A stretch of DNA of 64,000 bases, taken from the NCBI GenBank assembly GCA_947501845.1, contig CANMXP010000026.1:1-64000 (forward strand). Direction: 5' to 3'. Below the pieces are notes generated by a model, which saw only the letters and a program-made list of their open reading frames with translations, was not told the origin of the DNA and did not search any database. Positions within the stretch are counted from its first letter, which is position 1. Every line of letters starts with the position of its first letter. The position numbers and the translations under genes were made by a program. The DNA is from an uncultured Flavobacteriaceae bacterium (GTDB taxonomy: Bacteria; Bacteroidota; Bacteroidia; Flavobacteriales; Flavobacteriaceae). Shown here piece by piece: positions 1-64,000 of this stretch.

Positions 1-77
<77 letters not shown>

Positions 78-81
78 GGTT

Positions 82-606
82 TTAGTCTTCTAAAACTTCG
101 GTTGCGGTTTTTGCTTCTGCTTCAGCGGCAGCCATGGCTGCAAATTCAGAATTCATGGCAGTACCATCAAAGTAGATATGTTCTTCTACAATTTTTCCAT
201 CAACAAATTGTACGGCCAAATGGACAGGTATAGATAATTCTTTTTTATTTGCAGCAAAAGTGCCTACATGTGTGGCCCAATAATAAACCCAGGTTTCGTC
301 TTCTTTATCTAAAACCATTTCAATATATTCTTTGTCATGGTTAAAACCATAAGCAGACATAGCACTGGTCATGGCTTTTAAATCCTCTAGCCTCTTTTCT
401 GCAGTTAATGGTTTTGTAGAATTAACAAATATCTTTGCTGTATCTGAAAAATGACTTTTCCATTTGTCCCAATTGCCTGTTTCGTAAGCATTTATTCCAG
501 ATTTTAAGGTTTCAATTTCTGCCGATTCAGCAAAGTAACGTTGGGGCTTTTTTTCGCAAGCGATAAAAAGAATCACTGCCAATAGTAATACAAGAAGTTT
601 TTTCAT
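82..606 (-). CDS. NTF2/SnoaL-like lipoprotein
   Basis: Probable outer-envelope lipoprotein of about 174 residues. The start is set at the ATG at 606, because it begins directly with MKK and a hydrophobic stretch ending in a lipobox-like Cys at residue 17; an upstream in-frame ATG at 636 would only add ten polar residues. The mature part (FAESAEIE..., NWDKWKSHFSDTAKIF, WVYYWATHVGTF, FVDGKIVEEHIYFD) has the layout of the NTF2/SnoaL-like cone fold, used for ligand binding or small-molecule isomerisation. The C-terminus is an Ala/Glu-rich tail. No partner gene is evident. Function is unknown; fold assignment is by pattern only. Confidence 0.75.
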   Translation of the reverse strand: MKKLLVLLLAVILFIACEKKPQRYFAESAEIETLKSGINAYETGNWDKWKSHFSDTAKIFVNSTKPLTAEKRLEDLKAMTSAMSAYGFNHDKEYIEMVLDKEDETWVYYWATHVGTFAANKKELSIPVHLAVQFVDGKIVEEHIYFDGTAMNSEFAAMAAAEAEAKTATEVLED

Positions 607-767
607 TTCATTTATGGTTTTAAAGTTAGTGTTCAAATTGAACCATAAGCAAATGCAAAAAAGGAGCTTTTTTTGATGAGATAAAGTATGAATAGAGTCT
701 GGGACTCTTAGGGGAGTAGTCTCTAAGGTACTGAAAAAAAAGAAATTAACAAAAAAAAGAAGTGGGT

Positions 768-1307
768 TTAAGTTAGTTTAAAAAAACTAAACATATTACC
801 ACCGTAACTTTTAGAATAGCTATAATGATTAAGATTAGATAAATTGGTATGCTTAGAGTGTTCAATTATAAGAATACCATCATCTAGCAGCATACTGTTT
901 TGGAAAACTAATTCTGGAATTTTAGCAAATTGTTCTTCCGAAAAATTATAAGGTGGGTCTGCAAATATGATATTGGTTTGTAAGTTAGACTTTTCTAAAA
1001 ATTTAAAAACGTCACTTTTAATTGTATTTATCGGCATTTCAAAGGCCTCAGCTGTTTTATTTATAAATCTGATACAGCCATAATCCTGATCTACACAGGT
1101 AATATTTTGGGTGCCTCTGGAAGCAAATTCATAACTTATATTTCCAGTACCAGCAAACAAATCTAAAACGGAAACAGCATCGAAATAAAACAGATTATTT
1201 ATAATGTTAAATAAAGATTCCTTGGCCATATCGGTAGTTGGCCTCACTGGCAGATTTTTTGGAGCGATAATTTTTCTACTTTTATAAATACCTGAAATGA
1301 TACGCAT
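768..1307 (-). CDS. rsmD: 16S rRNA (guanine(966)-N(2))-methyltransferase RsmD
   Basis: Methylates N2 of G966 of 16S rRNA using S-adenosylmethionine. The 179-residue protein begins MRIISGIYKSRKI, typical of RsmD, and has the SAM-binding motif DLFAGTG at residues 49-55 and the catalytic motif ADPPY at 116-120. Length matches the family. Its start codon overlaps the stop of the upstream DUF3822 gene by one base (TAATG), indicating translational coupling. The same rsmD/DUF3822 pairing is common in Bacteroidetes. Confidence 0.95.
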   Translation of the reverse strand: MRIISGIYKSRKIIAPKNLPVRPTTDMAKESLFNIINNLFYFDAVSVLDLFAGTGNISYEFASRGTQNITCVDQDYGCIRFINKTAEAFEMPINTIKSDVFKFLEKSNLQTNIIFADPPYNFSEEQFAKIPELVFQNSMLLDDGILIIEHSKHTNLSNLNHYSYSKSYGGNMFSFFKLT

Positions 1308-2128
1308 TAAAAACTTTTTATTAGTGTGAAATCTGAATAATCATATTTTGGGTTTTCCAGATATGTGTAAGAGTCATTTCTGCTACCAAAATTTATATTT
1401 CTTATATATTTATATGCCATTTGATATAAATCGTCTGTCTTATGCACATCACCTATAAAAACTAAATTTAATGTTTCTGGGTTTAGTTTAAGTTGCTCTG
1501 CAGTAAACAGAACATAGTAAATAAAGTCTTCTTTTGTAGTATATTCAAATGTGTTATAAAGCAAAAGTTTTCCTTTTTCTGTGACGATAATTTCAAAATG
1601 ATTTTTGTTTACATTTAAATAAACTTTTGGGGTATTGGTGTTTTTTTCAATAAGTAAAATTTCTTCAATTAAAACAGTAGAAACATGCTTAAAGATAAAA
1701 GAACCAAATTTTTCATATATAAAATTGTTGATGTTTATGTATGGTACATAAACATTAACACTATCATTTAAGACGATATCGTCGTAGGTAATGAAATCGG
1801 ATTTTAGAATTTTAGAATTAAATTTTAAATAATCTGCTAAGTTGTCTTCTTGAAATAGTGGTTTTGGTACTAGAGTAGATAGTTCATTATCGTGAATCAC
1901 ACAAATATTGGTAAACGACTCTTGTAGTGCAGCTTCTGTATTAAAAACATTTTTAAAGGCATCTAAAAGTTCTAAAGGCGTGAGTTTTTTATTGAAGTCA
2001 ACGTACTTTAGTACAGAGATGGTATGGGTCTCTTTTTGTAGTATAGAAAAAGAAAGTCCACTCAAACTTATTTGAATGGACAATTCTAGATTCGTTAATT
2101 TGTCAGGATTTTTATTCGGCAGAGCCAT
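1307..2128 (-). CDS. DUF3822 family protein
   Basis: A 273-residue cytoplasmic protein recognised as DUF3822, a family largely confined to Bacteroidetes, usually beside rsmD and thought to have an actin/hexokinase-like (ASKHA) fold. N-terminal LSIQISLSGLSFSIL and the later phrase KVYLNVNKNHFEIIV are the two beta-strand phrases expected of such a fold. It overlaps the upstream membrane-protein gene by 17 bases and rsmD by one base, so all three form one operon. No catalytic function is known to me. Confidence 0.85.
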   Translation of the reverse strand: MALPNKNPDKLTNLELSIQISLSGLSFSILQKETHTISVLKYVDFNKKLTPLELLDAFKNVFNTEAALQESFTNICVIHDNELSTLVPKPLFQEDNLADYLKFNSKILKSDFITYDDIVLNDSVNVYVPYININNFIYEKFGSFIFKHVSTVLIEEILLIEKNTNTPKVYLNVNKNHFEIIVTEKGKLLLYNTFEYTTKEDFIYYVLFTAEQLKLNPETLNLVFIGDVHKTDDLYQMAYKYIRNINFGSRNDSYTYLENPKYDYSDFTLIKSF

Positions 2129-2849
2129 AAGTTTTTGGCCAATTTCCTATTGTTTTGACTTCATCCATAGATCCTACTTTTAATACATCTCCATTCACAC
2201 CATCTACAGAAACAACTTGGTTTTCCTGCATGGTAAGGTCTGGATTTTGATCAAATAAAATAACATCTTTTTTTACAGAAGCTTCAAAAACAGGTATCTG
2301 TATGTCATTTTGTTCTAAATATCCTGCTTGTAATTTAAATTTAGATCCAACTTCTCCCACAGGTACTTGCATCATAGTTTTATAGCGCTGAGATGTTTTA
2401 AATAAAGAATCTTTTACAGAAACAAATCCTAAAGTATCTATTAAAACTATTTCTTTATATGTGTCTACACCGTATAACTTAGTTAATTCTTCATCTATAA
2501 TCGTAGAGTCTCTACGCTGTGTTATGGTATATTTTGCGGTGTCAATAAATTTAATTAAGCCTTCAAAATTACCAGAAAATTTTCCAGTTACTTGTTTGTG
2601 AGCAAGTTGAGAGTCTCTTATGTCAATTAAACTTTCAATAACTTGTTTGTAGCGTTTGTTTTTAAGTTTGTTAAATTGAATGGGCTCATAGATAGACATA
2701 TATGTTTGATAGCCTAAAAAACCGATCAACACCCAAAGTGCAATTGTTAGAATAGGTTTGAATTTTGAAGGTATGAATTTGTCAACCAGCTTTACCAAGC
2801 CAATTGTAACCAGTATCACTGCTACTGCGATAAGAATAAATGTCAACAT
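2112..2849 (-). CDS. Membrane-anchored hypothetical protein
   Basis: A 245-residue protein with two N-terminal membrane helices (about residues 3-24 and 32-52) followed by a soluble region with a short charged helix (residues 60-90) and a beta-rich tail containing DVILFDQNPDLTMQ. It is first in the operon with DUF3822 and rsmD and overlaps the DUF3822 gene by 17 bases. I do not recognise a named family. Probably a periplasm-facing or cytoplasmic domain on a two-helix anchor. Confidence 0.75.
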   Translation of the reverse strand: MLTFILIAVAVILVTIGLVKLVDKFIPSKFKPILTIALWVLIGFLGYQTYMSIYEPIQFNKLKNKRYKQVIESLIDIRDSQLAHKQVTGKFSGNFEGLIKFIDTAKYTITQRRDSTIIDEELTKLYGVDTYKEIVLIDTLGFVSVKDSLFKTSQRYKTMMQVPVGEVGSKFKLQAGYLEQNDIQIPVFEASVKKDVILFDQNPDLTMQENQVVSVDGVNGDVLKVGSMDEVKTIGNWPKTYGSAE

Positions 2850-2931
2850 AGGATGTTTTTAATTAAAAGTCTTTTCGCAAATCTACAATTTTTTTTTAAC
2901 CGTAAAAACCTAAGAGAGTAAAAATCATTTC

Positions 2932-2939
2932 TATCTTTG
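2932..2939 (+). promoter_or_regulatory. Candidate -7 promoter element
   Basis: TATCTTTG fits the Bacteroidetes -7 consensus TAnnTTTG and lies 29 bases ahead of the helicase ATG at 2968. No clear -33 TTG is visible. Confidence 0.4.
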
Positions 2940-2967
2940 AATAATTTTTAATTTGTCTAAGCTTCAA

Positions 2968-4395
2968 ATGACATCATCCGAATTTTATTTCCTTATAAAA
3001 CAGCAGTTTCCGTTTAAACCAACGCTTAAACAAAATATTGTTTTACAACAGCTTTCAGAATTCATTTTTAACAAAACACCAAACGCGCTTTATGTGTTAA
3101 AGGGGTATGCTGGTACAGGTAAGACTACTATTGTAGGAACTATCGTTACTAATTTATGGAAAGCAAAGAAAAGTGCTGTATTAATGGCTCCAACGGGTAG
3201 AGCAGCTAAAGTCATCTCTAATTATTCTGGAAAGGAAGCGTTTACAATTCATAAAAAAATATATTTTCCTAAGAAAGAAAAAAACGGCGGTGTTAAATTT
3301 GTATTGCAGCCTAATAAGCATAAAAATACCGTTTTTATAGTTGATGAGGCATCTATGATACCAGACACACCTGGAGAATCAAAACTTTTTGAAAATGGCT
3401 CGTTATTGGATGATTTAATGCAATATGTGTACTCTGGTCATCATTGCAAATTACTTTTAATTGGAGATACAGCTCAATTGCCGCCTGTTAAGCTGGATCT
3501 AAGCCCAGCTTTAAATGAAGACTCTTTGGGTTTAAATTACAATAAAGAGGTTACAAGAATGGAATTGGACGAAGTTGTAAGACAAGGTCAAGATTCTGGT
3601 ATTCTTGCTAATGCTACTGTGTTAAGAGAAGCGTTGTCGCATAATATTTATGATAGTTTTAAATTTGATTTAGCAGGTTTTAAAGATATTATTAGATTAA
3701 TTGATGGGCATGAGATTATGGATGCTATCAATGATGCCTATAGTGATTTAGGTAAAGAGGATACTGCTATTATAGTTAGAAGCAATAAGCGTGCTAACTT
3801 GTATAATCAACAAATACGTAATAGAATATTATTTAACGAAAGTGAACTTTCGGCAGGAGACTATTTAATGGTGGTTAAGAATAACTATTTTTGGCTTAAA
3901 CCAACAACAGAGGCTGGTTTTATTGCTAATGGCGATATTATTGAAGTTCTCGAAATTTTTAGTATTCAGGAACTTTATGGTTTTCGCTTTGCAGAAGTGA
4001 AGATACGAATGATCGATTATCCTAAAATGAGACCTTTCGAAACAGTTTTGCTTTTGGATACTATTGATGCTGAAACACCGTCATTATCATACGATGATTC
4101 CAATAGGTTATACCAAGAAGTCATGAAAGATTTTGAAAGTGAATCCAGTAAATATAAAAAGTTTTTAAAAGTAAAAGGGAGTAAGCACTTCAATGCGCTT
4201 CAAGTAAAATTTTCTTATGCCATTACCTGCCATAAATCTCAAGGAGGTCAATGGAACACTGTCTTTGTAGAGCAACCTTATTTGCCAAACGGTATTGATA
4301 AAGATTATTTACGATGGTTATATACCGCGGTAACCAGAGCTAAAGAGCAATTGTATCTTATTGGTTTTAAGGATGAGTTTTTTGAGGAAGATTAA
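2968..4395 (+). CDS. RecD-like ATP-dependent DNA helicase (AAA/UvrD_C_2)
   Basis: A 475-residue superfamily 1 helicase of the RecD/Dda type. Walker A GYAGTGKTT is at residues 46-54, Walker B VFIVDEAS near 125, a Q-motif-like GDTAQLPP near 155, and a C-terminal UvrD_C_2 domain with ITCHKSQGGQW and YTAVTRAKEQLYLIG. The ATG at 2968 is preferred over a TTG at 2953 that adds five residues; it sits 29 bases after a TAnnTTTG element. There is no recB or recC nearby, so it is a stand-alone helicase, probably in repair or replication restart. Transcribed divergently from the rsmD operon. Confidence 0.9.
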   Translation: MTSSEFYFLIKQQFPFKPTLKQNIVLQQLSEFIFNKTPNALYVLKGYAGTGKTTIVGTIVTNLWKAKKSAVLMAPTGRAAKVISNYSGKEAFTIHKKIYFPKKEKNGGVKFVLQPNKHKNTVFIVDEASMIPDTPGESKLFENGSLLDDLMQYVYSGHHCKLLLIGDTAQLPPVKLDLSPALNEDSLGLNYNKEVTRMELDEVVRQGQDSGILANATVLREALSHNIYDSFKFDLAGFKDIIRLIDGHEIMDAINDAYSDLGKEDTAIIVRSNKRANLYNQQIRNRILFNESELSAGDYLMVVKNNYFWLKPTTEAGFIANGDIIEVLEIFSIQELYGFRFAEVKIRMIDYPKMRPFETVLLLDTIDAETPSLSYDDSNRLYQEVMKDFESESSKYKKFLKVKGSKHFNALQVKFSYAITCHKSQGGQWNTVFVEQPYLPNGIDKDYLRWLYTAVTRAKEQLYLIGFKDEFFEED

Positions 4396-4547
4396 GTTTA
4401 GTTTCAGTCTCAGTCGCCGTTTCTTCATCTAGTATTTACATGAGGTTGTAGTATTCTCAAAATCTGTTATTATTAATATTGTTTTATTATTTTTTGTGTT
4501 GTTTAAAAGTTTAAGATGCATAAACCAAAACCTAATAATAATTATCA

Positions 4548-4555
4548 TATTTTTG
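4548..4555 (+). promoter_or_regulatory. Candidate -7 promoter element for kdsB
   Basis: TATTTTTG matches TAnnTTTG and lies 25 bases before the kdsB ATG. The 184-base gap between helicase and kdsB otherwise shows nothing distinctive. Confidence 0.4.
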
Positions 4556-4579
4556 AATTAGATTCTGACCTTAATAATT

Positions 4580-5308
4580 ATGAAAATAATTTCAATGATT
4601 CCTGCGCGTTATAGTGCATCGCGATTTCCAGGAAAACTTATGCAAGACCTAGGGGGAAAAACGGTCATATTGCGTACTTATGAAGCTACGGTGGCTACTA
4701 ATTTGTTTGATGACGTATTTGTTGTTACCGATAGCAAAATTATTTATGATGAAATTGTAAATAATGGCGGGAAAGCTATGATGAGTAAAAAAGAGCACGA
4801 TTGTGGTAGTGATAGAATAGCAGAGGCTGTCGAGTTTATGGACGTGGATATTGTAATAAATGTTCAAGGGGATGAACCATTTACAGATAGGGAGTCGCTA
4901 GCTAAACTAATTGAAGTATTTAAAGATGACCCTGATAAAAGTATAGATTTGGCATCTTTAATGGTTCATATTACCGATCTTGATGAGATTAATAATCCAA
5001 ATACCGTAAAGGTGATTGTAGATCAATCAAATTTTGCGCTTTATTATTCTCGGAGTCCGATCCCATATCCGAGAGAAAAGAATACAGGCGTAAAATACTA
5101 TAAACATAAAGGCGTTTATGCCTTTAGAAAAGAAGCCATACTGGATTTTTATAAGCTCCCAATGTTACCATTAGAAGCTTCAGAAAAAATAGAGTGTATT
5201 CGTTATTTGGAATATGGAAAACGAATTAAAATGGTAGAAACAGATGTTCAAGGTGTCGAGATTGACACACCAGAAGATTTAGAACGTGCCAAGAAATTAT
5301 GGAAATAA
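4580..5308 (+). CDS. kdsB: 3-deoxy-manno-octulosonate cytidylyltransferase
   Basis: Activates Kdo (or an 8-amino-Kdo) to the CMP-sugar for lipopolysaccharide core synthesis. The 242-residue protein carries the nucleotide-binding signature [13 protein letters not shown] at the N-terminus, NVQGDEPF near 93, and [11 protein letters not shown] near 155, all typical of KdsB. It heads a rightward cluster with a HAD hydrolase, CAT-like acyltransferase and KdnB-like dehydrogenase. In Shewanella a KdsB homologue next to KdnA/KdnB uses Kdo8N; with a KdnB-like gene 1.4 kb downstream the same substrate is possible here. Confidence 0.95.
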
Positions 5309-5314
5309 TCTAAG

Positions 5315-5329
5315 CTGAATTTGTTTCAG
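5315..5329. repeat. REP-like palindrome CTGAAtttgtTTCAG
   Basis: A 5-bp inverted repeat with a 5-base loop in the kdsB/HAD gap. It differs by one base from the copy at 52807-52821 read on the other strand, and resembles the element at 52972-52990. Short palindromes of this CTGAA-yTTGT-TTCAG type recur in intergenic spaces of flavobacteria, from general knowledge. Confidence 0.5.
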
Positions 5330-5351
5330 TGACATATTAAATGAAAATAAA

Positions 5352-6056
5352 TTGACAAAAGGATACGAAGATATTAAGGTTATAGGCTTTGACGCAGATG
5401 ACACACTTTGGGTAAATGAGACCTATTTTCGAGAGGCTGAAGAAACATTTGGTAAGCTATTATCAGATTACGAAACGCCTAACAAAATAGATCAAGAATT
5501 GTTTAAAATGGAAATGGCCAACTTGCCTGTTTATGGGTATGGTGTTAAGGCATTTGTGCTATCTATGGTTGAGTCTGCTTTAGAATTATCAAACTATAAT
5601 GTACCGCATAAAACCATTGAGGCTATACTTGACATAGGTAAGAATATGCTTAAAAAACCTGTAGAATTACTTGATGGTGTTGAAGAGGTATTAGAAGTGT
5701 TCTCAAAAAAATACCGCTTAATTCTCGCTACCAAAGGCGATTTGTTAGATCAAGAGCGTAAGTTAGAAAAATCGGGGCTAACAGGTTATTTTCATCACAT
5801 AGAAGTATTAAGCGACAAACAAGAATCTAATTATTCAAAATTATTAAACCATTTGGATATTAAGCCGTCTGAGTTTTTAATGATAGGAAACTCTTTAAAA
5901 TCTGATGTTTTACCGTTGGTCAATATAGGGGCTCATGCAATTCATGTCCCTTTTCATACTACTTGGGCGCATGAACAGGTCACAGAAAAAGATACCAATG
6001 GAAAAACGTATAAAACGTTAAGCAGTTTACGAGATATTATAAAGTTATTAGAATAA
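5352..6056 (+). CDS. HAD family hydrolase
   Basis: A 234-residue haloacid dehalogenase-type phosphatase resembling YjjG. The nucleophile motif GFDADDTLW is at residues 12-20 (Asp14 and Asp16), the substrate-binding Thr/Lys is in LATKGD near 127, and the acidic motif GNSLKSDV is near 178. It appears to start at a TTG, as no in-frame ATG precedes the HAD core; an ATG at 5341 is out of frame. It abuts the next gene without a gap. Within a Kdo cluster it might dephosphorylate a sugar phosphate, but it is longer than KdsC and that role is inference. Confidence 0.85.
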   Translation: MTKGYEDIKVIGFDADDTLWVNETYFREAEETFGKLLSDYETPNKIDQELFKMEMANLPVYGYGVKAFVLSMVESALELSNYNVPHKTIEAILDIGKNMLKKPVELLDGVEEVLEVFSKKYRLILATKGDLLDQERKLEKSGLTGYFHHIEVLSDKQESNYSKLLNHLDIKPSEFLMIGNSLKSDVLPLVNIGAHAIHVPFHTTWAHEQVTEKDTNGKTYKTLSSLRDIIKLLE

Positions 6057-6674
6057 TTGAAGATTATAGATATAAATACTTGGAATAGAAAACAGCATTA
6101 CCTACATTTTTGTGGGTTAAAAGACCCTTATTTTGCTGTAACCATTCCTTTTAATGTCACCAAAGCCTATAAGTTTTCAAAGGAAAATAACATAAGTTTT
6201 TTTGCTAAGTACTTACATGATTGTATGAAAGCCATTAATGCGATTAATAATTTTAGATATAGAATAGAAGATGGAAAAGTGATAGATTATGAAACGATTC
6301 ACGCCTCGGCTACAATTATGAGAAGTGATAAAACGTTTGGCTTTTCTTTTATTGAATATCACAATGATTTGAATATTTTTGTAAAAAATATAAAAAATGA
6401 AAAAGAAAGAATTGAAAACTCAACAGCATTATATCCACCTCAAAATGGAGTGAACTGCATACACTGTTCTGCTATACCTTGGTTTCATTTTTCAGGACAT
6501 AAAGAACCTGTTTCTGGAGAGCTGGATTCTGTACCAAAAATTGCATTCAGTAAGATAAGTGAAGTTAATGAAGAACTCATGATGAATATTTCTATTAATG
6601 TAAATCATGCATTAGTAGATGGTTATCATGTAGGATTATTTTCAGAAAAACTTCAAGAATACTTAAATCAATAA
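6057..6674 (+). CDS. Chloramphenicol acetyltransferase-like (CAT) protein
   Basis: A 205-residue CAT-fold acyltransferase. It begins at a TTG immediately after the HAD stop; MKIIDINTWNRKQHY matches the usual CAT N-terminus, supporting this start. The catalytic motif NHALVDGYH carries His184 and Asp188, equivalent to the HHAVCDGFH motif of classical CATs, so it should be an active acetyl-CoA-dependent O-acyltransferase. Its place inside a Kdo-type operon suggests a housekeeping substrate such as a sugar hydroxyl rather than chloramphenicol; true drug resistance cannot be judged from sequence. There is no sign of mobile DNA around it. Confidence 0.85.
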   Translation: MKIIDINTWNRKQHYLHFCGLKDPYFAVTIPFNVTKAYKFSKENNISFFAKYLHDCMKAINAINNFRYRIEDGKVIDYETIHASATIMRSDKTFGFSFIEYHNDLNIFVKNIKNEKERIENSTALYPPQNGVNCIHCSAIPWFHFSGHKEPVSGELDSVPKIAFSKISEVNEELMMNISINVNHALVDGYHVGLFSEKLQEYLNQ

Positions 6675-6721
6675 AATTAAAATAAATATTATTTTTACCT
6701 TTTGTAAAAAAAATCTGTTAA

Positions 6722-7804
6722 ATGAATTATAAAAACTTTCCAATGGTGCCAAGAGTTGTTTTTGGCAGAGGTAGTTTCAATCAATTAAACGATATTTTGT
6801 CCCCAAAACGTTTGAACATCAATGCGCCTTTTATTTATTTGGTAGATGATGTTTTTAAGAACAATTCCTGGTTAACCTCAAGAATACAATTATCATACGA
6901 TGACAAGATTATTTTTATTTCTTCAAAAGAAGAACCTAAAACGTCGCAAGTAGATGCGTTGGTTGAAGAAATTATCTTATTAACTAAAGAACGCCCGTCA
7001 GGAATTATAGGCATAGGAGGTGGCACACTTTTAGATCTAGCTAAAGCTGTTGCCATTATGTTAACTAATGAAGGAGAAGCTAAAGATTATCAAGGCTGGG
7101 ATTTAGTGAAAAATGAAGGAATCTATCATGTAGGTATTCCAACGATATCTGGTACGGGAGCAGAAGTTTCCAGAACAACCGTACTTACTGGCCCCCATAA
7201 AAAACTTGGTATAAATTCAGACTTCACACCATTCGATCAAGTTATATTAGACTCAGAGCTTATAAGAGATGTACCTACAAATCAGTGGTTTTACACAGGG
7301 ATGGATTGTTATATTCATTGTATAGAATCGCTAAATGGCACGTATTTAAATGCCTTTAGCGAAAGTTATGGCAATATGGCTCTGGAATTATGTAAAGAGA
7401 TCTTTTTAAGCGATGACCTTTCTGAGGTTGAAGCTCAAGAAAAACTGATGATGGCTTCATGGCATGGTGGTATGAGTATTGTTTATTCTCAAGTTGGTGT
7501 AGCCCATGCTATGAGCTATGGTTTATCTTATTTACTAGGAACAAAACATGGTATTGGTAATTGCATTGTTTTTGATCATTTAGAAGAGTTCTATCCAGAA
7601 GGGGTGAAGCTTTTTAAGGAAATGAAAGCAAAACATAACATTGAATTGCCAAAAGGTATTTGCGCTAATCTGTCGGATGACGATTTTAATACCATGATTG
7701 ATATTTCATTGAGTTTAGAACCACTTTGGGAAAATGCTTTAGGAAAAAGTTGGAAAAAAACTATGACGCGTGAAAAATTAAGGGCTCTTTACCAAAAAAT
7801 GTAG
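6722..7804 (+). CDS. kdnB: KdnB-like iron-containing alcohol dehydrogenase (Kdo 8-oxidase)
   Basis: A 360-residue Fe-dependent alcohol dehydrogenase closest by recall to KdnB, which oxidises the C8 hydroxyl of Kdo to the aldehyde ahead of transamination to 8-amino-Kdo. N-terminal NYKNFPMVPRVVFGRG is typical. NAD-binding GGGTLLD lies at 99-105; metal ligands are predicted at Asp195, His199 (GMDCYIHCIESL), His262 (VAHAMSYG) and His276 (GTKHGIGN). It follows kdsB, HAD and CAT genes, supporting a Kdo substrate. The partner aminotransferase KdnA is not next to it, which leaves open whether Kdo8N is made or the aldehyde meets another fate. Confidence 0.8.
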   Translation: MNYKNFPMVPRVVFGRGSFNQLNDILSPKRLNINAPFIYLVDDVFKNNSWLTSRIQLSYDDKIIFISSKEEPKTSQVDALVEEIILLTKERPSGIIGIGGGTLLDLAKAVAIMLTNEGEAKDYQGWDLVKNEGIYHVGIPTISGTGAEVSRTTVLTGPHKKLGINSDFTPFDQVILDSELIRDVPTNQWFYTGMDCYIHCIESLNGTYLNAFSESYGNMALELCKEIFLSDDLSEVEAQEKLMMASWHGGMSIVYSQVGVAHAMSYGLSYLLGTKHGIGNCIVFDHLEEFYPEGVKLFKEMKAKHNIELPKGICANLSDDDFNTMIDISLSLEPLWENALGKSWKKTMTREKLRALYQKM

Positions 7805-7805
7805 T

Positions 7806-8354
7806 ATGCGATGGCTGGCTAAATTTATTTATTTTAAATTGTTAGGCTGGAAAATTGTTGGCAATATTGACATATCGAAAACCTTAATTAAAAAAACAAT
7901 CATTATAACTGTGCCCCATACAAGTTGGCATGACTTTTATATAGGTGTTTTGTTACGTTCTGTACTAAATGTAAAAATAAATTTTATTGGTAAAAAAGAA
8001 TTATTTGTATTTCCAACAGGATGGTTTTTTAAGGCTATGGGAGGGATTCCTATTGATAGACATACTAAAGAGAATAAAGTAGACATAATCGCTAAATTAT
8101 TTGAAGAAAAAGAAGAGTTAAGAATGGCTTTAGCCCCAGAAGGCACGCGAAAAAAAGTTGATAAATGGCGTACAGGCTTTTATTATATAGCTAAAAAAGC
8201 CAAAGTACCCATAATTATGATCACATTTGATTTTGAAAATAAGCAAAATAAAATTTCAGAACCTTTTTATCTGACTGATGATATAGAAACCGATTTTGAG
8301 TTTATGCGCAATTATTTCAAAGGCGTAAAAGGGAAGATCGTCGAATATTCTTAA
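7806..8354 (+). CDS. PlsC-like 1-acyl-glycerol-3-phosphate acyltransferase
   Basis: A 182-residue membrane-associated acyltransferase. The HxxxxD motif is HTSWHD (residues 38-43), followed by block III MGGIPIDR near 80-86 and block IV PEGTR at 111-115. The ATG lies one base after the stop of the kdnB-like gene, so it is the last gene of that operon. It is shorter than classical PlsC and resembles the small acyltransferases often attached to envelope-lipid clusters; acceptor could be a lysophospholipid or another envelope lipid. Confidence 0.85.
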   Translation: MRWLAKFIYFKLLGWKIVGNIDISKTLIKKTIIITVPHTSWHDFYIGVLLRSVLNVKINFIGKKELFVFPTGWFFKAMGGIPIDRHTKENKVDIIAKLFEEKEELRMALAPEGTRKKVDKWRTGFYYIAKKAKVPIIMITFDFENKQNKISEPFYLTDDIETDFEFMRNYFKGVKGKIVEYS

Positions 8355-8475
8355 TATTTTTTTTATTTGCCTAAATATGGCATAGAGTTTGAATATTATT
8401 TAGTGTATTAGAAATGAAACATAAAGTAAACAATTATTTGTTCCTAAAAAGAAACATTTCTAATTCATAAAATTC

Positions 8476-8508
8476 AAAAGAGGTTATCTTACTAAGACAA
8501 CCTCTTTT
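8476..8508. terminator. Bidirectional intrinsic terminator
   Basis: Sixteen-base arms with one mismatch around a single central base; the stem starts AAAAGAGGTT and ends AACCTCTTTT, giving T-runs on both strands. It separates the rightward PlsC-like gene from the leftward metalloprotease, as expected for convergent genes. Confidence 0.85.
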
Positions 8509-8535
8509 TTATTCAGAGTCCTTTTTTTATATGTC

Positions 8536-11130
8536 TTACTTTATTTCCTTTAAAGCATTATTTATTAATGTTCTTAAATGTTGCTTATGAGCTCTAGACG
8601 CTATATTTCCTGTATTTGTAGCCATAGTTTTAATATTCTTTAAATTGTACAATGCCATAGACTTGGCATTATTTGTATATCTGCTGCTTTGCTTACCAGT
8701 AAGCATATCTATGAGCATATTAGTATATTCTAGTTGTAAGTTTTGTCTAAAAGAGTTTACGTTGGAATAAATATCAGCTTTAAAAACGGCCTTATTCAAA
8801 TCATTCATAAAAGTTGACAGTCTATAAGTATTGCCATATAATTCAGAATCTGTGATCCTTTGTAATGTATTAGGGTGTAATATATGATTGAGTACATTTT
8901 TTTGGTACCCTAATACCTGTCTATGAATTTTAGGATCCTCAGGTGTTCTAAAATTAAACCCTCTTCTTTGCATTGCTAAATAGTTGTATAAATCATTAGG
9001 CGCATTAAAAGCATTGGGAGCAAATACATATTTGCTTAAAGCAGTCATAGCTCGCTTTTGATCTGTTAAACTTACTGGTGTGTAAGGTTGTTTTTCTCCA
9101 TTTTGCCCAGCCATAGACCTGTCTACGTATACACCGCCAATAAATCTTGAAATAACGTTGGCAGCACTTCCTCTTTGACTGCTTAAAATATAATATGCTT
9201 GTCTTAATTCTTGATAGGATTTCCCCGGTTTGGTAAACTTGTCTTTTATACCCGTCATCATAGCATTGATCGTTTCAAACCGATCAATAGAATATCTAAT
9301 TTGATCATTAGACATATCTCCCACCATTACTCTTGGATCAATAGCTTTTCCAGGTGAACGCATGTCATCAGCATCATTACCAAAAATAAGTTCTGGTTTG
9401 GTTGATTGGTCTAACAATTTGGTTCGTTCGAGTTTTGTTTTAAAAGGTGTATACCCAAATTGAATGGCCCAAACATCATAAGGTCCAACAGCGGTATCGT
9501 AATATTGCCCTTGTTTTGTTCGGTCTTTTGTGATATTAATCGCAGCATAATCCATTACAGAACCTGTTAAGCATTTACCTTTTATAAAATCGGCATCAGC
9601 TAATTGTTCGGGAGTGAATAATTGACTTGCCTTCATATTATGGTTTAAACCCAGTGTATGACCAATTTCGTGCATGATTAAAGCAATCATGGCTTCTTTT
9701 TTCATACGCTTCATCTCTAAATCTGAGGCATTTGTAGCTTTTAATACCGTATTTCCAAAAAGGGTGTTTTCATGCATAACATGTCCTAAAGAGCAATACA
9801 TTTTATGATCTTCTTCCGTATCTGTATTCTCAAAAGCCTCATGTAATGATGCTAAATCAAATAATTTATCATACATCACCCTATTGGTAAAATGGACATA
9901 TTCTAACATAATGTCTGCACCTAAAATTTGACCTGTCTTAGGATTTACAAAACTAGGGCCATAGCCACCAAAAGGAGGTTGAGGAGAGGATGTCCAGCGT
10001 AAAACGTTATACCTTATATCTCCAGCATCCCAATTGGCATCATCAGGCTGGATTTTAACTACCATAGCGTTTTTAAATCCTGCTTTTTCAAAAGCAACAT
10101 TCCATTGTAAAACAGCTTTTTTTATAGTTTCTCGCCACTCCGCTGGCGTCGAGTTTTCTATCCACCAAGTAATGGGTTCGGTAGGTTCTGTAATGGCTGC
10201 ATTTGGATCTTTCTTTTTTAAGTTCCAACGATGTACCAAATCACGATATGGTGTTGCACTGGTAGATGTTTGATCATCTACTTTGGTTGTAAAATAACCA
10301 ACTCTGGGATCATCATATCTAATTTCATAATCATTTTCTGGGAGTGCTATTAAGCTATGAAACACTTTAATACTTACATTTCTCCCATCTGCTACCGCAT
10401 TGGAACCTCTATTTAAAACGGAAGGTGATGAATATACATATTCTACTGCTAAATCTGTATTGTCATCATAATTGCGAATTGCGGCTATTTTAGTTTTTGT
10501 CTTATTTAAACTTCCTAGTTTAAAAGCGTTGGGAGCAGATCTAGGAGATCTTGGTCGCTTAATTTGTGACAGGGTTTCGGCTAAAAAAAGATTATCGGCT
10601 TTTATTAGATACAGCCCCTTTTTTTTATCATGGCTTTCAATTTTTATACTAGCCATATTTCCATTGCTTATATTGGCATCTTTAGATTTAGAAAGTTCAC
10701 TTTCAGGATCAAAGTAAAACGATGTGTTTTGTGTTATAAACTCAATCTTATTAAAATATTTTTGAATTTTAAATACTTTAGAGCCTCTGTAAGAGCCTCT
10801 AATAATTCTTCCAGCATCCATAACACCATCTGCAATTTGACTAAAATAAATGTACTCTTTGTTTATTTGGTCATCTGAAATAATCATTTGCACAGATCCC
10901 GTTATTGTATCCTGATAAATAGTGAATAAACCATCAATTTTTTTACTGGATTTCACTAGTTCTGCAATCGTCTTTTCTTTTTTCTTTTTCTTTATAGGTT
11001 TAGGAGCAATCTCTATTTGATTTTTTTTCTTTCCCTTTTTCTGAGCTTGCGCACTTTCAGATATAGAGAAAAGCATTAATGTTAATACAAAACAAATAAG
11101 CTTCGCTGTCCTTAAATTTTTAAATTTCAT
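8536..11130 (-). CDS. Secreted zinc-dependent metalloprotease (DUF5117/DUF4953 type)
   Basis: An 864-residue secreted protease. The ATG at 11130 begins MKFKNLRTAKLI and a signal peptide ending near AQAQ; the frame is open further upstream but lacks a better start. After a Lys-rich linker comes a DUF5117-like region, then a metzincin-like catalytic domain with HEIGHTLGLNH at residues 487-497 and a Met-turn phrase SVMDYAAIN about 40 residues later. This architecture is common in marine Bacteroidetes. It probably cleaves external protein outside the cell or on its surface. It is monocistronic, ending at a bidirectional terminator. Substrate unknown. Confidence 0.9.
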   Translation of the reverse strand: MKFKNLRTAKLICFVLTLMLFSISESAQAQKKGKKKNQIEIAPKPIKKKKKEKTIAELVKSSKKIDGLFTIYQDTITGSVQMIISDDQINKEYIYFSQIADGVMDAGRIIRGSYRGSKVFKIQKYFNKIEFITQNTSFYFDPESELSKSKDANISNGNMASIKIESHDKKKGLYLIKADNLFLAETLSQIKRPRSPRSAPNAFKLGSLNKTKTKIAAIRNYDDNTDLAVEYVYSSPSVLNRGSNAVADGRNVSIKVFHSLIALPENDYEIRYDDPRVGYFTTKVDDQTSTSATPYRDLVHRWNLKKKDPNAAITEPTEPITWWIENSTPAEWRETIKKAVLQWNVAFEKAGFKNAMVVKIQPDDANWDAGDIRYNVLRWTSSPQPPFGGYGPSFVNPKTGQILGADIMLEYVHFTNRVMYDKLFDLASLHEAFENTDTEEDHKMYCSLGHVMHENTLFGNTVLKATNASDLEMKRMKKEAMIALIMHEIGHTLGLNHNMKASQLFTPEQLADADFIKGKCLTGSVMDYAAINITKDRTKQGQYYDTAVGPYDVWAIQFGYTPFKTKLERTKLLDQSTKPELIFGNDADDMRSPGKAIDPRVMVGDMSNDQIRYSIDRFETINAMMTGIKDKFTKPGKSYQELRQAYYILSSQRGSAANVISRFIGGVYVDRSMAGQNGEKQPYTPVSLTDQKRAMTALSKYVFAPNAFNAPNDLYNYLAMQRRGFNFRTPEDPKIHRQVLGYQKNVLNHILHPNTLQRITDSELYGNTYRLSTFMNDLNKAVFKADIYSNVNSFRQNLQLEYTNMLIDMLTGKQSSRYTNNAKSMALYNLKNIKTMATNTGNIASRAHKQHLRTLINNALKEIK

Positions 11131-11295
11131 AATATTAAAACGATTAGAATTCAATTTTTATTGATTGTTTAGAATTAGTCACTATAAAATTAAAAATAAA
11201 GAATAGCTTATGTCTACAAAAAAATGTTAAAAGAAACCTAATGTTATATGTTTTAAAGTCTTATGGTAGACAATATATCAGTATCTTTAACCATT

Positions 11296-12024
11296 ATGAT
11301 AAAAGATACCAAGATAGCCGTGCTAATTGATGGCGATAATATCCCATCAAAATATATTTCTGAAATGATGGAAGAAATAGCCAAATATGGTACGCCAACA
11401 ATAAAACGAATTTATGGAGATTGGACAAAACCACATTTGTCTAAGTGGAAAAGTATATTGTTAGAAAATGCAATTACACCAATTCAACAGTACAGTTATA
11501 CTACAGGAAAAAATGCTACAGACTCGGCTATGATTATTGATGCGATGGATGTACTGTATTCAGAAAAAGTCAATGGTTTTTGTTTGGTGTCTTCTGATAG
11601 TGATTTTACAAAATTAGCAACAAGGCTGCGTGAAGCTGGGATGCAGGTATATGGAATGGGAGAGAAGAAAACACCGAACCCTTTTATTGTTGCTTGTGAT
11701 AAGTTTATTTATCTGGAAATTCTTCAAAAAGATGTTGAAAAAGACACTAAAGAAGGCCCTTCTAAAAAGAAGAATTTATATAATATTACACCTAAGGTTA
11801 TAAGACTTCTTAAAAATTCAGTATCTGATGCAGCAGACGATGACGGTTGGGCATTTTTAGGTGACGTTGGTTCTTTGATACTAAAAAAACAACCTAATTT
11901 TGATTCTAGAAATTTTGGTTTTGATAAATTAACACCTCTATTTAAGTCGTTAGATCACTTTGAAATAGAACAGCGTGACCAAAGTAATGGACGGTTTAAA
12001 TTAATATATGTTAGGAATAAATAG
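11296..12024 (+). CDS. NYN domain protein with C-terminal OST-HTH/LOTUS domain
   Basis: A 242-residue putative ribonuclease. The NYN (PIN-like) domain fills residues 5-150 with acidic motifs VLIDGDN (Asp12, Asp14), ATDSAM (Asp76) and VSSDSDF (Asp101, Asp103), the expected metal-binding set. Residues about 170-240 fit the OST-HTH/LOTUS RNA-binding fold (WAFLGDVGSLILKKQPNFDSRNFGF). The ATG at 11296 is chosen since MIKDTKIAVLIDGDN starts at the core; an upstream ATG at 11263 adds eleven residues. Likely acts on structured RNA; the substrate is not known. Confidence 0.88.
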   Translation: MIKDTKIAVLIDGDNIPSKYISEMMEEIAKYGTPTIKRIYGDWTKPHLSKWKSILLENAITPIQQYSYTTGKNATDSAMIIDAMDVLYSEKVNGFCLVSSDSDFTKLATRLREAGMQVYGMGEKKTPNPFIVACDKFIYLEILQKDVEKDTKEGPSKKKNLYNITPKVIRLLKNSVSDAADDDGWAFLGDVGSLILKKQPNFDSRNFGFDKLTPLFKSLDHFEIEQRDQSNGRFKLIYVRNK

Positions 12025-12043
12025 TTTATAGTGCTATAAACTA
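12022..12043. terminator. Perfect 10-bp hairpin between convergent genes
   Basis: TAGTTTATAG and CTATAAACTA flank a 2-base centre, overlapping the stop codon of the NYN gene and ending 16 bases before the end of the oppositely oriented oxidoreductase gene. The T-tract is weak, so terminator function is plausible but not certain. Confidence 0.5.
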
Positions 12044-12059
12044 CCACTTTTACAGAAAT

Positions 12060-13055
12060 TTATAGCTGCCCTAATATTTTATCCATAACCCAGCTAGTGT
12101 GAAGAGCAGAATTTCCAGTAGAGGGATGTGTGTAATTTCTTTTGATAAGCATATCTCGCATGCCTTCTACATGATGCAGCTGTATATGTTTAGGATTTTC
12201 AATAAACAGTTCTTCGTGTTTAGTTTCGCTGTTTAGTGTTATTGGGTTGTTATGAAACATAGAAAATAAGATAGTTCCCTTATTTCCAAAAATCTCGACT
12301 TTATCGGTATGGCTATCACAACCAAAATTCCAACAACCAGATCCCGTAATACCATTTTCATGTACCCAACAGGCGGTAACCGCATCTTTAGATGTATAAA
12401 GGCCTTGTTGGTTAAAACTTATGCCATGAGCATCTTTTATATTACCAAGTAGGTATGTAAACAAATCCAGTCCATGGCTTGCCAAATCATCAAAATAACC
12501 ACCAGGAGCTATTTCAGAATCTGTTCTCCAGTTGTATGATTTAGATTTATCTATATCACTAGCTGGTTTGCTTAAATGCCAATTGATATGCCTCACATCT
12601 CCAATGTAATTATTTTCTAACCAATTTTTTATTTGATTAAAACGAGGTAACAATCTTCTATAATATGCAACAAATAAAGGTAACTTCCTATCCTTGAAAG
12701 CATTGTATATTTTAAGGCTATCTTTATATGAAGGAGACATAGGTTTTTCTATGCAACAAATTTTTCCCGCATTGGCTACTTTTAATGCATAGAGTTTATG
12801 TGTATCTGGAGGTGTGGCTATATAAATAGCATCAATATCATTGTCATTGATTAAGTCATCTGCATTGGCATAAACTTTATTTATGTTATGCCTTTGCGCA
12901 TAGTCTTTGGCTTTTTCATAATCTCGCCTCATGACTGCTGTTAGCTCGAACCCGTCTATTATTTTGTATGCGGGACCACTTTTAACTTCTGTAACATTTC
13001 CACAACCAATAATTCCCCATCTAATTGAGTTGTCAAATTTTTGAGAGTTTGGCAT
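12060..13055 (-). CDS. Gfo/Idh/MocA family oxidoreductase
   Basis: A 331-residue NAD(P)-dependent sugar or inositol dehydrogenase-type protein. Rossmann motif GIIGCGNVTE is at about residues 14-23 and the family EKP motif is in CCIEKPMSPS near 97. A C-terminal GFO_IDH_MocA_C-like sheet follows (GGYFDDLASHGLDLFTYLLG carries the catalytic-region His). There is no signal peptide. It sits 25 bases downstream of yebC in the same direction. Substrate cannot be inferred from context. Confidence 0.9.
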   Translation of the reverse strand: MPNSQKFDNSIRWGIIGCGNVTEVKSGPAYKIIDGFELTAVMRRDYEKAKDYAQRHNINKVYANADDLINDNDIDAIYIATPPDTHKLYALKVANAGKICCIEKPMSPSYKDSLKIYNAFKDRKLPLFVAYYRRLLPRFNQIKNWLENNYIGDVRHINWHLSKPASDIDKSKSYNWRTDSEIAPGGYFDDLASHGLDLFTYLLGNIKDAHGISFNQQGLYTSKDAVTACWVHENGITGSGCWNFGCDSHTDKVEIFGNKGTILFSMFHNNPITLNSETKHEELFIENPKHIQLHHVEGMRDMLIKRNYTHPSTGNSALHTSWVMDKILGQL

Positions 13056-13080
13056 GCGGCTTTATTAAATTAAGAAAAAC

Positions 13081-13800
13081 TTATTCTGCACTTTCTTCCA
13101 TAGTGTGGTAGACATTCTGTACATCGTCATCATCGTCTAACTTTTCTAAAAGCTTCTCAACATCGGCAGTTTGCTCGGCAGTAAGTGGTTTTGTTACCTG
13201 TGGAATCCGTTCAAAGCCTGAAGATAATATTTCGATGCCACGGGTTTCTAATTCGGCTTGGATAGCTCCAAAGCTTTCAAAGGGCGCATAAATTAATATG
13301 CCATCTTCGTCTGCAAAGACTTCTTCGGCTCCAAAGTCAATAAACTCTAGTTCAATTTCTTCGGGATCTAAACCCTCTGCATTGATTCTAAAATTACAGG
13401 TATGGTCAAACATGAAAACTACAGAACCAGATGTACCTAAGCTACCGTCACATTTATTAAAATAACTGCGTACATTGGCTACTGTTCGAGTATTATTGTC
13501 GGTTGCTGTTTCAACTAAAACAGCAATACCGTGGGGTGCATACCCTTCAAAAATAACTTCTTTATAATCGCCCTGACTTTTATCACTTGCTTTTTTAATA
13601 GCACGTTCTATATTGTCTTTAGGCATATTAACAGCCTTGGCATTTTGTATAACAGCTCTTAAGCGGGAATTACTGTCTGGGTCTGGACCGCCTTCTTTTA
13701 CTGCCATAACAATGTCTTTGCCTATGCGAGTAAAGGCTTTGCTCATAGCCGCCCAACGTTTCATCTTTCTTGCTTTTCTAAATTCAAAAGCTCTTCCCAT
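13081..13800 (-). CDS. YebC/PmpR family (TACO1-like) regulator
   Basis: A 239-residue YebC family protein, known either as a transcriptional regulator or, in recent work on the family, as a ribosome-associated factor easing proline-rich stalling. The opening MGRAFEFRKARKMKRWAAM and the phrase GGPDPDSNSRLRAVIQNAK are highly typical; the C-terminus is acidic (DDDDDV). Length matches the family. The start ATG at 13800 is unambiguous. No ruvC/ruvA neighbours are seen. Confidence 0.93.
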   Translation of the reverse strand: MGRAFEFRKARKMKRWAAMSKAFTRIGKDIVMAVKEGGPDPDSNSRLRAVIQNAKAVNMPKDNIERAIKKASDKSQGDYKEVIFEGYAPHGIAVLVETATDNNTRTVANVRSYFNKCDGSLGTSGSVVFMFDHTCNFRINAEGLDPEEIELEFIDFGAEEVFADEDGILIYAPFESFGAIQAELETRGIEILSSGFERIPQVTKPLTAEQTADVEKLLEKLDDDDDVQNVYHTMEESAE

Positions 13801-13900
13801 AATATAAATTCTTTTATTTTGTTCCCTCGAAGGAAGGAACCTATTTGATATATAAATAATTTAGCCTCGCAAAGTTAAAAAGCTTGCTGTCAAAAACAAA

Positions 13901-14194
13901 TTATTCTTCATCAGGTTCAACTATAGCTTCAATAGCCTCTGCTAATTTAAAATCTTTATCAGTAACACCATTTGCATCATGGGTTGATAATGAAATTGTA
14001 AGGACATTATATACATTAGACCAGTTTGGGTGATGGTTTAAAGCCTCGCATTCAAAGGCAATTCTGCTCATAGCGCTAAAACAATCTTTGAAATTTTCGA
14101 ATTCAAATTCGGCATGAATCGCATGATCATAATAATCCCAGTCTGGGAAATGTAATAATCGTTTTTCTATATCTTGTTCTGAAAGTTTGCTCAT
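13901..14194 (-). CDS. phhB: 4a-hydroxytetrahydrobiopterin dehydratase
   Basis: Pterin-4a-carbinolamine dehydratase, recycling the cofactor product of aromatic amino acid hydroxylases. The 97-residue protein has the motif NHHPNWSNVYN (active-site His pair around residues 53-54) and the later helix motif GVTDKDFKLAEAIE, both diagnostic. Size matches the family. No phenylalanine hydroxylase gene is in the window; in some bacteria the protein also serves molybdopterin metabolism. Confidence 0.92.
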   Translation of the reverse strand: MSKLSEQDIEKRLLHFPDWDYYDHAIHAEFEFENFKDCFSAMSRIAFECEALNHHPNWSNVYNVLTISLSTHDANGVTDKDFKLAEAIEAIVEPDEE

Positions 14195-14255
14195 AAAATT
14201 TAATATTTAGTAGATGTGATTTTACTAATTTAACGATTTCGGGAATTAAAATCAA

Positions 14256-15095
14256 TTATAATTTTAATTCTGATACTATTTCTTGGCTTTTAAGTTGAAG
14301 GTGTTTAGGCAATAGGTTATATTTAGGTAATACAGCTAGATATCTATCATCATTAGTGGTATAAACATTTTTATAAGTTACTTTGATGTCCAGTTCAAAA
14401 GAAGCAATTATTTCTTTTATAAAATCGTCGTGGTGTACCAAATCACTACTCCCTAAATGAAAAATACCAGATTTATTTCGGTTGATTATATAGTGAACTT
14501 GTTGTGTTACTTTCACATCATTTGTCACATTCATAATTAGGTTAGGAAATACTTCTATGGGTTCTTTTTCTTTTATATTTTCTCGTATCTCTTCTATTCT
14601 TGGAGATTGTGCTCCAAACACCATAGGTAACCTTAAAATAACAACTTGCTTTTTAGGCATGCGTAATAACATGTTTTCAATTTTAATTTTGAAATGCCCA
14701 TAAACACTATGACTTAAGGTTTTGTCGGTTTCGTAGCTCGGATATTTGCTGTAGGCATCAAAAACATTTGCAGAGGATAAAAAAATGAGTTTTATTTTAT
14801 TTGTAAAAACATATTCTGCCAAGTGTTGGTGTGCTATTAGTTGTGCTGAGAAATTACCACGAAGTGCCGAAATTACAATGGTTGGTTTTACGATGTCTAA
14901 TATTTCATAAACATCATCCTCTTCAATATTATATTGAAAGAAATGTTTGTTCTTTTCGTGTTGTTTATTCGAAGTATTGTATGTTCCAAATGTTTTAAAG
15001 TAGGCACATAGTTCCTTATAAATGGCACCACCCAAAAAACCACTGGCTCCCAGTATTAAAATTCTATGTTTGCTTTCTTTCGTCTGCCCTTTCAT
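14256..15095 (-). CDS. NAD-dependent epimerase/RfbD-like SDR
   Basis: A 279-residue extended short-chain dehydrogenase. The nucleotide-binding motif ILGASGFLGGAIY is at residues 13-25; the catalytic Ser/Tyr-x3-Lys set appears as FLSSANVF and YGHFKIK (Tyr152 region). It resembles dTDP-4-dehydrorhamnose reductase and sugar-nucleotide epimerases. It lies 22 bases downstream of gcvT in the same direction but has no metabolic link to it. Substrate not assignable. Confidence 0.85.
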   Translation of the reverse strand: MKGQTKESKHRILILGASGFLGGAIYKELCAYFKTFGTYNTSNKQHEKNKHFFQYNIEEDDVYEILDIVKPTIVISALRGNFSAQLIAHQHLAEYVFTNKIKLIFLSSANVFDAYSKYPSYETDKTLSHSVYGHFKIKIENMLLRMPKKQVVILRLPMVFGAQSPRIEEIRENIKEKEPIEVFPNLIMNVTNDVKVTQQVHYIINRNKSGIFHLGSSDLVHHDDFIKEIIASFELDIKVTYKNVYTTNDDRYLAVLPKYNLLPKHLQLKSQEIVSELKL

Positions 15096-15117
15096 CCAAT
15101 AGAATATGTTTTAAAGA

Positions 15118-16200
15118 TCAACCTTTATAGAAAGGTAGTTTTATTACCGTTGCTGGCACGGCATTTTTTCGTATTTGAATATTTATTTTACTATTAACAT
15201 CTGCAAAAACTGTTGGGACATAACCTAAGCCTATACCTTTTCCTAATGATGGAGACATGGTTCCCGAAGTAACGATACCAATTTTATTTCCGTTGCCATC
15301 AACAATATCGTAGCCTTGTCTAGGAATACCACGTTCGTCAAGCTTAAAGGCAATTAATTTGCGTTTTGATCCACGTTGTTTTTCTGCTTCTAAGGCTTTG
15401 GAATTTGTGAATTCCTTAGTGAATTTACATACCCAACCTAAACCAGCTTCAATAGGAGAGGTGGTGTCATCAATATCATTTCCATAAAGGCAATAGCCCA
15501 TTTCTAAGCGTAAGGTGTCACGCGCAGCCAGTCCAATAGGTTTTATGTCGTAATTAGCCCCAGCTTCAAATACGCTATCCCAAATTTGTTTTACTTCACT
15601 GTTTTTACAATAAATTTCAAAACCACCACTTCCCGTATAACCAGTAGCGGATATAATAACATGATCTATACCAGCAAAATTACCAACTACAAAATTGTAA
15701 AACTTTATGGTAGATAAATCTTGGCTGGTAATAGCTTGCATGGCTTCTACGGCTTTAGGCCCTTGAATAGCAAGTAAAGCATAGTCTTCACTTAAGTTAC
15801 GCATGGTAGCGCCAACATCATTTTTAGACCGAATCCACTCCCAATCCTTTTCAATATTACTTGCATTAACAACCATTAAATAGGTTGCTTCTTTTATTTT
15901 ATAAATAATTAAGTCGTCTACAATACCACCTTCATCGTTAGGCAAGCAACTATATTGCGCTTTACCAATTGTTAATTTAGACGCATCGTTACTGGAAACT
16001 TTTTGAATGAGATCTAAGGCATGCTCTCCTTCAATTAAAAACTCACCCATATGCGATACATCAAATACACCAACTGATTTTCTAACCGTTTCATGTTCTA
16101 TATTCACACCTTCGTATTGTACAGGCATATTGTAGCCTGCAAAAGATACCATTTTGGCTCCAAGGGCTTCGTGAGTTGATGTTAATGCAGTATTTTTCAT
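15118..16200 (-). CDS. gcvT: Glycine cleavage system aminomethyltransferase (T protein)
   Basis: Transfers the methylene group from aminomethyl-lipoyl H protein to tetrahydrofolate, releasing ammonia. The 360-residue protein has the family N-terminus ([20 protein letters not shown]), [11 protein letters not shown] near 45, [11 protein letters not shown] near 190 and LGLGYV-like GIGLGYVPT near the C-terminus. Length is normal. No gcvH or gcvP is adjacent, so the cleavage genes are dispersed. A TAnnTTTG element lies 32 bases upstream. Confidence 0.95.
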
Positions 16201-16231
16201 GGTTGACTATTAATAATTAAATTTTGTAGCG

Positions 16232-16239
16232 CAAAACTA
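16232..16239 (-). promoter_or_regulatory. Candidate -7 promoter element for gcvT
   Basis: Read leftward, TAGTTTTG matches TAnnTTTG and ends 32 bases before the gcvT start. It overlaps a small GTAG/CTAC hairpin. No riboswitch-like structure is apparent in the 291-base divergent gap to the DUF5060 gene. Confidence 0.45.
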
Positions 16240-16491
16240 CACAAATTCGCAAGATTACTATCTAAAAAGTTTTGTTAAAAAATGAAGGTAATCTCAGTGC
16301 TTTATATTTTAATGATTTGACTATAAATTAACTATGGCAGATTGGTTTATTCTTAAGCTTTTTGGTGTTATTATCTATAAAAAAATTTAAGTATTTAAAT
16401 TATTAAAACGTAAGTTATTACTTTATTATGCATGTGATTTTTCGTATTTTAGAGCACCAAATAATTTTTTAAATCTTAACCTCATTATGTT

Positions 16492-19400
16492 ATGAAACAA
16501 TTCAAACTCTGGGCTAGCATATGGCTAACCCTTATTATCTCATTTACTGCAAGTTCACAAACAGTAAGTGTCACTGGCACTTCACAGAAGTGGCACAAGC
16601 TAACAGTCTCCCTAACATTACCAGGGAGTGTTTTAACAGAGAACAATAATACATTCAGAAATTCGAGAATGGATGTTGTTTTTACAAGACCAGATGGAAG
16701 TACTTTAAGAGTACCAGGCTTTTTTGCTGCAGATGGAAACGCGGCAAACACTAATGCTACAGAAGGAAACGTATTTAAAGCTTATCTACGACCAGACCAA
16801 TTAGGAGCATGGTCTTACCAGGTATTATATTATACAGGTACTGATGTGGCTACCAATGCTATTGGCAGCTTACCACCTCCAGTATATAACCTTACTGGTA
16901 CTGTAGGGACTATAGTGGCTTCTAACAAAACCCTTCCAGATTTAAGAGCTAAAGGAAAATTACAGTATCAAAAGACAGGTACCAACAACCAAAGAAGATA
17001 CCTTAGGTTTGCAGAGACAGGAGAATATTTTTTGAAATTCGGTCCAGATTCCCCTGAAAATTTTCTGGATTACAACGATTTTGATTTTGCTGATACTAGA
17101 AATAATTGCTCTTTATGTGTACAGCATTCTTATAGTCCGCATTCAGGAGATTTTAATACAGGAGACCCAACCTGGGATGGAGGAAAAGGAGAAAATATAA
17201 TTGGGGCAATTAATTATATGTCTGAAATAGGACAGGTTAATTCCATTTCGATGTCTTTGTATGGAGGCGATGACAAAAATGTTTTCCCATGGACAAAGGT
17301 CAATAGTAAATTCATCTATGATGTTTCAAAATTGGAACAGTGGGAGATCGTATTAAATCATGCTGAACAAAAAGGATTGCATTTGCATTTTAAATTAGCA
17401 GAAGCTGAAAACTGGTTTGCACTCAATACCATAGAAATTAATACATATTACCGTGAGATGGTGGCGAGATTTGGGCATCATTTAGGAGTGGAATGGAATA
17501 TTTCTGAGGAATATGGGAGTAGAAGTGCTAATGGTACGGCTGCTTCAGCAACTCCTAAAATTAATTTTCTTGATGCTGTAGATCCTTGGGATAATCTAAT
17601 TGTAATTCATACTAGACCTGAATCTGAATTCAAGCAAAAATACGATGACTTTTTGGCTCAAAACCCTAAGACCAAGTTAACGGGTGCTTCGATGCAAAAT
17701 GAAAGAAATAGCGGCAATTATCCTGAAGTGTTTACACTTACAAAAGATTTGATTGTCAAGTCAAGGAATAATAACACCCCATGGGTGGTTGCATCAGATG
17801 AGCAGGCTACAGCTAATAACGGTGTGTTTAACAACAATAGTGAAACCAATTCGAGTGTATCTCAGAGTGCCAGAAAGTATGTTCTATGGGGTAATTTAAT
17901 GGCAGGAGGTGCTGGTGTTATGTGGTATGGTGGTTCTAGGGGGGACTTTAGAACAGAAGATTTTCGCAGATACGTAATCCTTGACAGATGGGGACGTCAT
18001 GCCATTCGAACATTCTTTTTAGGTAGTGGTGTTGAATTTTGGAATACCGATAACAATGATAATTTGATTAGTGGAGCAGGAAACAGGTGTCTTGCTAATG
18101 CTGGTCAGGCTTATATCATTTATTTACCAAATGGAGGCTCAACGAACCTAAACTTAAGTGGTCAATCTGGAAACTTTGACGTTAAATGGTTTGATCCAAG
18201 AAACGGGGGAGTTTTGCAAAATGGAAGTGTTACTTCTGTTTCTGGTGGTGCTAGTCGAAATTTGGGGAATGCCCCAAACAATACGACTAGTGACTGGGCA
18301 ATTTTGGTAACAGCACAAACGGGTACAGATCCTGTAACGGGAGTAACTGTAGCTCCTACTACTTTGTCATTAGTACAAAGCCAAACATCCACACTTACAG
18401 CAACTGTTTTACCGTCTACAGCAGCAAACAAGAGTGTGATATGGTCTTCCAATAATACTTCTGTGGCGACAGTAAGTACTAGTGGAGTCGTTACTGCAGT
18501 ATCTGTAGGGACAGTAACAATAACAGTAACAACTGTTGATGGTAGTTTTACAGCTACATGTGCCGTTACAGTCACTGCTCCATCAGGTAATATTACAATA
18601 GGAAATGCAACAGATACCAATGCAGGTATAGATGGTTGGAAGTCTAATCTGGTAATCAATAAATCGGAGACTTATACAAATACAACTGGTTCTTCTCAAA
18701 CACTTAATATAAACGAATTTGTATTCTATGCTAATAGGGAAGCCGATCCTGTTACTCCGTTTATTGTTAAGGTTAACTCAGACAATGATTTTACGATCTT
18801 GGCAGTAGGAACTTCACGTAGCTCGACCGCCTATAATGTAGGAGAGAATACTTTAAACTTTAATACGGGTACAACGAAGCAGATTACACTTGCTAATGGA
18901 GAAACTATTGCTCCTGGTTTCTTAGATGCCAATGCTAATGGTGCTGGTGGAAGTATAGGATCTGTAATTCCTTTTGACCAAACATCTCCAGCAGATGAAA
19001 TTTGGTATACAGGAGGCCCTGCAAGCGGAAATTCGGCTAGTGTGGTAGAAGGAACTGCTCCTACAGCAGGTCTAAATACGCTTACCACTTTATCTAGAAA
19101 CTATAGATTTAAGATCAATTTGTCTGTAGCTACAAGTAGTTCACAAACTGTTACGCTTCCAGTGATCAATGATGCTTATTTGCAGGGTACAACTAATTTT
19201 AACAATAACGTTTTAAAGATTCAGCAGATAGGTACAGTTCGTGTTGGATATTTAATGTTTGATCTAAGTGGTGTTAACGGCACGATTACTAGTGCCGAAT
19301 TAAAGATGACTTGTAACGGAGACGGTTCAAGCAGTGCGATGAACATCAAGGTAGATAAAGGAAACAGTAGTAACTGGAATGAGAGTAACCTTTCTAGTTC

Positions 19401-19911
19401 CAATAAGCCTTCAGCGACCGATGCACTGGGAAATATAAATGGTTCCTGGAGTATAGGAACCAGATACACCTGGGTACTGGATGAGACAAAGCTATCTGGG
19501 GGAGGTAACCTAAGTTTGATTCTGTCGAGTACAAGTGGGGGGAGTGATGCATGGTTTGCGTCGGATGAAAACAGTGTTACAGGTCCAGAGCTGGTTGTGA
19601 CTTATAATACATCAGTAGCTAAACAAATACAAGCTTCTAAACCTAAAGTATCAAATATAGCAGCCAATGAACAGTCTTTTATTGCTATGTACCCTAATCC
19701 ATTGTATAACCAAGATTTGAAAATTAATCTGGCTAAGGATGTAGATTCTCATGTTAGAATCTTTGGTATTCAGGGCCAGTTAATCAATGAAAGTAAGCAG
19801 GTTAGGAATCAGTTGATATTGTCTAATCGTTTATTCAATTCAAAAGGCATGTATTTCGTTCATGTCCAATCTGGAGATATTAATAAAATAATGAAACTTA
19901 TCGTTCGATAA
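16492..19911 (+). CDS. DUF5060 glycoside-hydrolase-like multidomain protein, T9SS secreted
   Basis: A 1139-residue exported protein. Order: signal peptide (1-23, ending TASSQ); DUF5060 beta-sandwich (about 24-125); TIM-barrel-like putative glycoside hydrolase core (about 160-510, with GVEWNISEEYGSR as a candidate acid/base Glu strand); collagen-binding-2-like domain (about 520-605); BIG2 Ig-like repeat (about 610-695); an unrecognised beta domain (700-880); a DNRLRE/CBM96-like domain (about 880-1045); and a T9SS type A sorting domain (MYPNPLYNQDLKINL to the end). It likely binds and cuts an extracellular polysaccharide. It stands alone, with no SusC/SusD, and is followed by a strong terminator and an opposed AraC regulator gene. 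Confidence 0.88.
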   Translation: MKQFKLWASIWLTLIISFTASSQTVSVTGTSQKWHKLTVSLTLPGSVLTENNNTFRNSRMDVVFTRPDGSTLRVPGFFAADGNAANTNATEGNVFKAYLRPDQLGAWSYQVLYYTGTDVATNAIGSLPPPVYNLTGTVGTIVASNKTLPDLRAKGKLQYQKTGTNNQRRYLRFAETGEYFLKFGPDSPENFLDYNDFDFADTRNNCSLCVQHSYSPHSGDFNTGDPTWDGGKGENIIGAINYMSEIGQVNSISMSLYGGDDKNVFPWTKVNSKFIYDVSKLEQWEIVLNHAEQKGLHLHFKLAEAENWFALNTIEINTYYREMVARFGHHLGVEWNISEEYGSRSANGTAASATPKINFLDAVDPWDNLIVIHTRPESEFKQKYDDFLAQNPKTKLTGASMQNERNSGNYPEVFTLTKDLIVKSRNNNTPWVVASDEQATANNGVFNNNSETNSSVSQSARKYVLWGNLMAGGAGVMWYGGSRGDFRTEDFRRYVILDRWGRHAIRTFFLGSGVEFWNTDNNDNLISGAGNRCLANAGQAYIIYLPNGGSTNLNLSGQSGNFDVKWFDPRNGGVLQNGSVTSVSGGASRNLGNAPNNTTSDWAILVTAQTGTDPVTGVTVAPTTLSLVQSQTSTLTATVLPSTAANKSVIWSSNNTSVATVSTSGVVTAVSVGTVTITVTTVDGSFTATCAVTVTAPSGNITIGNATDTNAGIDGWKSNLVINKSETYTNTTGSSQTLNINEFVFYANREADPVTPFIVKVNSDNDFTILAVGTSRSSTAYNVGENTLNFNTGTTKQITLANGETIAPGFLDANANGAGGSIGSVIPFDQTSPADEIWYTGGPASGNSASVVEGTAPTAGLNTLTTLSRNYRFKINLSVATSSSQTVTLPVINDAYLQGTTNFNNNVLKIQQIGTVRVGYLMFDLSGVNGTITSAELKMTCNGDGSSSAMNIKVDKGNSSNWNESNLSSSNKPSATDALGNINGSWSIGTRYTWVLDETKLSGGGNLSLILSSTSGGSDAWFASDENSVTGPELVVTYNTSVAKQIQASKPKVSNIAANEQSFIAMYPNPLYNQDLKINLAKDVDSHVRIFGIQGQLINESKQVRNQLILSNRLFNSKGMYFVHVQSGDINKIMKLIVR

Positions 19912-19917
19912 AATGGT

Positions 19918-19951
19918 AGTAATCAGCCAGAGTATGTTCTGGCTGATTACT
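19918..19951 (+). terminator. Intrinsic terminator of the DUF5060 gene
   Basis: Fourteen-base perfect stem (AGTAATCAGCCAGA and complement) with a 6-base loop begins seven bases after the stop codon and is followed by a T-rich stretch. Confidence 0.85.
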
Positions 19952-20064
19952 TCTTAATTAATTGTATTATGCAAATAATTGTGTTTATCTATTGTAAATA
20001 CTGGTGGATGTATAATGTTTTAGTACATTGGTGCTTATGGCAAATACCTCTTTTTAATTTAGTT

Positions 20065-20949
20065 TTATGAAAAATATTGATAACTTTTTTTAAATTCCAA
20101 TGGCGTTACTTCTGTTTTTTGCTTAAATACTCTAGAGAAATAAGCATAGTCCTGAAACCCCAATATCTCAGAAATTGCTGATAAAGTATTGTTTGAATGA
20201 ACAATTAAACGTTTGGATTCAAGTATGACTCGTTCGGTAATTAAATCTGTGGTCGTTTTTCCTAGAGTAGCTTTTACAATTCTATTCAAATGTTTTGGAG
20301 TAATATTTAATTTATTTGCGTAAAACTTTGCAGATTTATCTGTTTTATAGTGGATATCAATGATTCTTTCTAAAGATCGTAATGTATCAATATAAGTAAC
20401 AGATACTATGTCTTTTGTTGATTCTAATGTGCTATAGTGTCTGGACAAATCTATATAAACTATATTTATAAGACTTGCTATTTTTTGTTTTTTGTATGGT
20501 AAATCTTTATGGTATTCATCATTAATGTTCCTAAATATTGATTCTAAACGTTTTGTTTCGTTTGAATTTAAATGGAGTGTAGGCATATTTTTATATGAAT
20601 AGTAATATGGAAACTGCTCAATTTTGCTCTTAGAAAAGTGTAGCTCATAAAAATTCTGAGTATGAAAAAAAATATAGCCTTCGGGCGGATTGTCGAACTT
20701 CCAATAATGGGTTTGGCCTGGTCTTAAAAAATACACACTGCCTGGTTTTATTTGATAAGTATTAAAATCTATTTCATGAGTACCCGAACCTTTAGAAAAT
20801 AGAACACAAAGAAAAAAATCATGTCTATGAGGCTTGTCAAAAAGGTCTTTATTTTTCTCTAAATGGCTATTTAGGTCATTGCTGTAAAAATCAGATATAG
20901 GCACATCTTGCTCAAATTGCTGGATATTTAAAATAGGAATGCTCTTCAT
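20065..20949 (-). CDS. AraC family transcriptional regulator (cupin + HTH)
   Basis: A 294-residue cytoplasmic regulator. The N-terminal half is a cupin-like ligand-binding domain (KPHRHDFFLCVLFSKG, IKPGSVYFLRPGQTH, WKFDNPPEGYIFFHT), and the last 100 residues are a double helix-turn-helix of AraC type (FYANKLNITPKHLNRIVK; ISEILGFQDYAYFSRVFKQKTEVTPLEF). It converges with the DUF5060 gene and is divergent from the DUF983 gene. Such regulators often respond to a small metabolite; the ligand is not predictable. Confidence 0.92.
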   Translation of the reverse strand: MKSIPILNIQQFEQDVPISDFYSNDLNSHLEKNKDLFDKPHRHDFFLCVLFSKGSGTHEIDFNTYQIKPGSVYFLRPGQTHYWKFDNPPEGYIFFHTQNFYELHFSKSKIEQFPYYYSYKNMPTLHLNSNETKRLESIFRNINDEYHKDLPYKKQKIASLINIVYIDLSRHYSTLESTKDIVSVTYIDTLRSLERIIDIHYKTDKSAKFYANKLNITPKHLNRIVKATLGKTTTDLITERVILESKRLIVHSNNTLSAISEILGFQDYAYFSRVFKQKTEVTPLEFKKSYQYFS

Positions 20950-21020
20950 GAAATAAAATTATGTCCTAAAAGTACAAAAAATGGCGTATTATTTATGAGT
21001 ACTATTTTTAGATGTCAAAC

Positions 21021-21028
21021 TAAATTTG
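21021..21028 (+). promoter_or_regulatory. Candidate -7 promoter element
   Basis: TAAATTTG matches TAnnTTTG, 25 bases ahead of the DUF983 start codon. Confidence 0.4.
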
Positions 21029-21053
21029 CAAAATGATTTTCAATTGATATAAA

Positions 21054-21416
21054 ATGAATCTAATCCCAATTTTAAGGGGTAAATGCCCAGAATGCAAAAA
21101 AAATAATATTTTTAATTCGAATGGGAATTTGTTGTTATTTCAAATCCCACAAATGAATCATAGGTGTAAAAATTGCAATTTTAAATTTGAAAAAGAACCA
21201 GGATTTTTCTTTGGAGCTATGTTTGTAAGCTATGCGCTAGCTGTAGCAGAGTTTATAGGTGTTTTTATAATGTCTTATTTTATTTTAGGGTTATCTCTTT
21301 TAGTTTCTTTTTTATCCATTATTCTATCCGCTATTTTACTGAGTACTATAAATTTTAGGTTATCAAGAACCATTTGGATCTATTTGTTTTCTAATGCAAA
21401 AGCTGAAGGAGCTTAA
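21054..21416 (+). CDS. DUF983 family membrane protein
   Basis: A 120-residue small membrane protein. Two CxxC pairs (Cys11/Cys14 and Cys38/Cys41) form a probable zinc ribbon, followed by two hydrophobic helices (about residues 52-75 and 78-100). This layout and the phrase RCKNCNFKFEKEPGFFFGAMFVSY are typical of DUF983 in Bacteroidetes. Divergent from the AraC regulator. Role unknown. Confidence 0.85.
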   Translation: MNLIPILRGKCPECKKNNIFNSNGNLLLFQIPQMNHRCKNCNFKFEKEPGFFFGAMFVSYALAVAEFIGVFIMSYFILGLSLLVSFLSIILSAILLSTINFRLSRTIWIYLFSNAKAEGA

Positions 21417-21504
21417 AATATGCTTATAGAGCACTTATTATAATTTATATAATGTGCTTATTAATGAGGATTATATGACTGGGTAAAGGGATGTATAACG
21501 TTTA

Positions 21505-22491
21505 CTAATTTTGATAAGCACCGTTAGCAAATTCAGCTACGATTCTCCTGTCTGCAGATCTACAGGTAGTTGGAAAATCATAGAAGTATAGGCATTCGGG
21601 TAACCCATCATTAAATGTTATTCTAACAGACCCAGTACTTCTGCCGCTAAATCCTTGAAATATGTACTTAGCACTCATTTCTGTTGGTCGATTTTGACTA
21701 TCTTTTGATGTTACAATGGCATTAGAAAGACTTCCTCTTTGGTATTTATTCATCACCCATTTTTTGGAATGTGCATAAACTAAATTTTCTGCTAATTTCT
21801 TTAAATTTTGGCTTTTTGCAGCTATGACTTTGTTTGTTGTTGTTCCATTTAAACGAATAGGCTGTTTGTTTAATGCGAATAACCTTAGGTTTTCCTGAAA
21901 CCTCATTAGCCCTTTACTTTTACAACCATTTAATTTAAGCAATGAAGCCATATCTGCCTTTATGGTATTAGATTTTTCGACCAAGCTTAATGCTTCTCCT
22001 ATTGGGTTTTTTTGATTCATCATTTTGTACATGTTACGAAACACATCTCCAGCTTGTAGCCTCTCAATAACCCTTTGCGCGTTGTACATTTCAGGGGATG
22101 CATAAAGCCCCCTACCAACATCAACCCACTCAATACAAGTTCTGCTAATTTCCATTCCATAACCATTTTTAGTAACCCTTTCTCTTACACATTCTGCTCT
22201 CATCAATTCAACTTTATTGGCAGGTAAACTACTAGCACAATGCCTAGCATAAGCATCAATGTACTCGTTTAGAAGGAGTACAAAAGTGGTTTCATCCCTA
22301 TCAAAAGGAATGTTTACAAAATCACCACGAAAAATATTTAATAGAAGTTTTTCATAATGGAGACCTTTTGCAGTAAAAACGAGTGTGTTAGACTCCTTTT
22401 TTGAATATTCAAGACTAGAGGCACTAAATGATGTTAGTAAGTTTGTTACGAATAGTAATAATAGACTTTTAAGGAGATAACGTGTTTTCAT
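21505..22491 (-). CDS. Secreted hypothetical protein
   Basis: A 328-residue protein with an N-terminal signal sequence (MKTRYLLKSLLLLFVTNLLTSFSA). The rest is helical and mostly soluble, with six or more scattered Cys (CASS, AECV, RTCIEW, LNGCKS, PECLYF, TTCRSADRR) that may form disulfides after export. The C-terminal 80 residues look beta-rich (SVRITFNDGLPECLYFYDFPTTC). I do not recognise the family. It lies downstream of and codirectional with the glycerophosphodiesterase gene, 137 bases away. Confidence 0.7.
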   Translation of the reverse strand: MKTRYLLKSLLLLFVTNLLTSFSASSLEYSKKESNTLVFTAKGLHYEKLLLNIFRGDFVNIPFDRDETTFVLLLNEYIDAYARHCASSLPANKVELMRAECVRERVTKNGYGMEISRTCIEWVDVGRGLYASPEMYNAQRVIERLQAGDVFRNMYKMMNQKNPIGEALSLVEKSNTIKADMASLLKLNGCKSKGLMRFQENLRLFALNKQPIRLNGTTTNKVIAAKSQNLKKLAENLVYAHSKKWVMNKYQRGSLSNAIVTSKDSQNRPTEMSAKYIFQGFSGRSTGSVRITFNDGLPECLYFYDFPTTCRSADRRIVAEFANGAYQN

Positions 22492-22628
22492 GAATATTTA
22501 AAATTTTGATAGATTTTAGTCTAGAATATTTCTAAACGATAGTTCATGAAATTGGAGTATTTAAATATACAATAAACCTGCTTAACAGAGTTTGAATTTT
22601 TGAAATTTCATAATAATATCATATTTGG

Positions 22629-23483
22629 TTAATCTTTTAAAAGGTTTGGGGTATCTGTAATAATACCATCAACTCCCAATTGTATCAATTTATTAGCCAC
22701 ATGAGAATCATTTACCGTCCAAACATTTACTTTTTTGTCGAATGATTTTAATAAGTGAATAATCTCATTGTTAGCAAACGTATAATTTATGGAATACTCT
22801 TTAATATATGGGTAATCGCTAATGTTAATAGGTTCTATTTTATTGGAAATGATGAATGGAATGTATTTGAATTTTCCTAATAACAATTTATGAAGTCGAA
22901 TATCGGGATTCAAATTATGTACAGTTTCTAAAACCTTGTAATCAAAAGAATGAATACTTATCCAGTTTTCGGCATTTTGTTTTTGTATTAATTTTAAAAC
23001 ATGTTTTTCAATGTCAGGGTAAAAATCACTGCCTTTTTTGATTTCAATTATTAATTGACATTTTCCATTTATTAATTTTATAACCTCTTCTAAAGTTGGA
23101 ATTTTCTCGCCTGTAAAATGATTCGAAAACCAACTTCCTGCATCTAATTTAGAGATGTCTTTAAATGTTTGTTCTTTTATTAAACCAAAACCATTGGACG
23201 TTCTTTCCAGAGTAATATCATGCATTAAGATAACAATAGAATCTAAAGTTTGTTGAACATCAATTTCAATACGGTCTGGGTTTAATTGTATTGCAGCTTC
23301 AATTGATGCTAGTGTGTTTTCTGGTGCTGTTTGAGAAGCTCCGCGATGTGCTGTTATTATTGTTTTTTTGAAATTGGGTGAAGCATACGGATCTCCTTTA
23401 AATATGACAGGTGATAGTGATAAGCTTAAATAAATAATGCCTATGATACTAATTAAAATAGTGGTCTTGAGTATTTTTTTCAC
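22629..23483 (-). CDS. Glycerophosphodiester phosphodiesterase family protein
   Basis: A 284-residue GDPD with an N-terminal membrane anchor (residues 5-28). Catalytic and metal residues are visible: HRGA (His46, Arg47), PENT (Glu55, Asn56), EIDV (Glu73, Asp75), MHD (His88). It should hydrolyse glycerophosphodiesters to glycerol-3-phosphate plus alcohol on the periplasmic side. Size and motif order match the family. The 200 bases upstream (23484-23690) show nothing I can assign. Confidence 0.92.
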   Translation of the reverse strand: MKKILKTTILISIIGIIYLSLSLSPVIFKGDPYASPNFKKTIITAHRGASQTAPENTLASIEAAIQLNPDRIEIDVQQTLDSIVILMHDITLERTSNGFGLIKEQTFKDISKLDAGSWFSNHFTGEKIPTLEEVIKLINGKCQLIIEIKKGSDFYPDIEKHVLKLIQKQNAENWISIHSFDYKVLETVHNLNPDIRLHKLLLGKFKYIPFIISNKIEPINISDYPYIKEYSINYTFANNEIIHLLKSFDKKVNVWTVNDSHVANKLIQLGVDGIITDTPNLLKD

Positions 23484-23690
23484 TTAGATGGTGTGGTGTC
23501 TGTCAGCAATGCATAGTAAATGTATTGAAAAAAACGATCACTTTAGTTGAAAGTGAAAAAGTTTGTTGATAAGCTAATAAAGATGACTTTGAGGTGTCTC
23601 AATTAATTTATACATGGCTGAGTAACTAATTTCATTAATGAATTCATCATATATTTGCGCATGAATATATTACAATAAGAATATTTAAAA

Positions 23691-24817
23691 ATGAATATTG
23701 GAATATTAGATTTTTCATTTTAATTGGAGTTGTCCAAGGATTTATCTTTGCTATTGTTATTTTATTTTCGAGATTCTTTAAAAGCAAAACTAATATCTAT
23801 CTTGGAATCAGTCTTTTAATAGGTGTTATTGTTAATATTAATTACTGTGCTTTAAAATATGGATGGTATGGTAAATACCCACATTATAGGATCATAGAGG
23901 ATATAGAGTTTGTTTTGCTTTTTCCTGTGTCTTTATATGTTTATTATTTAAAATTTTTAAACCCTAACTTAAAATTAAGTATCAGACATTTATTATTGAT
24001 TCTTCCATTTACTGCATCTCTACTACTAAATCTCTATATCGGTGGGCATTTCTATTTCGATTTATATCATATAGCTAATATACATTGGATCCCATATTTT
24101 TATAGTATTGAGTACTATTTTGCCATTATATTAAATGTGGTTTTTCTAATCTTAGAATATTTTATGCTATTTAAACGACGTAGTAAAAATAATTTTATGA
24201 TTGATCATGATTTAAAATGGATCAAACTTTTTTATGGGTTTCATGTATTATTAGTAATCTCTTGGATCGTATTAGAGATAGTTGATCATTTTCTTAATAG
24301 CGATTACACCTTTATTTTGTGGTTGTTTTTAAATTTTCTTTTTTATTGGATAGGATACAAAGGAATTTACAAATTTAGACTAGCTAGAAATAGATATGAG
24401 ATCAGAAAAGTTATTGAAAAGAAAGACATTGAAAAACCAAAAGAGTTTACAAAAGTTAATTCGAAAAATGAAAGTGATAATCCACACTTTCAAAAAATGA
24501 TACATCTCTTTGAAGCGGATAAATTATACAAAGACCCGAAATTGAGTAGAAAAGATGTTGCAGATAAATTAGGAATAAGTATAGGTTATTTTTCTCAAAT
24601 GATCAATGCGGTATCAAAAAAGAACTTTTCAGATCACTTGAACTATTACAGGGTAGAAGAAGTGAAAAGAATGATATTAAATAACGAATTTAATAATTAC
24701 AACATTTTAGCTATTGGACTTGAGGCTGTATTTAATTCAAAATCAGCTTTTTATATAGGTTTTAAAAAAGAAACTGGATATACGCCTTCTGAATATAAAA
24801 AGCGATATCAAAAATAA
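23691..24817 (+). CDS. Membrane-anchored AraC family regulator, 5' end frameshifted
   Basis: The uninterrupted frame from 23915 gives 300 residues: several membrane helices then an AraC HTH (LSRKDVADKLGISIGYFSQM; YNILAIGLEAVFNSKSAFYIGFKKETGYTPSEY). But the same frame stays open upstream to 23642 and encodes a clear first helix (LIGVVQGFIFAIVILF) homologous to the start of the regulator at 63150 (FQGAILSIYLITLK). No ATG, GTG or TTG exists in that frame there. The ATG at 23691 reads MNIGILDF, then hits a stop at 23721; one extra T in the five-T run at 23711-23715 would join both parts into a 375-residue protein. Either a sequencing error, a phase-variable tract or a true pseudogene. Confidence 0.75.
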
Positions 24818-24888
24818 AATAGTTTAATAAAGTTGTCCATAATTGTTCAATTCTAACAATTTGAAACCTTTAACATTCACCGCTGTAC

Positions 24889-24896
24889 TAATTTTG
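24889..24896 (+). promoter_or_regulatory. Candidate -7 promoter element
   Basis: TAATTTTG matches TAnnTTTG, 45 bases before the lipoprotein start; a TTG lies 25 bases further upstream, similar to the spacing at the thr promoter. Confidence 0.45.
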
Positions 24897-24940
24897 CTCA
24901 AAAATTATTAATGACTTATTTATAGTCTAAAAAAAACAAA

Positions 24941-25348
24941 ATGAGCAAAAAAATATTATATCTATTTATGTTAGCAACTTTTAGCTTTACGTTTTCATGT
25001 AGCAAAGGAGGTGATCTTGAAAAAATTAATAAATCCTTTATTGTTGGTAAGTGGAAATTGTCTAGTGCCACTAAAAATGGAGTAAATGTTAATTTGGATG
25101 AATGCCAACTTTTGAAAACATTAGAATTCGATACTTCATATGAAGTAATTATAAAAACGTATGAGATTGGTACGAATACTTCATGTGAAGAAAAATCTAA
25201 TACAACACATGATTACATGCTTAGCAAGCATTCAATTACGATCAAAGGTGTTGGTGATGCAGTGATCTCTACACCAAAAACAGAGACACTCATACATGAA
25301 ACAACAGAAGCATCAGATATTATCGTAAAAACCTATACAAGACAATAG
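24941..25348 (+). CDS. Lipocalin-like lipoprotein
   Basis: A 135-residue lipoprotein: signal sequence with lipobox Cys20 (FSFTFSC), then VGKWKLSSATKNGV and a run of beta-strands ending in DIIVKTYTRQ, the usual form of the Bacteroidetes lipocalin-like domain (WKL motif at the first strand). Two further Cys (in DECQLL and TSCEE) are spaced as in this family. Function unknown. Convergent with thrC. Confidence 0.75.
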   Translation: MSKKILYLFMLATFSFTFSCSKGGDLEKINKSFIVGKWKLSSATKNGVNVNLDECQLLKTLEFDTSYEVIIKTYEIGTNTSCEEKSNTTHDYMLSKHSITIKGVGDAVISTPKTETLIHETTEASDIIVKTYTRQ

Positions 25349-25392
25349 TTTAAATTTTTTTTACAAAGTCAAATTACTTGAAACAAACAAAA

Positions 25393-25418
25393 AATGCCAT
25401 GGTTAACCCCATGACATT
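25393..25418. terminator. Weak hairpin between lipoprotein gene and thrC
   Basis: AATGCCATGG and CCATGACATT pair with one mismatch around TTAACC; an A-run lies on its left, giving a T-run for leftward (thr operon) transcription. Likely the thrABC terminator. Confidence 0.5.
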
Positions 25419-25441
25419 AAATATACGATATAAAAGCTGTT

Positions 25442-26734
25442 TTATTTCAATAAATAACTTTTCAAATCCTCGTAAGTAGAAATTTCTACGACTACTTTTT
25501 CTTTACCCATTACCGATTGTATTTGTTCTGGCAATGGTTGCTTCTCTTTAATAACGTCTTCTACAACGTCTAAAAATTTAGTTGGGTGTGCCGTTTCTAA
25601 AAAGACACAATGTGCGTTGGGGTTTTCTTTTAGGTAGGCTTTAGAACCTAGATAACCAACAGCGCCATGTGGATCTGCCACATAGTTATATTGTGTATAG
25701 ATTTCTTGCATGGCTTCTCTGGTTTCATCGTCAGAAAAACTATAAGAAGATACATTGTCCTTTAATGTTTCGAATTTGTTTTTATAGATTTCCTGAATAC
25801 GGATGAAGTTACTAGGATCTCCAACATCCATAGCGTTGCTAATGGTTTGTACCGATGGCTTTGGTGTGTACAGTTGCGTTTTTAGATACTCTGTCACTAC
25901 ATTATTTTCGTTATTTGATGCAATAAAGTGATTAATTGGTAATCCTAATTGCTGTGCCATCATGCCTGCACAAACATTTCCAAAATTTCCACTAGGTACA
26001 GAAAATACAATGTCATCATACTTTTTATGTAATTGTTTGTAGGCAAACATAAAGTAAAACAATTGTGGTAACCAGCGTGCTACATTTATAGAGTTCGCAG
26101 AGGTTAACTGCATGTTACTTGTTAAAGTTTCATCTAGGAAAGCAGTTTTCACCATGGCTTGGCAGTCATCAAACGTACCATTAACTTCTAAGGCTGTAAT
26201 GTTTTGTCCGAGTGTTGTTAATTGTTTTTCTTGAATATCACTTACCTTGCCGCTAGGGTAGAGTATTACTACATTAACACCTTTTACTCCTAAAAAACCA
26301 TTTGCTACAGCGCCTCCTGTATCACCAGAAGTGGCTACTAAAACAGTAACTTCATCGGTATTATCCTTATTGAAATATCCTAAACAACGCGCCATAAAAC
26401 GCGCACCAACATCTTTAAATGCCATCGTTGGCCCATGAAATAGCTCTAAAGTTGAAATATTATCATTTAATTGAACTACAGGAAATTCAAAAGCTAAAGT
26501 TTCTTCAACAATAGTTTTTAAAACATCTTCTGGAATTTCAGGAGATACGAATTGTTTAATGGCCTGAAATGCAATTTCTGTATGTGATAATTGGTCAATG
26601 TTTTTAAAAAAATCATCACCTAAAGGTGTGATACTTTCAGGAAAGTATAATCCTTTATCTGGTGCCAACCCTTTTATAACAGCATCTTTAAAAGATGTGT
26701 TTGGCGCTTTTTTGTTTAATGAGTAATAATTCAT
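25442..26734 (-). CDS. thrC: Threonine synthase
   Basis: Converts O-phosphohomoserine to threonine with pyridoxal phosphate. The 430-residue protein has the N-terminal MNYYSLNKKAPNTSF, PLP-lysine motif MAFKDVGARF (Lys107) and ATSGDTGGAVANGF phosphate-binding loop near 135. Length is normal for the short bacterial class. Last gene of the leftward thrABC operon; the 126-base gap from thrB holds a small hairpin at 26809-26831. Confidence 0.96.
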   Translation of the reverse strand: MNYYSLNKKAPNTSFKDAVIKGLAPDKGLYFPESITPLGDDFFKNIDQLSHTEIAFQAIKQFVSPEIPEDVLKTIVEETLAFEFPVVQLNDNISTLELFHGPTMAFKDVGARFMARCLGYFNKDNTDEVTVLVATSGDTGGAVANGFLGVKGVNVVILYPSGKVSDIQEKQLTTLGQNITALEVNGTFDDCQAMVKTAFLDETLTSNMQLTSANSINVARWLPQLFYFMFAYKQLHKKYDDIVFSVPSGNFGNVCAGMMAQQLGLPINHFIASNNENNVVTEYLKTQLYTPKPSVQTISNAMDVGDPSNFIRIQEIYKNKFETLKDNVSSYSFSDDETREAMQEIYTQYNYVADPHGAVGYLGSKAYLKENPNAHCVFLETAHPTKFLDVVEDVIKEKQPLPEQIQSVMGKEKVVVEISTYEDLKSYLLK

Positions 26735-26808
26735 TTTTAATAGACCACAGAGAAAAGACGAGTGGCCGATTTTTCCTGTGTAAGTTTTAATTAATATTTT
26801 TTATAAAT

Positions 26809-26831
26809 GCTTGTATCATATACATACAAGC
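26809..26831 (-). other. Intercistronic hairpin between thrB and thrC
   Basis: GCTTGTAT and ATACAAGC pair perfectly over a 7-base loop. Downstream on the leftward strand is AT-rich but without a compact T-run, so it could be a weak terminator or an mRNA-processing/stability element adjusting thrC level. Confidence 0.4.
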
Positions 26832-26860
26832 TCATCCAGCCTTTAGGCGTTGGTCTTCCG

Positions 26861-27784
26861 TTAAAGGATTTTTATCCCCTCTGTATTAATTTTTGTTATA
26901 TGTATTTCGAACGTTATACCTGTTTCAGAATACACTTTTTTCATAGCACCTTTCACCTTTTCTGCATTTTCCAATCCTTTGCTCAAAGCAAAAATAGAAG
27001 GGCCAGAACCAGATATTCCAGCACCCAAAGCACCATTTTGTAACGAAGCTTGTTTTACTTCGTTATAATGGGGAATGAGTTTACTTCTATATGGTTCTAC
27101 AATAACATCGTGTAACGATTTCTGTATTAAATTATAGTCACTTGTATGTAAACCATGGATTAAACTTCCAAAATTAGACCATTGTGTTATAGCATCTTGT
27201 AAAGGCACTTCTTTAGGAAGTATGGCTCTGGATTCTGATGTTTTTATTTCTATTTGTGGGTGGATTATGGTTGCGTATAAATCTTCGGGAGATGGTATCT
27301 CTAGAATCTCTAAAGGCGTGATACTTTTAACTAATGTAAAACCTCCAAAAATAGCTGGAGCGAGATTATCGGCATGTTCGCATTTACTAGCCAATGCTTC
27401 ACCTTTAATGGCAAATTGCGTTAGTTCCGTTTTGCTATAGGGTTTGCCTAAAAGTTCATTCATTCCAAAAACACTACCAACAGCGCTTGCAGCACTACTA
27501 CCAATACCACTACCAGGTTTTATGTTTTTATAGATTTCAATTTCGAAACCGCAGTCTGGTTTTGCAGCTTCATACATGGCTAAGGCAGAAACACCAGCCA
27601 CGTTTAACTCTGCTTCAAATGGTAAATCAAACCCTTCAATTTTAGTAATATGAATTCCTTTTTTATCGGTTTTTCTTATTACCATTTCGTCGCCTATATT
27701 ATCTAAACAGAATCCTAAAACATCGAATCCACAGGCAACATTGGCAACTGTTGCGGGCGAAAATATTTTTATTTCGTTCATCAT
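26861..27784 (-). CDS. thrB: Homoserine kinase
   Basis: Phosphorylates homoserine with ATP. A 307-residue GHMP kinase with the motif PGSGIGSSAASAVG at about 90-103 and the C-terminal glycine motif GAGISGSGPSIFAL. Two consecutive ATGs occur; the second (27781) is equally likely to be the start. Middle gene of thrABC, 80 bases from thrA. Confidence 0.96.
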   Translation of the reverse strand: MMNEIKIFSPATVANVACGFDVLGFCLDNIGDEMVIRKTDKKGIHITKIEGFDLPFEAELNVAGVSALAMYEAAKPDCGFEIEIYKNIKPGSGIGSSAASAVGSVFGMNELLGKPYSKTELTQFAIKGEALASKCEHADNLAPAIFGGFTLVKSITPLEILEIPSPEDLYATIIHPQIEIKTSESRAILPKEVPLQDAITQWSNFGSLIHGLHTSDYNLIQKSLHDVIVEPYRSKLIPHYNEVKQASLQNGALGAGISGSGPSIFALSKGLENAEKVKGAMKKVYSETGITFEIHITKINTEGIKIL

Positions 27785-27864
27785 TTTTATAAAAAGAATA
27801 AAGAGAAAAGAAAAAGACGAAATTTTGATGTCTTTGTTCTCTTTTCTTTATTTCTCATATCTTT

Positions 27865-30309
27865 TTAATTATTCCCTATTCTAATAATATCTGCAAACAA
27901 GCCTGAAGCTGTTACTTCGGCACCAGCACCAGCACCTTTAATAATCATAGGTTGTTCAGGGTAACGTTGCGTGTAAAACATAACAATGTTATCCTTACCT
28001 TCAAGATTATGGAAAGGATGTCCTTCTGGGATTTCTTGCAAACCAACATTAGCTTCACCATTGTTTAATTGGGCCACATATTTTAATTGGCAGTTTTTCG
28101 CTTTCGCGGAAGCATATAAACTTTGGTAATGCACCTCGTCTTCAATCAGTGTTTGATAGAAATCATCAACAGAATCACTTTTTAACCCTGACTCTGATAA
28201 GAACGACGTATTAGAAATGTCTTCTAAATTCATCTGCATACCACTTTCTCTTGCTAGAATCAATATTTTTCTAGCAACGTCAACTCCACTTAAGTCGATT
28301 CTTGGGTCTGGTTCTGTATAACCTTCAGCTGCTGCTTGTTTAACAACATCATAAAATTTAGTTGTATCGTTAAAATTGTTAAATACAAAATTTAGACTTC
28401 CAGATAAGACGGCTTGTATAGATGTAATTTTATCACCAGAAGCAATTAAATTATTAAGGGTGTCAATAATAGGTAGACCTGCACCAACATTCGTTTCGAA
28501 TAAGTAAGGTGCATTGTATTTAAGTGATAGGCGTTTTAATAAGCTGTAGTTTTCGTAATCGCTAGAACATGCAATTTTATTACAAGCTACAACACCGATA
28601 CTTTGACGTAAATAATTAGCATATAAATTGGCAACATCTTTATTTGCAGTAACATCAACAAATATGCTATTACGTAAATTCAATGATTTAGTTTTTTCAA
28701 AAAAGCCTTCTAAAGTAGCTTTTTCTCCAGATGCGAGTTGCTCTTTCCAGTTTTTTAAATCGATGCCAAATTCATTGAAAATCATGGTTCTGGAATTTGA
28801 TAATCCAACAACACGGATATTTATTTTTAAATTTTCTTTTAAATAATTATTCTGCTGCTTTATTTGCTCGACCAGCTTTTCTCCAACATTCCCAACACCA
28901 GTAATAAATACATTTAATTGTTTGGTCTCTATTTCAAAAAATTGCTCATGTAAAGTATTCAAAGCCTTTTTTACATCATTTTCTGATATAACAGCCGAAA
29001 TATTCTTTTCTGAAGCGCCTTGCGCTATGGCACGGATGTTAATATTGTTTTTTCCTAAGGCACTAAACATTTTACCGCTAATCCCTTGATGGTTTTTCAT
29101 ATTATCACCAACCAAGGCGATAATTGAAAGGTTTGATTCAATTATTATGGGATTAATTTTGCTTAAGGCAATTTCATTTTCGAAAGCACTATCAATAGCC
29201 TGTTTAGCATTATTAGCATCTTTTTCTTCAATACCCAAACAAATAGAATGCTCAGATGATGCCTGAGTAATTAATATAATATTAATTTTTTCTTGAGATA
29301 AGGTCTCAAATAAGCGTTTGGAAAAACCAGGAATGCCGACCATACCACTACCTTCCAGTGTTAATAAAGCAATGCTCCCTATATTACTGATTCCTTTAAC
29401 AGGAGATGTAGCGTTTGTTTCATCATTAGAGATAATAGTGCCAACGGCTTCTGGTTCTAATGTGTTTTTAATATGAATGGGAATTTCTAAATCTAAAACA
29501 GGCTGTACAGTTGGCGGATATAAAACTTTAGCACCAAAGTGTGACAGCTCCATAGCTTCCTGATATGATATTTTTTCAATAGGATAGGCTTGTTTTACCA
29601 ATTTAGGATTGGTTGTGTACATACCACTTACATCCGTCCAAATCTCAAGCTGCTCAACTTGTAATGCAGCTGCAACAATAGCAGCAGTAAAATCTGAACC
29701 ACCACGACCTAATGTTGTTTGTTCTCCTGCTAAGGATTTTGAAACAAAGCCAGGCAGTATTGTAATTTGTTGCGTTGCTGTTTTAAAGTAGTCTACTATA
29801 TTTTTATTAGTAAGACTATAATCAACTTCAGCTTTAGTGAAATTTGAATTTGTTGTAATTAATTCCTGAGTGTTCTTACGATTTACAGATAAACTACGGT
29901 TTTTCATAGTTTCTGCAATGATGTACGATGATAACAACTCACCAAAACTTACTAACTTATCCGATGTTTTTGGAGACAGCTCATTTATCAAATAAATGCC
30001 ATCCAATAAGCTTTTTAATTCATCCAGTCTGGATTCGGTATATTCTATTATAGGATTGGCGTTACTTGGATTTAATTCATTTATAATATTTAAATGAATC
30101 TCCTTAATTGTACCAAACGTTTCATTAAAACTGGTGTCTTTATTTTGAGCTAGTTTACCAGCTAAAAGTAATTTGTCTGTAATACCACCAATGGCAGATA
30201 CGATACATATAATGGAATCTTTTTGCGAATATCCAGTAAGGATATCTATAACGTTATTTATGTTTTTTGCAGAACCTACTGAAGTTCCACCAAATTTTAA
30301 AACCTTCAT
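27865..30309 (-). CDS. thrA: Bifunctional aspartate kinase/homoserine dehydrogenase I
   Basis: An 814-residue fusion catalysing the first and third steps of threonine synthesis. N-terminal aspartokinase starts KFGGTSVG (residues 4-11) and has TTLGRGGSDFTAA near 195; two ACT regulatory domains lie about 310-460 (NIILITQASSEHS, NINIRAIAQGASE); the NAD(P)-binding motif of homoserine dehydrogenase is VFITGVGNVGEK near 465. The C-terminal GPGAG-like GAGAGAEVTASGLFADI is present. Probably feedback-inhibited by threonine via the ACT domains, and attenuated at the mRNA level through the leader described upstream. Confidence 0.97.
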   Translation of the reverse strand: MKVLKFGGTSVGSAKNINNVIDILTGYSQKDSIICIVSAIGGITDKLLLAGKLAQNKDTSFNETFGTIKEIHLNIINELNPSNANPIIEYTESRLDELKSLLDGIYLINELSPKTSDKLVSFGELLSSYIIAETMKNRSLSVNRKNTQELITTNSNFTKAEVDYSLTNKNIVDYFKTATQQITILPGFVSKSLAGEQTTLGRGGSDFTAAIVAAALQVEQLEIWTDVSGMYTTNPKLVKQAYPIEKISYQEAMELSHFGAKVLYPPTVQPVLDLEIPIHIKNTLEPEAVGTIISNDETNATSPVKGISNIGSIALLTLEGSGMVGIPGFSKRLFETLSQEKINIILITQASSEHSICLGIEEKDANNAKQAIDSAFENEIALSKINPIIIESNLSIIALVGDNMKNHQGISGKMFSALGKNNINIRAIAQGASEKNISAVISENDVKKALNTLHEQFFEIETKQLNVFITGVGNVGEKLVEQIKQQNNYLKENLKINIRVVGLSNSRTMIFNEFGIDLKNWKEQLASGEKATLEGFFEKTKSLNLRNSIFVDVTANKDVANLYANYLRQSIGVVACNKIACSSDYENYSLLKRLSLKYNAPYLFETNVGAGLPIIDTLNNLIASGDKITSIQAVLSGSLNFVFNNFNDTTKFYDVVKQAAAEGYTEPDPRIDLSGVDVARKILILARESGMQMNLEDISNTSFLSESGLKSDSVDDFYQTLIEDEVHYQSLYASAKAKNCQLKYVAQLNNGEANVGLQEIPEGHPFHNLEGKDNIVMFYTQRYPEQPMIIKGAGAGAEVTASGLFADIIRIGNN

Positions 30310-30347
30310 TTTTTAATGAATTGATAATTGAAAAAAATATTTTTGAT

Positions 30348-30370
30348 GTTGTAATTGTAAAAATTACAAC
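30348..30370 (-). terminator. Attenuator-like terminator hairpin of the thr operon
   Basis: Read leftward: GTTGTAATT, loop TTTAC, AATTACAAC form a perfect 9-bp stem, followed about 12 bases later by a seven-T run, 38 bases before the thrA start. A second hairpin, CAACCC/GGGTTG with loop TTTG, lies just before it at 30396-30411 and overlaps the last codons of the leader ORF. TACAAC within the leader's threonine codons can pair with GTTGTA of the terminator arm, which would block termination. Confidence 0.65.
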
Positions 30371-30391
30371 GATAGCCTGAAGAATATATAG

Positions 30392-30499
30392 TTAGCAACC
30401 CCAAAGGGTTGTAGTAATTGTAGTTGTACCAAAAATAGCAGGAATTCCTTCTGTTACAGAAGAAAAAGAGATCGCTATATTTTGGTTTAAATGATTCAT
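30392..30499 (-). CDS. thrL: Threonine operon leader peptide (35 aa)
   Basis: A short ORF, ATG at 30499 and TAA at 30392-30394. Its translation contains GTTTITTTLWGC at the C-terminus: six Thr and one Ile codon in seven positions (ACA ACT ACA ATT ACT ACA ACC). This is the pattern of the enterobacterial thr leader (TTITTT), and Thr and Ile are the expected regulatory amino acids. It ends just before the terminator hairpin ahead of thrA and starts about 20 bases after a TAnnTTTG promoter element. The role as an attenuation leader is inferred from codons, position and structure; I see no Shine-Dalgarno sequence, as usual in this phylum. Confidence 0.8.
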   Translation of the reverse strand: MNHLNQNIAISFSSVTEGIPAIFGTTTITTTLWGC

Positions 30500-30520
30500 T
30501 ATATTCTATATAATATGCAT

Positions 30521-30555
30521 CAAAAGTATCACTTTTAACCTCAATTAAAAAACAA
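30521..30555 (-). promoter_or_regulatory. Candidate thr operon promoter
   Basis: Read leftward, a TTTTTG at the right end and TACTTTTG (30521-30528), an exact TAnnTTTG match, are separated by 24 bases. Transcription would begin a few bases later, giving a short leader before the ATG at 30499. The rest of 30556-30855 is AT-rich with nothing I can assign. Confidence 0.55.
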
Positions 30556-30855
30556 AAATCGCTTTTTTACAGGATTCTTACATAGAGGCTATTTTCATTT
30601 AATAAAATCAACTTATTTTATTATGAATTAAAAAAATCACAATATTAAAATCAGACCTTATTGGTAATTACTTCCTTTAGTTTTGCGTATGTCATTCTCT
30701 ATTAATTAAATCAAGAGTCTGTTAGATTTTGTAGTTTTTTATATACATAATTCATGTTTTTGAACTCGATTAAACGTTCTTTTTTGTCGTTAAAATGTAT
30801 TTGTGTAAGAAAATTTACTATATTAGTATACGTTAAATTATAAAAATCTTACAAG

Positions 30856-32139
30856 ATGAAAGCAAAATTACTCACAAAACTAACTTTGTTAGCACTCTTT
30901 TTTTTCATTACGATGCAAATGGAGGCTCAAGTAACTAATGTATTCGATTTTAATACTTCGGGTCAATTAAGTTCTGCATTTACCCAAGGCGGAAGCTCAT
31001 TACTCATAACACAAACTACCAATACAGGTATAAGTAGTTCTGGAGCTGTAAATGTCTCGGGAAGTACTAACGAAGTTTATACAACAAAACAGGGTTACTC
31101 TATATCTGGTGAGGGAGCTCATTACAAATTTGAAACCTATTTTAAAAGTGAATTTAACAGTGGCTATGGCGGTATTGGTTTTACCTCCAATCCGAGTGCA
31201 ACTCATAATTCCTATGCAGCTCCTAGTGAGGGTTTAGGTATATCGGTGCACGGTGGTGGTTATATTTTTACTAGTGGAACAACAACTAATTCAGGCAGCT
31301 GGGATGGTGGTGATGTTTTAAATAGTGGTTCTCCAGATGACTGGTATTTAGCTGTTTTAACTATCGATTTGTTAGCAAATAGTTATTTTGATATGACTAT
31401 TGAAATTTATCCAGCAAATGATGATGGAACACTTATAACACCTGGGACAGCAACTGAAACCAAAACCTGGAATGTACAAAATACAGCTATGGCTAGTTCA
31501 GAAATAATTTATTCGTATTTTGCTTTTGGAGGACATAGAATAACAAATTTTGATAATTACACTATTAATTTGGAAGGAGGAGCAACTATTATAGAAGCTG
31601 GGGCTCCTGTAGTTATTGGTTCTTCCACATTAAATAATTCTACTAACGAGATAGATATGAGTGGTGAAGTGACAGACGATAGAGGCGCTTCGGTTACAGA
31701 AAGAGGATTTGTTTATAGTACCTCTGTAAACCCTCCAACGATTTCAGACACTAAAATTGTTGTAGGCAGTGGAGAAGGTACATTTAGCCATCAATTAGGT
31801 AGCTTGTCAGCTAATACAATCTATTATGTCAGGTCTTATGCTACAAATTCTACTGATACATCGTATGGAAGCCTTAGTACCATAGATACAAGTACTCTAT
31901 CTGATGCAGATGTGGGCTTAAGATCCAATATTAATGTATACCCAAACCCAACAGTTAATTATATTGCTATTACTGGTTTAAACGAGGCTAATAATTATAC
32001 GATTTACAATGTATTAGGAAAAAAAATGTTACAAGGAAATACAACAAATAATAATAAAATAGATGTTAAATTTTTAGACAAGGGATTGTATCTTCTAAAA
32101 ATGGAAAATAGTAAAATAGTTAAATTCATTAAAGAATAA
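30856..32139 (+). CDS. T9SS-secreted hypothetical protein
   Basis: A 427-residue exported protein. Signal peptide 1-25 ends TMQMEAQ. Residues about 26-245 resemble a concanavalin-like beta-sandwich (YKFETYFKSEFNSGYGGIGF); residues 250-345 match a fibronectin/FIVAR-like repeat seen in Bacteroidetes (ERGFVYSTSVNPPTISDTK, YYVRSYATNS). The C-terminal 75 residues are a T9SS type A sorting domain (INVYPNPTVNYIAITG, KGLYLLKMENSKIVKFIKE). Probably cell-surface adhesion or carbohydrate binding; no catalytic motif seen. Ends at a strong terminator. Confidence 0.82.
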   Translation: MKAKLLTKLTLLALFFFITMQMEAQVTNVFDFNTSGQLSSAFTQGGSSLLITQTTNTGISSSGAVNVSGSTNEVYTTKQGYSISGEGAHYKFETYFKSEFNSGYGGIGFTSNPSATHNSYAAPSEGLGISVHGGGYIFTSGTTTNSGSWDGGDVLNSGSPDDWYLAVLTIDLLANSYFDMTIEIYPANDDGTLITPGTATETKTWNVQNTAMASSEIIYSYFAFGGHRITNFDNYTINLEGGATIIEAGAPVVIGSSTLNNSTNEIDMSGEVTDDRGASVTERGFVYSTSVNPPTISDTKIVVGSGEGTFSHQLGSLSANTIYYVRSYATNSTDTSYGSLSTIDTSTLSDADVGLRSNINVYPNPTVNYIAITGLNEANNYTIYNVLGKKMLQGNTTNNNKIDVKFLDKGLYLLKMENSKIVKFIKE

Positions 32140-32188
32140 CAGCTGTTTATATATTATTTATTTACAGTATTTTAAATAAAATATATGC

Positions 32189-32223
32189 AAATCCTTAGCT
32201 AAAATTTGGCTAAGGATTTTTTT
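32189..32223 (+). terminator. Intrinsic terminator
   Basis: AAATCCTTAGC and GCTAAGGATTT form a perfect 11-bp stem, followed by a T-run, 50 bases after the T9SS gene stop. Confidence 0.88.
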
Positions 32224-32275
32224 ATTGACTAAATTGTGATTTTATTTACGTTGAACATAAATATCTTTCATATTC

Positions 32276-33838
32276 ATGAAACTATTTTCCAAAGAACAAA
32301 TATACCAAGGCGATAAATTAACAGCAGAACGTCAAAAAATATCTTCAACAGATTTAATGGAGCGGGCAGGTATGCAAATTTTTAATTGGATACATATGCG
32401 TATGCAAGGAGCTCAGGTGCCTATTCATATCTTTTGTGGTATAGGAAATAATGGCGGAGATGGATTGGTGCTAGCCAGGCATTTAATTTTAGATGGATAT
32501 AATGTTAAAACATACATAGTCAATTGCAGTGATAAAAGATCAAAGGATTTTTTAATTAATTACGATCGTATTAAAAATGTTACTAAAGATTGGCCAACAC
32601 TTTTAAGTTGTACTGAAGATTTTCCCGAAATCCACCAAGATGATATTATTGTTGATGCTGTTTTTGGTATTGGACTCAATAGACCAGTAGATGATTGGGT
32701 AAAGTCGTTATTTATGCATTTTAGAAATACAAAAGCATTTACACTATCTATTGATATCCCTTCGGGTTTAAATACAGATAAAATTTTAGAAGATGAAGAT
32801 GCCGCTGTTTGGGCGGGTTATACGTTGAGTTTTGCATCTCCAAAATTAATTTTCTTTTTACCAGAAACAGCAAAGTACACGGTACAATGGGAAGTATTGG
32901 ATATTGGCTTGGATCAAGAGTTTTTATATACAACTAATACAGAAGCAGAATTAATTGGAAAACATGAAGTGCTACCATTATACAAACCTAGAGAAAAATT
33001 TTCGCATAAAGGACAATTTGGTCACAGTCTTATTATAGGAGGGAGTTATGGTAAAATTGGTGCCGTGACCTTGGCAAGTAGAGCAGCTTTATCTGCAGGG
33101 GCTGGTTTGGTTACCACATATATTCCCAAATGTGGTTATGTGCCTTTACAAACATCTTTCCCCGAGGCCATGGTCCTAACTGATGTGAATGAGGAAATAA
33201 TTACGGCTATTAAATTCGATATAGAACCTACGGTTGTAGGTTTTGGAATAGGTGTAGGGACTAACACTAAAACGATAAATGCTTTTGAAGCTTTTTTAAA
33301 GAATAATAAAGCACCTTTGGTTATTGATGCAGATGGGATAAATATATTGGCCAAAAAGAAAGCTCTTCTAAAATTATTACCAGAAAAATCCATTTTAACA
33401 CCACACCCAAAAGAGTTGGAACGCTTAATAGGAACTTGGAAAGATGATTTTGATAAATTGGAAAAAGTAAAGGTGTTTTCAAAAAAGTATGCATGTATCA
33501 TTGTTATAAAAGGAGCTAATACGATTACGGTGTTTGGTGATAAACTATATATAAATACTACAGGGAATCCTGGTCTATCTACAGCGGGTAGTGGTGATGT
33601 GTTAACTGGGATTATTACGGGGATGATCTCACAAGGGCATGAACCTTTAGAGGCTGTTGTATTTGGAGTTTATTTGCACGGAAGATCCGCCGATATTGCT
33701 GTTGAAAATTTTGGTTATCAGAGTTTGATTGCTAGCCATGTTATCGACTATTTAGGTGAAGCTTTTATCGATTTGTTCAAACAACCAGAACAACCAGCCG
33801 AAGTAGCAGAACAGGAAAAGGAAAAAGAACAAGGGTAG
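32276..33838 (+). CDS. nnr: Bifunctional NAD(P)HX epimerase/dehydratase
   Basis: A 520-residue two-domain metabolite-repair enzyme. The N-terminal half (about 1-215) is the NAD(P)H-hydrate epimerase (CGIGNNGGDGLVLARHL, SIDIPSGLNTD); the C-terminal half (about 230-505) is the ADP/ATP-dependent dehydratase (GSYGKIGAVTLASRAAL, LTPHPKELERL, STAGSGDVLTGII). It restores hydrated NADH/NADPH. The C-terminal tail is a Glu/Lys-rich extension. Size is normal for the fused form. Confidence 0.95.
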   Translation: MKLFSKEQIYQGDKLTAERQKISSTDLMERAGMQIFNWIHMRMQGAQVPIHIFCGIGNNGGDGLVLARHLILDGYNVKTYIVNCSDKRSKDFLINYDRIKNVTKDWPTLLSCTEDFPEIHQDDIIVDAVFGIGLNRPVDDWVKSLFMHFRNTKAFTLSIDIPSGLNTDKILEDEDAAVWAGYTLSFASPKLIFFLPETAKYTVQWEVLDIGLDQEFLYTTNTEAELIGKHEVLPLYKPREKFSHKGQFGHSLIIGGSYGKIGAVTLASRAALSAGAGLVTTYIPKCGYVPLQTSFPEAMVLTDVNEEIITAIKFDIEPTVVGFGIGVGTNTKTINAFEAFLKNNKAPLVIDADGINILAKKKALLKLLPEKSILTPHPKELERLIGTWKDDFDKLEKVKVFSKKYACIIVIKGANTITVFGDKLYINTTGNPGLSTAGSGDVLTGIITGMISQGHEPLEAVVFGVYLHGRSADIAVENFGYQSLIASHVIDYLGEAFIDLFKQPEQPAEVAEQEKEKEQG

Positions 33839-33889
33839 CCTTGAAGTTTTTGTATAAAAATACACTGTTTAAAAAAATGTCTTAAATAT

Positions 33890-33914
33890 AGAGGTTTTTT
33901 CAATTTCAAACGTT
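33890..33914 (+). promoter_or_regulatory. Putative ECF sigma-dependent promoter, copy 1
   Basis: AGAGGTTTTTT followed by CGTT, with 18 bases from the GG to the C. The same layout occurs before fecR (34489-34514) and before the lipoprotein (38014-38039). It ends 36 bases before the sigma factor ATG, as expected for autoregulation by that sigma factor. Confidence 0.6.
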
Positions 33915-33950
33915 TAATACTTAATTAAAACCTTAAAAATATTAAGATTA

Positions 33951-34487
33951 ATGACCTATGATGATTATTCATCTAAAGATTCAGTTTGTGAAGAACGTAA
34001 TTACAATATAGCTTACAAGAAGCATTCTAAAGAAGTTTTTAACTTTTTAGTCTTTAATTATGGAGACAAACAACTTGCCGAAGATATTATACAAGAAGCA
34101 TTTTTAACCTTATGGAAAAACTGTAAAAATGTGCCTTTAAAAAATGTAAGAGCCTATTTATATACCATTTCTAAAAACAAGATAATCGATACTTTTAGAA
34201 ATGCTAATCGTGCTTTAAAATATAAGAAAAGCACATCCAATATGACAGAGAAACAAACACCCGAATATATTTTTGAAGAAAAAGAATTCCATCAAGAACT
34301 AAATCGTGTTCTTGATAGGATGCCAGAAAATTATAGGGTTCCTTTTTTACTTAATAGAGTAGACAAAAAAAAATATAAAGAGATTGCAGAAATAATGGGG
34401 GTAACAGTAAAATCGGTTGAAAAGAGAATTTTTAACGCCTTGGAATTTTTACAAAAAGAATTACAAATTAATAAAAAACGATTTTAG
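33951..34487 (+). CDS. FecI-like ECF sigma factor
   Basis: A 178-residue sigma-70 family factor of the Bacteroidetes FecI type. Region 2 (about 20-85) contains YGDKQLAEDIIQEAFLTLWK; region 4 (about 115-172) contains LNRVLDRMPENYRVPFLLNR and YKEIAEIMGVTVKSVEKRI. It is followed 48 bases later by fecR, then a TonB receptor, the classic three-part cell-surface signalling arrangement. It likely recognises the GAGGTTTTTT...CGTT motif found three times in the locus. Confidence 0.93.
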   Translation: MTYDDYSSKDSVCEERNYNIAYKKHSKEVFNFLVFNYGDKQLAEDIIQEAFLTLWKNCKNVPLKNVRAYLYTISKNKIIDTFRNANRALKYKKSTSNMTEKQTPEYIFEEKEFHQELNRVLDRMPENYRVPFLLNRVDKKKYKEIAEIMGVTVKSVEKRIFNALEFLQKELQINKKRF

Positions 34488-34488
34488 T

Positions 34489-34514
34489 AGAGGTTTTTTT
34501 TAGTTTTAAGCGTT
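34489..34514 (+). promoter_or_regulatory. Putative ECF sigma-dependent promoter, copy 2
   Basis: AGAGGTTTTTTTT ... CGTT with 19 bases from GG to C; starts 2 bases after the sigma gene stop and ends 21 bases before the fecR ATG. The following TATTTAATTA also resembles copy 1 (ATACTTAATTA). Confidence 0.6.
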
Positions 34515-34535
34515 ACATATTTAATTACCATAGTT

Positions 34536-35462
34536 ATGGAAGAAAATAAGTCTAATAATATAAACAAGTTTTTAAACTTTGAATTTTCTTCGGAAGAGGA
34601 AAAAGAAGCTTTCAAAAATTCTGATACGTATTCTGAATATAAGGAAGTTATAGAGTTATTCGATAATGTTAGAGCTGTAGATTATAATGAAAATGGTGTT
34701 TTAGAAAAGTTAGATTCTGCCCGTTTAAAATCTTCTGTTAACGAAAAACAAGTCATACCATTGTATAAAAAATGGAAGCCTTTGTCTGTAGCTGCTACCA
34801 TATTAGTATTTATTTCTGTGGTTTTGTTCAATATAAATAATAATCTTGAACATCATACATTGGCAGGAGAGTCTACTCAAATTTCTCTTCCCGACGCTTC
34901 TAAAGTTTGGTTAAACGCAAAATCGGAAATAGCTTATAAAAAATCATGGAAAAAATCAAGAGCTATAGACTTAAGGGGAGAGGCTTATTTTGAAGTAGCG
35001 AAAGGGAAAACATTCATGGTAAAAACATCCCAAGGTACTGTGACGGTTTTAGGAACAAAATTCAATGTAAAACAACGAGAGGCTTATTTTGAAGTGTATT
35101 GTTACGAAGGTACAGTATCTGTCATGTACAGGAATAAAGAGACTATTTTAAAAGCAAACAGCAGTTTCAATTCAAGAACATTAGATAAGACCATGCAAAA
35201 AAATGCTATGATTAATACAAAACCGCATTGGATTGAAAAAATGTCAGTTTTCGAAAACACTCCAATAGAACATGTTATTGCCGATATTGGTATTCAATAT
35301 GATATAAAATTTATTATGAACAATAATTTAAATAAAAACTTAAAATATACTGGTAGTTACCATTATAATGATTCATTAGAAACTGTTTTAAATGTTCTTT
35401 GTCAATCATTAAACTTAGAGTATATCGAAAAAGATAAAAGTATTTATTTGAATAATAAATAG
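34536..35462 (+). CDS. FecR family anti-sigma factor
   Basis: A 308-residue membrane-spanning sigma regulator. Residues 1-80 form the cytoplasmic sigma-binding part, one helix spans about 86-104 (SVAATILVFISVVLF), then the periplasmic FecR domain (SLPDASKVWLNAKSEIAY, VLGTKFNVKQR) and a C-terminal DUF4974/STN-like domain (about 235-305, VFENTPIEHVIADIGIQY). It transmits receptor occupancy across the inner membrane. The stop codon directly abuts the ATG of the TonB receptor gene. Confidence 0.93.
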   Translation: MEENKSNNINKFLNFEFSSEEEKEAFKNSDTYSEYKEVIELFDNVRAVDYNENGVLEKLDSARLKSSVNEKQVIPLYKKWKPLSVAATILVFISVVLFNINNNLEHHTLAGESTQISLPDASKVWLNAKSEIAYKKSWKKSRAIDLRGEAYFEVAKGKTFMVKTSQGTVTVLGTKFNVKQREAYFEVYCYEGTVSVMYRNKETILKANSSFNSRTLDKTMQKNAMINTKPHWIEKMSVFENTPIEHVIADIGIQYDIKFIMNNNLNKNLKYTGSYHYNDSLETVLNVLCQSLNLEYIEKDKSIYLNNK

Positions 35463-37985
35463 ATGACCCTAAAAAAAAAGCCTACAGCAAATGTATTGGC
35501 TATACTTTTGTTTTTTTCAACATTCAGTTTTGCTCAAAAAAAACTTGTTCTACTTTCAGATCATTTAAAAAAAATAGAGGCCTTACATGAGGTGTCTTTT
35601 AATTACGAGTCATCCTTACTCAAAGGTAAATTATGTACAGATTGTTTTTATAATGAAAGTACATCCTTAAAAGCTCATTTAAAGTATTTAGAAAGTATGT
35701 CCATGCTTTCTTTTTCCATGGTAACTTCAAGTAAAATTGTGGTTAGCTCTCTAAAAAAAGATATTCTATATTTTTATGATAGTGAAGATGACATGCCTTT
35801 GGAGCTTGTTTTAATAACAGATCTAAATAGTTCTAGAACTTGGGTTACAAATGAAGAAGGTAAAGTTGTTTTTGAAGACTTTACACCTGAAAAAATTCAA
35901 ATATCACATCTTAGTTATGGTAAACAATATATAGATATTGGTAAATTAATTACTAATAAAATATATATAACTAAACAGATTCAAGGATTAGAAGCCTTAT
36001 TTATTTATCCGTTCTTTTCAACGGGAACTTATAAGAAAAAAGACGGTACTTTCTTTATTAAAACAAAAGAAGTAGGAGTTTTGGCGGGTTTAACTACCCA
36101 TGATGTTATTAAAAACTTGGAAAACCTGCCTCAGGTAATTAGTAATAGTGAATCTATTTCAGATTTAATCGTTAAAGGAAGTACACAGGATCAAAACCTA
36201 TTTGTATGGAACGATGTAAAGGTCTATCAAAATAGTCATTTCTTTGGATTGATTTCTGCATTTAATGAAAACTTACTCTCTAGAATTACCTTGTATGATA
36301 ATGCCACACCAGCAGAGTATGGAAACAGTACAAGTAGTGTTATTAGTTTGGAACATGACCGTGCGTTTTCAAAAAAAATAACAGGAGGTATAGGCTTCAA
36401 CTTTTTAAGTGCAGATGGCTATGTTAAGGTACCTTTAAATAAAAAATCTGAATTATTGCTTTCAACAAGAAAATCACTAACAGATGTTTGGGATTCTCCA
36501 ACATATATAAATTATGCAAAAAAAGCTTTTCAATCTTCAAATATAGAGACATCTTATGCGATAAATAAAACTGTGGTGGATACAAAAAACACTTTTGATT
36601 TTCACGATTCACAGTTGCAATATAAATTGATAATTAATGAATCTAACCGTATAGCATTAAACGTATTACTTCTAGCAAACAATTTATTATACACAGAAAC
36701 GAATGCCCTGAATACGAGCAAAGAAAGTAGTTTAAAGCAAGAAAATACAGCTTTAGGGTTTAATTGGCAGCATACATTTTCTAATAAATCTCAAATAGAA
36801 ACGCTAGTTAACTATTCAAATTATAAACTACAGGGAGGTAATTTTTTGTTATCCAGAGATATTTCTAGCTTCCAAAGTAATAGTGTTAAGAATTATGAAA
36901 TGGCTTTAAAATATAGTTCTAGGTTAAAAACTTCAGGAATTACGTATCAAATAGGTATCTCCCAAGAGCATTTAACTGTTTTAAATAAGATCGATAATTT
37001 TAATCAATTTTTTCAAAGTTCCACAAAGCAGCAAAGTAATATTTTTGGGCTGTTTGGAACGCTTAATTATCATAAAAATAAAGTAAACGGAGGTTTAAAT
37101 CTAAGAAATGTTTATTATGAGTTTTTAAAATCGTTTCAGTTTGAACCCCGATTTCATCTAACTTATAACCCAATACCCGAAGTAGATATTCAGTTGAGAG
37201 GAGAAAGGAAAACACAAAACATTTCTCAGGTTATTGATCTGGAAAATAATTTTCTGGGTATAGAAAAGCGCAGATGGTTTCTAGCAAACAATGTTATAGC
37301 GCCTTTACAGAAAAGTAAGCAGCTAGAATTGTCTTTTGGCTTCAAGAAGAAAAGGCACATGCTTCATACGAGCATCTACACTAAAATCGTGAAAGGAATT
37401 ACAACTAATAATCAAGGTTTTCAGAACCTTAATCAGTTTGAAAACCTTTTTGGTTCATATACTGTCAATGGTTATACATTTCATTATAATTATAAAAGTC
37501 ATCGTTTAAATACATGGTTAAGTTATAATTATGGTATAAATAAATACAAGTTCAAAGATAAAGACCTTAATGTTTTTCGTTTTTATAATAACAATGACAT
37601 TCGGCATAGTCTTATTTCTGGGGTGAACATCAAACACAAGTTGTTTAATTTTTCTATGGGAATGGAATATAGCTCAGGGAAGCCCTTTACCTCAATAAAT
37701 AATGAATTACCAATTATAGAAGGGGTATTTAATACCATTAATTATAATGAACCGAATACTGAGCGTTTATCAGATTATTTAAGGTTTGATGCATCTGCAA
37801 GTTATGACTTTGACATATCAAAAAAGTTGGATTATAAACTAACAGTTGGTTTAATTAATATAGGTAATAAGAAGAATATTCTTAACCGCTATTATACGCT
37901 AACAGAAGATAAAAATGACATAGAAATTTTAGATAAATATGGTCTGGAATTCACACCTAATGTGTCGTTAATTGTTGATTTTTAA
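35463..37985 (+). CDS. TonB-dependent receptor with N-terminal STN domain
   Basis: An 840-residue outer-membrane receptor. Signal peptide 1-24; STN signalling domain about 25-95 (LSDHLKKIEALHEVSFNYE), a carboxypeptidase-regulatory-like beta domain about 97-170, plug about 195-300 (LENLPQVISNSESISDLIVKG, DNATPAEYGNSTSSVISLEHD), then a beta-barrel ending in an aromatic NVSLIVDF. The STN domain should contact FecR. There is no SusD partner, so the ligand may be a siderophore-like or other small molecule rather than a glycan. Adjacent to fecR with no gap. Confidence 0.9.
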   Translation: MTLKKKPTANVLAILLFFSTFSFAQKKLVLLSDHLKKIEALHEVSFNYESSLLKGKLCTDCFYNESTSLKAHLKYLESMSMLSFSMVTSSKIVVSSLKKDILYFYDSEDDMPLELVLITDLNSSRTWVTNEEGKVVFEDFTPEKIQISHLSYGKQYIDIGKLITNKIYITKQIQGLEALFIYPFFSTGTYKKKDGTFFIKTKEVGVLAGLTTHDVIKNLENLPQVISNSESISDLIVKGSTQDQNLFVWNDVKVYQNSHFFGLISAFNENLLSRITLYDNATPAEYGNSTSSVISLEHDRAFSKKITGGIGFNFLSADGYVKVPLNKKSELLLSTRKSLTDVWDSPTYINYAKKAFQSSNIETSYAINKTVVDTKNTFDFHDSQLQYKLIINESNRIALNVLLLANNLLYTETNALNTSKESSLKQENTALGFNWQHTFSNKSQIETLVNYSNYKLQGGNFLLSRDISSFQSNSVKNYEMALKYSSRLKTSGITYQIGISQEHLTVLNKIDNFNQFFQSSTKQQSNIFGLFGTLNYHKNKVNGGLNLRNVYYEFLKSFQFEPRFHLTYNPIPEVDIQLRGERKTQNISQVIDLENNFLGIEKRRWFLANNVIAPLQKSKQLELSFGFKKKRHMLHTSIYTKIVKGITTNNQGFQNLNQFENLFGSYTVNGYTFHYNYKSHRLNTWLSYNYGINKYKFKDKDLNVFRFYNNNDIRHSLISGVNIKHKLFNFSMGMEYSSGKPFTSINNELPIIEGVFNTINYNEPNTERLSDYLRFDASASYDFDISKKLDYKLTVGLINIGNKKNILNRYYTLTEDKNDIEILDKYGLEFTPNVSLIVDF

Positions 37986-38013
37986 ACAAATAGGATGATT
38001 TTTTAGGAAGCAC

Positions 38014-38039
38014 AGAGGGTTTTTTTATTTATGATCGTT
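38014..38039 (+). promoter_or_regulatory. Putative ECF sigma-dependent promoter, copy 3
   Basis: AGAGGGTTTTTTT ... CGTT with 18 bases from GG to C; ends 35 bases before the lipoprotein ATG, nearly the same distance as copy 1 from the sigma gene. Confidence 0.55.
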
Positions 38040-38074
38040 TTCATTGTAACAAACCCCAGCTAAAACATAATAAC

Positions 38075-39079
38075 ATGAAACACTTTTTTAAAATACTACT
38101 TATCACAATATTCCTTTTAGGAATCTTAGAATCATGTTCATCTGGTGAAGATACCATTCAAACAACATCAGAAGAAAAGATTTCATCAAGTTTAATAGAA
38201 AAAATAATTGCAACTACCACATCGATAAATGATTATAACCTAATTAATTTCAATTGTGGTGATATGTCAGTTGTTGGTGGTTTTTTAAATAAGCAGGGGG
38301 ATTATTATGGTGCATTTACTATAAAAATATCAGAATGGTCCGATTTTTATGAATCCAATAAAAATACAGCTTTTAACCAAACTGGAATTCAATTTACTGA
38401 TGACGATTATATTTTGCATTATCTAATTGATTTTAATGGAAGTCTTGGAATATTAGTAGATGAAGAGAATTTTATTAACTATTTTAATGATTGTAGTTTT
38501 GATGGAGATATAAAATTTTTTCATGAAGATAAAGGAACGATAGCGGTTTCTGAAATTAATTATAATTGTCTAGGAAAAGCAAAATATTTTGTAAATGGCG
38601 TTGATGATAGTTCTATAACGAATAGCCCTATACCATTTGAAGAGGGGCTTACAGCAGTTAGTGAGGCCTTAACATTATACAATGCAGTGAATAACTCAGA
38701 ATATACTATAGAGCAGCTTAGAATTAGTTTTCTTGAATATGTATCACCGAAAGAAACCGAATATATAGCAATAGGGAGGTCTCAAATGATTAATTATTTT
38801 GAAGATTGTGTTCTTGATAGAGATACTGATGACTGCATTAATTTCAAATATCCATTTATAATAAATAAAATTAATCTTCAAACAAAAGAAATAGTACCTA
38901 TTACTATAAATAATGATAGTGAATTAAATCAAAATTTCTTTGATCAGATTGAAGACTTAACAATTGACTACCCCATAACTTTAGTTACATTGAATGGAAG
39001 TGAAGTTATAATAAAATCTAATGAAGAACTTGAAACTGCCCTGACTAACTCTGCAGCTTATTGCCATGATGAATGGTAG
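38075..39079 (+). CDS. Hypothetical lipoprotein of the FecIR-TonB locus
   Basis: A 334-residue lipoprotein: signal sequence with lipobox Cys21 (LGILESC). The body is acidic and beta-rich. It shows internal repetition: FINYFNDCSFDGD and MINYFEDCVLDRD, then near the C-terminus FKYPFIINKINLQTKEIVPI..NNDSEL and IDYPITLVTLNGSEVIIKSNEEL. This YP...V-I-x-S-x-EEL module recurs in Bacteroidetes surface lipoproteins, by recall. The shared promoter motif suggests it is expressed with the receptor and may bind the same ligand at the surface; this is inference. Confidence 0.75.
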   Translation: MKHFFKILLITIFLLGILESCSSGEDTIQTTSEEKISSSLIEKIIATTTSINDYNLINFNCGDMSVVGGFLNKQGDYYGAFTIKISEWSDFYESNKNTAFNQTGIQFTDDDYILHYLIDFNGSLGILVDEENFINYFNDCSFDGDIKFFHEDKGTIAVSEINYNCLGKAKYFVNGVDDSSITNSPIPFEEGLTAVSEALTLYNAVNNSEYTIEQLRISFLEYVSPKETEYIAIGRSQMINYFEDCVLDRDTDDCINFKYPFIINKINLQTKEIVPITINNDSELNQNFFDQIEDLTIDYPITLVTLNGSEVIIKSNEELETALTNSAAYCHDEW

Positions 39080-39153
39080 TATGATAAAAAATCTAATACT
39101 GTGTATACCTAATAATTATTGCGAGTAGATTATTATGTTAAATTCTTACTAAA

Positions 39154-39184
39154 AAAAGCCTATGATTGATTGTCATAGGCTTTT
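39154..39184. terminator. Bidirectional intrinsic terminator
   Basis: AAAAGCCTATGA and TCATAGGCTTTT form a perfect 12-bp stem with a 7-base loop and A/T runs on both sides, between convergent lipoprotein and thioredoxin genes. Confidence 0.88.
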
Positions 39185-39208
39185 GCTTTATTAGATGTAT
39201 TGGCGTCT

Positions 39209-40219
39209 TTAAATATTTAAAGACTTAAATAACTCGATTAGTTTTGGACTGGACGGTCTTGGCGCATTTGCATCTACAACGTTACCATCTGGGTCTATAA
39301 GAATAAAACGAGGAATACCCTGAATTTTATAATCTTGAACAAATTTCGATTTAAAATTATTATCCGCTAATAATTGTATACCTCCCAGTTCCTTATCTGT
39401 AACCATTTTTCTCCAAGCATCATGCAATGTTTCATCATCTATTGAAATACTAACAAACTCAATATTTTTTCCATGGTATTGTTTTTCAACTTTTTTAAGT
39501 GAAGGAATCTCTTTTTTACAAGGACCGCACCAAGTAGCCCATACATCAATATATACATATTTTCCCTTTAAGTCTGATAATGATGTTGTTCCTCCTTTAT
39601 GATTTTCATAATTAACAAACTCAGGTGAAGGCTTGCCTGTAAAATCTGAAATTTTAACATCTTTCATTTTTTTCTGAGTATATGCAGTTAAAAGATTTTC
39701 ATTGAGTTTTTCTAAACCAGCTTTTTCACTTGCATAAATTGTCGAGTCTATATTTTTATTGTTTTCTATAAGCTCACTTAGTTTGTTTTCTATCTCGGTA
39801 ACCTTAGCTTTAAATGCATCTTCTTCTAGATCTAATAAATCTGGTGTGAATAGACTTTTTTGCAATAAAGATTTTTTTGCAATATAATTACTTGTTTCTG
39901 CACCAGTACCTGTATACTTGATAGTTTTATCAAGCTCTTTTGCATCTAAGGTTAAATTAATATCAACCCCGTTCTTAAGAAACATGTAAGTAAATTCTTT
40001 ACCATCATAAAGATTATAAACACCAGATTCTACTTTTAAAGTATCACTAAATGTACCATCATCATTAACTTTAATGGCTTTTGAATATGTTCGTGTTCTA
40101 ACAATTAAGGAGTCACTATTTTGATTGGTAATTTTACCAGATAAAGTCGCATAATCTTTGGGGGCATTTTCACAAGCAATTGTGGCTATTGCAAGTGCTA
40201 AAAAAAGTATTTTTTTCAT
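39209..40219 (-). CDS. TlpA-like thioredoxin lipoprotein (DUF4369 + thioredoxin)
   Basis: A 336-residue periplasm-facing lipoprotein with lipobox Cys16 (AIATIAC). Residues about 20-110 resemble DUF4369, a helical linker follows, and residues 190-336 are a thioredoxin/AhpC-TSA domain with WCGPCKKE (Cys231, Cys234) and the cis-Pro loop IQGIPRFILID. Acts as a thiol-disulfide reductase in the periplasm, perhaps in cytochrome c maturation or envelope redox repair. Monocistronic. Confidence 0.9.
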   Translation of the reverse strand: MKKILFLALAIATIACENAPKDYATLSGKITNQNSDSLIVRTRTYSKAIKVNDDGTFSDTLKVESGVYNLYDGKEFTYMFLKNGVDINLTLDAKELDKTIKYTGTGAETSNYIAKKSLLQKSLFTPDLLDLEEDAFKAKVTEIENKLSELIENNKNIDSTIYASEKAGLEKLNENLLTAYTQKKMKDVKISDFTGKPSPEFVNYENHKGGTTSLSDLKGKYVYIDVWATWCGPCKKEIPSLKKVEKQYHGKNIEFVSISIDDETLHDAWRKMVTDKELGGIQLLADNNFKSKFVQDYKIQGIPRFILIDPDGNVVDANAPRPSSPKLIELFKSLNI

Positions 40220-40335
40220 TTTTTTGGTTTATTATTCGCTCAAAAATAAACTATCTTAACAAAACATTTCTATTTATTAACATTTTGTTGTGTATTTGAT
40301 TTTGATTGTTTGCAGGACATTGCAGTAAGAAACAA

Positions 40336-41190
40336 CTATAGTTTATAGGTTAATTTCTCATAATCTACTATCTCAGGTATAATATTTAAAGCATGTAATT
40401 GTTTTTGTACAGTCATGATGGTTTGTTCGTCAATTAGATTTTGCGACCATTCTGTAATATTTAACCACTCCTGTACATCTTCAAGTTGTTGTTTGTACCT
40501 ATTAGCGATTGTTTTATCAATACTTGGAATCTCCTTAAATTTAGAGGTTGTATTATTAATAATTTCTAAAATTGTTTCCAAATCTGCCCTGTTGGATTCA
40601 ATGAAATCCTCTCGAACAGCAATTACAAAACAAGGCCACGGCGATGGACAATTTCCTATATGTCTAAAGGTTCCATCGTCGACCAAGGGTTTTGTAGTAA
40701 ATTTTTCCCATAAGAAATAGTCTGCTTTTCCAGAAGTTAATCCTTCTACGGCTCCATCTAAATTTTTTATAATTTCAAAATCAAGGTTTTTTTCCAGATC
40801 CCATTCGTTATTCTCAGCATTAATATATGCCATTAAGTGGGAACCAGAACCATACCTGCTTATAGCGGCTTTCGTTCCTTTTAAATCTTCAATGGTTTTG
40901 TAAGATGAATTGTGGGCAACATGAATGCCCCAAATTAGAGGTGTTTGTACAAAAGTTTGCACAATTTTACTTGGACTACCAGCTATAATATCTTTTATAA
41001 TACCTTCGGTAAGTATAACAGCTATATCAATTTCTTTATTTCGAAGGGCTTTACACATAGCACCTGTACCACCAGCGTAATCATGCCAACGTAAATTAAT
41101 CTGTTCATTTTTATAATCCCCATTTTTTAGTGTTAAATACCATGCTAGGTTAAAATGCTCTGGTACGCCACCAATATTTACTTTCTTCAT
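40336..41190 (-). CDS. Substrate-binding-fold protein without signal peptide
   Basis: A 284-residue type 2 periplasmic-binding-fold protein of the NMT1/SsuA kind: GGTGAMCKALRNKEIDIAVILTEG and EDLKGTKAAISRYGSGSHLMAY are typical strand-loop motifs. It starts MKKVNIGGVPEHFNLAW without a signal sequence, so it is likely cytoplasmic, and no permease or ATPase is nearby. Last gene of an operon with a nucleoside phosphorylase, DUF1835 and SUI1; 12 bases from the phosphorylase. It may be an enzyme or sensor with a binding-protein fold. Confidence 0.8.
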   Translation of the reverse strand: MKKVNIGGVPEHFNLAWYLTLKNGDYKNEQINLRWHDYAGGTGAMCKALRNKEIDIAVILTEGIIKDIIAGSPSKIVQTFVQTPLIWGIHVAHNSSYKTIEDLKGTKAAISRYGSGSHLMAYINAENNEWDLEKNLDFEIIKNLDGAVEGLTSGKADYFLWEKFTTKPLVDDGTFRHIGNCPSPWPCFVIAVREDFIESNRADLETILEIINNTTSKFKEIPSIDKTIANRYKQQLEDVQEWLNITEWSQNLIDEQTIMTVQKQLHALNIIPEIVDYEKLTYKL

Positions 41191-41202
41191 TAAATCTATC
41201 TG

Positions 41203-42072
41203 TTAATCTGCAATTTTATCGAGTGTGTATTTTATAAGGTTTCCAATAACTTCTGAAGGGTTTTTACTAAAAGTTCCAGAAGCTCTGTTAGCAATAATAG
41301 CGTTTAGAGATATGGCCCGATGTCCCAATAGTTTGGCTAAGCCGTAGATGGCAGATGTTTCCATTTCCAAATTAGTGATACGAATACCATTAAAATTAAA
41401 AGCATCCATTTTATTGTTTAAGTCGGCGTCCTGAATGGGCAATCGTAAAATTCGTCCTTGTGGTCCATAAAAACCACCAGCCGTAGCAGTTAGTCCTTTA
41501 TGAATTCTATGGCTTTCAAATTGTTTTTCGAGGACATCACTGTTTTTAATAATGATGGGCTTGGCTTTATCTTGATGCCAACTTGTTTGCTTGATAAAAG
41601 CGTCTTCAATATCTGGGGTGTTTATAGTGTCTATTTGATAGGCATGTAGCATCCCGTTAAGATCTAATCCAAAAGTGCTTAAAAGAAATGAATCTATGGG
41701 AACATCTTTTTGTAGCGAACCAGAGGTGCCTATTCTAATAATATTTAAACTTGTAACAGTTTGTTTTGGAACCTTGGTTGTTAAGTCGATATTAAAAAGG
41801 GCGTCTAGTTCGTTTAGAACAATATCGATGTTATCTGGACCTATTCCTGTAGAAATAACGGTGATACGTTTCCCTTTATAGTGGCCTGTCTGAGTTTTGA
41901 ATTCACGTTTTTGAGTAGAGAATTCAACGCTGTCAAAATATTTAGATACTTTCTCGACACGATTTTGATCACCAACAAAAATGATAGTATCAGAAACATT
42001 TTCAGGTTTTAAGTTTAAATGGTAGATGCTACCGTCTGGATTTAATATTAATTCAGATTCTTTAATGGGCAT
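41203..42072 (-). CDS. Nucleoside phosphorylase (uridine phosphorylase-like)
   Basis: A 289-residue phosphorylase of the PNP/UDP family. Phosphate-binding motifs IIFVGDQNRV and ISTGIGPDNIDI, RIGTSGSLQ near 115, and the ribose-binding ITNLEMETSAIYGLA near 240 are clear. It cleaves a nucleoside with phosphate to the base and ribose-1-phosphate; the longer length fits uridine phosphorylase-type enzymes of Bacteroidetes. Its start overlaps the end of the DUF1835 gene by 11 bases. Confidence 0.9.
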   Translation of the reverse strand: MPIKESELILNPDGSIYHLNLKPENVSDTIIFVGDQNRVEKVSKYFDSVEFSTQKREFKTQTGHYKGKRITVISTGIGPDNIDIVLNELDALFNIDLTTKVPKQTVTSLNIIRIGTSGSLQKDVPIDSFLLSTFGLDLNGMLHAYQIDTINTPDIEDAFIKQTSWHQDKAKPIIIKNSDVLEKQFESHRIHKGLTATAGGFYGPQGRILRLPIQDADLNNKMDAFNFNGIRITNLEMETSAIYGLAKLLGHRAISLNAIIANRASGTFSKNPSEVIGNLIKYTLDKIAD

Positions 42073-43003
42073 TTAATACAGTTTTTACGAGCTTATTTTG
42101 TTTTTTATTAAACAGGTAATCGGTTTTTTTAAGTCCACCATATACCATATTATTATCAATTTCCATGGCAAAATTATGCTGACCTAGCAAGGCTTCATGC
42201 CCTTTTCTATTAAGCGTGATTTGTTTTTCATCATTAGCAAAAAACACACGAAGTTTTCCTATAATCCTTGATATTTGAAGGTCACCAAAGCCATAATACC
42301 CTTGGTAGTTAAGCACATACCCCAATAAATGGTGTTCAGATTTTATGGTGTTGTTTTTAACAATTTCCAGAATGTTTTTTTCTAATACATTTAAGCCATG
42401 TTTTGAATCTGGAAAACGTTCTAAATGTGCTTTTAAACAATTACTTAAATATTTGAAAGATGATACGGTAATTATATACGGTTTTAATAAATTATGATCC
42501 TTACCACAGTATATACCCCAGATGGTTTTTGCTAATTCTAAATCTTCAGGAGTAAGCTTTACTCTGTTTTTATAATGATCTATTAGTTGTTCTGCATTGA
42601 GTTCCGATAAGCCTTTTAATATTTTACTACCTTTAATTCTACCACTACAAACTAAAGAAATAGGGAGGTCTATTTGCTTTTGCATGATAAGATTGATGAC
42701 AGCAATCATATTGATATGGCAAAATAGATCGTATTCAAACCACAAAACAATTTCGGAATATTCTTTATAAGCATCCAGTTTGTTTAACTCTAGCTTTATT
42801 ATTTCTGTATCTAAGTCGATATCGTAAAATGCATTGAAAAATGATTTTCTGAGATCTAAAAATTTATTTGAGTTAATTTCTACAATAGTAGGTCCTTCAC
42901 AAAGCATTTCCTTCCAGGTAAATTTTTCTCCAACAAAATCCAGATCATTTAGATAGTTTGTCAAAACATCCCCGTTAGTAATATGAAGTAATCGCTTGCT
43001 CAT
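42062..43003 (-). CDS. DUF1835 domain protein
   Basis: A 313-residue protein beginning MSKRLLHITNGDVLTNYL, the recognised start of DUF1835, with the expected WKEMLCEGPT segment near 30 and LWFEYDLFCHINM near 87. The C-terminal half contains a DUF3658-like region. Function is unknown. It lies 3 bases after SUI1 and overlaps the phosphorylase gene, so it is translated within that operon. Confidence 0.85.
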   Translation of the reverse strand: MSKRLLHITNGDVLTNYLNDLDFVGEKFTWKEMLCEGPTIVEINSNKFLDLRKSFFNAFYDIDLDTEIIKLELNKLDAYKEYSEIVLWFEYDLFCHINMIAVINLIMQKQIDLPISLVCSGRIKGSKILKGLSELNAEQLIDHYKNRVKLTPEDLELAKTIWGIYCGKDHNLLKPYIITVSSFKYLSNCLKAHLERFPDSKHGLNVLEKNILEIVKNNTIKSEHHLLGYVLNYQGYYGFGDLQISRIIGKLRVFFANDEKQITLNRKGHEALLGQHNFAMEIDNNMVYGGLKKTDYLFNKKQNKLVKTVLNAH

Positions 43004-43006
43004 AAA

Positions 43007-43336
43007 TTATCCTCCAACACGTTTAACATTGAAACCTTTTTCTTGGAGCATTTTCATTATTTTATCACGATAATCACCTTGAATGATTATTTTGTCATCT
43101 TTAAAACTACCGCCAACACTTAGGGTTGTTTTAATTTCTTTGGCCAAAACTTTAAAATCTTCATTGGCGCCTGTGTAGCCTTCTAATATGGTAATTGGTT
43201 TCCCTTTACGCTTTTCATATTTACAAATAATAGGATCGTCTTGCATCCATATTTTGGGTATTTCGCTATCACTTTCAACAGGATCAGTTTCAACGTGATC
43301 TGGAAACAGGTTTTTTAATTGGTCTTGTAAATCCAT
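43007..43336 (-). CDS. SUI1/YciH-like translation initiation factor
   Basis: A 109-residue homologue of eIF1 (SUI1/YciH). The core has the typical CKYEKRKGKPITILEGYTGANEDFKVLAKEIKT run in shortened bacterial form and ends GDYRDKIMKMLQEKGFNVKRVGG. Bacterial versions influence start-codon discrimination in vitro; the physiological role is unsettled. First gene of the four-gene leftward operon. Confidence 0.9.
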   Translation of the reverse strand: MDLQDQLKNLFPDHVETDPVESDSEIPKIWMQDDPIICKYEKRKGKPITILEGYTGANEDFKVLAKEIKTTLSVGGSFKDDKIIIQGDYRDKIMKMLQEKGFNVKRVGG

Positions 43337-43408
43337 CTTTTTGTCTTCGGTCTTCTGTTTACAGTCAAAAAATCGCAGGACAAATAACTGCTGACTGCTT
43401 ACTGAATA

Positions 43409-44359
43409 CTATTTTTTTATTAGCCCTAGTTCTATTAATCGTTCATTTAAAAATTCACCAGCAGTAATATCATCAAATGCTTTAGGATTATCGTTATCAA
43501 TACAACTTTCCAAAACGTCTAATTTCATGTCGCTTATAGGATGCATGAAAAAAGGAATAGAGTAGCGCGATGTTCCCCAAAGTTCTTTTGGAGGGTTTAT
43601 TACGCGATGTATTGTAGATTTTAATTTGTTATTGGTGTGCCTAGAAAGCATATCGCCTACGTTAATCATAAGTTCGTCAGGCTGTGCTATAGCATCAATC
43701 CATTCACCATTATGGTTTTGTACCTGTAAACCGCGACCTTGAGCTCCCATTAATAGAGTTATTAAGTTGATATCCCCATGTGCGGCAGCACGAACGGCTT
43801 CCTTGGGTTCTTCTGTAATAGGTGGGTAGTGTATGGGTCTTAAAATAGAATTGCCATTATGGATAAACGCATCAAAATAGGTTTCTTCAATTCCTAAATG
43901 CAACGCCAATGCACGTAATACATACTGGGCAGTTTTTTCCAGCATTTTATAAGTTTCTTTACCTATAGCGTTAAACTCTGGAAGTTCATTAACAATAACG
44001 TTCTTAGGATATTCTGCTTCAAGTTTAGGATTGTTTTCAACATATTGTCCAAAATGCCAAAACTCTTTTAAATCACCTTCTTTTTTACCTTTGGCACTTT
44101 CTTTTCCAAAAGAGACATAACCCCGTTGTCCTCCTATTTCTGGAATTTCATAATTCTGTTTAGTTGCAGTTGGTAAACTAAAAAAACGTTTAACTTCTTT
44201 GTACAGGTTTTCAACCAATGTATCATCTAAAAAATGGCCTTTTAAAGCTACAAAGCCAATGTCTTCATAAGCTTTGCCTATGGCATCAACAAATTGTTGT
44301 TTTTTATTAGGGTCGTTAGAAATAAAATCATTTAAATCTACACTCGGTATGCTAGTCAT
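43409..44359 (-). CDS. Isopenicillin N synthase-like 2OG-Fe(II) oxygenase
   Basis: A 316-residue non-haem iron oxygenase. N-terminal DIOX_N region (IPSVDLNDF) and the iron triad His194, Asp196 (AAHGDINL) and His251 (STIHRVI), with the 2-oxoglutarate or substrate-binding Arg265-x-Ser267 (SRYSIPFF). It should catalyse an oxidation or hydroxylation coupled to 2-oxoglutarate; the substrate is unknown. It lies 72 bases upstream of SUI1 and may share its transcript; divergent from the E1 dehydrogenase gene. Confidence 0.9.
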   Translation of the reverse strand: MTSIPSVDLNDFISNDPNKKQQFVDAIGKAYEDIGFVALKGHFLDDTLVENLYKEVKRFFSLPTATKQNYEIPEIGGQRGYVSFGKESAKGKKEGDLKEFWHFGQYVENNPKLEAEYPKNVIVNELPEFNAIGKETYKMLEKTAQYVLRALALHLGIEETYFDAFIHNGNSILRPIHYPPITEEPKEAVRAAAHGDINLITLLMGAQGRGLQVQNHNGEWIDAIAQPDELMINVGDMLSRHTNNKLKSTIHRVINPPKELWGTSRYSIPFFMHPISDMKLDVLESCIDNDNPKAFDDITAGEFLNERLIELGLIKK

Positions 44360-44459
44360 GCGTTATTATTTAATCATGGATGTATTACAAATGTACAAAA
44401 ACATTGTAAAGTTTAGTGTACTGTGTTTTGTATAACTTTTATATTCTTTTTGTCTTTTT

Positions 44460-46496
44460 ATGGTATATTTGATAAAGCAATATATTCAATTCATGACTAA
44501 AGAATCCACTTCAATTACAATGGAATATCATGTCGAAAACCTAGGCAAAGATGTATTAATACAATTGTACAAAAACATATTAAAACCAAGGTTGATAGAG
44601 GAGAAGATGCTTATTTTATTGCGTCAGGGAAAAATAAGTAAATGGTTTTCTGGTATTGGACAAGAGGCTATTGCTGTAGGTATTACCATGGCTTTGAATA
44701 CTTATGAATATATATTGCCAATGCACAGAAATTTAGGGGTGTTTACTACCCGAGAGATTCCACTGTATAGACTGTTTGCACAATGGCAAGGAAAGGCTTC
44801 TGGTTTTACAAAAGGCAGGGATAGATCATTCCATTTTGGAACACAAGAATATAAAATAGTAGGAATGATTTCTCATTTAGGCCCTCAATTGGGTGTTGCA
44901 GATGGTATTGCTTTAGCTTCTAAGTTGAAAAATGAGAATAAAGTCACGGCTGTCTTTACAGGAGAAGGGGGGACAAGTGAAGGCGATTTTCACGAAGCTT
45001 TAAATGTAGCTTCCGTTTGGCAATTACCAGTTTTATTTTGTGTTGAAAACAATGGTTACGGATTATCTACACCTACAAGCGAACAATACAATTGCATAAA
45101 TATTGCCGATAGGGGTTTGGGATATGGTATAGAATCGCACATTATAGATGGGAATAACATCATTGAAGTTTATAAAAAAGTTAGTGAACTAGCACAAAGC
45201 GTTAGAGAAAATCCAAGACCCATTTTATTGGAGTTTAAAACGTTTAGAATGCGTGGACATGAGGAGGCTAGTGGTGTTAAGTATGTTCCAAAAGAACTTA
45301 TGGATGACTGGGCTATTAAAGATCCAGTTTTAAATTATGAAGCATTTTTAAATGAAAATAGTTTTTTAAATGATGATGAAGTTACTGCGATTAAAGAAGC
45401 AATAGTAACAGAAATCAACGAACATTTAGATATTGCTTTTAAAGAAAATGCTATAATTCCAGATATGACAAGCGAATTGGATGATGTTTATAAAGCGTTT
45501 GAGCATGAAAGTATAGTAGATAATAATGAGTCTAATCATATCCGTTTCATTGATGCAATATCTGATGGATTAAAACAAAGTATGGAGCGCCACAACGATT
45601 TGGTGATTATGGGGCAAGATATTGCTGAATATGGAGGTGCGTTTAAAATAACTGACGGTTTTGTTGAGCGGTTTGGAAAAGAACGTATACGCAATACACC
45701 CATATGCGAATCTGCTATTGTTGAAACGGCTATGGGGTTGTCCATAACAGGTATGAAAAGTGTTGTTGAAATGCAGTTTGCCGATTTTGTAACTTCTGGG
45801 TTTAATCCAGTTGTTAATTATTTAGCCAAGTCTCATTATAGGTGGGGACAACATGCCGATGTTGTTATTAGAATGCCTTGCGGTGGTGGTGTTGCAGCTG
45901 GTCCTTTTCATTCACAAACAAACGAAGCCTGGTTTACAAAAACCCCAGGTTTAAAAGTCGTTTATCCAGCATTTCCTTTTGATGCTAAAGGCTTATTGGC
46001 TACAGCAATTAATGACCCGAATCCTGTCTTGTTTTTTGAACATAAAGGTCTGTACAGAAGTATTCGGGAGGAAGTTCCAATTGATTATTACACATTACCT
46101 TTTGGTAAAGCATCTGTGATTAGTGAAGGTAACGATGTTACTATTATTAGTTATGGTGCGGCAGTCCATTGGGCTTTAGAGACTTTGGAGCGTAACTCAG
46201 AAATTTCTGCGGATCTTATAGATTTAAGAACGCTTCAGCCTTTAGATACGGAGACATTGTATAGGTCGGTTAGAAAAACAGGGAAAGCTATCATTTTACA
46301 AGAGGATTCTTTATTTGGAGGTATTGCTAGTGATATTTCGGCACTTATTATGGAACATTGTTTTGAATCTCTTGACGCCCCAGTGAAACGTGTTGCTAGT
46401 ATGGAAACACCTATACCTTTTGCAAGTCAATTAGAAGCACAATATTTACCCAAAAATAAGTTTGAAGAAGCACTTAAAATACTTTTGGAGTATTAG
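44460..46496 (+). CDS. Fused alpha/beta E1 component of 2-oxoacid (branched-chain) dehydrogenase
   Basis: A 678-residue thiamine-diphosphate enzyme with E1-alpha (about 20-355) joined to E1-beta (about 355-678). The ThDP motif is GEGGTSEGDFHEALNVAS...VENN (GEG in place of the usual GDG); E1-beta carries GQDIAEYGGAFKITDGF and EMQFADFVTSGFNPVVN. Fused forms are standard in Bacteroidetes for the branched-chain complex, giving acyl-CoA primers for iso-fatty acids. Starts at 44493 or 44520 are also possible, as the first residues are not conserved. No E2 or E3 is adjacent. Confidence 0.93.
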   Translation: MVYLIKQYIQFMTKESTSITMEYHVENLGKDVLIQLYKNILKPRLIEEKMLILLRQGKISKWFSGIGQEAIAVGITMALNTYEYILPMHRNLGVFTTREIPLYRLFAQWQGKASGFTKGRDRSFHFGTQEYKIVGMISHLGPQLGVADGIALASKLKNENKVTAVFTGEGGTSEGDFHEALNVASVWQLPVLFCVENNGYGLSTPTSEQYNCINIADRGLGYGIESHIIDGNNIIEVYKKVSELAQSVRENPRPILLEFKTFRMRGHEEASGVKYVPKELMDDWAIKDPVLNYEAFLNENSFLNDDEVTAIKEAIVTEINEHLDIAFKENAIIPDMTSELDDVYKAFEHESIVDNNESNHIRFIDAISDGLKQSMERHNDLVIMGQDIAEYGGAFKITDGFVERFGKERIRNTPICESAIVETAMGLSITGMKSVVEMQFADFVTSGFNPVVNYLAKSHYRWGQHADVVIRMPCGGGVAAGPFHSQTNEAWFTKTPGLKVVYPAFPFDAKGLLATAINDPNPVLFFEHKGLYRSIREEVPIDYYTLPFGKASVISEGNDVTIISYGAAVHWALETLERNSEISADLIDLRTLQPLDTETLYRSVRKTGKAIILQEDSLFGGIASDISALIMEHCFESLDAPVKRVASMETPIPFASQLEAQYLPKNKFEEALKILLEY

Positions 46497-46505
46497 AAAT
46501 GAACC

Positions 46506-47381
46506 ATGGAAGAGCTCTTAGAAATATTTGTTAAGGCATTTTTTGGAACCATAGATTGGACCGTTAATTCTATTCTGTTTAAAATAACTTGGTATACAAA
46601 TTATTTTTTGGGATTGGTTGTTATATCTCTAGCTGTTTGGTTTTTTGAGATCGTGTTTCCCTGGCGAAAAGAGCAAGCTGTTTTCAGGAAAGGTTTTTGG
46701 ATAGATACTGTTTATATGTTTTTCAACTTCTTTGTTTTTGCCATTATTATAAGTGGCGTTTATGCTATATTAGAACAGTTTTTTTCAAGTATAGGAATTA
46801 CCATGACTTCTATCTCCATAATAGACTTGAAAGATTTACCTATGTGGGGACAATTACTAATATTCTTTTTAGTATCAGATTTTGTACAATGGTTTACCCA
46901 TGTGTTATTACATAAATTTAACTTTTTATGGCGTTTTCATAAAGTGCATCACTCTGTTAAAGAGATGGGATTTGCTGCTCATTTGCGTTACCATTGGATG
47001 GAAAATATTTTCTATAAACCTCTTAAAATATTTGTTGTCATGCTACTAGGAGGTTTCGAACCAGAGCAGGCCTTCATTGTGCATTTTATAGCTATAGCCA
47101 TTGGTCATTTAAATCATGCCAATATTAAGCTTACATACGGACCTTTAAAATATATATTCAACAACCCCGTTATGCATTTGTACCATCATGCATATAATTT
47201 ACCAAAAGAACACCGTTATGGCGTTAATTTTGCGATTAGTTTGAGTCTTTGGGACTATATTTTTAAAACAAATTATATCCCAGAAGCGAGCGGAAATTTA
47301 ACTTTAGGATATAATGATGATACAAAAATGCCAAAAAACTTCTTTAAGCAGTTGTTTTACGGCTTTAGAAAAAACCACTAG
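46506..47381 (+). CDS. Sterol desaturase/fatty acid hydroxylase family protein
   Basis: A 291-residue integral membrane di-iron oxygenase with about four to five hydrophobic helices. Histidine clusters: THVLLH near 137-142, RFHKVHHS near 150, GHLNHAN near 197 and LYHHAYN near 225, as in the FA_hydroxylase family. It follows the E1 gene by 9 bases, so branched acyl chains may be linked to its substrate, for example hydroxylation of iso-fatty acids or carotenoid/sterol-like lipids; this is inference. Confidence 0.9.
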   Translation: MEELLEIFVKAFFGTIDWTVNSILFKITWYTNYFLGLVVISLAVWFFEIVFPWRKEQAVFRKGFWIDTVYMFFNFFVFAIIISGVYAILEQFFSSIGITMTSISIIDLKDLPMWGQLLIFFLVSDFVQWFTHVLLHKFNFLWRFHKVHHSVKEMGFAAHLRYHWMENIFYKPLKIFVVMLLGGFEPEQAFIVHFIAIAIGHLNHANIKLTYGPLKYIFNNPVMHLYHHAYNLPKEHRYGVNFAISLSLWDYIFKTNYIPEASGNLTLGYNDDTKMPKNFFKQLFYGFRKNH

Positions 47382-47419
47382 TTAAGCATTTTATAATCGG
47401 GTTTTACTATTGACATTTT

Positions 47420-47860
47420 ATGCTGAAAAATAAATACTTCATATTAATTATCATTTTGACCTGCTTTTACTGCAAAGAAACCTGCTCTTATTGCAAAGAA
47501 AAAGGAGAAGATAAAGATATTTACGAATGGAAGACAATAAGTGTTATCGCATCAGCTTATAACTCATTAGCATATCAAACAGATGCTAACCCAAGTATTG
47601 GTGCTTTTGGAGATAGTTTAAAGCCAGGAATGAAATGTATTGCCGTATCCCGAGATCTCCTAAAATTAGGGTTAAAACATAATACCCCTGTTAAAATAGA
47701 GGGCTTCGATAGTATTTATTTGGTTAAGGACAAAATGAATGCCCGTTGGAAAAAACGCATAGACATTTATATGGGAATAGATGTTAAAGCAGCAAGAAAT
47801 TGGGGCAAGAAAAAGGTTTCAATCACTTATGGAATTCCTAAGAAAAATAATTTGCACTAA
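47420..47860 (+). CDS. 3D-domain (double-psi barrel) envelope protein
   Basis: A 146-residue exported protein. The N-terminus is hydrophobic with Cys residues suited to a lipobox (LTCFYC; Cys15 or Cys18), followed by a near-duplicated short motif (FYCKE, SYCKE). Residues about 40-140 match the 3D domain: ASAYNSLAYQTDANPS, GDSLKPGMKCIAVSRDLL, KDKMNARWKKRIDIYMG, AARNWGKKKVSI. 3D domains occur in lytic transglycosylase and stationary-phase muralytic proteins, so it may act on peptidoglycan. The 159 bases after it hold nothing definite. Confidence 0.82.
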   Translation: MLKNKYFILIIILTCFYCKETCSYCKEKGEDKDIYEWKTISVIASAYNSLAYQTDANPSIGAFGDSLKPGMKCIAVSRDLLKLGLKHNTPVKIEGFDSIYLVKDKMNARWKKRIDIYMGIDVKAARNWGKKKVSITYGIPKKNNLH

Positions 47861-48019
47861 AAAGATAATATAGTACATAAATAGAAATATATAAGATTTA
47901 TAATCTTGATAGTTTTATTAATAATTTTGTTGACATGCAGGTCAGGTTATTGCAAATCAGTATCTGATATTTTTCAAAAAAGAACTTATCAATATAGTAT
48001 AACTAAATAAACATAAGTC

Positions 48020-49504
48020 ATGGTATCGTACACAACTAAAGTAAAACAGTTTCTTAGTCAAGACCCTATTCCTCTTTTTATTGGAGGTGCATGGATGAAA
48101 AATTCTAAAGATAAGATCATTAACGTTGAAAATCCTTCGGACCAATCATTACTCGCCAACGTAAGTAAAGCTGATGCCAATGATACTAAAAGTGCCATTG
48201 AAGTAGCAGATAAAGCTTTTGCTGAATGGAAAAATGTAAGTCCAGAGAAACGCGCCGTTATTATAAATAAATTTGCAGATTTATGCGAAAGAGATGCTGA
48301 AGAATTAGCGCAATTGGAAGCACTAGATGTAGGAAAGGTGGTTAATAATGCCAGAGGGTTTGATGTACCATTTGGTGTTGAGTCATTACGTTATTATGCT
48401 AATTTAATTCAAAAAGAAACTTTTGAGAAAACATTATCGATTGATGGTGTTGAAAGTAAATCTGTTCGTTTACCTTTTGGAGTGGTGGCTTTTATTTTTC
48501 CTTGGAATTTCCCGCTTACTTTATGTATGTGGGGTATTGGGCCTGCGTTAGCTGCTGGTAATACAATAGTGGTAAAGCCAGCAGAAGTAACTCCCTTAAG
48601 TACCTTATATCTTGGTTTACTGGCAAAAGAAGCTGGAATTCCAGATGGCGTTTTAAATATTATACCTGCAGATGGACCAGAAGCTGGGGAAGTTTTGACT
48701 TCGCACCCAAAAGTAAAATGTGTATCCTTTACAGGATCATCCAGAGTTGGAAAAATAATCGGCCAGGCATGTGGGTTTAACCTAAAACCTTCAAAACTAG
48801 AATTAGGGGGCAAAGGAGCTGCTGTTGTTTTTGATGATGCCGATTTGGATTCTGTGGCTGTAGGACTGGCAGGAGCCATTACCTTAAATACGGGACAAGT
48901 TTGTTGTACAGCTACACGTTGGATCATTCACGAAAAAGTGATGGATAGTTTTGTTGAAAAGGTTAAAAAGGAGTTAGAAAAAACTAAAATAGGACCAGGA
49001 ATGATTGAGGAAAATGAAATGGGGCCTGTTGTTAGCAGTAAGCAGTTGAATACGATTCTGGATTATATAGATAAAGGTGTGAAAGAAGGCGCTGAAGTGA
49101 TTTGTGGTGGTGAGCGCATTAAAGATGCTGATTTTGGTAAAGGGTACTATGTGGCTCCAACATTATTAAGAGGAGATGAACATAATATTTGCTTCAAAGA
49201 AGAAATATTTGGCCCCGTAGCTTACATAACATCGTTTATTGATGAGGCCGACGCCGTTCGTCAGGTAAACAGTTTGGATTATGGTCTTGCTAATAGTGTC
49301 TGGACTTCCGATAAAGAACGTGCAGATCGTGTTGCTAAATCTATGGTTTCTGGTAATAGTTGGATAAATGCCCATAATGTGTTTGCCTATGGACTTCCTT
49401 ATGGAGGTGTTAATGGAAGCGGTAATGGAGGCGGTGTTAATAGTGTGCAAACATTGTTTGATTATACGCGTTCTCTCTCTATTGCAGAACCTGTTTTGAT
49501 TTAA
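48020..49504 (+). CDS. Aldehyde dehydrogenase family protein
   Basis: A 494-residue NAD(P)-dependent aldehyde dehydrogenase. Catalytic Asn/Lys in PWNFPLTL and VVKPAE, general base Glu261 in LELGGKG, catalytic Cys295 in NTGQVCCTATR, and GGERI near the C-terminal half are all present, in the ALDH1/betaine-aldehyde-like subgroup. It oxidises an aldehyde to the acid. Three bases separate it from an APH-fold kinase that in turn overlaps an enolase-like gene, suggesting the acid is then phosphorylated and dehydrated. Confidence 0.93.
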   Translation: MVSYTTKVKQFLSQDPIPLFIGGAWMKNSKDKIINVENPSDQSLLANVSKADANDTKSAIEVADKAFAEWKNVSPEKRAVIINKFADLCERDAEELAQLEALDVGKVVNNARGFDVPFGVESLRYYANLIQKETFEKTLSIDGVESKSVRLPFGVVAFIFPWNFPLTLCMWGIGPALAAGNTIVVKPAEVTPLSTLYLGLLAKEAGIPDGVLNIIPADGPEAGEVLTSHPKVKCVSFTGSSRVGKIIGQACGFNLKPSKLELGGKGAAVVFDDADLDSVAVGLAGAITLNTGQVCCTATRWIIHEKVMDSFVEKVKKELEKTKIGPGMIEENEMGPVVSSKQLNTILDYIDKGVKEGAEVICGGERIKDADFGKGYYVAPTLLRGDEHNICFKEEIFGPVAYITSFIDEADAVRQVNSLDYGLANSVWTSDKERADRVAKSMVSGNSWINAHNVFAYGLPYGGVNGSGNGGGVNSVQTLFDYTRSLSIAEPVLI

Positions 49505-49507
49505 CTA

Positions 49508-50503
49508 ATGGAAATAGCTAAATTAATAGCGTATTTGGTAGAACAGGGCGTATTGAAGACTACCAATGTGGATATTGTGCCCCTAAGTGGCGGCGTGTCT
49601 TGTGAAATTCTTTTAATAGATGATGGAGAAAAACGCTTTGTATTAAAACGTGCTTTAGAAAAATTAAAAGTTGAAGACGATTGGTTTGCAGATGTAAAAA
49701 GAAATGAAATCGAACAACGCTATTTAAAGTATGTAGCAACATTTCTCTTTGATTCGGTTCCTGCTATTATTTACAGTGACAGTAAGCATCATTTTTTTTG
49801 TATGGAAATGCTGGAAAATGGCTTAGAAAACTGGAAAGAACAGCTTCTTAATAAAAATTATAATGCAGCATATGCAAAAAAAGCTGGCGAACTATTAGGA
49901 GCTATTCATTTTAAATCTGCTGAAGATCGTGAAGTGGCAAAGGATTTTGATACGCTGGGTAATTTTCATGAGCTTCGTATAGAACCTTATTTACTTAAAA
50001 CAGGAGAAAAGCATCCAGAATTGGCAGTTTATTTTCAAAAGGAAGCGCTGAGGTTAAGTGAAAAAAAAACATGTTTGGTTCACGGTGATTTTAGTCCTAA
50101 AAATATTTTAGTAGGCCCTAATCGCTTGGTCGTTCTAGATTGTGAAGTCGCATGGTATGGAGATCCGATATTCGACATTGCCTTTCTATTAAATCATGTT
50201 ATTTTAAAATCACTTTATTTATCAGAAGATATAGAAACACTCATACAACTAGCAAACGAAGCTTGGATAGGTTATAAGAAAGAAGCCAAAACACTTATAA
50301 ATAAACATTCTGAAACACAATTGGTTCATTTACTTCTTATGCTAATGTTGGCAAGAGTTGATGGTAAATCGCCTGTGGAGTACCTAAATAGTTCTCAGAA
50401 AAAAATAGTAACAGACTTTGTTTATCAAGAACTGCCTTTAGGTAGTAATAATTTCGAACAATTTAAAAATAAATGGTTAAAATATAATGCAGTAATATTA
50501 TGA
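49508..50503 (+). CDS. APH-fold small-molecule kinase
   Basis: A 331-residue kinase of the aminoglycoside/choline phosphotransferase fold. The catalytic loop VHGDFSPKNIL gives His192, Asp194 and Asn199, and the metal-binding Asp211 is in VVLDCEVAWYGDP. The N-lobe Lys is in KRFVLKRAL. It overlaps the enolase-like gene by 4 bases (ATGA), so translation is coupled. The substrate is presumably the acid from the upstream aldehyde dehydrogenase or its precursor; a drug-resistance role is unlikely in this setting. Confidence 0.85.
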   Translation: MEIAKLIAYLVEQGVLKTTNVDIVPLSGGVSCEILLIDDGEKRFVLKRALEKLKVEDDWFADVKRNEIEQRYLKYVATFLFDSVPAIIYSDSKHHFFCMEMLENGLENWKEQLLNKNYNAAYAKKAGELLGAIHFKSAEDREVAKDFDTLGNFHELRIEPYLLKTGEKHPELAVYFQKEALRLSEKKTCLVHGDFSPKNILVGPNRLVVLDCEVAWYGDPIFDIAFLLNHVILKSLYLSEDIETLIQLANEAWIGYKKEAKTLINKHSETQLVHLLLMLMLARVDGKSPVEYLNSSQKKIVTDFVYQELPLGSNNFEQFKNKWLKYNAVIL

Positions 50504-51801
50504 GAATTAAAGATATAGATGCTTATCAAATATATGATTCCAGAGGGTTTCCTACACTTGAAGTTGAGGTAACGTTAGATAGTGGTATAAAAGGGTATGG
50601 ACTAGTGCCATCTGGTGCTTCAACTGGTCAGTTTGAAGCCTTAGAACTAAGAGATGATGATAGTACCCGCTTTAGGGGAAAATCAGTTTTTAAAGCCATC
50701 AATAATGTAAAAACGGTACTGTCTGAAGCTTTAAAAGGAACATCGGTTTTTAATTTGGAGCAGATAGATAGAAAGATGATTGCTTTAGATGGTACAGTAA
50801 ATAAATCAAACTTAGGAGCAAATGCGATTCTAGGAGTTTCTATGGCAGTTGCCAATGCAGCAGCAAACCAGCAAGGAATTCCTTTATACGAATATTTGGG
50901 TGAAGGAAAAGGGGTCTTAATTCCTCTTAATGAAATTCAAATTTTAGGAGGAGGGGCACATGCTGCCTGGGCTACAGATATTCAAGATTATTTGGTTATT
51001 GCCGTTGGAGCTAAAACCTATGAGGAAACCTTAGAGATGACACACAATATTTATCATGCTGCAGGTGAAGTTATGAAAGCACGTGGTAAATGTGTTGGAA
51101 TAGCAGATGAAGGTGGTTGGTGGCCAGACTACCTAACAAATGAAGAACCTTTTGATGTGTTTTTGGAAGCTGTTAAGAAAGCAGGTTATATTGCTGGTAA
51201 AGATGTAGCTATTTCTTTAGATATAGCTGCAAGTGATCTTTTTGATGGGACAAAATATCATTTTAAACTAACAGACGAATCATTTACACCTCAAGAGTTT
51301 TGTGATTTAATGATTACCTGGTGCGATAAGTACCCTATTATTTCTATTGAAGACCCTTTCTCAGATACCGATTTTGAAAGCTGGAAACGTTTTAATGAAA
51401 CATGTGGTCATAAAGTTCAGATTATAGGGGACGACCTTTTTACAACGAATATAGAACGTATAAAACAAGGGATTGAAGAAGGTTTAGCCAATTCTGTATT
51501 GATAAAATTAAATCAAATAGGTACCGTAACAGAAACCCTTGAAGCTATAAGATTAACACAAGAAGCAGGTTGGTTGCCTGTAGTTTCTGCCAGATCTGGA
51601 GAAACAGAAGACGCCTTTATTTCTCACTTAGCAGTCGCAACTAACGCAGGGCAGCTAAAAGTAGGATCTTTTGCTAGAAGCGAACGTATGATTAAATGGA
51701 ATGAAAACTTACGAATTCAACGTAGTTTAGGAAATAAAGCTCAATTCATAGGTGGTAAGATTTATGAACGTATTTTAAAGGAAAAACCTTTAATAGTATA
51801 A
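50500..51801 (+). CDS. Divergent enolase-like protein
   Basis: A 433-residue enolase-superfamily protein with an enolase-type N-domain. Metal ligands are kept: Asp241 (SLDIAAS), Glu284 (SIEDPF), Asp311 (GDDLF), with catalytic Lys336 (LIKLNQIG), Glu204 (DEGG), His154 and Arg365/Ser366 (SARSGETED). But the usual QEF is QDY (Asp163 in place of catalytic-region Glu), the usual SHRSGE is SARSGE (Ala364 in place of His), and DEGGWWPDY replaces DEGGFAP. These point to a related but different substrate, probably a 2-phospho-acid. Likely a paralogue; a normal eno gene is expected elsewhere. Confidence 0.85.
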   Translation: MRIKDIDAYQIYDSRGFPTLEVEVTLDSGIKGYGLVPSGASTGQFEALELRDDDSTRFRGKSVFKAINNVKTVLSEALKGTSVFNLEQIDRKMIALDGTVNKSNLGANAILGVSMAVANAAANQQGIPLYEYLGEGKGVLIPLNEIQILGGGAHAAWATDIQDYLVIAVGAKTYEETLEMTHNIYHAAGEVMKARGKCVGIADEGGWWPDYLTNEEPFDVFLEAVKKAGYIAGKDVAISLDIAASDLFDGTKYHFKLTDESFTPQEFCDLMITWCDKYPIISIEDPFSDTDFESWKRFNETCGHKVQIIGDDLFTTNIERIKQGIEEGLANSVLIKLNQIGTVTETLEAIRLTQEAGWLPVVSARSGETEDAFISHLAVATNAGQLKVGSFARSERMIKWNENLRIQRSLGNKAQFIGGKIYERILKEKPLIV

Positions 51802-51844
51802 CATCGTATTTGTAAAATAGTTGCCTTTTTAGTGTTTAAAAAAA

Positions 51845-51880
51845 CCCAAGATTTTCTGTTTATTGAGTCTTGGGATTTTT
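51845..51880 (+). terminator. Intrinsic terminator of the ALDH-kinase-enolase operon
   Basis: CCCAAGA and TCTTGGG form the stem with A/T extension, followed by ATTTTTG, 43 bases after the enolase-like stop. Confidence 0.8.
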
Positions 51881-51941
51881 GTTATAAACGATATATTCTT
51901 TTATTGTTCACATAAATACAATAAGAAAACGTTAAACTATA

Positions 51942-52499
51942 TCATTTCGTTTCAGCTTCAGAAAGTATAAAAGGGTAGGCGTCTTTCACTTGTTTTAGCT
52001 CTTCTTTTGTTAGCTTATCGGAAGGTTTTTTTAATACATGCATACTATAAGCATTTCTTAATTCATAATAAGCTTTTGTGAGTTCATTTTGTACGGCCAC
52101 AAATTGCTTATAACTTGTTTGTTTACCATTTTGCAAGGATACGACTGCTTTTTCAGGGTTATCAGATGCTTTTGGGTTTTTTACGCCATTACAATAATGA
52201 CAAGTACCATCACCATTATTGTCCAAAAAGCTTTTGGTGATTTCTTTTAATTCTGAAATTGTAATGATATTATTTTCTACCATAATTTCATCTTCGTTAT
52301 TAATTAGAATACGGAGCATGTTACGTTCAGCTATTTTAGCATCACAAATTGTTCCAGGCGGACATTCTTTGGGAAGCAATCTGTTTATACCTTCATCTGA
52401 AGATATGGTAGCCGTTACAAGAAAAAAGATGAGTAATAAAAATGCAATGTCTGCCATAGATCCTGCATTTACTTCAGGTATTAGTTTTGATCGTCTCAT
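51942..52499 (-). CDS. ExbD/TolR family biopolymer transport protein
   Basis: A 185-residue proton-channel-associated protein. One N-terminal helix (about 17-35, SMADIAFLLLIFFLV) contains the conserved Asp of ExbD (Asp18). The periplasmic part is longer than usual and includes CPPGTIC and CHYC motifs (residues about 46-52 and 100-103) within inserts. No exbB or tonB is adjacent, so it must work with partners encoded elsewhere. Flanked upstream by the micro-gene cluster on the same strand. Confidence 0.88.
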   Translation of the reverse strand: MRRSKLIPEVNAGSMADIAFLLLIFFLVTATISSDEGINRLLPKECPPGTICDAKIAERNMLRILINNEDEIMVENNIITISELKEITKSFLDNNGDGTCHYCNGVKNPKASDNPEKAVVSLQNGKQTSYKQFVAVQNELTKAYYELRNAYSMHVLKKPSDKLTKEELKQVKDAYPFILSEAETK

Positions 52500-52626
52500 A
52501 ATTATAGATTTAAATGTTAATATGTTGACGAAATCACAAAAACGATACCATAAAAAAATTGCTATTTAAACCTTGAAGAAATTATTAAAAGTAGGGAAGG
52601 AGGTTTTATAGTTTTGATATGTATAA

Positions 52627-52657
52627 AAAAAGGATGTAATCAAATTACATCCTTTTT
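52627..52657 (-). terminator. Strong terminator of the micro-gene cluster
   Basis: AAAAAGGATGTAAT and ATTACATCCTTTTT form a perfect 14-bp stem with a 3-base loop; the leftward strand then reads a run of Ts. It overlaps the stop codon of the 44-aa ORF. Confidence 0.88.
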
Positions 52658-52790
52658 AATAAGCATAATGTTTTAAGCGTTTCCAAACATCTTCATGTGA
52701 ATTATTAAGGTTTGGTATATTTCTATCTGTAAATAAGTTTTCTTGAGCGATACTATTTAAGTATCTCGATATTTTTGTTGCTGATTTCAT
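52656..52790 (-). CDS. Small protein, 44 aa (micro-gene 3)
   Basis: ATG at 52790, TAA at 52656. The product starts MKSATKISRYLNSIAQENLF and ends WKRLKHYAY; it is basic, helix-prone and rich in Asn/Arg/Lys. It is not similar to the two 28-aa paralogues upstream but shares orientation and probably transcript. A strong terminator lies at its end. Translation is not proven; the ORF is supported by its position, a plausible A/T-rich start region and the clean terminator. Confidence 0.5.
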   Translation of the reverse strand: MKSATKISRYLNSIAQENLFTDRNIPNLNNSHEDVWKRLKHYAY

Positions 52791-52806
52791 ATTTGATTAT
52801 TTAATA

Positions 52807-52821
52807 CTGAAACAAGTTCAG
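52807..52821. repeat. REP-like palindrome CTGAAacaagTTCAG
   Basis: Five-base arms; nearly the reverse complement of the element at 5315-5329 (one base differs). Lies between the 44-aa and second 28-aa ORFs. Confidence 0.5.
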
Positions 52822-52850
52822 CGCGGGTTTATTGATAAAAATTTTGTTTT

Positions 52851-52880
52851 AAAAGACGCTACTTACCTGTAACGTCTTTT
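52851..52880 (-). terminator. Hairpin overlapping the 3' end of micro-gene 2
   Basis: Leftward strand: AAAAGACGTTAC, loop AGGTAA, GTAGCGTCTTTT; 12 pairs with one U-G wobble, followed by A/T-rich sequence. The 5' arm includes the last codons (Arg-Arg-Tyr) of the 28-aa ORF and the loop its stop codon, so termination or mRNA stability could be coupled to translation of the peptide. Confidence 0.6.
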
Positions 52881-52949
52881 GCTGTTCCAGTTGTAACTTT
52901 TTGTATTGTTTAAAGTTCCACTTAATTGATTACTGTTTAATGTTCTCAT
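52863..52949 (-). CDS. Micropeptide, 28 aa (micro-gene 2)
   Basis: ATG at 52949, TAA at 52863. It is 22/28 identical to the neighbouring ORF at 53019-53105: both begin MRTLN-x-NQLSGTL and end in a Trp-Asn ... Lys-Arg-Arg-Tyr-Arg tail. Differences sit at residues 6, 14, 15, 19, 20 and 23. Reading-frame identity between diverged copies, with conserved start and stop positions, is good evidence that the peptide is made. It has no Cys or signal peptide and a strongly basic C-terminus. Function unknown. Confidence 0.65.
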   Translation of the reverse strand: MRTLNSNQLSGTLNNTKSYNWNSKRRYR

Positions 52950-52971
52950 AATTTCTAAATTAAATTTTTGA

Positions 52972-52990
52972 TACTGAACGTGATTCAGTA
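52972..52990. repeat. Palindrome TACTGAAcgtgaTTCAGTA
   Basis: Seven-base perfect arms with a 5-base loop, related to the CTGAA...TTCAG elements at 5315 and 52807. Lies between the two paralogous 28-aa ORFs. Confidence 0.55.
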
Positions 52991-53018
52991 CAGGTTGATT
53001 TTTTAATATTTAACGAAT

Positions 53019-53105
53019 TTATCTATAACGCCTTTTTTTATTCCAATGGTTGCTTTTAGTTCCAGTTAAAGTTCCGCTTAATTGATTGTTGTTTAATGTT
53101 CTCAT
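53019..53105 (-). CDS. Micropeptide, 28 aa (micro-gene 1)
   Basis: ATG at 53105, TAA at 53019. Paralogue of the ORF at 52863-52949 (22/28 residues identical), beginning MRTLNNNQLSGTLTGTKS and ending WNKKRRYR. A possible promoter (TTG, 18 bases, TTACTTTG, one mismatch to TAnnTTTG) lies 73-101 bases upstream at 53178-53206. The N-terminal LNxNQLSGTLxG faintly recalls leader parts of peptide natural-product precursors, but no modification enzyme or transporter is adjacent. Confidence 0.65.
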   Translation of the reverse strand: MRTLNNNQLSGTLTGTKSNHWNKKRRYR

Positions 53106-53177
53106 AATTGTTGTCTTTTAATTGATTTATACTAGATAGACGACCAGAAGATAAAAATGTTACAGTACTATGCATAA

Positions 53178-53206
53178 CAAAGTAATAAATTAACGTGTTT
53201 TAACAA
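53178..53206 (-). promoter_or_regulatory. Possible promoter of the micro-gene cluster
   Basis: Read leftward: TTG, 18-base spacer, TTACTTTG (one mismatch to TAnnTTTG). It is the best candidate in the 274-base divergent region 53106-53379. Confidence 0.3.
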
Positions 53207-53330
53207 TTTTTTCCAGAATATGGTAAGAAATAATTACTTTTTTAGACTTATTAAGTGTTTTAGGAATGGTTATTGTGTTAAATGAATACAAAATATTAAG
53301 TAAGAGTATATATGTTTTCAGATAAAAAAA

Positions 53331-53338
53331 TATCTTTG
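53331..53338 (+). promoter_or_regulatory. Candidate -7 promoter element
   Basis: TATCTTTG matches TAnnTTTG, 42 bases before the GTG start of the secreted protein at 53380. Confidence 0.4.
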
Positions 53339-53379
53339 AAATATATTATGCACATCGGTTTAATGGAATAATAAAACAA

Positions 53380-54060
53380 GTGAGACTCTATTTTTCATTT
53401 TTTATAGGACTTCTTTTTTCGCTATCAATTTATGCTCAGATTGATGCGAAAAACAAATCTATTGCTATTCCTGCAGTGAAAAGTAAAAAGGATTCGTTAG
53501 ATACCAATTCATTACTGCCATCTAAACCAATAAACAACAATACAGGTATTAATAACATCAATACACCTCGTACTTCTGCTAACCTTAATATGCCTAAAAA
53601 ACAGTTTTCTATGTTTCCCGAAGAAGAATTTGGTAATCCTGGAGAACTTTATGATAAACGAATTAATAAAAGCTTAGATCATTTAAAACTAAGTGAAGAA
53701 GAATTAGAAATGAAAAATGGTAGTACAACCGATCAATATTTTGGTGATTTTAAAAGTAAGGCTAAGTTTGTGAATGTTGTATATAGAGATCACGGTTATG
53801 TTGATGGCGATATTATTCAGGTTTTAGTTAATGACGATATTATTCATGCTAGAGTATTTTTAACAAGTGGTTTTAAAGGTTTTAAACTCGATTTGCAGCC
53901 AGGGTTTAACAAGATAGATTTCTTAGCTTTAAATCAAGGAGAATCTGGCCCAAATACAGCTGAATTTAGAGTTGTAGATGATAAAGGAAGCTTAGTGTCT
54001 TCTAATCGTTGGAACTTGTCTACAGGCGTAAAAGCAACTATTATAGTTGTAAAAGAATAA
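53380..54060 (+). CDS. Secreted hypothetical protein
   Basis: A 226-residue protein with a signal peptide (MRLYFSFFIGLLFSLSIYAQ) and GTG start. After a low-complexity Asn/Ser/Pro linker (about 45-85) comes a folded part with EEFGNPGELYDKRINKS and a C-terminal beta-sandwich-like region (VVYRDHGYVDGDIIQVLVND, GFNKIDFLALNQGESGPNTAEF). The last 100 residues look like a small Ig-like domain often annotated as a secreted protein of unknown function in flavobacteria. No enzymatic motif. Confidence 0.78.
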   Translation: MRLYFSFFIGLLFSLSIYAQIDAKNKSIAIPAVKSKKDSLDTNSLLPSKPINNNTGINNINTPRTSANLNMPKKQFSMFPEEEFGNPGELYDKRINKSLDHLKLSEEELEMKNGSTTDQYFGDFKSKAKFVNVVYRDHGYVDGDIIQVLVNDDIIHARVFLTSGFKGFKLDLQPGFNKIDFLALNQGESGPNTAEFRVVDDKGSLVSSNRWNLSTGVKATIIVVKE

Positions 54061-54108
54061 TTGAAATTTATTTACTAGCTATTTATATAAACCAAGAAAG
54101 CCTTTTGT

Positions 54109-55122
54109 TTAAGAAACAATCTTATCAATAAGCTTTAACTCTTCATCAGAAAAACTTAAATTATCTATAGCTTTTATATTTTCTTTTAGTTGACTAGGAG
54201 AACTAGCTCCAATTAAAACCGATGCAACTTGTGGTTGCCTTAAAATCCATGCAATAGCCATTTGCGATAATTTTTGTCCGCGTTCTTGAGCAATAACATT
54301 TAAATGTTGAATTTTTTCAATATTGCTATGCACTGTATCGACATTTAAATAAGTAAGGTCTTTAGCAGCTCTGGAGCCTTCAGGAATACCCTTTAAATAC
54401 TTTTCAGTTAACATACCTTGTGCCAGTGGCGAAAAAGCAATACAACCAACACCATTTTGTTCTAAAGTATCTAAAAGACCTTCTTCAACCCAACGATCGA
54501 ACATAGAATAACGTGCTTGATGTAAAATAAAAGGAACATTTAAATTTTTAAGAATCTCTGCCGCTTTTTGAGTTTCTTTTGGTCTATAATTAGAAATACC
54601 AACGTATAAAGCTTTCCCCTGGCGTACAATATCTGCTAACGCTCCCATGGTTTCCTCTAATGGTGTTTCTGGGTCTGGTCTATGGTGATAAAAAACATCA
54701 ACATAATCTAAGCCCATGCGCTTTAAACTTTGGTCCAAACTTGAAATTAAATACTTTCTCGACCCCCAATTGCCATACGGTCCAGGCCACATATCATAAC
54801 CAGCCTTCGTTGCAATAAATAATTCATCTCTATAGGGCTTAAAATCTTTTTTTAGGATTGTTCCAAAATTTTCTTCAGCAGATCCGTATGGAGGTCCATA
54901 ATTATTGGCCAGATCTAAATGCGTAATACCTAAATCGAAGGCACATCTAATAATATCTCTACCATTTTGTATATGATCAACAAAGCCAAAGTTATGCCAT
55001 AACCCTAATGAGATTGCAGGTAAAAGAACACCACTTTTTCCAGATCTTTTATAGGTCATTCCATCATATCTATGGTTTGAAGCTTGATAATTTGTTGTTT
55101 CTGACTTGTCGTTGATTTGCAT
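54109..55122 (-). CDS. Aldo/keto reductase (L-glyceraldehyde-3-phosphate reductase-like)
   Basis: A 337-residue NADPH-dependent reductase resembling YghZ/Gpr. Catalytic tetrad: Asp74 and Tyr79 regions in THLDLANNYGPP, Lys in FIATKAGYDMWPGPYGNWGS and His in DVFYHHRPDPETP. The YGPPYGSAEENFG and PYGNWGSRKYL phrases are hallmarks of that subgroup, which detoxifies methylglyoxal and L-glyceraldehyde-3-phosphate. Monocistronic, convergent with the secreted protein gene. Confidence 0.92.
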   Translation of the reverse strand: MQINDKSETTNYQASNHRYDGMTYKRSGKSGVLLPAISLGLWHNFGFVDHIQNGRDIIRCAFDLGITHLDLANNYGPPYGSAEENFGTILKKDFKPYRDELFIATKAGYDMWPGPYGNWGSRKYLISSLDQSLKRMGLDYVDVFYHHRPDPETPLEETMGALADIVRQGKALYVGISNYRPKETQKAAEILKNLNVPFILHQARYSMFDRWVEEGLLDTLEQNGVGCIAFSPLAQGMLTEKYLKGIPEGSRAAKDLTYLNVDTVHSNIEKIQHLNVIAQERGQKLSQMAIAWILRQPQVASVLIGASSPSQLKENIKAIDNLSFSDEELKLIDKIVS

Positions 55123-55253
55123 ATGTAGAGTAGCTAATAATAAAGGCGTAAATGTATAAATTATATTGTAAATATCCGATGAATAAACATTAACATGATT
55201 TTATAATAGCTATGGTAGGTATTGATTAGTTTTACGACCTACAATAAGAGGGT

Positions 55254-55991
55254 ATGAATTTTTTTAAACAGATAGTGTTAATTTGTTCCGTTGTATCTAT
55301 GCTTTTGGGCTGCAAGAGTAACGATGCACAATATATTATAGACAGAGCCATTAAAGTTTCTGGCGGTTCGCTTATAGATTCATCGAGTATCAACTTTAAT
55401 TTTAGAGATAGGCATTATATTGCCAAGCGCAACAAAGGCGATTTTTTATATGGGAGATTGACTGTCAATTTAACAGATTCTATTTTAGATATTTTAACCA
55501 ATGCTGGTTTTGAGCGTTTTGTAAATAATAGTCCTGTTAATACACCAGATAGCATGGCTGTGAAATATAGTAGTTCTGTAAATTCAGTCCATTATTTTTC
55601 AATATTACCGTATGGTTTAAATGATTCTGCCGTAAATAAAAACTATTTGGGAAAAGTGACTATTAAGAATAAGCTGTATCATAAAATAAAAATTACCTTT
55701 AATGAGGAAGGTGGAGGTGAAGATTTTGAAGACGAGTTTATATATTGGGTTGATGTTAAGACTTTTAAAGTAGATTATTTGGCGTATTCTTATGCAGAGG
55801 ATGATGGTATGGGCTTACGTTTTCGAGAAGCTTACAATGAGCGCTATATAAAGGGGATAAGGTTTGTGGATTATATTAATTTTAAACCTTTTGATAAAAA
55901 CGCTCGTTTACTATCGTTGGATAGTTTATATGAAGCTGGAGGCTTAAAGGAATTATCAAGAATTAAGCTTGACCAGATAAAAGTTGAATAA
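55254..55991 (+). CDS. DUF6503 family lipoprotein
   Basis: A 245-residue lipoprotein with lipobox Cys20 (VSMLLGC). It begins AQYIIDRAIKVSGGSLIDSS and has the beta-rich body with FIYWVDVKTFKVDYLAYSY and YIKGIRFVDYINFKP, features I associate with DUF6503, a Bacteroidetes envelope family related in fold to LolA/LolB-type proteins. Function unknown. It converges with deoD, leaving 7 bases between the stops. Confidence 0.75.
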   Translation: MNFFKQIVLICSVVSMLLGCKSNDAQYIIDRAIKVSGGSLIDSSSINFNFRDRHYIAKRNKGDFLYGRLTVNLTDSILDILTNAGFERFVNNSPVNTPDSMAVKYSSSVNSVHYFSILPYGLNDSAVNKNYLGKVTIKNKLYHKIKITFNEEGGGEDFEDEFIYWVDVKTFKVDYLAYSYAEDDGMGLRFREAYNERYIKGIRFVDYINFKPFDKNARLLSLDSLYEAGGLKELSRIKLDQIKVE

Positions 55992-55998
55992 CAAATTG

Positions 55999-56697
55999 TT
56001 AGGCCAGCTCTAAGGCAATTTCTATCATATCCTTAAAGGTTGTTTCTCTTGCTTTGCTCGTAGTGCGTTCTCCTGTTACTAAAGAATCAGAAATAGTTAA
56101 AATGGTTAAAGCATTTACATGATGTTTAGCTGCAATTGTATATAGACCAGAGGTTTCCATGTCTACACATAATACCCCAAATTTCGACCATTTTTTATAA
56201 GATTCGAAATCATCTTCATAAAACTCATCAGAAGTGAAAATGTTTCCTGCTTTTAAAGGAATATGCTTTCTTTTGGCAGTTTCTACCGCTTTTTGGAACA
56301 AATCAAAATTAGCAGTAGGAGCGTAGTCTGCACCTCCAAACCGCAGTTGATTGACACCAGAATTAGAAGAAGCAGCCATAGCCAATACGATATCTCTAAT
56401 TTTTATATGTTCTTGGTAAGATCCGGCACTACCAACACGAATTAAATTTTTTACATCATATTCTGTAATTAATTCATGTGCATAAATAGAAATAGAAGGC
56501 ACTCCCATACCCGTTCCCATTACAGAAATACGTTTTCCTTTATAATTTCCAGTGTAGCCATACATATTTCTTATTTTATTAAAACAAACAGGATTATCGA
56601 AAAAAGTTTCTGCTATCCATTTAGCTCTTAAAGGGTCTCCCGGAAGTAAAATGGTTTCAGCAATGTCTCCTTTTTTGGCTTCTATATGTACGCTCAT
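55999..56697 (-). CDS. deoD: Purine-nucleoside phosphorylase DeoD-type
   Basis: A 232-residue trimer/hexamer-type PNP that cleaves purine (deoxy)nucleosides to base and (deoxy)ribose-1-phosphate. Motifs: PGDPLRAKWIAE near 20, GTGMGVPSISIYAHEL near 62, RVGSAGS near 85, CVDMETSGLYTIAA near 178 and ILTISDSL with catalytic Asp near 203. One base separates it from deoC, giving a deoxynucleoside salvage operon. Confidence 0.95.
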   Translation of the reverse strand: MSVHIEAKKGDIAETILLPGDPLRAKWIAETFFDNPVCFNKIRNMYGYTGNYKGKRISVMGTGMGVPSISIYAHELITEYDVKNLIRVGSAGSYQEHIKIRDIVLAMAASSNSGVNQLRFGGADYAPTANFDLFQKAVETAKRKHIPLKAGNIFTSDEFYEDDFESYKKWSKFGVLCVDMETSGLYTIAAKHHVNALTILTISDSLVTGERTTSKARETTFKDMIEIALELA

Positions 56698-56698
56698 T

Positions 56699-57364
56699 TT
56701 AGTAGTTAGAATTTGATGTGCCCCCTTTTATAATAGCGATTCCAGATGAAGTGCCTAAACGTTCAACACCTAAATTAATGTATTCCAATGCTGTTTTATA
56801 ATCCTTTATACCTCCAGAGGCTTTTATTTTTGTACAATTTGAGCAAACACTTTTCATAAGTTTCACATCATTTAATGTCGCTCCACCAGTGCCAAATCCA
56901 GTTGATGTTTTTATAAAATCTGCACCGCTTTGTATTGCCAATTCGCTAGCTTTAATAATTTCTAACTCTTCAAGATAACAGGTTTCTAAAATAACTTTTA
57001 AGACGTTATTTGGTAAACACTTTTTAACGGCCTCTATATCCTTCCATACAGCATCAAAGTTTTTGCTTTTTAGCAAACCAATATTAATAACCATATCAAT
57101 TTCATCTGCACCATCTTCTAAGGCTAAGATTGTCTCTGCGACCTTGGCTTTAGTGCTCATAGCTCCTAAAGGAAAGCCTATAACACTGCAAATTTTAATG
57201 TCGCTATTTTTTAATTGTTCTTTAGCTAAAGGCACATAGCAGCTATTTACACAAACAGAGAAAAACTGGTATTTCTTTGCTTCTGCGCAAAGGTTAATGA
57301 TATCCATTGCTGTGGCTGTGGCTTTTAGAAGCGTATGGTCTATGTATTTGTTTATTGACTTCAT
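56699..57364 (-). CDS. deoC: Deoxyribose-phosphate aldolase
   Basis: Cleaves 2-deoxyribose-5-phosphate to glyceraldehyde-3-phosphate and acetaldehyde. The 221-residue protein has the Schiff-base Lys152 (IKTSTGFG), Asp90 (EIDMV) and the second lysine Lys181 in IKASGGIK, so it should be active. It precedes deoD with 1 base between, forming the catabolic pair. A second, divergent copy lies upstream at 57558. Confidence 0.95.
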   Translation of the reverse strand: MKSINKYIDHTLLKATATAMDIINLCAEAKKYQFFSVCVNSCYVPLAKEQLKNSDIKICSVIGFPLGAMSTKAKVAETILALEDGADEIDMVINIGLLKSKNFDAVWKDIEAVKKCLPNNVLKVILETCYLEELEIIKASELAIQSGADFIKTSTGFGTGGATLNDVKLMKSVCSNCTKIKASGGIKDYKTALEYINLGVERLGTSSGIAIIKGGTSNSNY

Positions 57365-57495
57365 GGTTTGGTTAAAGTTAGTGCTATTTTTTAAACGGAA
57401 TTATATTTGGTGAAATATGCGATTTTATTCATGTGTGAACTATGATTTTAATCAGTTTTTAAGATTGACAAAACTTAACTTTTTGTTTAAAAAGG

Positions 57496-57531
57496 AAAAG
57501 GCTTCTAAAATATACATTTTAAAAGCCTTTT
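57496..57531 (-). terminator. Intrinsic terminator between the two deoC genes
   Basis: Sixteen-base arms with one mismatch (AAAAGGCTTCTAAAAT and complement) and a 4-base loop, T-rich on both sides, so the upstream deoC paralogue is transcribed separately from deoC-deoD. Confidence 0.85.
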
Positions 57532-57557
57532 TTATAGTTGTTCAATTGCGATTCGTT

Positions 57558-58202
57558 TTACACAGATTGTTTTATTTTAAAATCTGAAGAAGCCGTAATT
57601 CTACTAACACCTATATCAATAAACTTTTTAGCAGTTTCAACATCTTTAATGTCACCTGATGCACTTATCTTAATATCATTTTTAACGGTCTTTTTAATAA
57701 TTTTAACAACGGTTAATGTGGCGCCACTTTTAGAAAAACCACTAGATGTTTTAATAAAATCTACTTTAGCATCTAAGGAAATCTCACAGGCTTTTATAAT
57801 TTCATTTTTATTCAATTCAGAAACTTCTAAAATAACTTTTAAAGGCTTTTTGCCTATGGCTAGTTTTACATCGCTAATATCTTTAAAAACAGACACATAA
57901 TTTTTACTTTTAAGAAAACCGAGATTAATAACCATATCAATTTCATCTGCACCATCATTAATGGCTTGTTTTGCTTCATAAACTTTTGATGCTGTAGCAG
58001 TAGACCCGAGAGGGAATCCAATAACAGAACAAACTTTAACGTTTGTTTTTTCTAACAATTGTTTTGCTAATGAAACGTAAGAGCTACTAACGCAAACAGA
58101 ATAGAAACTATTGCTTTTCGCTACATGACATAAATCTATGATATTACGCTCTGTTGAGGTTGGGTCTAAAAGTGTATAATCAATATACTTGGAAACATCC
58201 AT
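57558..58202 (-). CDS. DeoC-like paralogue lacking the second active-site lysine
   Basis: A 214-residue homologue of the deoC product (many blocks shared, e.g. CSVIGFPLGS, GADEIDMVIN, DFIKTS). The Schiff-base Lys151 (IKTSSGF) and Asp89 are kept, but the second lysine is replaced: ISASGDIK versus IKASGGIK, i.e. Ser180 for Lys181 and Asp184 for the second Gly of the phosphate-binding pair. The N-terminal DHTLLK is DYTLLD. It probably has altered substrate or reduced aldolase activity. Separated from deoC by a terminator. Confidence 0.88.
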   Translation of the reverse strand: MDVSKYIDYTLLDPTSTERNIIDLCHVAKSNSFYSVCVSSSYVSLAKQLLEKTNVKVCSVIGFPLGSTATASKVYEAKQAINDGADEIDMVINLGFLKSKNYVSVFKDISDVKLAIGKKPLKVILEVSELNKNEIIKACEISLDAKVDFIKTSSGFSKSGATLTVVKIIKKTVKNDIKISASGDIKDVETAKKFIDIGVSRITASSDFKIKQSV

Positions 58203-58288
58203 CGCTATAAGTAGTTTTAAGAGTTTATTTAGGGGAATAAACTAGAATTATATTATGTTTATGTATAGTTTTGGGACTAACACAATTA

Positions 58289-58296
58289 CAAATTTA
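58289..58296 (-). promoter_or_regulatory. Candidate -7 promoter element for the DeoC-like gene
   Basis: Read leftward, TAAATTTG matches TAnnTTTG, 86 bases before the start codon. No clear -33. Confidence 0.35.
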
Positions 58297-58401
58297 CATA
58301 TTTATAATGATATAAAATTTACATTAAAGCATATTTTTATTAACATAGTGCTACTTTATGGTGACTTATATATTTCCAAACTATTATATTATTGGGGCTT
58401 T

Positions 58402-58896
58402 CTAAGAGGTTTTTACAAGATTTGATTTTAATTGAATTAAGCGTTCTTCAAATGTAAATGCGTTTATAGGATTATTAACATTTTTGAAAAGTAACATTAA
58501 ATCTTCTGTGTGTATTTCGCGTTTTTGCTTCAATAAATTAAAATGAACAAAACTACACCAAATAATAGCTTTTAAATGATTTTTATCTTCGTTATACATA
58601 CGCATCTCTACTTTTAATTCACTATCTGTATAGCCTATTAATTGCGATTCTATAACGACAGTTTCCATTAAAAATGCGGCCTTTAGATAAGCAATTTGAT
58701 TACTGCTTGATACCCAGCCTTTACCACTTTGTTTTGCTATTTTAAAGATATCAATATCATAATGTTCTATGAGGGCATCTTCACGATGATTCATAAAATA
58801 ATTAATGTAACTTCCATTGTTTAAATGATTAAATGGATCGCAATCTTGAAATCTAACTTTTGTTTTGCTCTGTAAAACTTTTAATAATTGACTCAT
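58402..58896 (-). CDS. Hotdog-fold acyl-CoA thioesterase family protein
   Basis: A 164-residue 4HBT/FatA-like hotdog protein: VRFQDCDPFNHLNNGSYINYF near 15-35 carries the usual catalytic Asp and Asn/Gly turn. It likely hydrolyses a short- or medium-chain acyl-CoA. It is the only gene downstream of tetR, on the same strand, with its own operator-like dyad at 58910-58929, so it is probably the repressor's target. Confidence 0.85.
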   Translation of the reverse strand: MSQLLKVLQSKTKVRFQDCDPFNHLNNGSYINYFMNHREDALIEHYDIDIFKIAKQSGKGWVSSSNQIAYLKAAFLMETVVIESQLIGYTDSELKVEMRMYNEDKNHLKAIIWCSFVHFNLLKQKREIHTEDLMLLFKNVNNPINAFTFEERLIQLKSNLVKTS

Positions 58897-58909
58897 ATAA
58901 ATATTATTT

Positions 58910-58929
58910 AATATACTAATCGGTATATT
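58910..58929 (-). promoter_or_regulatory. TetR operator-like dyad before the thioesterase gene
   Basis: AATATAC and GTATATT flank six bases; it reads ATATACtaatcGGTATAT, close to the centre of the tetR operator ATATACCaaacGGTATAT. It starts 14 bases upstream of the thioesterase ATG. Confidence 0.7.
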
Positions 58930-58945
58930 TTTGGTTAAAAAAATG

Positions 58946-59542
58946 TTATATTTTTAATTCTTTTTCTATTATGTTATCTAACATGTCCATAGTATCCTGT
59001 ATATAAAAATTATCATCCATAGTGTAAGTCATGAATATAGCGCCTTGTATCATGGTATCTAATCGCTTTGCAAAGTGCATAGCATTTATTTCTGATGATA
59101 TTTCACCAGCTTCGATACCATCTTCAATAATTGTAGCTACCTGATCCTGAATTTTTTCTATAATATGCCTAACTTTTTGAAGTAAAAGGGTATTCTGATT
59201 ATTGGCATCTACACCAATATTTAAAACTGGACACCCTCCAAGTTGTTTGCTGTAATCGTAGTAGTTTCGGTAAAAATCGGTAATGAGAAACAATTTTTCA
59301 ATAGGAGAATCACTATTAGATAAATGGTCTACAATTCGCTTCATCATATTTTTAACAGTATATGTAAAAGCAGCAATTGCTAAGTCTTCTTTGTTTTTAA
59401 AATTGCCATATATAGCACCTTTAGTTAAACCTGTTGCTTTGGTTACGTCACTCAAACTAGTTGCCGCATAACCATTTTTGTTAAAAATTGGAGCCACTAT
59501 TTCCAGAATATATTGAGATGTAAGTTCGGCTTTTGTAGTCAT
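58946..59542 (-). CDS. TetR/AcrR family transcriptional repressor
   Basis: A 198-residue regulator. The N-terminal HTH (about 25-50, SLSDVTKATGLTKGAIYGNF) is clear; the C-terminal ligand-binding part resembles the TetR_C group found in organic-peroxide/fatty-acid responsive regulators. A perfect 17-bp inverted repeat lies 12 bases before its ATG, and a related dyad precedes the thioesterase gene, so it likely represses both. The inducer is unknown; an acyl-CoA or electrophile is plausible given the thioesterase. Confidence 0.93.
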   Translation of the reverse strand: MTTKAELTSQYILEIVAPIFNKNGYAATSLSDVTKATGLTKGAIYGNFKNKEDLAIAAFTYTVKNMMKRIVDHLSNSDSPIEKLFLITDFYRNYYDYSKQLGGCPVLNIGVDANNQNTLLLQKVRHIIEKIQDQVATIIEDGIEAGEISSEINAMHFAKRLDTMIQGAIFMTYTMDDNFYIQDTMDMLDNIIEKELKI

Positions 59543-59553
59543 AACTTTTCAAA

Positions 59554-59591
59554 TATAATAAAAATATACCAAACGGTATATTTTTATTATA
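59554..59591 (-). promoter_or_regulatory. TetR autoregulatory operator (17-bp dyad)
   Basis: TATAATAAAAATATACC and its exact complement flank AAAC. The core TACCaaacGGTA is shared with the site before the thioesterase gene. Perfect symmetry and position 12 bases upstream of tetR fit an operator. Confidence 0.8.
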
Positions 59592-59677
59592 AACTTTTAG
59601 ACAAACTCAAGGTTTAATGAAAAAATATCAACTTATCCTGTTGAAACTGTAGACCACAATTAAGGCCATAAAACAAA

Positions 59678-59753
59678 AGCAACCTTTCTAATTTTCCTGT
59701 ATCTAGATTCTTTAATTATATAATCTAGATACAGGAAAATTAGAAAGGTTGCT
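59678..59753 (-). terminator. 32-bp perfect inverted repeat downstream of clpB
   Basis: Arms at 59678-59709 and 59722-59753 are exact complements with a 12-base loop. On the leftward strand it is followed by TTTTGTTTTATGG, so it can serve as the clpB terminator, 54 bases after the stop. The stem is far longer than ordinary terminators and has no mismatch, which is unusual; it may derive from a fold-back element or give a structured RNA. Confidence 0.8.
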
Positions 59754-59807
59754 CGTTGTTAAACGAAAAATAACAGGCAGTTTTTATAACAAAATATATG
59801 CGTTTGA

Positions 59808-62411
59808 TTACGAATATTTTGCTTCTAGTTTTTGATTTCTAAAAACTAGCTTTTCATCGAAAGCATCCAATAATATTATACTATCTGTTGTAACTTTCCC
59901 TGATAATATTTCTTTACTTAAGGCATTTAAGACCTCTTTTTGAATAACACGTTTTACTGGTCTAGCACCATATTCTGGATGATACCCTTTTTCGGCTAAA
60001 TATAAAATAGCTTCTTGTGTGGCATCAAAAGTAATGTCTTGCTGTCCGATCATTTTTGAAAGTGCTTTTAATTGCAGCTTGACGATAGCAGTTATGTCTT
60101 CTTTGCTTAAAGGCGTAAACATAATGATATCGTCGATTCTATTTAAAAACTCTGGACGTACACTTTGCTTTAATAATCCTAAAACATCTATTTTGGCTGA
60201 TTCTATAGCAGTATCTATATCTTTAGTCGCTTCAAAACGTTCTTGTATTATATGGCTTCCTATGTTTGAAGTCATAATAATTATCGTGTTTTTAAAATCC
60301 GCTACGCGCCCTTTATTATCGGTTAAATGGCCTTCATCCAATACTTGTAATAAAATATTAAATGTATCTGGGTGTGCTTTTTCAATTTCATCTAATAATA
60401 CAACAGAGTAGGGTTTACGTCTCACAGCTTCGGTTAATTGACCGCCTTCATCGTATCCAACATATCCTGGAGGTGCTCCAACCAATCTACTTACTGCATG
60501 GCGTTCCTGGTATTCGCTCATATCAATACGGGTCATTGCATTTTCATCATCAAATAAATATTCTGCTAAAGCTTTAGCCAATTCGGTTTTTCCTACTCCC
60601 GTTGTTCCTAAGAAAAGAAAGGTGCCAATTGGTTTTTTCGAATTCTGTAAACCTGCACGACTTCTTCTTACGGCATCACTAACAGCTGTTATGGCTTCTT
60701 CTTGGCCTACTACACGCTTATGTAACTCATTTTCCAGCTTCAACAATTTTTCACGTTCGCTTTGAACCATTTTTGTTACTGGTATGCCTGTCCATTTTGC
60801 AACAACTTCAGCAATATCATCATAAGTCACTTCTTCTTTTATCAGTGAGTTTTCGGACTGTGCCTGTAATTGCTTTTGGAAAGTTTCAAGTTGTTCTTGT
60901 GCATCTTTAATTTTTCCGTAACGTAGCTCAGCTACTTTTCCATAGTCTCCGTCACGTTCGGCACGTTCGGCTTCTAGCTTATAGTTTTCAATATCTTGTT
61001 TGGTATTTTGAATATTATCAACGACTTCTTTTTCACTTTTCCATTTCGCATTAATTTCATTTCTATTTTCTTTTATATTGGCTAGATCTGATCTGAGTGA
61101 TTTTAATTTAGATTCGTCTTTTTCACGTTTAATGGCTTCAATTTCGATCTCTAATTGCATGATTTTTCTATCTAAAACATCCAGTTCTTCGGGTTTAGAA
61201 TTAATTTCCATACGCAATTTAGACGCAGCTTCATCCATTAAGTCAATGGCTTTGTCTGGTAGAAAGCGATTTGTAATATAACGTTCAGATAATTCTACAG
61301 CTCCAATAATAGCTTCGTCTTTAATACGAACTTTATGATGTGTTTCATATTTTTCTTTAATACCTCGTAATATTGAAATAGCACTCTCTGTATCTGGTTC
61401 GTCGACCATCACTTTTTGGAAACGTCTTTCTAAGGCTTTGTCTTTTTCAAAATACTTTTGATACTCATCTAAAGTTGTAGCTCCAATAGCACGAAGCTCG
61501 CCACGTGCCAAGGCAGGTTTTAGAATATTGGCGGCATCCATGGCACCTTGTCCGCCACCAGCACCCACTAAGGTATGAATTTCATCTATAAACAAAACAA
61601 TGTCACCTTCACTTGTAGTCACTTCTTTAATGACTGCTTTTAAGCGCTCTTCAAACTCTCCTTTATATTTAGCGCCTGCGATCAAGGCTCCCATATCTAA
61701 AGCAAAAATTTGTTTGTCTTTCAGGTTTTCGGGAATATCACCATCAATAATTCTATGAGCAAGACCTTCTGCAATAGCTGTTTTACCAGTTCCAGGTTCA
61801 CCTACAAGGATAGGGTTGTTCTTGGTTCTACGTGATAAGATTTGAAGAATACGTCTAATTTCCTCGTCACGACCAATAACAGGATCTAATTTTCCGTCTT
61901 TTGCTAATTGATTTAAGTTTTTAGCATATTTATTTAATGAATTATAGGTATCCTCCTGGCTTTGCGAAGTTACATTTTCACCTTTTCGCAATTCTTCAAT
62001 AGCGGCTTTTAAACCTTTTTCATTAACACCTTGGTCTTTTAACATTTGTGCTATTTTGCTGTTTGACTTAAAAACAGCTAGAATAAGGTGTTCTATGGAA
62101 ACGAAATCATCTTTCATTTTTTTCGCAATGATAGATGCTTCATTGAGGCTTTTTCCAACTTCACGCGATAACATGAGCTCACTACCAGAAACTTTAGAAA
62201 AGCTCTCTAATTGCTTTTCTAAAGTCTGTTGAAGTATGGAGATATTTACATTTAATTTTTTTAGAATAAATGGTAATACATTTTCATCAACTTCTAAGAT
62301 GCCTTTAAAAATGTGTTCGTTTTCAATTTGTTGATGCGAGAAACCTTGTGCAATTTGTTGTGCTTGCTGTATGGCTTCTTGCGATTTTATTGTATAATTA
62401 TTTAAGTTCAT
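59808..62411 (-). CDS. clpB: ATP-dependent chaperone ClpB
   Basis: An 867-residue Hsp100 disaggregase. Order: Clp N-domain (1-150), AAA1 with Walker [10 protein letters not shown] near 205, coiled-coil middle domain about 410-530 (rich in Lys/Glu), AAA2 with Walker [10 protein letters not shown] near 607, and a C-terminal D2-small domain ([17 protein letters not shown]). It works with DnaK to rescue aggregated proteins. Length and motif order are normal. Monocistronic, divergent from ytxJ. Confidence 0.97.
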
Positions 62412-62646
62412 TTATATATTTTTTATCATTCCAGCGAAAGCAAAACCTGTTCGCCAATTTTATTTAATTACATTTACACCTTCAATCAGACAATAATCTT
62501 ACCAACCCATTTTTAGAGACAAAATGTCGTGTAAACCTTCTGAAATAGTGACTTTTAGTCAGTTTGTAAGATTTTGAGATAAGAACGACTTATTAGATGA
62601 AAAGTAAATTGATGCTTTTCATAAATTACAAAAAAGATTGCATTAT

Positions 62647-63036
62647 ATGGGACTATTAAATAAACTATTTGGAAGTAGTACTGAAACTAAAGAAGAGAAA
62701 TCTATACCTTGGATTCCATTAAATGAAATACCTCAATTAGATTTTATAGAAAAAAAATCGGCTACCAAAACGCAAGTTATTTTTAAACATTCTACACGTT
62801 GCGGTATTAGTAGTATGGTGATGAGGCAGTTTGTTAGTAGTTATGATTTAACTGAGAAAGATTTGGACTTATATTATTTGGATTTACTTAACTATAGAGA
62901 TGTTTCTAATGAAGCAGGCTATAAATTTCAAGTTTTACACGAATCACCTCAATTATTAGTTATTAAAAATGGTATCGTGGTTGCTCATGCATCACACGGA
63001 GCTATTAATGAAATTGATTTGAGTAGATTTGTTTAA
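62647..63036 (+). CDS. ytxJ: YtxJ-like bacillithiol-system redox protein
   Basis: A 129-residue thioredoxin-fold monothiol bacilliredoxin-like protein. ATG at 62647 (MGLLNKLFG) is preferred to a TTG three codons earlier. Cys52 in HSTRCGIS is the single redox thiol expected for YtxJ, and the C-terminal DSPQLL-like ESPQLLVIKNG supplies the cis-Pro loop. It suggests that the organism makes bacillithiol, which it would remove from S-bacillithiolated proteins. Confidence 0.9.
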   Translation: MGLLNKLFGSSTETKEEKSIPWIPLNEIPQLDFIEKKSATKTQVIFKHSTRCGISSMVMRQFVSSYDLTEKDLDLYYLDLLNYRDVSNEAGYKFQVLHESPQLLVIKNGIVVAHASHGAINEIDLSRFV

Positions 63037-63149
63037 AACGTATTGATGGTTTTGGGAATAAGGGTATTGGATTTTGTATAAGAGAATTTAAATTCGTTTT
63101 TTAGTAGCTTTTTAATATAGTTACGAGAGGCTTTCTCTTTTTAAGGTTA

Positions 63150-64000
63150 ATGCATACAAATAATATTATACTTATTCTAGCTTTTTTGGGGCTCTTCCAA
63201 GGGGCTATTCTTTCTATCTATCTCATTACACTTAAAACTGGTAATAGAAAACTTAATATTTATCTAGCACTTATATTGCTAGGTTTAACGATTAGAATAG
63301 GTAAATCGGTACTTGGTTATTATACACCATTAGAAGCTTGGCAGAGAAATATTGGCATCTCGGGAATTTTTATTGTGGGCCCTTTTTTATGGTTATATGG
63401 GTTAACATTGTTAGAAAAATATAAAATTTCTTCGTATTGGAATTACCTCCATTTATTACCCTTTTTGCTTTTCATTTTACTATTTGCTGTGATTCCAAGC
63501 ACAGGAGAATTTGAAACTTATTGGAATTATGGTTTGGTTGTTTTTCATTTAGTTATTTATTTGCTGCTTTCTTGGTTGATTTTAATTAGAAATATTTCAA
63601 AATCCTCCAAAAAGAAATTGCATTGGTACCGAAATATACTTATTGGTATCACCTTGGTTTGGTTATATTATTTAGGTAACTTTTTAAATTTTAAGATGCA
63701 TTATATTTGGGGACCAATATTTTATACGTTTCTAATTTATGCCTTTTCTTATCTTTTTTTAAACCGTAATAGTTTTAATCTGGATAAATACGATAGTTCA
63801 AGATTAGATAGCAATAGTTCGAAAGTACTTTTTGCAGCTATTAAAAAGCTTTTTACGGATGAACATCTTTTTTTAGAATCTAATATTTCTTTAAAAATTG
63901 TAGCAGAAAAACTAACTACAAGTTCAAGAGAGGTTTCTCAAGCAATCAATGAAAATGTGCAGCAAAATTTCTACGAATTTGTTAATCAATTTCGAATAGA
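63150..64000 (+). CDS. Membrane-anchored AraC family regulator (truncated by window edge)
   Basis: Begins ATG at 63150 and is open to the last base (283 complete codons), so the C-terminus is missing. It has about seven hydrophobic helices in the first 200 residues (FQGAILSIYLITLK; LLPFLLFILLFAV; IFYTFLIYAFSYLFL), then the start of an AraC DNA-binding domain (SLKIVAEKLTTSSREVSQAIN). Same architecture as the frameshifted regulator at 23691, whose intact-start counterpart it represents. Confidence 0.88.
   Translation, partial: MHTNNIILILAFLGLFQGAILSIYLITLKTGNRKLNIYLALILLGLTIRIGKSVLGYYTPLEAWQRNIGISGIFIVGPFLWLYGLTLLEKYKISSYWNYLHLLPFLLFILLFAVIPSTGEFETYWNYGLVVFHLVIYLLLSWLILIRNISKSSKKKLHWYRNILIGITLVWLYYLGNFLNFKMHYIWGPIFYTFLIYAFSYLFLNRNSFNLDKYDSSRLDSNSSKVLFAAIKKLFTDEHLFLESNISLKIVAEKLTTSSREVSQAINENVQQNFYEFVNQFRI

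Follow-up and report, generated by a model that had tools for sequence, protein, structure and literature searches.

Does an apparently gene-free region between exbD and a divergent gene for a secreted-type protein encode peptides, and what would such peptides do for the bacterium? The window, that is, the whole stretch of DNA that was analysed, comprises 64,000 nt from an uncultured member of the Flavobacteriaceae (contig CANMXP010000026.1). The original prediction placed three minus-strand ORFs (28, 28 and 44 aa) at 52656-53105, and these coordinates were matched exactly by the ORF listing. The 22 of 28 residues that it found common to both 28-aa products amount to 79% identity; at the DNA level the two copies are spanned by a repeat of 91 nt, also with 79% identity. 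The strong terminator said to close the set consists of a 14-bp stem without mismatches, a loop of 3 nt and a subsequent U-run (-15.9 kcal/mol, z -6.85), although this stem-loop was absent from the list of a simple terminator scan. The genes and the terminator are as follows.

53019-53105, minus strand: 28-aa micropeptide gene, copy 1
52863-52949, minus strand: 28-aa micropeptide gene, copy 2, the last before the 44-aa gene
52656-52790, minus strand: 44-aa micropeptide gene, second family
52627-52657, minus strand: terminator-like stem-loop after the 44-aa gene

The gene for the divergent secreted-type protein (about 225 aa) lies on one side of the operon and exbD on the other; an aldo/keto reductase gene stands beyond, and many relatives are arranged alike. 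This order is frequent without being universal: 17 of 27 three-kb loci, and 29 of 67 loci that extend to at most eight kb, contained an ExbD-type motif. Because the operon has a promoter block of its own and, in the window, its own terminator, we do not read exbD and the other neighbors as its partners. Nearby (48020-51801) the DNA encodes an aldehyde dehydrogenase, a phosphotransferase of the APH type and an enolase homolog, perhaps as a catabolic unit. Rfam, searched at gathering scores, gave no match to a known RNA element in the window. REP-like palindromes (CTGAA...TTCAG) occupy the spacers between the micropeptide genes at 52806-52821 and 52973-52989; the spacers of related genomes hold REP-like palindromes or another palindrome (GGACTTCGGCTACGCTCAGTCC). 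Runs of the tetranucleotide ATCA (CATCAATCAATCAA), possibly a translation leader, stand ahead of many start codons, those of certain other genes as well as those of the two peptides (e.g., in the spacers of loci L007, L013, and L036).

Homologs with a conserved frame were sought in related genomes. Within Flavivirga, the genus to which the window belongs, a match to the 28-aa sequence was present in 12/12 genomes. With a profile built from this genus only (E<=0.01) the family was detected in 133 of 397 sampled Flavobacteriaceae genomes and 93 of 237 genera, 21 of the 133 genomes having a best E > 1e-4 that may be due to chance. Matches listed in named genomes include at least Winogradskyella, Aquimarina, Algibacter, Hyunsoonleella, Psychroserpens, Bizionia, Ulvibacter, and Aequorivita. 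With a broader profile, matches were obtained in 11 of 395 genomes in a sample of the order and in 5 of 395 in a sample of the phylum, and every matching genome belongs to the same family; these two samples draw the outer limit of the distribution only roughly. The 44-aa profile matched 59 of the 397 family genomes at E<=0.01. Comparison by eye placed each of the 38 matches that reached E<=1e-4 immediately behind a 28-aa match, and several of the weaker matches (E > 1e-4) contain stop codons and represent chance.

Selection was assessed among the Flavivirga orthologs. The dN/dS was 0.155 for 12 first copies, 0.083 for 11 last copies and 0.22 for 12 copies of the 44-aa gene, which was present in 12/12 Flavivirga loci compared; codon differences are mostly at third positions. 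The original prediction had viewed the ORFs as selected peptides rather than decayed DNA and had proposed the search for homologs and the dN/dS between copies as checks; the results of both speak for it. Purifying selection on the coding frame of both peptides is well supported by these sequence comparisons. The idea of chance ORFs or decaying repeats, suggested by the gene-free look of the region, its palindromes and the ATCA repeats in the spacers of relatives, is refuted by the spread of the peptides over genus and family together with dN/dS values well below 1, and we give it practically no weight.

It had also been stated that no known family comes to mind, and no credible match was obtained in Pfam, NCBIfam, PHROGs, or PDB. 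The 28-aa peptides had no match in Pfam, where the 44-aa peptide gave only a chance-level match (E 0.073); NCBIfam gave none for either. In PHROGs the 44-aa peptide of the window reached only E 0.18 and 0.44. Profile searches of the PDB returned an unrelated best hit (E 0.25) for the 28-aa family and none for the 44-aa family. Both families were probably missed by the libraries because they are so short. A phage or plasmid origin was rejected, since the 28-aa peptide had no match in the phage and plasmid collections, nor the 44-aa peptide in the phage collection. In the literature no paper on the peptide motifs was found, and the papers found for 'MRTLN' were, among those listed, unrelated. 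The micropeptide family, its wiring and the stop-codon hairpin described below were not found in the libraries or the literature searched, the latter mostly at title level.

The 28-aa family was represented by 307 distinct peptides, collected with a profile and with a pattern in which some positions are fixed, so that conserved members are favored. In the 304 with at least 28 residues, W21 and R25 are invariant, and MRTL (R2, T3, L4), N7, N22, K24, and R26 are found in at least 98%; position 27 is Y in 72% and F in 26%. The 44-aa family is more variable. Mean net charge is +5.9 in the 28-aa family (307 peptides) and +5.5 in the 44-aa family. The C-terminal motif W-x3-[KR]-R-[YF] occurs in 156 of 160 distinct 28-aa peptides and 47 of 63 distinct 44-aa peptides, and homology and convergence are alike possible as its origin. 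No strongly hydrophobic stretch was revealed in either family by a hydropathy scan, in which the highest 15-residue mean was 0.28 for the 307 28-aa peptides and 0.61 for the 63 44-aa peptides; a type I toxin, which would have a hydrophobic membrane-spanning stretch, was rejected on these values. AlphaFold2 returned a low-confidence single helix for the 44-aa peptide (pLDDT 70.4, pTM 0.29), which is uninformative. The Arg codons at positions 25 and 26 of the 28-aa gene are position-biased, AGA being followed by CGT, also in copies with no 44-aa gene after them; the bias exceeds local codon usage (AGA 0.38, CGT 0.25) and is an unexplained nucleotide constraint.

The composition of the peptides bears on two roles suggested earlier. 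Cationic surface peptides are disfavored, neither family having the hydrophobic stretch that a signal peptide would need. Secreted or modified precursors of a peptide product (antimicrobial, RiPP, or signal) would agree with the tandem similar copies and with a cationic sequence rich in Trp and Arg. The putative core W-N-x-K-R-R-[YF]-R, however, is among the most conserved parts and not variable, no modification or export gene was noticed among the neighbors seen (such as ExbD and an aldo/keto reductase), and the lack of a signal-like stretch and of phage or plasmid matches for the 28-aa peptide also argues against such precursors, which we consider very improbable. A RiPP precursor was rejected specifically, as its pattern of a conserved leader and a variable core was not found.

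The layout can be read directly from the sequence. A promoter-like block is followed by one to four 28-codon genes, the last often bearing a hairpin at its stop codon, and by a 44-codon gene, behind which the window has a terminator. The conserved promoter block, the hairpin over the stop codon of copy 2 and the standing of the 44-aa gene as a conserved family within the array go beyond the original prediction. Among 106 loci, one 28-aa gene was present in 50, two in 46, three in 9 and four in 1; one of the nine three-copy loci includes a duplicated unit further downstream. In one Flavivirga genome (L007, 1501-2731) the 28-aa and 44-aa genes are duplicated as a unit, about 500 nt after the first 44-aa gene. 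A recognised 44-aa gene was found in 64 of the 106 loci, with a median gap of 49 nt behind the 28-aa gene. Another ORF of 43-45 aa lies close after the last 28-aa gene in 12 of 45 loci without a recognised 44-aa gene, and two 44-aa sequences from Aquimarina look intermediate.

The region ahead of copy 1 in the window carries the following elements.

53138-53164, minus strand: ECF-sigma-like core promoter, TGTAAC-N16-CGTCT
53166-53184, minus strand: inverted repeat TACTTTG-TTATG-CATAGTA, resembling that at a PadR operon
53190-53204, minus strand: direct repeat GTTAA-N5-GTTAA, part of the conserved block

Conservation of the block was analysed in 101 regions upstream of first copies, a few of them from the same genome and one (L133) a repeat of another (L028). 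Exact TGTAAC-N16-CGTC was present in 84/101 regions and in 0/2020 shuffles. When up to 2 mismatches were allowed, a count of 84/101 was also obtained for the inverted repeat TACTWTG-N5-CAWAGTA, compared to 25/2020 shuffles. Both elements occurred together in 81/101. A looser core pattern, which fixes GTAAC by construction, was matched in 90/101 regions with the same spacing in 89 of the 90; aligned, these regions also conserve GTTAAAATNTGTTAA upstream and TAGTATAA after CGTC. Six of the 90 have no recognisable inverted repeat, and the whole block is missing in 11/101 regions.

We take TGTAAC...CGTC to be an ECF-sigma promoter pattern (sigma-X/V-like). The likeness to ECF-sigma regulons consists in the -35-like TGTAAC, the -10-like CGTC, the fixed spacer and a similar element before an ECF gene of the family. 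In the bacterium's own genome TGTAAC-N15-17-CGTCT occurs 11 times vs 7 for the reversed control, and one of these sites lies just before an ECF sigma gene. The 18-base promoter core has six other matches there, all with 3 mismatches; the combined pattern of direct repeat and core had no exact match in that genome, the repeat of the window operon itself deviating from the pattern. Among 30 loci with relatives of the ECF gene, TGTAAC-N15-18-CGTC (one mismatch allowed) precedes the start in 21/21 of those in which a start was found. The spacer is, however, one base shorter at the micropeptide operon (N16) than at the ECF gene of the own genome (N17). This ECF was detected in 54/120 genomes (E<=1e-40); because it was undetected in some genomes that have the peptides (e.g., G028 and G037), we do not claim it as the cognate sigma factor of the micropeptide promoter.

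The inverted repeat was also found in the own genome upstream of an operon that, by domain scans, encodes DUF4870 and PadR, followed by a PspC protein that also has LiaI-LiaF-TM and toastrack domains. At a tolerance of 2 mismatches, the 1 kb upstream of padR contained the repeat in 29/30 loci, these being the loci most like the query, vs 24/600 shuffled 1-kb stretches. Two TGTTAA repeats precede the inverted repeat in most of the printed padR upstream sequences; by eye, the last TGTTAA is about 5 nt from the inverted repeat at the micropeptide operon and 7 nt at padR. The padR operon promoter shows TATATTTG, which presumably is of the TAnnTTTG type, whereas the core at the micropeptide operon is ECF-like. 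Genome-wide, the inverted repeat (up to 2 mismatches) is not enriched in the own genome (144 vs 174 in the reversed control), so that conservation across genera is what argues for a PadR link. PadR was present in 113/120 genomes sampled and the peptides in about a third; presence and absence therefore lend the link no support. At C24:64175 and C24:65194 of the own genome (loci L170 and L171), palindromes of the form TACTTTG-N5-CAAAGTA flank the genes of a membrane-type protein (203 aa) and a regulator-like one (97 aa), perhaps as another operator of the same type. Passages of an analysis of the phage-shock-type response (PSP) propose that PadR with a HAAS domain is an alternative to two-component systems in envelope stress (PMC11237479). 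Our operon resembles the PadR-PspC/toastrack branch of that response in the inverted repeat preceded by TGTTAA repeats; those passages name no micropeptide partners of PadR-PspC and mention Bacteroidetes once, for PspA-Snf7 neighborhoods (PMC11237479).

We infer the transcription, regulation and molecular action of the peptides from these sequence features. The best reading, held with middling confidence, is a stress-induced pair of cytoplasmic cationic micropeptides that would act in trans on the membrane or the ribosome. An ECF sigma factor would read the promoter and PadR, which sits with PspC/toastrack envelope-stress proteins, would tune it, so the peptides would be made under envelope stress.

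Stress-controlled small proteins are a known kind: small stress proteins are known in enterobacteria, and RMF and SRA are ribosome factors. The micropeptides resemble these in size, basic charge and their presumed stress control; no credible sequence relation to them was detected in Pfam, NCBIfam or PDB. It may be proposed that the peptides are themselves ribosome- or RNA-binding stress factors, the basic-aromatic tails binding rRNA and tuning translation under stress in the manner of hibernation or small-subunit accessory proteins. Their small size and strong basicity, the C-terminal W, R, and Y/F in most members of both families and the absence of a membrane segment are consistent with this, and tandem copies could supply a high dose. 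Against it, the PDB search, ribosomal chains included, gave no credible match, the promoter points to envelope stress, and the peptides occur in about a third of the sampled family genomes, so they are not core. We judge this role rather unlikely.

A further alternative concerns an RNA element in the message.

52851-52880, minus strand: hairpin over the stop codon of 28-aa copy 2, a 12-bp stem with the stop codon in the loop (-14.8 kcal/mol, z -6.46)

In the window the KRRY-coding end of the gene forms the 5' arm of this hairpin, while copy 1 shows no folding at its end (-0.7 kcal/mol). Where a 44-aa gene follows, the sequence AAAAGACGTTAC-AGATAA-GTAACGTCTTTT, or a variant of it, often closes the last 28-aa gene, again with the stop codon in the loop. 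A perfect stem of at least 8 bp was found in 37/79 copies before a 44-aa gene, 6/149 before another 28-aa gene and 4/112 others (Fisher p 1e-14 and 3e-13, only a guide as the copies are related). An energy of -6 kcal/mol or lower was reached by 47 of 70 distinct ends. When the 3' sides were swapped 200 times, native ends paired better on average than in any of the swaps, whether the 47 or all 70 were considered. Because native pairing beats every swap, we conclude that many lineages maintain the hairpin, although about a third of the ends are without it. Its U-tract is short, and for this reason we read it as a message stabiliser or attenuator, not as a full terminator.

The 11 regions without the promoter block (ten distinct places) hold stray 28-aa copies, whose neighbors were named by eye. 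Stray copies precede MacAB-like operons (L102, L132) and ABC-2-type transporter operons (L126, L130). Downstream of a TetR-type regulator and an NTF2-like gene, they precede an alpha/beta hydrolase gene (L027, L028) or a carboxymuconolactone-decarboxylase-like gene (L127). A further copy (L135) precedes a serine hydrolase gene adjoining a two-component pair, and for two (L119, L139) no clear partner was seen. In some cases a gap of 35-41 nt separates the stray copy from the following gene. Some of the genes behind the stray copies are apparently for efflux; the peptide may be co-produced with other operons or be used as a leader, and the arrangement is compatible with both. At L102 and L132, divergent from an NtrC-type regulator, TTGGCAC-N5-TTGA, presumably a sigma-54-like element, was seen by eye upstream of the 28-aa gene.

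These observations bring in the chief rival, a cis-acting leader peptide, the form in which the small regulatory peptides of the original prediction may still be considered. Translation of the last 28-aa ORF, perhaps with stalling near the C-terminus, would decide whether the hairpin forms and hence how strongly the 44-aa gene is expressed, and stray copies would do likewise for other operons. Known leader-peptide attenuators include pyrBI, TnaC, and SecM, and arrest peptides have a conserved C-terminus. The 28-aa gene is like them in being a short ORF that ends within an RNA hairpin ahead of a further gene, and in its highly conserved C-terminus; the hairpin is enriched before the 44-aa gene, its native pairing is better than that of all swaps, its stop codon sits in the loop, and some stray copies stand close ahead of the next gene. 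In contrast to such attenuators, the genes are often in tandem, with two to four copies in 56/106 loci where a single leader ORF would be expected, the downstream gene, where recognised, itself encodes a micropeptide, the U-tract is short and the N-terminus is near-invariant too (MRTL, N7). The hairpin is also absent from part of the loci, a perfect stem being lacking in 42/79 copies before a 44-aa gene and 23/70 ends not folding at -6 kcal/mol, and no common regulated gene was found. On this evidence a leader role for the 28-aa gene seems doubtful.

A more elaborate possibility, which we regard as speculative and improbable, is that the 28-aa peptide doubles as a portable sensor of translation. 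Envelope stress would turn on the tandem array through a composite PadR and ECF promoter, the fate of the ribosome at the conserved WNxKRRYR-stop end over the hairpin would set the ratio of 28-aa to 44-aa effector, and stray copies would have been recruited in the same way before efflux-like and ABC-transporter operons.

For the preferred reading of a trans-acting micropeptide pair, the tandem copies would raise the dose of the 28-aa peptide, and the hairpin would protect the 28-aa message or reduce read-through, so that less 44-aa peptide would be made. The steps that follow are the least certain. Both peptides would stay in the cytoplasm and act in trans; their common basic-aromatic C-terminus (W-x3-[KR]-R-[YF]) could bind a polyanionic partner, for which the ribosome and the inner face of the membrane are the candidates; and they might thereby serve as dosage-dependent stress effectors.

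The Flavobacteriaceae are abundant marine bacteria, and the gene pair described here occurs across many of their genera, yet is covered by no family library searched. An operon that many flavobacteria retain intact behind a conserved stress-type promoter suggests a hitherto unknown piece of the flavobacterial envelope-stress response. The conserved promoter offers a route to the function of the micropeptide pair and suggests that the little-studied PadR-PspC stress response may have small effectors of its own, and the stop-codon hairpin provides a simple test of how the bacterium would set the ratio of two micropeptides.
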